From Mucilaginibacter sp. UBA4741 (GTDB lineage Bacteria; Bacteroidota; Bacteroidia; Sphingobacteriales; Sphingobacteriaceae), in contig DHIR01000182.1 in assembly GCA_002403905.1 (NCBI GenBank), positions 11,207 through 37,761 of the forward strand: a DNA stretch of 26,555 bases. The letters run 5' to 3'. The translations under genes and the position numbers were made by a program. The notes under the pieces are model-generated. The model did no database searches. It worked only from the letters and a program-made list of their open reading frames with translations, and was not told the DNA's origin. Within the stretch, counting starts at the first letter, position 1. Every line of letters begins with the position of its first letter. Shown piece after piece: positions 1 to 26,555 of the stretch.

Positions 1-21
1 GGGGGAGATTTAGAGGGGGCT
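1..21. repeat. Partial copy of the AGCCCCCTCTAAA palindromic repeat
   Basis: The sequence GGGGGAGATTTAGAGGGGGC is identical to the right half of the repeat at 17199-17233. Read on the minus strand it supplies the last codons and stop of the aldo/keto reductase. The left half lies beyond the window edge. Confidence 0.75.
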
Positions 22-963
22 ACTCGCCTCATTTAATAACTGTATAGCATCCCTACTTAACTTTAAATGCACCGCCTGCGTAGTATCTTGCAATTGTTTA
101 AGCGATGTTGCGCTGGCAATAGGCGCGGTAATCCCCGGCCGGGCAATTACCCAGGCGATAGCTACGCTAGCCGGAGTTGTTTTATATTGAGCAGCTACTT
201 CATCCAAAGCAGCTAATATTTTAAATCCGCGATCATTCAGGTATTTCCTCACCCCGCCACCACGCGCGCTTTTTGACAGATCAGCGTCCGAACGGTATTT
301 GCCGGTTAAAAACCCGCTAGCTAATGAGTAAAAGGTAATAACGCCTACATTATTCTCTACGCAAAGCGGTTCCAGTTCTTTTTCATAACCTTCGCGGTTA
401 TATAAATTATACTCGGGTTGTAGGGTATCGTAACGTGCAAGGCCGTTAGCTTTACTTACGTCCAATGCTTCTTTAAGGCGTGCAGCGCTATAGTTTGATG
501 CGCCGATGGCTCTTACCTTACCTTGTTTAATTAAGTTTGTGTAGGTGGCTAAGGTTTCTGCAAGCGGCGTATCTTGATCATCATCATGCGATTGATAGAG
601 ATCGATATAGTCGGTCTGTAACCGTTTTAATGAATCTTCAACAGCTTTGGTGATATAGGCTTTTGATAATCCTTTTTTATCCTCGCCCATAGGTTTACCA
701 ACCTTTGTAGCAATAATCACTTTATCGCGCTTGCCAGATCTTTTAAGCCAGTTGCCTATTATAGTTTCAGATTCGCCGCCTTTATTACCCGGTACCCATT
801 TAGAGTACACATCGGCCGTATCAATAAATTCAAGTCCCGAATCCACATAAGCGTCCAATAACTCAAACGATTGCTGTTCATTAACGGTCCATCCAAACAC
901 ATTACCCCCAAAGCAAAACGGACTAACCATTATGCCCGATTGGCCTAATTCTCTTTTATTCAT
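10..963 (-). CDS. Aldo/keto reductase
   Basis: A 317-residue cytoplasmic NAD(P)H-dependent oxidoreductase of the aldo/keto reductase superfamily, a (beta/alpha)8 barrel reducing aldehydes or ketones; the substrate cannot be read from sequence. The catalytic tetrad is visible: Asp48 and Tyr53 in FIDTADVYS, Lys87 in VIIATKVGK, and His126 in LYQSHDDD. The conserved GASNYSA segment and the C-terminal NADPH-binding stretch are present, so the gene looks complete and of normal length. It is a single gene on the minus strand. The last codons and the stop (AGC CCC CTC TAA, giving Ser-Pro-Leu-stop) lie inside a palindromic intergenic repeat that continues to the window edge, so the natural C-terminus has probably been altered by that repeat. 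Assignment to the superfamily is secure; the physiological role is unknown. Confidence 0.93.
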   Translation of the reverse strand: MNKRELGQSGIMVSPFCFGGNVFGWTVNEQQSFELLDAYVDSGLEFIDTADVYSKWVPGNKGGESETIIGNWLKRSGKRDKVIIATKVGKPMGEDKKGLSKAYITKAVEDSLKRLQTDYIDLYQSHDDDQDTPLAETLATYTNLIKQGKVRAIGASNYSAARLKEALDVSKANGLARYDTLQPEYNLYNREGYEKELEPLCVENNVGVITFYSLASGFLTGKYRSDADLSKSARGGGVRKYLNDRGFKILAALDEVAAQYKTTPASVAIAWVIARPGITAPIASATSLKQLQDTTQAVHLKLSRDAIQLLNEASSPL

Positions 964-987
964 GGTAGTTTAATTTTCGCCTTGCAT

Positions 988-1014
988 CTAAATCTTCTCC
1001 AAAGGAGAGATTTT
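988..1014. repeat. Diverged copy of the TCTAAATCT...AGATTT palindrome
   Basis: An AAATCTTCTCC / GGAGAGATTT inverted repeat with an AAA loop lies between the aldo/keto reductase start and the end of the small minus-strand gene. It shares the CTAAATCT...GGAGA core with the repeats at 8305-8382 and 17199-17233, so it is probably an older member of the same family. It could act as a weak terminator for the 79-residue gene on the minus strand, although the T tract is short. Confidence 0.5.
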
Positions 1015-1025
1015 ACATGAGGTCT

Positions 1026-1265
1026 TTACGCATGCAATTTAACTATCTGCTCGGCCATTTCATCAATCCAGCCAAAAAGATAAGGTTCTGTACCGGCAAC
1101 TTTTTGCCAGTTGTCGTTTTCATCGGGCGCAATAACCAAATGTAAGCTATCGTCTAACGAATCGAATTGGTAAGCTTTTTTTGAACTTCCGTGAGTTACG
1201 TGTTTAATAATTCCTTCAACAGGGCCTTCTGTGCCTGTTAGTGTTGCTTTAAATTGTGGTTCCAT
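1026..1265 (-). CDS. Small conserved-looking protein of unknown function
   Basis: A 79-residue, acidic, soluble protein with no signal peptide or membrane segment. I do not recognise the family. The sequence has alternating strand-like segments (FKATLTGTEGPVEGIIKHV, LHLVIAPDENDNWQKV) and a C-terminal helix (GWIDEMAEQIVKLHA), consistent with a small compact beta-rich fold. Start ATG at 1265 is the only good in-frame start. It stands alone on the minus strand, divergent from the exporter operon, with about 180 bp of shared upstream DNA. It is likely real because of its protein-like composition, but no function is assigned. Confidence 0.65.
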   Translation of the reverse strand: MEPQFKATLTGTEGPVEGIIKHVTHGSSKKAYQFDSLDDSLHLVIAPDENDNWQKVAGTEPYLFGWIDEMAEQIVKLHA

Positions 1266-1445
1266 AGTTTGGTTACAACAGCGCAGTGCAGATTGTGTTT
1301 GCCGGTTTATGCTATTGCAACGTCAATTTATTTTGGTAATAAACTCTTTACATAATTTATTGATTCGCAATCAAAACATTTTAGAAGCAATAGCTATTAG
1401 TAACTTAATGAAATTCAATATAGTAGCCGATGTAATTATTCTCGC
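1266..1445. other. Divergent intergenic region between unknown gene and exporter operon
   Basis: About 180 bp of AT-rich DNA that must hold the promoters of both flanking divergent genes. I see near-matches to a Bacteroidota -7 element (TATTTTG around 1332) but no exact TAnnTTTG, and no clear operator or hairpin. Confidence 0.4.
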
Positions 1446-2765
1446 ATGTCATTAAATACCAAATGCCTAACCTTATTACTGTTGTCGTTTTTTAGCGGCT
1501 ATAAGTTACGTGCACAAGATAGCACGTTGGTAGGCACTACCATAAAATGGGACCTTAGCCAGTGTATAACTTATGCTAAGAAAAATAATATCCAGATCAA
1601 TTCGCTGCGGCTTTCTATGCAAACCAGCAGGCAGGAACTTGAATTAGCAAGGGCAGCCAAATTACCTGACCTATCTGCATCAGCAAGCCAGGATTTTATC
1701 CACCAGGGCGGCGGCCAGGGTTTTAGCGCATCAGGCAATTATGGTGTAAGTTCGTCCGTAACTTTGTACAAGGGTAATTATTTAAATAACACCATCTCGC
1801 AAAGAAACCTACAGTTACAATCGGCAAACCTTAGTATTTTGCAACAGGAAAATGATATCGTTTTGCAGATAACGCAAGCTTACCTTGCGATACTGTTGGA
1901 TAAAGAAAATATCATTTATAACACAGACCTGGTTAATACTACCACCGCGCAGGTTAAGCTGGAACAACAACGATATGATGTTGGCAGCGTGGCACGAAAA
2001 GATCTTATACAATTACAGGCACAACAGGCTGCCGACCAGTACATGCTTGTAAACATACAAAACACACAACGGGGCGATCTGCTTACGCTCAAACAATTAT
2101 TGATATTACCATCTGATGTTAATTTTGATATTGTTAAACCAGATACAATAGCTTCAGCACAGACTAATGCCACATCGCTGCGCGATGTACAGGACATTGC
2201 CTTTAAAACCCGCCCCGAAATTAAAAATGGCGAGTTGGGTGTGAAAATTGCCCAGTACGATGTTAGTAAGGCCAATGCTGGATATAAACCATCGTTAATT
2301 GCGGGTGGATCTATCGGCTCGGGGTATAATAGTTCGGGAGTAGGTGGCTTTAATCAGTTCAATAACAATTTTAATCAGCAAGTTGGTGTTACGTTGGCCG
2401 TGCCAATTTTTACTAAACGAGTGGTCAGAACCCAGGTTGAAGAAGCTAAAATAGCCGTTGAACAATCTAAGCTGAATTTGCAAAATACCAAGATTGTATT
2501 GTCAGGCAGCGTTGAGCGGGCCTTTATCAATTTAAAAAACGCACAGGCCCAGTATGAGGCAGCCGAGGTGCAGTATAATTTTAGCAAGGAAAGCTACCGC
2601 ATAGCGAGCGAGCAACTAAAAGTAGGGGTTGCTAATACGGTCGACTTTTTACTGCAAAAAAATCTGTATGTGCAGTCACAACAGGCTTTTGTGCAGGCCA
2701 AATACAATGTTATTTTAAGTTTAAAGATATATGATTTTTATAGAGGCGTACCCATTACATTATAG
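1446..2765 (+). CDS. TolC-family outer-membrane efflux protein
   Basis: A 439-residue outer-membrane channel of the TolC/OEP family, the exit duct of a tripartite exporter. An N-terminal signal peptide (residues 1 to about 23, ending LRAQ) is followed by the two-fold repeated OEP architecture: a mature start WDLSQCITYAKKNNIQI, long amphipathic helices rich in Gln and Ala around residues 120-210, and a second repeat with VGVTLAVPIF followed by coiled-coil helices (about 330-420) ending in a Tyr-rich beta segment. Length is normal for the family. It is the first gene of a four-gene operon; the adaptor starts 9 bp downstream. Substrate is not predictable, though the MacAB-type partners suggest a macrolide-, peptide- or lipid-like compound, or export across the outer membrane only. 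Confidence 0.92.
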   Translation: MSLNTKCLTLLLLSFFSGYKLRAQDSTLVGTTIKWDLSQCITYAKKNNIQINSLRLSMQTSRQELELARAAKLPDLSASASQDFIHQGGGQGFSASGNYGVSSSVTLYKGNYLNNTISQRNLQLQSANLSILQQENDIVLQITQAYLAILLDKENIIYNTDLVNTTTAQVKLEQQRYDVGSVARKDLIQLQAQQAADQYMLVNIQNTQRGDLLTLKQLLILPSDVNFDIVKPDTIASAQTNATSLRDVQDIAFKTRPEIKNGELGVKIAQYDVSKANAGYKPSLIAGGSIGSGYNSSGVGGFNQFNNNFNQQVGVTLAVPIFTKRVVRTQVEEAKIAVEQSKLNLQNTKIVLSGSVERAFINLKNAQAQYEAAEVQYNFSKESYRIASEQLKVGVANTVDFLLQKNLYVQSQQAFVQAKYNVILSLKIYDFYRGVPITL

Positions 2766-2774
2766 CAGCAGGTC

Positions 2775-4055
2775 ATGAAAACAGGTTATAAAAGGATATT
2801 AATTATTTTAGGCATACTGGTTGTGTTGGCAGCTATATGGTTCTTCTTTATTCGTAAGCCGGATGTGCCTATTGTTATACAAACCGAGAAACCAACATAC
2901 GGCTATATAGCACAAAGTGTAACAGCCACAGGTAGGATAGAGCCGGAAGACACCGTACAGGTCGGTACCCAGGTATCGGGTATATTAAAATATTTATATG
3001 CTGATTTTAATTCGAAGGTTAAAAAAGGGCAGTTACTGGCCGAGCTGGATAAGTCATTGCTGCAAGCCACCGTTGACCAATACGCCGGCAACCTGCAAAA
3101 TGCGCAAAGCCAGTTGGTATATGCCAAAGGCAATTTTGACAGGCAGTCATTACTTTTTAAAACCGATGCCATAAGCAAGGCCGACTATGATAATGCTCTT
3201 AATACCTACCATGCGGCTCAAGCAAGCGTAAACACCGCCGCCGCGCAGGTAAGGTCTGCAAAAAAGAATTTATTCTATGCTGATATTTATTCGCCTATTG
3301 ATGGGGTGGTGTTAAGCCGAAGCATTAATATAGGGCAAACAGTTGCGGCCAGCTTTAATACACCCACGTTGTTTGTAATAGCCAAGGATATCACCAAAAT
3401 GCAGGTACAGGCTAATGTTGACGAAGCCGATATAGGCGCGGTAAAAACAGGTAACCGGGTTTCGTTTACAGTTGATGCTTTTATTACCGATCAGTTTAAC
3501 GGAACAGTTAAAGAGGTGAGGCTTAATCCTTCGGTTTCATCAAACGTGGTTACCTATCGTACCATAATAAATACGCCTAATGATGATATGAAATTAAAGC
3601 CGGGCATGACGGCTAATATTGTTATTTACACTAAAGAAGTAAATAACGCTATGCTGATACCTGCAAAAGCATTAGCCTATACACCAGATTCTGCTTTGAT
3701 AAAAGACTACCAGATAGTAGGCAAGGTGCCTCATAAATCACGAAAAAGAGCAGGTGCAGGTGGCGATGCGACAAAAACACATGCTATGAGCAGCCGTAAA
3801 GATAGTTCGGGTGTTATCAGGCAAACCGCCTATGTATGGGTACTGCAAGGCAAAAAAATAGTGCAAACCAGGATCAAAACCGGGCTGAATGATAATACCC
3901 AGGTTGAAGTTTTATCCGGGTTAACAGTTAATGACCTGGTTATAACCGGCTCTATCGGTGGCAAATTATCCGCTTCGGGAGGCGCGGCAGCAGGCGGTAG
4001 TCCGTTTGTGCCGGCTCGTCGTGGTGGTGGCGGCGGAGGAGGCCGTGGCCGATGA
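2775..4055 (+). CDS. Efflux periplasmic adaptor subunit, MacA-like
   Basis: A 426-residue membrane-fusion protein that links the inner-membrane ABC transporter to the TolC-like duct. An N-terminal membrane anchor (about residues 7-26) is followed by a biotinyl-lipoyl half (VTATGRIEPEDTVQVGTQVSG), an alpha-hairpin coiled coil (about 95-165, Gln/Ala rich), the second lipoyl half (IYSPIDGVVLSRSINIGQTV), a beta-barrel domain and a membrane-proximal domain. The C-terminus carries an unusual low-complexity Gly/Arg tail (residues about 405-426), and there is a basic insertion around residue 320 (HKSRKRAGAGG). The stop overlaps the start of the ATPase gene by 4 bp (ATGA), so translation is coupled. 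Confidence 0.93.
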   Translation: MKTGYKRILIILGILVVLAAIWFFFIRKPDVPIVIQTEKPTYGYIAQSVTATGRIEPEDTVQVGTQVSGILKYLYADFNSKVKKGQLLAELDKSLLQATVDQYAGNLQNAQSQLVYAKGNFDRQSLLFKTDAISKADYDNALNTYHAAQASVNTAAAQVRSAKKNLFYADIYSPIDGVVLSRSINIGQTVAASFNTPTLFVIAKDITKMQVQANVDEADIGAVKTGNRVSFTVDAFITDQFNGTVKEVRLNPSVSSNVVTYRTIINTPNDDMKLKPGMTANIVIYTKEVNNAMLIPAKALAYTPDSALIKDYQIVGKVPHKSRKRAGAGGDATKTHAMSSRKDSSGVIRQTAYVWVLQGKKIVQTRIKTGLNDNTQVEVLSGLTVNDLVITGSIGGKLSASGGAAAGGSPFVPARRGGGGGGGRGR

Positions 4056-4816
4056 GCAAGAAAAAAGCAGTAGAAATAAAGGATCTGAAGCGTGAGTTCC
4101 AGATGGGAAGCGAGATTGTAAGAGCGCTTAAAGGTATATCCTTTGAGGTTGAGCAGGGCGAGTTTGTAACCATAATGGGCAGCAGCGGATCGGGCAAAAC
4201 AACGCTTTTAAATATATTGGGCTGCCTGGATAAACCTACCATAGGTAACTACTTTTTAGATGGTGTGGATATTAAACAATTAAACCGCGATGAATTAGCG
4301 CAGCTGCGCAACCATAAAATAGGATTTGTATTCCAGTCGTATAATTTATTGGCGCGGACATCGGCATTAGAGAATGTAGAATTGCCATTGCTATATAATA
4401 AAGATATAAGTGTAAGTGAACGCCGTGAAAGGGCTATACACGCCCTTGAAGCCGTTAAACTGGCTGATAGGTTTGACCACATGCCCAACCAACTATCGGG
4501 CGGGCAGCAGCAGCGTGTTGCCATAGCAAGGGCGTTGGTTAATGAGCCGGTGATGATATTGGCCGATGAAGCTACCGGTAATCTGGACAGCCGAACATCC
4601 TATGAAATTATGGCGCTAATGCAAGAGTTAAACAGTAAGCAAGGCAAAACCATTGTGTTTGTAACGCATGAGCCTGATATAGCCGTATTTAGCAGCCGAA
4701 CCATTCAATTAAGGGACGGCATGATACAAAAGGATACTAAAAATCAAGATCAAAAATCAGCTAAGGATGTGTTAGCCGCTTTGCCTGTAACTGATGATTA
4801 TAATACTAGCCAATGA
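4052..4816 (+). CDS. ABC transporter ATP-binding protein, MacB/LolD type
   Basis: A 254-residue cytoplasmic nucleotide-binding subunit. Walker [10 protein letters not shown] at residues 43-51, Q-loop Gln95 ([10 protein letters not shown]), signature LSGGQQQ at 148-154, Walker [10 protein letters not shown] with catalytic Glu173, and the H-loop His in VTHEPD near residue 210 are all intact. This belongs to the family that energises MacB, LolD and FtsE systems. The C-terminal tail of about 30 residues is polar and variable. Both ends overlap neighbouring genes by 4 bp (ATGA), adaptor upstream and permease downstream. In E. coli MacB the ATPase and permease are fused; here they are separate chains. 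Confidence 0.96.
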
Positions 4817-6033
4817 ATATTTTTAACCTGCTGCGAATAGCTTATAGGGCACTGCTTCGAAACAAGTTGCGTGCCTTTTTAACTATGCTTGGTATTATTA
4901 TCGGCGTGGCATCGGTTATTGCTATGGTAGCTATAGGGCAGGGGTCAAAACAAAGTATCCATGATCAGCTTAGCAACATGGGTACCAATATGCTTACCGT
5001 ACAGCCCGCCAGTAATGTTAACGGTGGGGTACGTATTGCAGGTTCAAGTTTCCAGACACTTACTATTAAAGATATTACTGCGTTAAAAGCAAATACGCAA
5101 TATATATCAGAAATATCGCCATCTGTTACATCAAGAGGGCAAGCAATTAACGGGCCGTTAAACTGGCCCACCAGCATGTCAGGCGTAAGCCCTGAATACC
5201 TGGATATCCGCAAATTAACGCTCAAAGATGGCATCGTGTTTACACAAAACGATGTGCTTACATCGGCCAAAGTATGTTTGATTGGGCAAACAGTAATTGA
5301 TAATATTTTCCCCAATGGCGAAAATCCTATTGGTAAAATCATCAGGTTTGGGCATATCCCATTCCAGATAATAGGAGTATTGGCACCTAAAGGCTTCAAT
5401 GCGTTCGGGCAAGATCAGGATGACATTTTAATTGCGCCTTATACTACCGTACAGAAAAGAATATTGGCTACTATCTATTACTCTAATATCTATGCATCAG
5501 CCACCAGCGAGGCCGTTACAGACCAGGCTGTAGCGGAGATAACCCAGGTTTTAAGAGATTCGCACCGCTTGCGTGATACAGAGGATAATGATTTCACCGT
5601 ACGTACACAACAGGAACTGATAGCCACACTAAGTTCAACCAGTGGGCTTTTAACCGTTTTACTAACGGTTGTGGCCGGTATATCATTAGTAATAGGGGGC
5701 ATAGGCATTATGAATATCATGTACGTATCTGTAACCGAGCGTACCAAAGAAATTGGCCTTCGTATGTCTATAGGAGCACGAGGGAAAGATATTATGCTTC
5801 AATTCCTGATGGAAGCAATACTGATAAGTATTACCGGCGGTGTTATAGGCGTTATGGTGGGTTTCCTGTCAACCTGGATAGTGACGCTTACGCTGGGTTG
5901 GCCTACTATTATATCACAATCATCGGTTCTGCTATCGTTTTTTGTGTGCGCTATAACAGGTATTTTCTTTGGCTATTACCCTGCTCAAAAAGCTTCAAGG
6001 TTAGATCCGATAGAAGCGTTGCGGTATGAATAG
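4813..6033 (+). CDS. ABC transporter permease, MacB/FtsX type
   Basis: A 406-residue inner-membrane subunit of a type VII ABC (mechanotransmission) system. The first membrane helix (about residues 18-42, LTMLGIIIGVASVIAMVAIG) is followed by a large periplasmic MacB_PCD domain (about 45-280) and a C-terminal FtsX domain with three helices (about 282-310, 333-357, 368-388). The family hallmark MNIMYVSVTERTKEIGLRMSIGA and the terminal DPIEALRYE are present, so the protein is complete. It is the last gene of the exporter operon. Its TAG stop directly abuts a 28-bp inverted repeat. Together with the three upstream genes it forms a complete tripartite exporter. Confidence 0.95.
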   Translation: MNIFNLLRIAYRALLRNKLRAFLTMLGIIIGVASVIAMVAIGQGSKQSIHDQLSNMGTNMLTVQPASNVNGGVRIAGSSFQTLTIKDITALKANTQYISEISPSVTSRGQAINGPLNWPTSMSGVSPEYLDIRKLTLKDGIVFTQNDVLTSAKVCLIGQTVIDNIFPNGENPIGKIIRFGHIPFQIIGVLAPKGFNAFGQDQDDILIAPYTTVQKRILATIYYSNIYASATSEAVTDQAVAEITQVLRDSHRLRDTEDNDFTVRTQQELIATLSSTSGLLTVLLTVVAGISLVIGGIGIMNIMYVSVTERTKEIGLRMSIGARGKDIMLQFLMEAILISITGGVIGVMVGFLSTWIVTLTLGWPTIISQSSVLLSFFVCAITGIFFGYYPAQKASRLDPIEALRYE

Positions 6034-6110
6034 CGTTGACTCACCCGGTCTTTGCTTCGCTTGCCGACCCTCTCTTTGGTCCAGCGAAGCAAAGACCGGG
6101 TGAGTCAACG
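6034..6110. repeat. 28-bp perfect inverted repeat with 21-nt loop
   Basis: Left arm 6034-6061 and right arm 6083-6110 are exact reverse complements over 28 bp (arm begins CGTTGACTCACCCGG and ends TTGCTTCGCT). The 21-nt loop also holds a GACC / GGTC pair that can extend the fold. It begins at the base directly after the permease stop codon. There is no T tract, so it is not a standard intrinsic terminator, although such a stem would strongly stall or protect a transcript end. It resembles REP-like mobile palindromes; no transposase is nearby. Confidence 0.85.
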
Positions 6111-6151
6111 GATCGCGTTAATAAAATTTAGCCAACAACCATCGCAAATTC

Positions 6152-6159
6152 TATCTTTA
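6152..6159 (+). promoter_or_regulatory. Probable -7 box before the DUF3820 gene
   Basis: TATCTTTA matches the Bacteroidota -7 consensus TAnnTTTG at 7 of 8 positions and is followed by CCAC and the ATG, the same arrangement as in front of ribD. The spacing implies a leaderless or nearly leaderless mRNA. Confidence 0.4.
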
Positions 6160-6163
6160 CCAC

Positions 6164-6406
6164 ATGGAGCCAATTAAGCCCGACTCGAGAGTACTGGTAG
6201 ATATTATTCAAACTAAAATGCCGTTTGGTAAATATAAAGGTACTTTTATAAGCGAATTGCCGGTATATTACCTGGAATGGTTTAAAAACAAAGGCTTCCC
6301 GCAGGGTAAGTTAGGCATGATGCTATCAAGTGTTTATGAGATAAAGATCAACGGATTAAACAGCATATTAACGCTGGTTAAAACCACGCTAAAGACCCAA
6401 AGGTAA
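6164..6406 (+). CDS. DUF3820 family small protein
   Basis: An 80-residue cytoplasmic protein containing the DUF3820 signature MPFGKYKGTFISELPVYYL followed by a WF-K-KGFPQGKLG segment (residues about 19-55). The domain is found in small stand-alone proteins and next to exonuclease domains; its biochemical role is not established. It sits alone between the exporter operon and msrA. A -7-like box ends 4 bp before the ATG, supporting this start. Family membership is confident, function unknown. Confidence 0.8.
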   Translation: MEPIKPDSRVLVDIIQTKMPFGKYKGTFISELPVYYLEWFKNKGFPQGKLGMMLSSVYEIKINGLNSILTLVKTTLKTQR

Positions 6407-6445
6407 ATGACCGGCGGATGACCATCCAAAAAATATGCTACTGCG

Positions 6446-6453
6446 TATATTTG
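6446..6453 (+). promoter_or_regulatory. -7 box of msrA promoter
   Basis: TATATTTG is an exact match to the Bacteroidota -7 consensus TAnnTTTG, 13 bp before the ATG of msrA. I see no good TTTG -33 partner at the usual distance. Confidence 0.45.
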
Positions 6454-6466
6454 TTAAAACCTATTA

Positions 6467-7117
6467 ATGATTATGAAAAAATCAATTCTGTATATCTTAT
6501 TTAGCGTATTTGTTTGGGGATGCGCAAACGGCCAGGATCATACCATAGCCAAAGTACCTGCTGTTAAACCGGGCCAGGCGGTTGCAACTTTTGCCGGAGG
6601 CTGTTTTTGGGCGATGAGCGAAGCCATGTCCGAGCTTAAAGGTGTTGACCAGGTAGTTGCCGGTTTTGCCGGTGGTACCACTAAAAACCCCACTTATGAC
6701 GAAGTTTGTACCCGCACAACCGGCCATGCCGAAACTGCACAGGTGTATTACGATCCTAAAGTTATCAGCTATGAAAAACTAGCCGAGGCTTTCTTTTACG
6801 CGCATAACCCAACCGAACTAAACTACCAGGGACCTGATGAGGGTACCGATTACCGTTCGGTAGCGTTTTATCGTACGCCCGAGGAAAAAGCAACTTTACA
6901 GGGGCTTATAAAAAGAATTAACGAATCGCACCATTACAATGCGCCTATAGTATCCCAGGTAGTGCCATTCACTGTTTTTTACGCGGCCGAGAAATACCAC
7001 CAGGGATATTATAAACTACACCCCGAAAGCGGATACATACAAACGGTATCTGTACCAAAGGTTATGAAAATGCGCGCTGCGGAAAAAGCTTTGTTAAAGC
7101 CCGAGTTCCAGAAATAA
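6467..7117 (+). CDS. msrA: Peptide-methionine (S)-S-oxide reductase, lipoprotein form
   Basis: MsrA reduces the S-epimer of methionine sulfoxide in damaged proteins back to methionine. The catalytic motif GCFW is at residues 45-48 with nucleophile Cys46, and NPTELNYQGPDEGTDYRS, TGHAE and the HQGYY segment match the family. The N-terminus is a lipoprotein signal peptide with a VWGC lipobox (Cys19), so the enzyme is probably anchored in the envelope and repairs periplasmic proteins, unlike cytoplasmic MsrA. An alternative start at the third codon (ATG at 6473) would give the same mature protein. The gene is monocistronic, with its own -7 box upstream and a strong terminator downstream. No MsrB is fused or adjacent. 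Confidence 0.95.
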   Translation: MIMKKSILYILFSVFVWGCANGQDHTIAKVPAVKPGQAVATFAGGCFWAMSEAMSELKGVDQVVAGFAGGTTKNPTYDEVCTRTTGHAETAQVYYDPKVISYEKLAEAFFYAHNPTELNYQGPDEGTDYRSVAFYRTPEEKATLQGLIKRINESHHYNAPIVSQVVPFTVFYAAEKYHQGYYKLHPESGYIQTVSVPKVMKMRAAEKALLKPEFQK

Positions 7118-7133
7118 AGATATCCAACTAATT

Positions 7134-7171
7134 AAAAAGCCATCTTACCATATAAAGTAAGGTGGCTTTTT
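7134..7171 (+). terminator. Intrinsic terminator after msrA
   Basis: AAAAAGCCATCTTAC and GTAAGGTGGCTTTTT form a 15-bp stem with a single G-U pair and an 8-nt loop, ending in a T run. The flanking A and T runs make it potentially bidirectional. Confidence 0.9.
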
Positions 7172-7248
7172 GTTTAGCGGATTGGTAGTGTTTAATTAAT
7201 ATTTTTATCTTCACGCTAAATTCTACCAAACAAAGCCTGAACTTCTAA

Positions 7249-8316
7249 ATGAAAAATATTCTTGCATTATTTGTCTTAATCCTGCTTCAATTAAATGTTT
7301 ATGCCCAGGGCACCTATACCGTTAGCGGTACAGTAAAAAATGCAAAGGGCGAATTGCTGTCAGGAGCTACTGTATTTTTAGCGGGTTCAGAAAAAGCCAC
7401 ATCTTCCAATTTAGAAGGTCGTTTTTGGTTTTCTAAAATCGAATCGGGCACTTACCAGTTGGTGGTTAATTTATTGGGTTATTCATCGGTTAAACAAAAT
7501 ATAATTATAACCGATAAATCAGAAGAGAATGTAGAGGTAGTATTAGGCGAAAAGCAGATAGTTTTGAATGAAGTTATTATTGGCGATGCGAAACAGCGTA
7601 AAAATCATATAAAAACATTTACCAAATATTTTTTAGGTGAATCGGCAAATGCCAAAGCCTGTAAAATATTGAACCCGGAGACGTTGGAATTCTCTACCAC
7701 CAAAAACGTATTAAAAGCTACCACGCCCGATTTTTTGGTTATCCAGAATAATAATTTAGGGTACAAAATAAAATACCTGCTTAAAAGCTTTAGTTATGAT
7801 AGCAGCCTTGAAGTGACCCTGTATGACGGCGATTGTATTTTTGAACAACTGGAAGGCACCCCGGAACAAAGGTTGTTATGGACCAAAAACCGTAAAGTCG
7901 CCTATAATGGCTCTTTAATGCATTATTTAAGATCAGTTTATGCTAATAAATCGCGCCAGGAAGGTTTTTTAATTTATAAGATCACCAGTCCTTCGTTCCC
8001 TATTTATATTGAATCAATACCAATTATTGCCGAACAATTGGTTAAGCGTCCTGACAGTAATTTTATGATTTTTAGATCCCAATCAAGATTCTATATTCTT
8101 TATGATAAAAAGAAGGCCGCCAAAGAAGACAAGCTGCTGGGCCACGTACAAAATTTAAGGGTGAGCGATCTTGATAACACAGGTTCTATATTTTTGGTCG
8201 ACTCGCAAATAGACCGCCGCGGCAGTTATGCCGATTATAAATCACTATTAATACAGGGCTTTTGGGGCCGCAAAAGACTGGCAGACCAGTTGCCGCTGGA
8301 GTATAGCCCCCTCTAA
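7249..8316 (+). CDS. Carboxypeptidase-regulatory-like domain protein, probably exported
   Basis: A 355-residue protein with a signal peptide (residues 1 to about 19, ending YAQ) and an N-terminal CarboxypepD_reg-like beta-sandwich (about 21-105: YTVSGTVKNAKGELLSGATV ... SGTYQLVVNLLGYSSVKQNI). In Bacteroidota this domain usually precedes a TonB-dependent receptor barrel, but here it is followed by about 240 residues without a plug or barrel. The rest has the look of the Bacteroidota family of regulatory-domain proteins of unknown function, with conserved-looking Trp, Tyr and basic patches. Likely periplasmic or outer-membrane associated. The stop and the last codons (AGC CCC CTC TAA) are formed by a palindromic repeat, as in the aldo/keto reductase at the window start. 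Function is not assigned. Confidence 0.85.
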   Translation: MKNILALFVLILLQLNVYAQGTYTVSGTVKNAKGELLSGATVFLAGSEKATSSNLEGRFWFSKIESGTYQLVVNLLGYSSVKQNIIITDKSEENVEVVLGEKQIVLNEVIIGDAKQRKNHIKTFTKYFLGESANAKACKILNPETLEFSTTKNVLKATTPDFLVIQNNNLGYKIKYLLKSFSYDSSLEVTLYDGDCIFEQLEGTPEQRLLWTKNRKVAYNGSLMHYLRSVYANKSRQEGFLIYKITSPSFPIYIESIPIIAEQLVKRPDSNFMIFRSQSRFYILYDKKKAAKEDKLLGHVQNLRVSDLDNTGSIFLVDSQIDRRGSYADYKSLLIQGFWGRKRLADQLPLEYSPL

Positions 8317-8382
8317 ACGGCGAAGCCTTCATGAACACCTTAAAACAAACAACTGTGAATAATCTCCCCCGGTAGGGGAGAC
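8305..8382. repeat. Split copy of the AGCCCCCTCTAAA...TCTCCCCCGG repeat
   Basis: AGCCCCCTCTAAA (8305-8317) and AATCTCCCCCGGTAGGGGAG (8361-8380) are the two halves of the repeat that is continuous at 17199-17233 (on the other strand). About 43 bp of unrelated sequence separates them here. The first half encodes the end of the upstream protein and the second half forms a terminator hairpin. Confidence 0.75.
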
Positions 8383-8389
8383 TTTTTTT
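8363..8389 (+). terminator. Intrinsic terminator derived from repeat
   Basis: TCTCCCC (8363-8369) pairs with GGGGAGA (8375-8381) around a 5-nt loop, followed by C and seven T residues. It lies 46 bp after the stop of the carboxypeptidase-regulatory-domain gene, which it should terminate. Confidence 0.8.
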
Positions 8390-8414
8390 AAAAAGCTCCT
8401 CCCCTTTGGGGAGG
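8390..8414 (-). terminator. Intrinsic terminator for the CorA transcript
   Basis: On the minus strand CCTCCCC AAA GGGGAGG is followed by AGC and a T run, 8 bp past the corA stop. It is embedded in another GC-rich palindrome (CTCCACCCCTCCCC ... GGGGAGG) that looks like a second repeat family. Confidence 0.7.
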
Positions 8415-8422
8415 GGTGGAGT

Positions 8423-9541
8423 TTACAACTTAGTAAACCACCCCTTTTTCCAAAACACAATAACCTGTATAATGGCTATTATAGCCATGCCGCCCAAGGC
8501 AAAATAATAACCATGCGGCGAGTATAGTTCGGGTAAATTATCGGGCATTTGTTTATTTGTAATTGGGTCTACACGGGCAAAATTCATCCCATAGATACCG
8601 GCAACAAAAGTAAGCGGGATAAATATTACCGATATGATGGTCAGCACCTTCATGATCTCGTTCATTCGATTGCTTACCATGGATAGGTAGAGGTCAATTA
8701 CACTGCTGGCTATTTCTTTGTAGTTTTCTATCAGGTCCATTACCTGTATGCAATGGTCGTAGGCATCGCGCAAAAACAATTTAACCTCGGCAGTAATTAG
8801 CGGATTTTCGGTGCGCAAAATATCATTTATCTTATCGCGCTCGGGCCAGGTTATACGGCGTAATATAATTAGCGTACGTTTTAACTGCTGGGTATCAAAC
8901 ATAATGCTCTTATCGGCATCGGTGTATAAACGGTCCTCAATAGTATCCAGCTCATCACCAATTTTAGCCAGCAATACAAAGTAAGTATCTATAATGGTGT
9001 CTGATAAAGCATAGCACATATAACCCGGCCCTGCCGTACGTATGGCGCCTTTGCCGCCTGCTAAACGGATTTTAACTCCTTCAAAATGCTCGGCATGAGT
9101 TTCCTCAAAGCTGATGATAAGGTTGGTTTTTATCAGCGTGGAGAATTGGTTATTACACAGCTCATTCTCCTCGTTAAAATAAATCTGCCTGCTTACGCTA
9201 AAAACATAATCGTCATACTCATCAAATTTGGGCCGTTGGTGGGTGTTAACAATATCCTCTAAAACTAACGGGTTAATTTTAAGGTGCGTGCCAATGTCTT
9301 CTATTAATCCAACATCGCCCAAACCTTTAATCTGTATCCAATGGGTATGATCGGTGCATTTTTTAAACTGGCTAAGTATAACCTTTATATCGTGCCCTTC
9401 AGCAGTTATCAACTCATGTTCGTTGTAAGAATATACAGCAATGATGGGTTTAAGCGCGTCATCGGGAATATTGATGGCCCCGGGGCGTTCGCCAACTTTT
9501 TGTTTGCGGGTTTTATAACGTACTCTTTTAATATGGCTCAT
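8423..9541 (-). CDS. corA: CorA-family magnesium/cobalt transport protein
   Basis: A 372-residue inner-membrane divalent-cation channel that forms pentamers. The large N-terminal cytoplasmic domain is followed by the long stalk helix and two C-terminal membrane helices. The selectivity motif YGMNF (Gly-Met-Asn at 318-320) lies at the end of the first helix (VLTIISVIFIPLTFVAGIYGMNF), and the protein ends with the typical short basic tail (FWKKGWFTKL). Its ATG overlaps the stop of the WbqC-family gene (TAATG on the minus strand), so the two are translationally coupled. A second, unrelated Mg channel gene, mgtE, lies 11 kb away. The transported ion (Mg, Co, Ni or Zn) cannot be fixed from sequence alone. 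Confidence 0.95.
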   Translation of the reverse strand: MSHIKRVRYKTRKQKVGERPGAINIPDDALKPIIAVYSYNEHELITAEGHDIKVILSQFKKCTDHTHWIQIKGLGDVGLIEDIGTHLKINPLVLEDIVNTHQRPKFDEYDDYVFSVSRQIYFNEENELCNNQFSTLIKTNLIISFEETHAEHFEGVKIRLAGGKGAIRTAGPGYMCYALSDTIIDTYFVLLAKIGDELDTIEDRLYTDADKSIMFDTQQLKRTLIILRRITWPERDKINDILRTENPLITAEVKLFLRDAYDHCIQVMDLIENYKEIASSVIDLYLSMVSNRMNEIMKVLTIISVIFIPLTFVAGIYGMNFARVDPITNKQMPDNLPELYSPHGYYFALGGMAIIAIIQVIVFWKKGWFTKL

Positions 9542-10152
9542 TATAAATAATTTATAGTTTGTGGCCCCTGGTTAAATAACAGGTCAACAATGCTTAGGTT
9601 TTTAATAAATCCGTTGCGCTCTTCAAAAACCTGAAAGTAGGGCTTTTGTTCAAAGTTATATTCCTTTTTTGTGCTGATGGTATCACGGTAATCATTCAAT
9701 AAAGGATATTCAGCCTCGTAAGTTTCAGTGTATTGCAGCAGCAACTGTATTTTAATAGATTTTAAAAGCATTTGCAGCAATTGCTCATTATAATCAAACA
9801 GGTAGGTAAATTGCTTTTGATAGAATGGGGCAAAGTCATCCTCGTAATATTCAAAATAAGCCGACCGACGATAGCAGGTTTCTAAACCCATCCAATGGCT
9901 GCGCTGCCATTTAAAATCATAACTTATTTTTACATCTTTTACGTTGGTATGCATTTTCGAGCCTTTTACTACAGGCACCGTAAGCGATAGTATACCATCG
10001 GGCGAACAGATATTTGCCCGGTTACGATAGGTTTGTTTTGGGAAATGTTCGTGGCTTTCTATCAGTACATCAGGCTTGCAGGCGTTTAATTTGGTAAAAT
10101 ACGCAACAGGCGGAAGATAAAATAGGGGTAATACAGCGCCTTTTTCAATCAT
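9541..10152 (-). CDS. WbqC family protein
   Basis: A 203-residue cytoplasmic protein of the WbqC family (PF08889), recognised from LFYLPPVAYF near the start, the YRNRANI segment, LTVPVVKG, and WQRSHWMGLETCYRRSAYFEYYEDDF in the middle. Members occur in polysaccharide or glycan gene clusters and are suggested to act in sugar-nucleotide or aminosugar transfer, without a firm reaction. It is the first gene of a two-gene minus-strand operon with corA, and is divergent from the acyltransferase with only 40 bp between starts. Being next to a lipid A type acyltransferase and a glycosyltransferase is consistent with an envelope-glycan role, but that is inference. Confidence 0.85.
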   Translation of the reverse strand: MIEKGAVLPLFYLPPVAYFTKLNACKPDVLIESHEHFPKQTYRNRANICSPDGILSLTVPVVKGSKMHTNVKDVKISYDFKWQRSHWMGLETCYRRSAYFEYYEDDFAPFYQKQFTYLFDYNEQLLQMLLKSIKIQLLLQYTETYEAEYPLLNDYRDTISTKKEYNFEQKPYFQVFEERNGFIKNLSIVDLLFNQGPQTINYL

Positions 10153-10162
10153 ATATTTTATT

Positions 10163-10170
10163 TATGTTTG
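10163..10170 (+). promoter_or_regulatory. -7 box of the acyltransferase promoter
   Basis: TATGTTTG is an exact TAnnTTTG match, 22 bp before the ATG of the acyltransferase and inside the 40-bp divergent spacer with the WbqC gene. Confidence 0.5.
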
Positions 10171-10192
10171 CAGACAAAACTCGTCTAAAATA

Positions 10193-11068
10193 ATGATAAA
10201 AAAAGGGCTTTCAAGATTAGGTATCTTCTTTTTGTACCTGATTTCTTTATTACCCTTTTGGATTTTGTATTTAATTTCCGATTTTTTATTTGTGATTCTT
10301 TACTATTTTGTGGGCTATAGGCGTAAGGTTGTACAGGAGAATTTGCAAAACGCTTTTCCCGAAAAATCAGTAGTAGAGCGTGCCGACATCGAAAAAAAAT
10401 ACTTTAAATACCTGGCCGACCTGATTGTTGAAACCATAAAAATGATCACCATATCAAAAGCCGAAATGCAGCGCCGGATAGTAGTTACTAATCCCGAGGT
10501 AGTTCAAGGCTATATGGATAAGGGCAAAAGCGTAACCGCTGTCGCTGGTCACTATTGTAATTGGGAATGGGCAGGGATGGAGTTTAGCATTAGTGCCCGG
10601 TTATTTGTTATTTACAAACCTTTAACCGATGATGTTTACGATGATTTTTTTATTAAGATCAGGTCGCGTTTTGGGGCAGTTGCGGTGGCCATGAAACAAA
10701 CGTTGCGTACCATGGTTGCCCATAAAAACGAGTTTACCGTAACCGTTTTCGCCGGCGACCAAACACCAGTACGCGAGCAAAGTAATTACTTTACCGATTT
10801 TTTAAACCAACCAACTGCTGTATTTTTAGGGATTGAGAAGATTGCCAAGCTGATAGATTCCGTAGTTATATTTTATGATATGAAACGCGTTAAACGCGGG
10901 TATTATACCTACACCATTGTTCCATTGGTTGAAAATGCTAAGGAGAGCGCCGAGTACGAAATTACAGAGGCGCATGTTAAATATTTAGATGCTTTGATTA
11001 AAAAGGAACCGCAATACTGGCTATGGTCGCACCGCAGATGGAAATTTAAACCGGAGGATGTAAATTAA
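10193..11068 (+). CDS. LpxL/HtrB-like lysophospholipid acyltransferase
   Basis: A 291-residue inner-membrane acyltransferase of the LpxL/LpxM/HtrB group, which adds secondary acyl chains to lipid A or a related lipid on the cytoplasmic face. An N-terminal hydrophobic anchor (about residues 9-40) is followed by the catalytic H-X4-E motif HYCNWE (His120, Glu125). The substrate-contacting segment VFAGDQTP and a C-terminal YWLWSHRRWKF, typical of this family, are also visible. The stop overlaps the next gene's ATG by one base (TAATG), coupling it to a glycosyltransferase. In Bacteroidota similar proteins may also acylate aminolipids, so the lipid A role is probable, not proven. Confidence 0.93.
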   Translation: MIKKGLSRLGIFFLYLISLLPFWILYLISDFLFVILYYFVGYRRKVVQENLQNAFPEKSVVERADIEKKYFKYLADLIVETIKMITISKAEMQRRIVVTNPEVVQGYMDKGKSVTAVAGHYCNWEWAGMEFSISARLFVIYKPLTDDVYDDFFIKIRSRFGAVAVAMKQTLRTMVAHKNEFTVTVFAGDQTPVREQSNYFTDFLNQPTAVFLGIEKIAKLIDSVVIFYDMKRVKRGYYTYTIVPLVENAKESAEYEITEAHVKYLDALIKKEPQYWLWSHRRWKFKPEDVN

Positions 11069-12108
11069 TGAACACGCATCCTAAAGTTGCTATTGTAATT
11101 TTGAATTGGAATGGGGTTAAGTATCTGCGCCAGTTTTTGCCATCGGTATTAACTTCTGTTTGGCCTAATTTAGACATTGTGGTGGGTGATAATGCCTCGA
11201 CTGATGGTTCTGTCGAGTTTATTAAAGCAAACTACCCAACTATCCGTATCATTCAAAACGATGCTAACTATGGCTTTACAGGCGGTTACAACCGCGTGTT
11301 GGCACAAGTTGGGGCTGACTATTATATCCTTTTAAATTCGGACGTTGAAGTTAATCCCGGATGGATTGAGCCCGTAATAGCTTTAATGGAAAGCGACCCG
11401 TTAATTGCCGTTGCCGCACCAAAAATAAAAGCCTATAATCAAAAGGATAGCTTTGAGCATGCAGGTGCCGCAGGTGGTTTTATTGATAGCTTTGGTTACC
11501 CATTTTGCCGTGGGCGCATTGTTAATGAGATAGAGCAAGATCACGGCCAATACGAGCAATCGGGTGAAGTGTTTTGGGCATCGGGCGCATCCATGTTCAT
11601 CAAAAAGAAATATTGGGACGAAGCTGAAGGTTTTGACGAACGCTTTTTTGCCCACATGGAAGAAATAGACCTTTGCTGGCGATTAAAAAACAGCGGATAC
11701 AAAGTAATGTATTGTGCCCAATCGGAAATATTCCACTTAGGCGGCGGAACGTTGACTACCGAAAATCCATTTAAAACCTATCTGAATTTCAGGAACAATC
11801 TTTTACTCATCAAAAAAAACCTGCCGTTTTGGAAAGGTTTTATTGTGATCTTCTTCCGCTACATACTTGATTTTGCAGCATTGCTGCGCTTTTTAACGGA
11901 AGGCAAACGCAAAGATGCCTGGGCCGTTAGCCGCGCGCATCAATATTTTATCCGTCATATTTTTGAGAAGGGGAGCCATGCTTCAAGTTCTGAATTGAAA
12001 AAATATAACCCTAAACTAACCGGCATGTATCACGGCAGCATTATGTGGGCCTTCTTTGTAAAAAAATTAAGAAAGTTTACTGATCTGGATACGAAGCGGT
12101 TTTATTAA
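11068..12108 (+). CDS. Family 2 glycosyltransferase
   Basis: A 346-residue GT-A fold glycosyltransferase of the rhamnosyltransferase-like GT2 subgroup, transferring a sugar from a nucleotide donor to an envelope glycan or lipid. The N-terminal VAIVILNWNG, the donor-binding DNASTDGS (41-48), the metal-binding SDVEV (91-95, D-x-D type) and the acceptor-side segment MEEIDLCWRLKNSGYKVMY are all present. The C-terminal part holds one amphipathic or membrane-associated region (about 253-275, FWKGFIVIFFRYILDFAALL). It is co-transcribed with the acyltransferase. The stop touches the stop of the convergent MscS gene without any spacer. Confidence 0.94.
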   Translation: MNTHPKVAIVILNWNGVKYLRQFLPSVLTSVWPNLDIVVGDNASTDGSVEFIKANYPTIRIIQNDANYGFTGGYNRVLAQVGADYYILLNSDVEVNPGWIEPVIALMESDPLIAVAAPKIKAYNQKDSFEHAGAAGGFIDSFGYPFCRGRIVNEIEQDHGQYEQSGEVFWASGASMFIKKKYWDEAEGFDERFFAHMEEIDLCWRLKNSGYKVMYCAQSEIFHLGGGTLTTENPFKTYLNFRNNLLLIKKNLPFWKGFIVIFFRYILDFAALLRFLTEGKRKDAWAVSRAHQYFIRHIFEKGSHASSSELKKYNPKLTGMYHGSIMWAFFVKKLRKFTDLDTKRFY

Positions 12109-14604
12109 TTAAATTTTATTGCCAGGATTTATTGGTGGTGTTAAATCATCAACATCAAAACTCTTCCCTTCCGGTAATCTAAAATTTACTTCCTGCCTTG
12201 GGAAAGCCATCTCAATGCCCTCTTTATAAAATACGGTATAAATATCGCTTAGCACATGGCTCTTTAATTCCAGCCAGTGCGTAATATCATCGGCCCAGAA
12301 TAACACCCTAAAATCAACCGAACTTTCATTTAAATTATGTAAGAAAACCAACGGTTCAGGTTCGGGCATAATATCCTCACGGGCGCTAAGCAAATCTTTT
12401 AATATGCCCTTTACTTTTGTGATATCAGAGCCGTAAGCAACACTAATCATTATCTCTATACGACGGTTATCATTGCTCAACGTCCAGTTAACTACATGGT
12501 GCGATATCAGGTCGCCGTTGGGTATAATAACCTCGGCACCATCACTGGTAGCCAGTTTGCTGGAGCGTATACCAATTTCTTTTATAGTCCCCGATCTATT
12601 ATCCACCTCTATTATATCGCCTATTTGTATCGGTTTCTCAAAGGCTAATATCAAGCCCGATACCAGGTTGTTTACAATATTCTGTAAGCCAAAACCAATA
12701 CCAATACCAAATGCGCTAATGATGATAGTTATTTTATCCAACGGGAAATTGGAAGCAAATACAGCCAGGAAAAAGCCTATTGTAAATACACCTATCCTGA
12801 TCAACAGGGTAGAGGTGCGGTTTTTCTTTTTCAACGCGTCAATATCCGCAGCCCGTTGTACAGAAATATCATAAAAGTAACTTACTATTTTTGATAGTAC
12901 AGATGATAACCATATAACCGCAATAAAGATCACAAACCCGCCAAACGTAAATGACGAACCACCAACTTTGTGCGATTCACCTAAAATATCAGTCACATAA
13001 TCTGTTGCGGTATCATCGATATTTAAATTCTGAAACAAGAAAAATAACCATAACAAAGTGGCAAGCACATTCAATATTTTCCTGAATTTTACTTGTAAAA
13101 GATTATGATCTATCCAGCTAACAGTGCTTTCTTCAGTACTCCTTTCAGCTTGAAATTGCAGTAATAACCCCTGGGTTAGTATTTCCACAACAAAGTAGAG
13201 GCTAATCAAGAACCATAAATTATAGGTCGCTGTTATGGCAATTATTTTGGCTAAGCTAAACCTGCCCGATATATCGCATACCAAAGCCAGCATTTGCAAA
13301 CCGATAAATATTTTCAGTGCAAATCCGGTGTTTTTGGGATAATCGACTGGGGTAGTGTTTACTTTTTTGTTAAATCTATAAGCAATTATTGCCGAAGCAA
13401 TAGTTAAAAGCAAAATAACAAACCTGTCTAAATTGGTTATCTGTATTAGTAAATTACTTGCGCTAAAAAATATGGTGACAAAAAACAATTGCCGCAATGC
13501 ATTAAACAGGTTTGGATGCAAAGTTTTTTTAACCAGTATTAATACCAGTATTAATGATGTTATAAAAAAGCCTTCCAGAAATATTACCGGCGGGTGGCTA
13601 TAAAAATAAGGGATAATAGCAATGGGCACCAGTAGTGATACTATAATAGGATATTTGTAAATATAATTAGCCTTGGTAAAAATTATTTCGGGTGTTTCAC
13701 TTTCACGTTTCGTTTTTTCGCGATTGTAAACTATCCAACCAACAAATAAGACCATAAACACCAGGCTTATAAAATGTGTAGTGGTTTCCTTTTTTATAAA
13801 ATAATAAAGCTGCGTGTTGTTTAAGTCAACTGTACCGCTTACCGAAGATTTAATGTTGTTGTACTGTGGGTCAATATCCCATATATAGCCAAACTCGCCC
13901 TGGAAGGCGCGATCTGCAAATTTCTTGACTTTCCCGTCTATTACATCTGTTTCATCTAAAACATTGGCATCAGCAACATCTACGCGGTTTTGCAGGAAAT
14001 TGATCTTAAACAAATTGCGCCGGTTGGTAGAGTCTGTTGTGGTCCATAACAAGATCACTTCTTTTCTCCGTTCAAAAAAACGCATGCGCAATACACTGTC
14101 AGATGGTATGGTTTTTAACAGCAGCAGATCTTTAGTAAACTTTACCAACTCTTTTTGGTTTTGCACCAGTTTATCGTTAACCGCATCCAGGTCGTCCTGC
14201 CAGCCTTCTAGTCGCCCCTGTATCTGGTCAAGATTATCTCTTAAAACAAAAAGGTACCTTAGCGTACTAGCCTTATGGGTGTTAGCCTGATCTTTTATTT
14301 TATTGATCCTTCGTAAGGTTGATGGTATTTTTTCGCTGATATCGGCTGTATCTAATCCGTCCGAGAAATTATTTTTTATCTGGTTAAAAGTGTTGTTGTA
14401 TTGCTCTAACTTTTGCAGCAGGTTATTAACGGATGTATCTGCACCGTTAAAGCTACGTAATACCGAGTCACGCGCGTGCATCGCCTTGCGTTGCTTCTTG
14501 CTTAACGACCGTACAATGGATGTTTTTTCTTGCGCTTGCCCATTATGGGGAAAAATGGAAAGCGAGATAATTATTAATAAAGTAAGTTTTACTATTCTTT
14601 GCAT
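12109..14604 (-). CDS. Large MscS-family mechanosensitive channel
   Basis: An 831-residue multi-pass inner-membrane channel that releases solutes at hypo-osmotic shock. A signal peptide (residues 1 to about 24, ending GQAQ) precedes a periplasmic helical domain of about 240 residues with coiled-coil character, then a series of membrane helices from about residue 270. The C-terminal MscS core includes the pore helix ISAFGIGIGFGLQNIVNNLV (about 628-650) and the beta domain FEKPIQIGDIIEV...GTIKEIGIRSS. It resembles the MscK/YbiO/YnaI type with an extended N-terminus and not the minimal 286-residue MscS. It converges end to end with the glycosyltransferase (0-bp gap) with no visible terminator between them. 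Confidence 0.94.
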   Translation of the reverse strand: MQRIVKLTLLIIISLSIFPHNGQAQEKTSIVRSLSKKQRKAMHARDSVLRSFNGADTSVNNLLQKLEQYNNTFNQIKNNFSDGLDTADISEKIPSTLRRINKIKDQANTHKASTLRYLFVLRDNLDQIQGRLEGWQDDLDAVNDKLVQNQKELVKFTKDLLLLKTIPSDSVLRMRFFERRKEVILLWTTTDSTNRRNLFKINFLQNRVDVADANVLDETDVIDGKVKKFADRAFQGEFGYIWDIDPQYNNIKSSVSGTVDLNNTQLYYFIKKETTTHFISLVFMVLFVGWIVYNREKTKRESETPEIIFTKANYIYKYPIIVSLLVPIAIIPYFYSHPPVIFLEGFFITSLILVLILVKKTLHPNLFNALRQLFFVTIFFSASNLLIQITNLDRFVILLLTIASAIIAYRFNKKVNTTPVDYPKNTGFALKIFIGLQMLALVCDISGRFSLAKIIAITATYNLWFLISLYFVVEILTQGLLLQFQAERSTEESTVSWIDHNLLQVKFRKILNVLATLLWLFFLFQNLNIDDTATDYVTDILGESHKVGGSSFTFGGFVIFIAVIWLSSVLSKIVSYFYDISVQRAADIDALKKKNRTSTLLIRIGVFTIGFFLAVFASNFPLDKITIIISAFGIGIGFGLQNIVNNLVSGLILAFEKPIQIGDIIEVDNRSGTIKEIGIRSSKLATSDGAEVIIPNGDLISHHVVNWTLSNDNRRIEIMISVAYGSDITKVKGILKDLLSAREDIMPEPEPLVFLHNLNESSVDFRVLFWADDITHWLELKSHVLSDIYTVFYKEGIEMAFPRQEVNFRLPEGKSFDVDDLTPPINPGNKI

Positions 14605-14626
14605 CTGATAGGGGTAAGTACCGCTT

Positions 14627-14710
14627 TTGTCATTGCGGGTATTGTTTTTGTGGCCGGCATCGTCGAGACGAAAAAAATTGCGTCTCTACCGTTCCTCTTC
14701 GCAATGACAA
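14627..14710. repeat. Nested inverted repeat with GAGACG/CGTCTC core
   Basis: Outer arms TTGTCATTGCG (14627-14637) and CGCAATGACAA (14700-14710) are exact reverse complements; inside them GAGACG (14665-14670) and CGTCTC (14681-14686) form a second stem. The inner part resembles the GTAGAGACGC palindrome at 24639-24666. It lies between aroQ (upstream on the minus strand) and mscS, so it may end the aroQ transcript, though no T tract follows the stem on that strand. Confidence 0.75.
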
Positions 14711-14728
14711 ATTACAACAAAAAAAGTT

Positions 14729-15148
14729 TTACTTAACTATCAAATTCTCAATAGCTAACCTGTAACTATCCAACCCGAAACCGGCTATAACGCCTTTGCA
14801 GCTGGCGGCCAGCATGCTATGGTGCCTAAATTCTTCGCGTTTGTAAACGTTTGATATATGTACCTCTATAACCGGGGTTTTAATGCCAGCGATAGCATCG
14901 GCAATGGCAACAGAAGTGTGCGTATAAGCGCCGGCATTTAATACTACGCCATCATAGGTAAAGCCAACTTCATGCAGTTTATTTATAATTTCGCCCTCTA
15001 CATTACTTTGGTAGTAGGTAAGCGTTATGTTTGGATAACGGGCCTGTAACTCAGTAAAATAAGTTTCAAAGCTGCTATCGCCGTAAATAGATTTCTCGCG
15101 TACGCCCAGTAAGTTTAAATTTGGGCCATTAATAATTTGTATATTCAT
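14729..15148 (-). CDS. aroQ: Type II 3-dehydroquinate dehydratase
   Basis: A 139-residue cytoplasmic dodecameric enzyme that converts 3-dehydroquinate to 3-dehydroshikimate in the shikimate pathway. The active-site residues are visible: Arg17 and Tyr22 on the lid loop (GVREKSIYG), Asn71 and His77 in NAGAYTHTS, Glu95 and His97 in IEVHISN, and Arg108. Length is normal for the type II family. A perfect -7 box on the minus strand ends 5 bp before the ATG. It is divergent from xerD with a 40-bp gap, and the mscS gene follows on the same strand after 124 bp that contains a large inverted repeat. Confidence 0.97.
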   Translation of the reverse strand: MNIQIINGPNLNLLGVREKSIYGDSSFETYFTELQARYPNITLTYYQSNVEGEIINKLHEVGFTYDGVVLNAGAYTHTSVAIADAIAGIKTPVIEVHISNVYKREEFRHHSMLAASCKGVIAGFGLDSYRLAIENLIVK

Positions 15149-15153
15149 TAGTT

Positions 15154-15161
15154 CAAACTTA
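15154..15161 (-). promoter_or_regulatory. -7 box of aroQ promoter
   Basis: On the minus strand TAAGTTTG is an exact TAnnTTTG match, separated from the aroQ ATG by only 5 bp, implying a leaderless or very short 5' leader. Confidence 0.5.
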
Positions 15162-15188
15162 GGTATAAAACATTAAAACTAAAATCAA

Positions 15189-16088
15189 TTGGACTGGCGA
15201 TCAGCAATAAAAGGTTTTCAAGCGTATTTAAAACTCGAAAAATCTCTTTCGGCCAATTCCATCGAGGCTTATACCCGCGATATTGAGCGACTATACGAAT
15301 ATACCGAAACCCAGGATCCTAAAATACACCCAGAGAATATAGTACTGGCAGATCTGCGCCGTTTTATTACCTGGGTAAATGAATTGGGTATGATCCCATC
15401 ATCGCAGGCACGTATACTGTCCGGCGTAAAAGCATTTTATAAATATATGCTGATGGAGGATATGATAAAAAGCAACCCATCCGAACTGCTGGAATCGCCC
15501 AAAATAACCCGCAAGCTGCCCGACACGCTGAGTTATGAAGACATTAATAAACTGATTGACGCCATAGACCTATCCAAACCAGAAGGTGCCCGTAACAAAG
15601 CCATCCTGGAAACCTTATATGGCTGCGGTTTGCGAGTATCAGAATTGACAGAACTTAAACTATCTAATCTTTACCTTGATATCGAATTTATAAAAGTATT
15701 TGGTAAGGGCAGTAAAGAAAGATTAGTACCCATAGGCGGCTCGGCAGTAAAAGCGTTAAAGATTTGGATAGAGCAGGTACGCATACATACTCCCATTAAA
15801 AAAGGCGAGGAAGATTTTGTTTTCCTTAATCGCCGTGGCAGCAGGCTGAGTCGGGTTTATATTTTTATGGTGATAAAACAACTGGCAGCAGTACTGGGGT
15901 TGAAAAAGACGATTAGTCCGCATACATTCAGGCATTCGTTTGCTACACATTTGGTGGAGGGTGGTGCCGATTTAAGAGCCGTACAGGAAATGCTGGGACA
16001 TGAAAGCATTACGACTACTGAGATCTATACACATTTGGATAGGGAGTATTTAAAGGGGACGATTGTGCAGTTTCATCCGCGCAATTGA
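15189..16088 (+). CDS. xerD: Site-specific tyrosine recombinase XerD
   Basis: A 299-residue tyrosine recombinase of the XerC/XerD group, resolving chromosome dimers at dif with FtsK. The N-terminal SAM-like core-binding domain (about residues 1-95) is followed by the catalytic domain with Arg149 (GCGLRVSEL), Lys173, His245 and Arg248 (HTFRHSFATHL), His271 (LGHESI) and nucleophile Tyr280 (TEIYTHL), all intact. The start is TTG at 15189: no in-frame ATG fits, and the resulting DWRSAIKGFQAYLKLEKSLS matches the family N-terminus. The stop is TGA inside an ACACGATT repeat, but the C-terminal TIVQFHPRN keeps the family form. No integrase-type neighbours suggest a mobile element, so this is the housekeeping enzyme. 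Confidence 0.95.
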   Translation: MDWRSAIKGFQAYLKLEKSLSANSIEAYTRDIERLYEYTETQDPKIHPENIVLADLRRFITWVNELGMIPSSQARILSGVKAFYKYMLMEDMIKSNPSELLESPKITRKLPDTLSYEDINKLIDAIDLSKPEGARNKAILETLYGCGLRVSELTELKLSNLYLDIEFIKVFGKGSKERLVPIGGSAVKALKIWIEQVRIHTPIKKGEEDFVFLNRRGSRLSRVYIFMVIKQLAAVLGLKKTISPHTFRHSFATHLVEGGADLRAVQEMLGHESITTTEIYTHLDREYLKGTIVQFHPRN

Positions 16089-16233
16089 CACGATTAACAC
16101 GATTTAAGGATTTAGCACGATTGAAAAATTGAACACGATTGATTAAAGAATATTAACGTTCATTAAAATCTAATAATCAAAATCCTGACTAATCATTCAA
16201 TCCCTCAATCGTGTCAAATCCATTAATCGTGTT
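16087..16233. repeat. ACACGATT direct and inverted repeat cluster
   Basis: Four plus-strand copies of (A/G)ACACGATT or AGCACGATT (16087-16095, 16096-16104, 16114-16122, 16132-16140) face two reverse copies (AATCGTGTC 16207-16215 and AATCGTGTT 16225-16233). The array fills the gap between the convergent genes xerD and prmC and overlaps the stop codons of both. The opposed copies can pair as a hairpin over the spacer and may act as a bidirectional transcription end, but no T tract is present. Confidence 0.75.
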
Positions 16234-17086
16234 TTGCTTTAATCATCCTATCCCTACCACTCATATCCTGCCTTAATTCTATATTCTTAAAACCTTTGCT
16301 TTCTAAAATCGCTACCGTTTCCTTTCCTAGACTTTCATTGATCTCAAAAAACAATAAACCACCGTCCGCAAGATTGTCAACGGCGAAATCTGCGATAGCT
16401 TTATAAAACAACAATGGATCATCCTCCGGGACAAAAAGCGCGGTATCCGGCTCAAAATTCGTTACGTTCGTATGCATTTGCTTTTTGTCAGTAAGCGTAA
16501 CGTAGGGGGGGTTAGAGATAATGATTTCGGATTCCGGAATTTCGATTTCGGATTTAATATTTAGAATATCCGCTTCAATAAAGTTTACGTTAACATCATT
16601 TAATTTGGCGTTTTCTTTGGCCGTTTGCAAAGCCTCTGTCGATATATCAATTGCCGACACCTCCGCCCCAGGCAAATTCTTTTTTAAGCTGATTGCAATG
16701 CAGCCGCTGCCTGTACCAATATCTAAAACACTGACAACTGCTAACTGCCCACTGCCAATTGACTCAATCGCCCATTGTACCAACTCTTCTGTCTCCGGCC
16801 TGGGGATCAGCACCGAGGGGTTAACGATAAACTTTAAACCATAAAACTCTGCATAGCCTAAAGCATATTGTAATGGTTTGCCGGTTTTAAGTTGGGTTAG
16901 TATGTTATTTACTTCTTCTTGTTGAGTTAGGATTAGTTCATTCTCAGGAAAAGCCTTGATAGTAGCCTTTGATGAGTTAAGTATCTCTATTAAAACCATT
17001 AAAGTAATAGCCTCGGTTTCCTGCGCATCGTATATCGCTGCCAGGTTTTGCTTGAAAATTGTAAATACCTCTTTAATGGTTTTCAT
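16223..17086 (-). CDS. prmC: Release factor glutamine methyltransferase
   Basis: PrmC (HemK) methylates the glutamine of the GGQ motif in peptide-chain release factors, using S-adenosylmethionine. The 287-residue protein has the N-terminal helical domain (about 1-85), the IPRPETEEL linker motif (94-102), the SAM-binding DIGTGSG (122-128) and the substrate-gripping NPPY (192-195). The C-terminal residues KAKHD and stop come from a copy of the AATCGTGTT repeat, so the last few residues may not be ancestral. It stands alone on the minus strand, convergent with xerD. Confidence 0.96.
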   Translation of the reverse strand: MKTIKEVFTIFKQNLAAIYDAQETEAITLMVLIEILNSSKATIKAFPENELILTQQEEVNNILTQLKTGKPLQYALGYAEFYGLKFIVNPSVLIPRPETEELVQWAIESIGSGQLAVVSVLDIGTGSGCIAISLKKNLPGAEVSAIDISTEALQTAKENAKLNDVNVNFIEADILNIKSEIEIPESEIIISNPPYVTLTDKKQMHTNVTNFEPDTALFVPEDDPLLFYKAIADFAVDNLADGGLLFFEINESLGKETVAILESKGFKNIELRQDMSGRDRMIKAKHD

Positions 17087-17198
17087 TGCACGAAGTTAGG
17101 TATTTGGATATAGTAGTGGTAGAAAGATTAAGTTTTTGTTATTAAGAGCCATCGGCTTGATACATAGTCGAGGGCTACGCCTCTGTGATGTAAATAAA

Positions 17199-17233
17199 AG
17201 TCTCCCCTACCGGGGGAGATTTAGAGGGGGCTT
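17199..17233. repeat. Intact AGTCTCCCC...GAGGGGGCT palindromic repeat
   Basis: A continuous copy of the repeat whose other copies end two protein genes. TCTCCCC (17201-17207) and GGGGAGA (17213-17219) form a hairpin, followed by TTTAGAGGGGGCTTT. Here it lies 27 bp upstream of ribD and within the region between two divergent genes, so in this copy it does not end a gene. Confidence 0.8.
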
Positions 17234-17247
17234 TATCCACTAATCAC

Positions 17248-17255
17248 TATCTTTG
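17248..17255 (+). promoter_or_regulatory. -7 box of ribD promoter
   Basis: TATCTTTG is an exact TAnnTTTG match. It is separated from the ribD ATG only by CCAC, so transcription should begin at or next to the start codon. Confidence 0.55.
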
Positions 17256-17259
17256 CCAC

Positions 17260-18306
17260 ATGCCCCATCACAAAATATATATGCAGCGTTGCCTGGACCT
17301 TGCCGCTTTAGGCATGGGTAAGGTTAGCCCTAACCCTATGGTGGGCGCTGTAATTGTTCATGATGGCAAAATAATAGGCGAGGGCTACCACCAACAATAC
17401 GGCCAGGCTCATGCTGAGGTAAACGCGATTAATGATGCTTTGGCAAAGTTTGATAATGCCGGGGAACTATTCAAAAAATCCACCATTTACGTATCATTAG
17501 AACCCTGCGCGCATTATGGCAAAACACCGCCTTGTGCCGACCTGATCATTAAACACCACATCCCAAAAGTAGTTGTCGGTTGCCGTGATCCGTTCGACCA
17601 GGTGGATGGTAAGGGTATTGAAAAGCTAAAAGATGCCGGTATTGAGGTTTTGGTTGGTGTTTTGGAGGATGAATGTAAATGGCTGAACCGCCGTTTTTTT
17701 ACCAGGGTGCAACAGCATCGACCCTACATTATACTAAAATGGGCGCAAACGGCAGATGGTTTTTTTGCGCCGGATGATAATAAACAGCATTGGATAACGG
17801 GATTAGAATCGCGTAAGCTGGTGCATCAATGGCGGGGCGAGGAAGATGCAATTTTGGTTGGAAAAAACACGGTACTTGCCGACAACCCTCAATTAAACGT
17901 ACGCTACGGCGATGGCAGATCGCCCAAACGCATAGTTATTGATCGCAGACTGGAACTGAAAAACAATCTTCACGTATTTGACCAATCTGTTGAAACGCTG
18001 ATATTTAACGAGATTAAAACAGCTATAGACGGTAAGAATAAATACATCGCGTTAGAGGATTTTGATCGTTATGTACCGCAATACATTTTATACCAATTGT
18101 ACCTACAGGATATTCAATCTGTTATAATTGAAGGCGGTGCTTATACGTTAAACAGTTTTATCGAAGCCGGCTTGTGGGACGAGGCGCGCATATTTACCGG
18201 CGAAACTACTTTAACAACGGGCATAAAAGCACCAAAAATTAACGGTATTATTGCCGAAGAAATTCCGTCAGGAAAAGACCATCTGCTTATTTTATATAAT
18301 AAATAA
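17260..18306 (+). CDS. ribD: Bifunctional riboflavin deaminase/reductase
   Basis: RibD carries out two steps of riboflavin synthesis: deamination of the GTP-derived pyrimidine, then NADPH-dependent reduction of its ribosyl side chain. The 348-residue protein has the N-terminal zinc deaminase domain with HAE (His51, Glu53) and the PCAHYGKTPPC motif (zinc Cys83 and Cys92), and a C-terminal reductase domain (about 145-348; KWAQTADGFFAP, GKNTVLADNPQLNVR, VIIEGGAYTLNSFIEAGLWDEARIF). It is complete. A -7 box lies 4 bp before the ATG. An EamA-family transporter gene starts 6 bp downstream and is probably co-transcribed; no other rib gene is in the window and no FMN riboswitch is visible upstream. 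Confidence 0.96.
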   Translation: MPHHKIYMQRCLDLAALGMGKVSPNPMVGAVIVHDGKIIGEGYHQQYGQAHAEVNAINDALAKFDNAGELFKKSTIYVSLEPCAHYGKTPPCADLIIKHHIPKVVVGCRDPFDQVDGKGIEKLKDAGIEVLVGVLEDECKWLNRRFFTRVQQHRPYIILKWAQTADGFFAPDDNKQHWITGLESRKLVHQWRGEEDAILVGKNTVLADNPQLNVRYGDGRSPKRIVIDRRLELKNNLHVFDQSVETLIFNEIKTAIDGKNKYIALEDFDRYVPQYILYQLYLQDIQSVIIEGGAYTLNSFIEAGLWDEARIFTGETTLTTGIKAPKINGIIAEEIPSGKDHLLILYNK

Positions 18307-18312
18307 TAGCCA

Positions 18313-19173
18313 ATGCTATACGTTTTACTCAGCATCTGTTGCAGCGTAATTGTGTCTGTCATGTTAAAGCTAGCCAGGCGCTATCACGTTGATGTGCTGC
18401 AAGCTATAACCTGGAATTATAGTACCGCTATATTATTAACCTGGTTGATATTTAAACCACATTTAACTAACCTACAGGCTGCACCCATTTACAACTTTAC
18501 AGCACTCGGTATTTTGTTGCCAGTGTTATTTGTAGTGCTGGCAATTTCTGTTAGGGCCACAGGTATAGTCCGTACAGATATCGCGCAACGGCTATCCTTG
18601 TTTATACCTATACTGGCCGCTAATTTTATTTTTGGCGAAGCGTTAAGTCTGCTTAAAATAGTAGGTATATCTATTGGCTTTGCAGCTATAATTTGTTCAA
18701 TACCCTGGCAAAAGGGCAGGGGCAGTAAAGCAACATCAGGCTCATGGTTTTATTTGTTGCTGATTTTTGTAGGCATGGGCGTTATTGATGTGCTGTTTAA
18801 ACAACTGGCTACATTTAAAGCAGTACCTTATACTACATCGCTTTTTATTGTGTTTGTGCTGGCATTTATATGCTCGCTCATCCTGTTAATTATCAAGATA
18901 GCCAGGAGAAAAACAAAGTTCTCTTTTCCGCATATTTTAATTGGCTGGGCATTAGGTATAGCTAATTTTGGTAATATCCTATTCTATTTAAAAGGGCACC
19001 AGGCATTAGCTAACCAACCATCTACCGTATTTACCGCCATGAATATGGGGGTTATTGTATTGGGTACGTTTGTTGGCCTGTTTATCTTTAAAGAGAAATT
19101 GAGTACGCTAAATAAGGTAGGAATATTTTTGGCGCTGCTATCAATTATCGTGATAACTTATGCATCGTATTAA
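18313..19173 (+). CDS. EamA/DMT-family transporter
   Basis: A 286-residue inner-membrane protein of the drug/metabolite transporter superfamily, with ten predicted hydrophobic helices arranged as two repeats of five. The first starts at the N-terminus (MLYVLLSICCSVIVSVMLKLA) and the second near residue 142. The C-terminal VFTAMNMGVIVLGTFVGLFIFKEKLSTLNKVGI matches the end of EamA repeats. Substrate cannot be predicted. It follows ribD by 6 bp, so a role in exporting a flavin or related metabolite is possible but only guilt by association. Confidence 0.9.
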   Translation: MLYVLLSICCSVIVSVMLKLARRYHVDVLQAITWNYSTAILLTWLIFKPHLTNLQAAPIYNFTALGILLPVLFVVLAISVRATGIVRTDIAQRLSLFIPILAANFIFGEALSLLKIVGISIGFAAIICSIPWQKGRGSKATSGSWFYLLLIFVGMGVIDVLFKQLATFKAVPYTTSLFIVFVLAFICSLILLIIKIARRKTKFSFPHILIGWALGIANFGNILFYLKGHQALANQPSTVFTAMNMGVIVLGTFVGLFIFKEKLSTLNKVGIFLALLSIIVITYASY

Positions 19174-19214
19174 CCGATAAAACTTCATAAGTTTAGCTTC
19201 TTCAAATATAATTA

Positions 19215-19829
19215 ATGCTTTTTGACGATACCTACCGCACTATTGAAAATCCATCCGAAGGTATATTTCGTGATCGGGGCAGTAAGTTTTTAGCATATAC
19301 TTATCCCATAAATTCAGAAAGCGAAATTAAAGGTATCGTTGCTTCCTTAAAATCCGAACATCCCAAAGCCAACCACCATTGCTGGGCCATGCGTTTAACT
19401 ATTGATCGTTCTGTTTTTAAACTGAATGATGACGGCGAACCATCGGGCACTGCTGGCCGGCCAATTTTAAATACGCTGCTATCAAAAGATCTCACTAATA
19501 TATTAATTGTAGTAGTCCGTTATTTCGGTGGGACATTGCTGGGAGTGCCCGGCCTTATCAATGCCTATAAAATGGCAACCGAAGAAGCGCTAACCCACGC
19601 CGCAATTATAGAAAAAACGGTGAATGATGTCTACACCATCAGCTTTGGTTATTTGCAAATGAACGATATAATGCGCCTTATTAAAGACAGTGACCTGCTA
19701 ATTCTTAACCAACAGTTTGATAACGACTGTACCATACAGGTCTCCATCCGCAAAATGCAGGTGAATACGGTTTTAGATAAACTGCATAAGGTTACGGGGA
19801 TTACCGTAAAATATGATCATAGTATGTAA
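19215..19829 (+). CDS. YigZ/IMPACT family protein
   Basis: A 204-residue cytoplasmic protein of the YigZ/IMPACT (UPF0029) family. The N-terminal domain shows the conserved HPKANHHCWAMRL, NDDGEPSGTAGRPIL and VVVRYFGGTLLGVPGLINAY segments (residues about 50-125). A C-terminal ferredoxin-like domain (DUF1949, about 135-200) follows. Eukaryotic IMPACT regulates translation through GCN1; the bacterial role is not settled. Start ATG at 19215 sits 41 bp after the transporter stop. Confidence 0.93.
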   Translation: MLFDDTYRTIENPSEGIFRDRGSKFLAYTYPINSESEIKGIVASLKSEHPKANHHCWAMRLTIDRSVFKLNDDGEPSGTAGRPILNTLLSKDLTNILIVVVRYFGGTLLGVPGLINAYKMATEEALTHAAIIEKTVNDVYTISFGYLQMNDIMRLIKDSDLLILNQQFDNDCTIQVSIRKMQVNTVLDKLHKVTGITVKYDHSM

Positions 19830-20134
19830 AGTGATTCACTCAAATTTTTCCAAACATTGTAAAATTGTATAAATAGCTTATTTACAGATTGTTATATACT
19901 GTTATATAAAGTATTTGTACTGATTCAGGATGATTCACTCCATTTTGTCAAATAGCTTACTTATAGACACTTGTAAGCAAAAAGTGATTCAAGTGATTCA
20001 AAGTGATTCACTTTTTATGAATCACTAAGCATCAGTAATATGTTGCTGTTGATGGCTGCCGCTGCTGAATTAAGCCGAACAATCTGCCTTTTTATTCCCC
20101 GTTTACAGGCATAAATGCTTAATTTAGTCGGAAT
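19830..20134. repeat. AT-rich spacer with phased GTGATTCA repeats
   Basis: This 305-bp gene-free region holds (G)TGATTCA at 19831, 19921, 19931, 19984, 19993 and 20003, with 9- to 10-bp spacing inside the clusters, and the reverse copy TGAATCACT at 20018-20026, which can pair with the last forward copy as a 9-bp stem. A second motif, AAATAGCTTAyTTAyAGA, occurs at 19871-19888 and 19950-19967 (16 of 18 identical). I find no tRNA or protein gene. The phasing suggests protein binding sites or decayed tandem copies of an approximately 80- to 100-bp unit. Confidence 0.7.
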
Positions 20135-21490
20135 ATGCAATCTTTCGAAATAGATAAAACCGACCTCCTCCGCATTAAGACCGCGCTCGAGGGCGATGAT
20201 GCTGAACTACAGCTAGTTCTGAAGGAATATCATGCCTCGGAGATTGCCATATTATTTGAGAAACTTGAGCAGGGAGATAAGGAACGGATCATCAATATCC
20301 TTCCAACCGAAGTAGCATCTGACGTAATTGCCGAAATGGACGAAGAACACCGCCCCGGCGAGTTGTTGATCAATCTTGATCCCGAGAAACGGTCTGAAAT
20401 AGTTGAGGACCTTGACTATGATGATGCTACAGATATTATTTCGCAGTTAGAAGAGCACGAGCAGCAAGAGATCCTGGAAGATATTGACCAGGAAAATGCC
20501 AGCAGCATCCGTGCGCTTTTAAGCTATGACGAGAACACTGCGGGCGGGTTAATGAACTCGGAGCTGATCTGCGTTAATATCAATTCGGACAAAAAAGACG
20601 CTTTGGATGAGATCATCCGCCAATCTGAAGAAATGGAGGAGTTTTATACCATTTATGTGGTAGACGATACCAAAACCCTGCAAGGCATTGTATCCATAAA
20701 AAATGTTATTAAAGCTCATGCCGATGCCAAGATTCGCGACATTTATAAAGCCGACCCGGTATATGTAAAGGCTGATCTCGACCAGGAAGAGGTAGCCAAG
20801 CTGATATCGCAATACAACCTAACAGCCATACCGGTTGTTGATGATAACATGATATTACTGGGCCGAATTACAGTTGATGATATCATTGACGTAATGGAGC
20901 AGGAGAGTACCGAGGATATGTTAAAGATCTCTGGTGTATCCGAAGATGAGGAACTGAGCGGTAACTGGAAAGAGGCTGTAAAAAGCCGTTTGCCTTGGTT
21001 GGTTATTAACCTGGCTACCGCTTATCTGGCTGCTTCTATTATCCGGCATTTTGATTCTACCGTGTCGCAATTACCGCGCATAGCAGCTTATATGACCATT
21101 ATTGCAGGTATGGGCGGTAACGCTGCAACACAAGCGCTGGCGGTAACGGTAAGGCGTATATCACTAAGCGATTTGACTGATAACCAAGCCTACAATACTG
21201 TATTAAAAGAGTTTTTGGTAGGCTTATTAAATGGTGCGGCAAATGGGTTAGTTGTATTCTGCATCGCCTTATTTTATGATGCCGACCCAATGCTGGGCCT
21301 GGTTTTATTTTTGGCGATGACGGGTAATTTGGTTATTGCGGGATTAACCGGAGCCACCATACCATTAGTATTAAAAAGGGTGGGGATAGACCCGGCGGTA
21401 GCATCATCAATCATCATAACTACATTTACAGATTGCGCGGGCTTTTTATTACCACTTTGGCTGGCCACAAATCTTTTATTACATCATTAA
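20135..21490 (+). CDS. mgtE: MgtE magnesium transporter
   Basis: A 451-residue homodimeric Mg2+ channel of the inner membrane. The N-terminal superhelical domain with repeated acidic motifs (about 1-130) and two CBS domains (about 135-255; VVDDTKTLQGIVSIKNVI and IPVVDDNMILLGRITVDDIIDVM) form the cytoplasmic Mg2+ sensor. The C-terminal membrane domain (about 280-451) has five helices, including the conserved GMGGNAATQALAVTVR and a helix ending with GATIPLVLKRVGIDPA. Acidic residues needed for Mg2+ sensing are abundant. It is preceded by the repeat-rich spacer and followed by a toxin-antitoxin pair with its own promoter. Confidence 0.96.
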   Translation: MQSFEIDKTDLLRIKTALEGDDAELQLVLKEYHASEIAILFEKLEQGDKERIINILPTEVASDVIAEMDEEHRPGELLINLDPEKRSEIVEDLDYDDATDIISQLEEHEQQEILEDIDQENASSIRALLSYDENTAGGLMNSELICVNINSDKKDALDEIIRQSEEMEEFYTIYVVDDTKTLQGIVSIKNVIKAHADAKIRDIYKADPVYVKADLDQEEVAKLISQYNLTAIPVVDDNMILLGRITVDDIIDVMEQESTEDMLKISGVSEDEELSGNWKEAVKSRLPWLVINLATAYLAASIIRHFDSTVSQLPRIAAYMTIIAGMGGNAATQALAVTVRRISLSDLTDNQAYNTVLKEFLVGLLNGAANGLVVFCIALFYDADPMLGLVLFLAMTGNLVIAGLTGATIPLVLKRVGIDPAVASSIIITTFTDCAGFLLPLWLATNLLLHH

Positions 21491-21504
21491 TAAGGCATTT
21501 ATTG

Positions 21505-21512
21505 TAAATTTG
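21505..21512 (+). promoter_or_regulatory. -7 box of mntA-hepT promoter
   Basis: TAAATTTG is an exact TAnnTTTG match, 20 bp before the mntA ATG and 14 bp after the mgtE stop, so the module can be transcribed apart from mgtE. Confidence 0.45.
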
Positions 21513-21532
21513 ACTTATATAAATAATAAAAT

Positions 21533-21844
21533 ATGCTTCACCCAATATTACAGGCACAATTACCACTGGTTGTGAATTTGTTTAAAGATCATAAAATAAA
21601 AAGCGCTTATGCTTTTGGTTCGGTGGTTAGTGATAAATTTAATGAGGAAAGTGATATCGATCTACTAATAAATTTTGAAGATAGTGTTGAGGCATTAGAA
21701 AGAGGGGAAATATGGTGGAATTTACATGATACCTTGAGAGATATGTTTAATAGAGAAGTTGATCTGTTAATAGAAAGTACTTTAAAAAACCCTTACCTTA
21801 TTGAAGATATCAATGAAAAGAAGCAATTAATTTATGCAGCGTGA
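21533..21844 (+). CDS. mntA: MntA-type nucleotidyltransferase antitoxin
   Basis: A 103-residue minimal nucleotidyltransferase with the defining GSX10DXD motif (Gly29-Ser30 ... Asp41, Asp43) in YAFGSVVSDKFNEESDIDLLINF. In characterised HEPN-MNT pairs the protein adds AMP to a tyrosine of the HepT toxin, neutralising its RNase activity. The third acidic residue of the family is probably Asp77 or Glu75 in REVDLLIE. It overlaps hepT by 11 bp, as expected for a coupled pair. Codon use is AT-richer than the housekeeping neighbours, suggesting acquisition by transfer. Confidence 0.9.
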   Translation: MLHPILQAQLPLVVNLFKDHKIKSAYAFGSVVSDKFNEESDIDLLINFEDSVEALERGEIWWNLHDTLRDMFNREVDLLIESTLKNPYLIEDINEKKQLIYAA

Positions 21845-22169
21845 AGTGAAAAAATATCTTTTTGATATACTAAGCTGTATTGAAAATATTGAAAATTTTA
21901 TAGGTATACCCAAATTATTTCTTGAGTTTAACAAAAACATCATGCTTCAGCAAGCTATTGAAAGAAATTTGGAAATTATAGGCGAAGCAATGAATAATAT
22001 TCTTAAAATATTTCCTGCAATAAATATTACAAGTGGACGCAGAATGGTGGATACCAGGAACAAAATTATTCATGGGTACGATGATATACAGGCAGAGCAA
22101 ATATGGAGTATAATCATCAATCATTTACCTACTTTGAAACTCGAAGTGCAAACATTATTAGAAAATTAA
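21834..22169 (+). CDS. hepT: HepT-like HEPN-domain toxin (DUF86)
   Basis: A 111-residue all-alpha HEPN ribonuclease toxin, partner of the nucleotidyltransferase encoded just upstream. The catalytic RX4HXY motif is intact: Arg75, His80 and Tyr82 in RNKIIHGYD. Upstream helices contain the usual AIERNLEIIGEAMNNI. In related systems Tyr of this motif is the AMPylation site. ATG at 21834 overlaps the mntA stop region by 11 bp. bioB begins 3 bp after the stop, so the module has been placed tightly in front of a housekeeping gene and may share a transcript with it. Whether the toxin cleaves tRNA or mRNA here is unknown. Confidence 0.9.
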   Translation: MQREVKKYLFDILSCIENIENFIGIPKLFLEFNKNIMLQQAIERNLEIIGEAMNNILKIFPAINITSGRRMVDTRNKIIHGYDDIQAEQIWSIIINHLPTLKLEVQTLLEN

Positions 22170-22172
22170 GCT

Positions 22173-23186
22173 ATGGCAGAAGTAAAATACAACTGGACTA
22201 AAGAAGAAATTACCGATATATATAACACCCCATTGCTAGACCTGGTTTACCAGGCAGCTAGTATCCATCGTGAAAATAAAGATTATGCCGAGGTGCAGAT
22301 CAGTTCGCTTATCTCCATAAAAACAGGCGGTTGCCCCGAGGATTGCGCTTACTGCCCGCAAGCCGCCCGTTATAATACAGGTGTTGATGTACATGCAATA
22401 ATGCCGAAGGAAGAAGTTATAGCTATAGCTCAAAAAGCTAAAAACGGCGGCGCTTCCAGATTATGTATGGGTGCTGCCTGGCGCGAAGTACGCGATAATC
22501 GCGACTTTGACAAAGTAATCGATATGGTGAAAGCCGTTAACGCCATGGATATGGAAGTATGCTGCACACTAGGCATGCTTACCGAGAGCCAGGCCCAACG
22601 TTTAGCCGATGCAGGTTTATATGCTTACAACCATAACTTAGATACATCAGAAGAAGATTATAAAAGAATTATCACTACCCGTACTTATGATGAGCGTTTA
22701 CAAACGTTGGATCATGTACGCAAAGCAAAAATATCTGTTTGCAGCGGTGGTATCATTGGTTTAGGCGAAACAGTTGCCGACCGTATATCTATGCTGAAGA
22801 CATTATCTAACCTACCACAACACCCGGAATCAGTACCTATTAACGCGTTGGTACCGGTAAAAGGTACACCATTGGCAGAGCAGCCACGTGTTTCTGTCTG
22901 GGATATGGTTAGGATGATAGCCACCACCCGTATCATCATGCCTAAAACGGTAGTGCGCCTATCTGCTGGTCGTACAGAAATGAGCGTAGTTGAGCAGGCG
23001 TTTTGCTTTATGGCAGGTGCTAACTCCATCTTCGCCGGCGAGAAGCTATTAACAACACCCAACCCATCTTTTGATGAGGACATGGCTATGTTTGAGTTAC
23101 TGGGCCTAAGCCCACGCAAAGCCTTTAAAAACGGTAGGCCTGAGAGTAAGGAGATTAAGAAAATGAGTATTAATGAGGTGATATAA
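22173..23186 (+). CDS. bioB: Biotin synthase
   Basis: BioB inserts sulfur into dethiobiotin, the last step of biotin synthesis, as a radical SAM enzyme. The 337-residue protein has the [4Fe-4S] CXXXCXXC motif at Cys54, Cys58 and Cys61 (GGCPEDCAYCPQ), and [2Fe-2S] ligands including Cys98 (RLCMGAAWR) and Cys130 (EVCCTLGM). YNHNLDTSEE and RLSAGRTEM complete the active site. Length is normal. No other bio genes are in the window; instead toxin-antitoxin modules lie on both sides, the upstream one ending 3 bp before the bioB ATG. No strong promoter is visible directly upstream, so transcription probably comes from the mntA-hepT promoter. Confidence 0.97.
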   Translation: MAEVKYNWTKEEITDIYNTPLLDLVYQAASIHRENKDYAEVQISSLISIKTGGCPEDCAYCPQAARYNTGVDVHAIMPKEEVIAIAQKAKNGGASRLCMGAAWREVRDNRDFDKVIDMVKAVNAMDMEVCCTLGMLTESQAQRLADAGLYAYNHNLDTSEEDYKRIITTRTYDERLQTLDHVRKAKISVCSGGIIGLGETVADRISMLKTLSNLPQHPESVPINALVPVKGTPLAEQPRVSVWDMVRMIATTRIIMPKTVVRLSAGRTEMSVVEQAFCFMAGANSIFAGEKLLTTPNPSFDEDMAMFELLGLSPRKAFKNGRPESKEIKKMSINEVI

Positions 23187-23199
23187 TAGCTATAATATT

Positions 23200-23207
23200 T
23201 ATATTTG
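23200..23207 (+). promoter_or_regulatory. -7 box of the antitoxin-yafQ promoter
   Basis: TATATTTG is an exact TAnnTTTG match that ends 3 bp before the antitoxin ATG at 23211. It overlaps a possible TTG start at 23205, which argues for the ATG as the true start and for a leaderless message. Confidence 0.45.
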
Positions 23208-23210
23208 TAT

Positions 23211-23429
23211 ATGGAAACATTAACAATAAATATTCCTGATAAAAAAATAGCCCTTGTAAAACAACTCCTTAAAGAGCTGGGTGTCACAATCAGTACAACT
23301 CAAAAAAAAGATAAAGGATCGGCTAATTCACCTAACGCCTTAACAGCATCAACAATAGAAGATGCTCATAAAGGCATTGGGTTGGGTAAACCTATAACTA
23401 ACATTAATGATTTTGTGAAATCTTTATAA
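23211..23429 (+). CDS. Probable antitoxin of a YafQ-type module
   Basis: A 72-residue protein encoded directly before a YafQ-like toxin, with a one-base overlap of stop and start (TAATG). The N-terminal part (METLTINIPDKKIALVKQLLKELGVTI) is a beta strand plus helix, as in ribbon-helix-helix or Phd-like antitoxins of Bacteroidota. The C-terminal part (IEDAHKGIGLGKPITNINDFVKSL) would wrap the toxin. I chose ATG at 23211 over the upstream in-frame TTG at 23205 because that TTG lies within the -7 box. The role as antitoxin is inferred from position, size and layout; DNA-binding autoregulation is likely for this kind of protein but not shown here. Confidence 0.8.
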   Translation: METLTINIPDKKIALVKQLLKELGVTISTTQKKDKGSANSPNALTASTIEDAHKGIGLGKPITNINDFVKSL

Positions 23430-23710
23430 TGTTTACCTTAATACCCACTAATCAGTTTAATAAAGATATTAAGGCGTTGAAAAAACGCTCTGTAAAAAAT
23501 GCCGGATTTATAATAGATTTTCTAATTGAATTGGAGAAGGCCGGAGTGATAGGTGTTGATAAAAAGCACCGGCCCCACAAACTTTCGGGTAATTATAAAG
23601 ATAATTGGGAAGCCCATATAAAACCTGATCTATTGATCATCTGGTTTGAAATAACTGATAAAAATGAGATCATACTGTTACGGGCAGGCTCACACTCAGA
23701 TTTATTTTAA
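23429..23710 (+). CDS. yafQ: YafQ-family mRNA interferase toxin
   Basis: A 93-residue toxin of the RelE/ParE superfamily, YafQ subgroup, a ribosome-dependent endoribonuclease that cuts mRNA. The residues known to matter in E. coli YafQ have counterparts: His50 (RPHKLSG), His63 and Asp67 (AHIKPD), Arg85, His89 and Phe93 (RAGSHSDLF). One difference is Leu68 where many homologues have Trp after the Asp. The gene is complete and directly follows its antitoxin. Its stop is only 4 bp from the stop of the convergent diiron-protein gene. Confidence 0.92.
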   Translation: MFTLIPTNQFNKDIKALKKRSVKNAGFIIDFLIELEKAGVIGVDKKHRPHKLSGNYKDNWEAHIKPDLLIIWFEITDKNEIILLRAGSHSDLF

Positions 23711-23714
23711 TAAT

Positions 23715-24593
23715 CTAGACCTTCGCACTCAAAACCCATCGCCACGCAAATCGCGTTAGCCAATTAAAGCCTTTCCAACTGTCTACAAATTCAATGATGT
23801 CTTTAAGGCAGTTATCGGCAAATTTCTGTTTGAAGTTTTTGGTAGCTAGTTTGTAAGCTTGTTCCGGGTTTTCAAGGCCAATACGCTCATAGATCTCTTT
23901 CTTTACATACATAGTCCGTACAAAAAGTATGTTAAACAAAATTACATAACTATATAGTGTCCTTTTAATAAAGCCTGCTTTGGCCGAGTAAGTTTTAAGT
24001 AAAGCTTTGGTAAATAGTATATGCCTGCCTTCTTCAATATTATGCAGGTCGAACATTTTTTTGAGTACTGGAAAAATGTTTGGCGCTTTGCGGGCGTGAT
24101 TACCGAACACATCGGTAATAAGTTCTACCGATACGCTGCCCATAAACAAATAATCAGCCGGCAAATATTTATTACTAAACTCGCCGAAAAATCTATGCAG
24201 CCTGCTTTGCTTTATAGGTTTACCACCCAGTTTGGCAATTGCTTGCGCAAACATTTCCTGGTGACGAAACTCCTCTATCAGCTCACGTATTAAAAATTGG
24301 TGCTCAGCATTATCTGCCGGTAAAGTAATAAGGTGGCGGGTCATAAATACGCAAAACAGGCACTCGCCCCATGCGTAGGATGCTATTACCTGTACCAGTT
24401 CGTGTCGACCCAGTTCCAGCTTTTGACTAGGCGAGAGCGTTTCGTATATATCAAGCCCTTGTAACGATGTTAAAGTTTCGGGCAGAAAAATATCGTCAGG
24501 CTCGGGTTCCAGTTGCCAAGGGATGTAGGTTTCAGGCATTAGTGGGTGTTCTCTGCTGATCTTTATTAAACGTTCTACTTCTTTAACATCCAT
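23715..24593 (-). CDS. AurF-like diiron oxygenase
   Basis: A 292-residue all-helical protein with a ferritin-like diiron site, most like the AurF (p-aminobenzoate N-oxygenase) family. Candidate iron ligands lie in expected positions: Glu77 (YAWGE), EEFRH with Glu108 and His111, Glu157 (SVELITD), His184, and NIEEGRH with Glu188 and His191. AurF relatives oxidise aryl amines to nitro groups, but distant members in Bacteroidota have unknown substrates and no biosynthetic cluster surrounds this gene. There is no signal peptide. It is followed on the same strand (upstream) by an Ohr gene, and the GTAGAGACGC palindrome separates them. Family call is likely; the reaction is not. Confidence 0.75.
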   Translation of the reverse strand: MDVKEVERLIKISREHPLMPETYIPWQLEPEPDDIFLPETLTSLQGLDIYETLSPSQKLELGRHELVQVIASYAWGECLFCVFMTRHLITLPADNAEHQFLIRELIEEFRHQEMFAQAIAKLGGKPIKQSRLHRFFGEFSNKYLPADYLFMGSVSVELITDVFGNHARKAPNIFPVLKKMFDLHNIEEGRHILFTKALLKTYSAKAGFIKRTLYSYVILFNILFVRTMYVKKEIYERIGLENPEQAYKLATKNFKQKFADNCLKDIIEFVDSWKGFNWLTRFAWRWVLSAKV

Positions 24594-24638
24594 ATAATAA
24601 ATATACGTGGAATTGGCGTAATCAGTTGCGTGGTAAAG

Positions 24639-24666
24639 GTAGAGACGCGAAATTTTGCGTCTCTAC
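24639..24666. repeat. GTAGAGACGC palindrome
   Basis: GTAGAGACGC (24639-24648) and GCGTCTCTAC (24657-24666) are perfect 10-bp arms around GAAATTTT. A shorter related core lies at 14665-14686. It sits just after the ohr gene on the minus strand and could act as its 3' stem, but there is no T run after it. Confidence 0.8.
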
Positions 24667-24675
24667 AAATTATCC

Positions 24676-25089
24676 TTATTCGGCAATTACTTTTACATCT
24701 ATATTGCCGCGTGTAGCTTTTGAGTATGGGCAACCCTTATGCGCCGCATCGGCCAGTTTTTGCGCTTTGTCGGTATCAATGCCGGGGACATGAACATGAA
24801 GCTCGGCAGATAGCGCGTAGCTTGTCGGCCCTTCCTGGTTAAAACTAATATGTACATCAACCGTGGCCTCGCTAACATCAACACCGTCGCGTTTACCAAC
24901 AGAACCCAGCGCACCTAAATAGCAGGCACCCCAGGCGCCGGCAAATAATAATTCAGGATTAGCATAACCGTCTTTGCCGCCCATAGCTTTGGGTGCTTTT
25001 AAATCAAGGTCTATTATGCCATCTGCTGATTTGATATGGCCATCGCGACCGCCTTTAGCGGTGACAATGGCAGTATATAGTTTTTCCAT
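24676..25089 (-). CDS. ohr: Organic hydroperoxide resistance protein (Ohr/OsmC family)
   Basis: A 137-residue thiol peroxidase that detoxifies organic and fatty-acid hydroperoxides. The two redox cysteines are intact: Cys56 in LLFAGAWGACYLGAL and Cys120 in KGCPYSKATRG, and the conserved Arg15 (GGRDG) is present. The N-terminal LYTAIVTAKGGRDGHIKSADG and the spacing of motifs fit Ohr better than OsmC. It works as a cytoplasmic homodimer. No OhrR/MarR regulator is adjacent, and I see no exact -7 box in the DNA in front of it. Confidence 0.94.
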   Translation of the reverse strand: MEKLYTAIVTAKGGRDGHIKSADGIIDLDLKAPKAMGGKDGYANPELLFAGAWGACYLGALGSVGKRDGVDVSEATVDVHISFNQEGPTSYALSAELHVHVPGIDTDKAQKLADAAHKGCPYSKATRGNIDVKVIAE

Positions 25090-25254
25090 AGTTAGGTAAC
25101 CTGCCGGGGTGCAATAATGTTTGATGTGAACTATAACTCACCATAGCTTTACTTCGATTAAAAGAATATGGGATGTTTTTTGCAGACAAAATTTAGATAG
25201 AATTGGATTTTTGCGATTTTTTAGGATAAATAAAAATGCTAAAAATAGGTAAAC
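25090..25254. other. AT-rich region without recognised genes
   Basis: Upstream of ohr and ahead of the tandem RNA-like repeats. No reading frame looks protein-like. It must contain the ohr promoter on the minus strand. Confidence 0.5.
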
Positions 25255-25280
25255 TGTGGATAAGAAAAATGTTAATAACC
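25255..25280. promoter_or_regulatory. DnaA-box-like leader motif, copy 1
   Basis: TGTGGATAA is the exact reverse complement of the consensus DnaA box TTATCCACA. It continues as GAAAAATGTTAATAACC, which is repeated with 23 of 26 matches at 26283-26308. It lies 93 bp before the conserved block of copy 1. A role in DnaA binding is inference. Confidence 0.45.
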
Positions 25281-25340
25281 AAAGATATAATATCTATAAT
25301 ATACTGATTTTGGTTGTATTAAGCATGTTGGTAACTACAG

Positions 25341-25517
25341 TTTTTCTGTTAATAACCCGTTAATAAAAAACCCAAAAAATATTTGCAAAAAGGGGTATGT
25401 GTCCCGATATTGAAATCATCAAGAACGATGTACTTTGACAGCCTTACAGGAATAACAAAAATTGAATCGGGTGAGTTTTCGGACGAACTAAAGATCAAGG
25501 GAAAGCCTGAGTTACAG
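25341..25517. repeat. Tandem repeat block, copy 1
   Basis: From 25348 to 25517 this matches 26386-26555 at a constant offset of 1,038 bp, with weak similarity beginning at 25341. The last 119 bp (from GTGTCCCGATATTG) differ at 8 positions. The second copy runs to the window edge, so the true length of the repeat is unknown and at least 170 bp. Confidence 0.9.
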
Positions 25518-25926
25518 AAAAATGAAAAGTCGAGAGATTTGAAAAAGCATGTAATTAACAAGGTATTACGAGAGTTGCTAATTGTCTACGGAGAATGGTA
25601 ACACAACTAATGACCTTGAAGTAATCAATGTTAGCAAACAATGATCAATTCGGAAAACCTTCTGAATGACGATGTATCAGGTTTGCGCATATAACAGAGG
25701 AGTTGCTGTCCGCAAGGGGAGGAACGGAATCGAGCATCTGCAAAAACAATGTTAAGTCAGAAATTCGCAGGAATGAAGATTGAACCCAGGGTTGGCACTA
25801 ATAACAATGACGAGAGCAGGTCGGTCACTATACACAAAACTTGATGCTTTATAACGGACTACGGTACGATATAGGGTTGAAAACGGGAGATCAAATCGAA
25901 AGACGCGGCTCCCGTTTTTGTTTTTT
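25390..25926 (+). ncRNA. Candidate large structured RNA (copy 1)
   Basis: I propose a transcript of about 0.5 kb starting near the conserved GTGTCCCGATATTG and ending at the terminator at 25881-25926. Within it are foldable stems: AAGGTATTA (25560-25568) with AATGACCTT (25609-25617), enclosing AGTTG / CAACT (25573-25577 / 25604-25608), and ATTCGGAA / TTCTGAAT (25648-25655 / 25660-25667, one G-U pair) around an AACC loop. No protein frame spans the region. I do not recognise it: it lacks the hallmark sequences of RNase P RNA, tmRNA and SRP RNA, and I could not find a group II intron domain V near its end. A relation to an intron, retron or other reverse-transcriptase-linked RNA is possible but not shown; no reverse transcriptase gene is in the window. 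Confidence 0.45.
25881..25926 (+). terminator. Intrinsic terminator of the candidate RNA
   Basis: AAACGGGAG (25881-25889) pairs perfectly with CTCCCGTTT (25909-25917) around a 19-nt loop, followed by a T-rich tract to 25926. No protein gene precedes it on this strand, so it must end another type of transcript. Confidence 0.85.
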
Positions 25927-26032
25927 ATGGGTTTCTGTAATTTGCCCTTAATATTGAAATACCCCAGGCTTTAGCATCTAAATTCTATTATCACCTTTTC
26001 CGATTATCGATTGTTCACTTCACAGTTCATAA

Positions 26033-26146
26033 GGAGACTCCTATGGAGTCATTTAATTTCTTTTAATTTTCTATAAATACGTGGCTCCATAGGAGCTACC
26101 TGTTTATAGAAGAAAATTAATCCGGTAATTTGGCTCCATCGGAACC
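26033..26146. repeat. Three spaced GGCTCC/GGAGCC palindromes
   Basis: GACTCC TAT GGAGTC (26036-26050), GTGGCTCC ATA GGAGCTAC (26081-26099) and GGCTCC ATC GGAACC (26132-26146) recur at 47- to 49-bp spacing. The spacers on each side of the middle palindrome are themselves nearly reverse complementary (TTAATTTTCTATAAA and TTTATAGAAGAAAATTAA), so the whole unit can fold as a long cruciform. It looks like a tandem palindromic intergenic element; the minus-strand 61-codon frame over it reads as repeat sequence. Confidence 0.75.
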
Positions 26147-26282
26147 TCCTAATAATACATTCAATATGTTTAACGCGCCAGTATTTCACGAAAAAATCCC
26201 CCAATATTCCACCAACAATTTCAGCCAAACCCAATTTTTGCGCATTTTTATCCCTTTAAAAAAATCCATTTTTATCAATTTT

Positions 26283-26308
26283 TGTTGATAAGAAAATTGT
26301 TAACAACC
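26283..26308. promoter_or_regulatory. DnaA-box-like leader motif, copy 2
   Basis: TGTTGATAA, one base from the DnaA box complement, followed by GAAAATTGTTAACAACC, repeats the motif at 25255-25280. It lies 103 bp before the second conserved block. Confidence 0.4.
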
Positions 26309-26340
26309 CCGTATATAATCATTGTAAATAATTGATAATT

Positions 26341-26382
26341 AACACTATTTGTAATTTATAGATGTTGAATAGTGTTGTTTTT
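26341..26382 (+). terminator. Terminator-like hairpin in the leader of copy 2
   Basis: AACACTATT (26341-26349) and AATAGTGTT (26368-26376) are perfect 9-bp arms, followed by GTTTTTT. It could end an upstream transcript or act as an attenuator ahead of the second RNA copy. Copy 1 has a different hairpin at the same place (AACCAAA 25277-25283 with TTTGGTT 25309-25315). Confidence 0.55.
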
Positions 26383-26555
26383 TATGTTAGCAACCCGTTA
26401 ATAAAAAACATAAAAAATATTTTGCAGATCGGGTTGGTGTCCCGATATTGAAATCATCAAGACAGACGTACTTTGACAGCCTTACAGGAATAACAAAAAG
26501 TGAATCGGGGGAGTTTTCGGACGAGCTAAAGATCACGGGAAAGCCTGAGTTACAC
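26379..26555. repeat. Tandem repeat block, copy 2 (cut by window end)
   Basis: Matches copy 1 from 26386 on. Its 5' hairpin ATCGGG / CCCGAT (26428-26433 / 26441-26446) is complete, whereas copy 1 keeps only the GGG / CCC part, so copy 2 may be the better preserved RNA. The remainder lies beyond the window. Confidence 0.85.

Follow-up and report, generated by a model that had tools for sequence, protein, structure and literature searches.

The DNA analysed here (the window; 26,555 nucleotides of Mucilaginibacter sp. UBA4741, G000:C100:11207-37761) ends in a non-coding block that is present twice, side by side. The question raised by this locus is what kind of genetic element the block belongs to and with which partner it may act. 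The contig comprises 39,980 bases and is part of a draft assembly (299 contigs, 80% complete).

The tandem block and its genomic context

Alignment of positions 25348-25517 with 26386-26555 revealed 150 identical nucleotides out of 170, without gaps, and 111 out of 119 in the final part of the block, which agrees with the count made in an earlier, sequence-only reading of the window. A repeat search delimited a block of 176 nt (25341-25516 versus 26379-26554; 89% identity) and returned the same pitch of 1,038 bp. The second copy is interrupted by an assembly gap, as a run of N starts directly after the window end. Beyond this gap a further 3′ part of the element, with its own terminator, was identified (L005:1593-1927), and a gene encoding a PIN-PhoH protein starts 80 nt past it. 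Since the fragments on either side of the gap share a stretch of 84 nt of the element, yet are only 87% identical in it, the locus probably carries three copies, with the gap allowing other arrangements. The sequence-only reading had predicted a second terminator past position 26555 and, as a possible neighbour, a reverse transcriptase gene. The terminator is indeed present, but at approximately 26978-27013 (N run as written) instead of 26919-26964, and the gene just downstream encodes the PIN-PhoH protein PhoH2 rather than a reverse transcriptase.

In this genome phoH2 itself is broken into pieces by runs of N. Two other N runs at the locus (L005:2101-2264 and 2648-2763) have identical sequences of 19-24 nt at both flanks, and are therefore probably scaffolding gaps between overlapping pieces. 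The genes flanking the element are an OsmC/Ohr-like gene and phoH2, and no transposase genes are found there. A group II intron or another retroelement RNA was rejected on the basis of these neighbours and of the lack of an Rfam match.

A protein gene was rejected as well. No reading frame is consistently open and, in comparisons of relatives at least 85% identical (pairs that are not independent of one another), none of the 65 indels was divisible by three (62 equal 1 and 3 equal 2 modulo three), in keeping with the earlier remark that the region holds no convincing gene.

Between copies 1 and 2, region 26036-26157 contains small palindromes nested in one another, whose core recurs (CTCCTATGGAG / GGCTCCATAGGAGC); they look like short interspersed palindromes. 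Elsewhere in the window, bioB is flanked by two small gene pairs (21533-22169 and 23205-23710) whose translations, judged by eye, resemble toxin-antitoxin modules of the MNT/HEPN and RelB/RelE types.

Components of the RNA gene

Two models, each built from 31 elements, were used to describe the 5′ (R1) and the 3′ domain (R2) of the element. Both matched copy 1 (131 and 114 bits, respectively), which is itself among these 31 elements. Copy 1 occupies approximately 508 nt of the + strand (25415..25922, with a predicted 5′ end). The 5′ strand of helix P1 (CATCAAG, 25417..25423, + strand) and its 3′ strand (CTTGATG, 25840..25846, + strand) were both assigned from alignment columns with two-sided changes, and P1 joins the two ends of the RNA. 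The strong terminator reported earlier for the first copy corresponds to an intrinsic terminator at 25881..25919 (+ strand, AAACGGGAG...CTCCCGTTTTT). Its hairpin is kept in the 31 elements and covaries among relatives (pair 93-119: AU in 15, GC in 10 and GU in 6 elements); the aligned elements terminate in such an intrinsic terminator. A simple terminator scan did not list the copy 1 terminator on the + strand, probably because the hairpin loop is too long.

A putative -7-like promoter box (CCGATATTG, 25404..25412, + strand), with a TTG approximately 20 nt upstream, precedes copy 1. Boxes of the TAnnTTAG, TAnnTTG, TATATTG or GATATTG type are located just 5′ of P1 in 79 of 83 elements, again with a TTG approximately 20 nt upstream, and resemble the Bacteroidetes promoter consensus. 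Copy 2 is represented in the window by its promoter box and 5′ part (26442..26555, + strand; R1 match G000:C100:37648-37764), cut at the N run.

DnaA-box-like direct repeats were identified on the + strand upstream of copy 1 (TGTGGATAA at 25255-25263; TGTTAATAA at 25270-25278 and 25347-25355), and a similar site (TGTTGATAA, 26283..26291, + strand) upstream of copy 2. Within the genus set, at least one TGTKNAWAA direct repeat is present in the 150 nt upstream of 77 of 81 elements (mean of 2.58 per 150 nt, compared to 0.046 in mononucleotide shuffles), and the same is true of 25 of 26 elements from other genera (mean of 2.23 versus 0.04 after shuffling). No internal direct repeats of at least 14 nt were found in copy 1 of the window.

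Distribution and size classes

A nucleotide search of the family, proposed together with the first description of the block, located the element in 83 of 301 genomes. An exact-pattern scan gave 92 stretches, and the 80 listed, which were used to collect elements, all come from Mucilaginibacter or unnamed Bacteroidetes bins. R1 (E<=0.01) matched 139 of the 400 genomes of the order; by our own count, 99 of these belong to the genus (106 genomes) and 40 to six other genera. R2 was found in 136 of 149 Mucilaginibacter genomes, with at least two matches in 22, so that the duplication described earlier is true of this locus but optional in the genus. Among 295 genomes of the class six were matched by R1, every one within the family, and R2 gave nothing convincing on 30 phoH loci outside the family (best E 0.014). 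In the other genera, R2 was located downstream of R1 on the same strand in all 20 fetched loci, which had been picked by their R1 match and represent 20 of the 40 other-genus genomes. Nucleotide searches detected no plasmid, phage or viral homologues (the last search with an exact pattern only). With so patchy a distribution, a housekeeping RNA is less likely.

The distance from the R1 start to the R2 end defines two main size classes among the 83 elements: 52 elements measure 361-384 nt and 20 measure 604-639 nt, with 11 between them. Copy 1 of the window is intermediate (527 nt by the same measure). These 83 elements exclude 7 of 90 5′ matches that had no 3′ match, and include two (582 and 368 nt) that span the N gap in the genome of the window. 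The long form is extended by approximately 250 nt in its central part. In two long forms (L115:3636-3915 and L122:4055-4328) a motif of 14-34 nt (e.g. ATCAGCGTTAGCAA) recurs in three to four imperfect copies, partly at a pitch of 26-27 nt, which possibly represent several binding sites; TRF analysis of one long form revealed no tandem array.

Open frames in the long forms have a median length of 99 aa, compared to 65 aa in shuffles; 18 of 20 are antisense, with antisense frames of up to 168 aa, and such frames are common to 10 of 29 loci. At 18 of 29 loci (L006-L034) a gene pair matching the radical SAM family TIGR03916 and the putative DNA repair family TIGR03915 is located just upstream of the RNA. 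In a genome of genus g16 that lacks PhoH2 (G083:C1), 13 weak R2 matches are scattered over the genome, and probably represent a repeated terminator-like hairpin.

Comparison with known RNA families

The sequence-only reading could assign the block to no known RNA family, and searches of Rfam 15 led to the same result. The window gave no match at gathering thresholds, nor did copy 1 and one long-form relative at E<=5. For the locus beyond the gap (L005), two chance-level matches were obtained at E<=5, both off the element, and among seven relatives' loci searched at gathering thresholds the only matches were to rRNA and tRNA in L161.

Secondary structure and covariation

The 52 sequences of the short class were folded together with RNAalifold, which gave -94.9 kcal/mol, compared to -29.5 kcal/mol (sd 5.0, lowest -39.0) for 20 column-shuffled alignments and -65.5 for the reverse complement; one of these sequences (368 nt) spans the N gap in the genome of the window, and was folded with its N in place but removed from the set used for mutual information. 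In the predicted structure 90.1% of the cells are paired. This value drops to 34-44% when the partners are displaced by 1-3 columns, and has a mean of 83.9% (maximum 84.6%) after shuffling of the 3′ letters between sequences. In 29 of 82 pairs both sides change in two or more sequences, compared to a mean of 18.4 and a maximum of 23 in 200 letter shuffles, a control that ignores kinship.

A similar result was obtained across genera with an alignment of 20 of the 26 elements, namely those of 340-400 nt. The fold reached -69.5 versus -4.1 (sd 2.5) after shuffling, the paired cells amounted to 89.1% versus 83.2%, and two-sided changes were found in 21 of 57 pairs, compared to a maximum of 15 in shuffles. 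For P1, reading of the alignment by eye revealed two-sided changes between CAAG/CTTG on the one hand and CAAT/ATTG and TTAAG/CTTAA on the other. This cross-genus conservation and these compensating base changes support the earlier suggestion that the tandem copies specify a large structured RNA, which may be regulatory or catalytic.

Folded as a single sequence, copy 1 was not better than its shuffles (z -1.11), and the support for the structure is therefore comparative. When column pairs were ranked by mutual information in a mixed set of 71 sequences, four of the first 20 and seven of the first 60 belonged to the predicted structure (59 structure pairs among 66,430 column pairs). Most of the top pairs fall outside the structure, which probably reflects kinship or cross-genus misalignment. 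The fold of this mixed set (-67.3) lacks helices of the within-genus fold.

Co-occurrence of the RNA with PhoH2

The protein encoded downstream of the element consists of an N-terminal PIN nuclease domain (PF13638, 120.5 bits) and a C-terminal PhoH ATPase domain (PF02562, 164 bits), as determined with one 435-aa stretch of relative L014. The NCBIfam PhoH2 model matches this protein with 245 bits, the cut-off being 680 bits.

PhoH2 (E<=1e-60) was detected in 231 of the 400 genomes of the order. Comparison of the two lists by hand revealed that all 139 R1-positive genomes of the order are within this group; R1 (E<=0.01) matched none of the 169 PhoH2-negative genomes. Apart from G348, in which R2 is present, the 92 PhoH2-positive genomes without an R1 match all belong to other genera, where R1 is weak; R2 retrieved genomes of this kind in another set, made up of 151 genomes of the family. 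In this second set PhoH2 was found in 61 genomes, and R2 in 60 (E<=4e-4) or 75 (E<=0.05). All 60 genomes obtained with the stricter cut-off, which was picked after inspection of the list (the R1 cut-off of 0.01 had been fixed beforehand), are among the 61 PhoH2-positive ones. The 15 genomes with weaker R2 matches (E 6.6e-4 to 0.044, 23-32 bits) comprise 14 PhoH2-negative genomes and G006, and we read these matches as chance or ordinary terminators. G006 is PhoH2-positive, and unfiltered scans of 9 kb around its phoH2 revealed no RNA by either model. In short, an RNA carried by a soil bacterium and by related bacteria was detected only where the RNA-processing protein PhoH2 is encoded as well, which suggests that the two act as a pair.

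Outside the family, PhoH2 was detected in 49 of 60 genomes of the class at E<=1e-30, in some of them via the ATPase domain alone. Since the protein is widespread there without the RNA, the latter is not generally required by PhoH2. Comparison of 58 and 31 PhoH2 proteins with respect to carriage of the RNA revealed no feature unique to the carriers: there was no insertion beyond one column, and the 26 substitutions are of the kind seen between lineages.

The two genes are also absent together within Mucilaginibacter. In six genomes that are 95-99% complete (G111, G146, G195, G210, G276 and G358) neither model detects the RNA at E<=0.01 (G111 has a single R2 match at E 0.044), and all six lack PhoH2. 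In G204, G348 and G171, where the RNA is weak or was missed by one model, PhoH2 is present. Among six less complete genomes without R2, one (G741, 87% complete) carries PhoH2. An rpoB tree was constructed for 29 genomes (G358 yielded no rpoB and was left out). In this tree, G210 groups with positive genomes (98/95), apart from the other four negatives, and the positive G204 is nested among those four (83/84). The pattern of presence and absence requires three changes, at least two of which are forced by well-supported branches, and none of 200 bootstrap trees is compatible with a single change. This pattern may represent joint losses, or include a joint regain.

Linkage of the RNA and phoH2

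Behind the 83 elements, many of whose loci stop too early to show phoH2, 38 distinct phoH2 genes were found to start within 130 nt of the RNA end (at a distance of 54-114 nt). A promoter-like box (TAATTTAG) is located just 5′ of phoH2 in 27 of these 38 close pairs.

In the 60 genomes that carry both genes, a count by hand placed phoH2 downstream of the RNA, on the same strand and within 5 kb, in 44. The genes are divergent in eight genomes (all of genus g4) and unlinked in another eight. The unlinked cases include G101, where 0.8 Mb separate the RNA and phoH2 on one contig, G095, G131 and G130 (one contig, 0.1-0.7 Mb apart), and G062, G025, G026 and G093 (different contigs); in G025, phoH2 lies near a contig end, where a further RNA copy is possible. 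Both R1 and R2 match at the unlinked places in G101, G025 (three places), G026, G130, G095, G062 and G131. The nine g4 cases (the eight divergent genomes and the unlinked G093) are represented by the 3′ domain only, R1 giving E values of 0.64 or 0.97, or no match at E<=1, on five g4 loci.

Among the 20 cross-genus loci, phoH2 was found in 17, in the orientation of the RNA. The remaining three are G311 (phoH2 on another contig), G012 (phoH2 split over two contigs) and G284, in which phoH2 lies approximately 10 kb downstream of the RNA on the same strand, with an rRNA operon in between; the RNA of G284 is located at L161:4663-5061, approximately 2.2 kb upstream of that operon. At two loci (L096 and L113), an opposite-strand gene is situated between the RNA and phoH2. 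In 16 of the 60 genomes the two genes diverge or lie far from each other; the RNA is therefore not just a leader of phoH2. Even with g4 set aside, the seven unlinked cases still oppose a leader as its general role.

Discussion

The block at the end of the window belongs to a distinct, conserved and covarying element with a terminator and a promoter-like box, which is present in one to three copies and is partly independent of linkage to phoH2. We give slightly better than an even chance to the reading, drawn from comparison of sequences, that this element is a structured RNA of approximately 360-640 nt which acts in trans with PhoH2, most likely by binding the protein and holding, positioning or modulating its nuclease/helicase. 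On this reading the RNA would be transcribed, would contact PhoH2 directly, and would control the protein instead of merely being processed by it. Dependence of the RNA on PhoH2 is the simplest account, because the RNA was never seen without PhoH2, and PhoH2 without the RNA is common outside the family; the RNA would then be a ligand that scaffolds, guides or restrains the enzyme. RNase and RNA-unwinding activities have been reported for mycobacterial PhoH2 in the excerpted text of PMC4826407. As the mycobacterial protein is reported to be a growth-slowing RNase checked by an antitoxin protein, a role as a decoy or brake is plausible for the RNA. More tentatively, and as a proposal that we regard as possible but doubtful, the PhoH2 of Sphingobacteriaceae may be an RNA-guided or RNA-scaffolded enzyme that works with a large RNA of its own, of which there are short and long forms. 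The repeated motif of the long forms could in that case offer several binding sites in an RNA-PIN nuclease-helicase machine.

The same distribution might arise if the function of the RNA were unrelated to PhoH2 and the genes were gained and lost together through adjacency alone. A single deletion could remove both where they lie close on one strand (44 of 60 genomes), and PhoH2 exists without the RNA outside the family. However, both genes are retained in the eight unlinked and eight divergent genomes (nine of which rest on the 3′ domain only), and the RNA alone is absent from all 169 PhoH2-negative genomes examined with R1, which makes this explanation rather unlikely. The order of RNA, terminator and nuclease gene, which the 38 close phoH2 genes fit, is also the layout of type III toxin-antitoxin systems such as ToxIN, according to the excerpt of PMC5086642, and would suit an RNA that neutralises a toxic PIN endoribonuclease. 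The slowing of growth by mycobacterial PhoH2, paired with an antitoxin (excerpt of PMC4826407), and the motif copies of the long forms at a partly regular pitch point in the same direction. Nevertheless, the type III systems described in that excerpt (PMC5086642) form one operon under one promoter, whereas the genes studied here do not constitute a single-promoter bicistronic unit: in 27 of 38 close pairs phoH2 is preceded by its own promoter-like box, and 16 of 60 genomes have the two genes in divergent or unlinked positions. The window copy, moreover, has no internal direct repeats, and PhoH2 occurs without the RNA commonly elsewhere and, in the family, in G006. A type III-like system is consequently a distinctly less probable explanation than mere adjacency.

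The proximity of 38 phoH2 starts to the RNA end could also be explained by a giant 5′ leader (attenuator) that acts via terminator read-through. A riboswitch or attenuator forms the 5′ leader of the gene that it controls, and here the arrangement differs in the 16 divergent or unlinked genomes; together with the box before phoH2, the opposite-strand gene in L096 and L113, and the 10 kb and rRNA operon that intervene in G284, this leaves a leader very improbable. We give an equally slim chance to a DNA element in place of an RNA gene, for instance a mobile element or an origin of replication marked by DnaA boxes. The DnaA-box-like repeats upstream of most copies and the presence of at least two copies in 22 of 149 genomes would fit such an element. 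Nonetheless, folding favours the + strand over its reverse complement, searches for matches in viral contigs, phages and plasmids were negative, and the flanking genes are not transposases. GC skew (20 segments per genome) places the locus near the terminus in G168 (G168:C1:3850034) and G183 (G183:C1:1402490), and approximately 0.5 Mb from it in G284, with the origin far away; a replication origin was rejected on these grounds.

Bacteria have few large structured RNAs, most of them with no known function. The element resembles this kind of RNA in size, fold and covariation; it also has a terminator, and would form a transcription unit of its own. OLE, ROOL and GOLLD are likewise rare, large and highly structured bacterial non-coding RNAs, whereas the RNA described here has no Rfam match to any of them, was found only in Sphingobacteriaceae and is linked to PhoH2. 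According to excerpts of PMC11332333 and PMC12286853, OLE forms an RNA-protein complex, and proteins were tied to it by phylogenetic profiling; the text of PMC11332333 makes no mention of PhoH. Mycobacterial PhoH2 (PhoAT) has the identical PIN and PhoH two-domain layout, but its partner is a protein antitoxin of the same operon, whereas here a large RNA gene precedes phoH2. In ToxIN, a non-coding RNA is followed by a terminator and a nuclease gene (excerpt of PMC5086642); the present locus differs in that the window copy has no repeats, phoH2 has its own promoter-like box, and the genes are unlinked in some genomes. Pedo-repair and 6S-Flavo are non-coding RNA motifs of the same phylum that have Rfam accessions, as stated in the excerpt of PMC2864571, and the searched release gave no match to the element at E<=5.

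Searches of the literature on Mucilaginibacter, Sphingobacteriaceae/Pedobacter and PhoH, which covered the main part of mostly freely accessible journal articles, revealed no such RNA, and a term search of the text of a survey of 50 bacterial genomes (PMC11109978) found mention of neither these taxa nor phoH. For a non-coding RNA partner of a PhoH protein we found no precedent.

The RNA described here has a concrete candidate partner that can be tested, derived from co-occurrence across a whole order. Since many Mucilaginibacter hosts are cultured, deletion and pull-down work is feasible. PhoH proteins are widespread and poorly understood, and a dedicated RNA would be a direct handle on the role of PhoH2.
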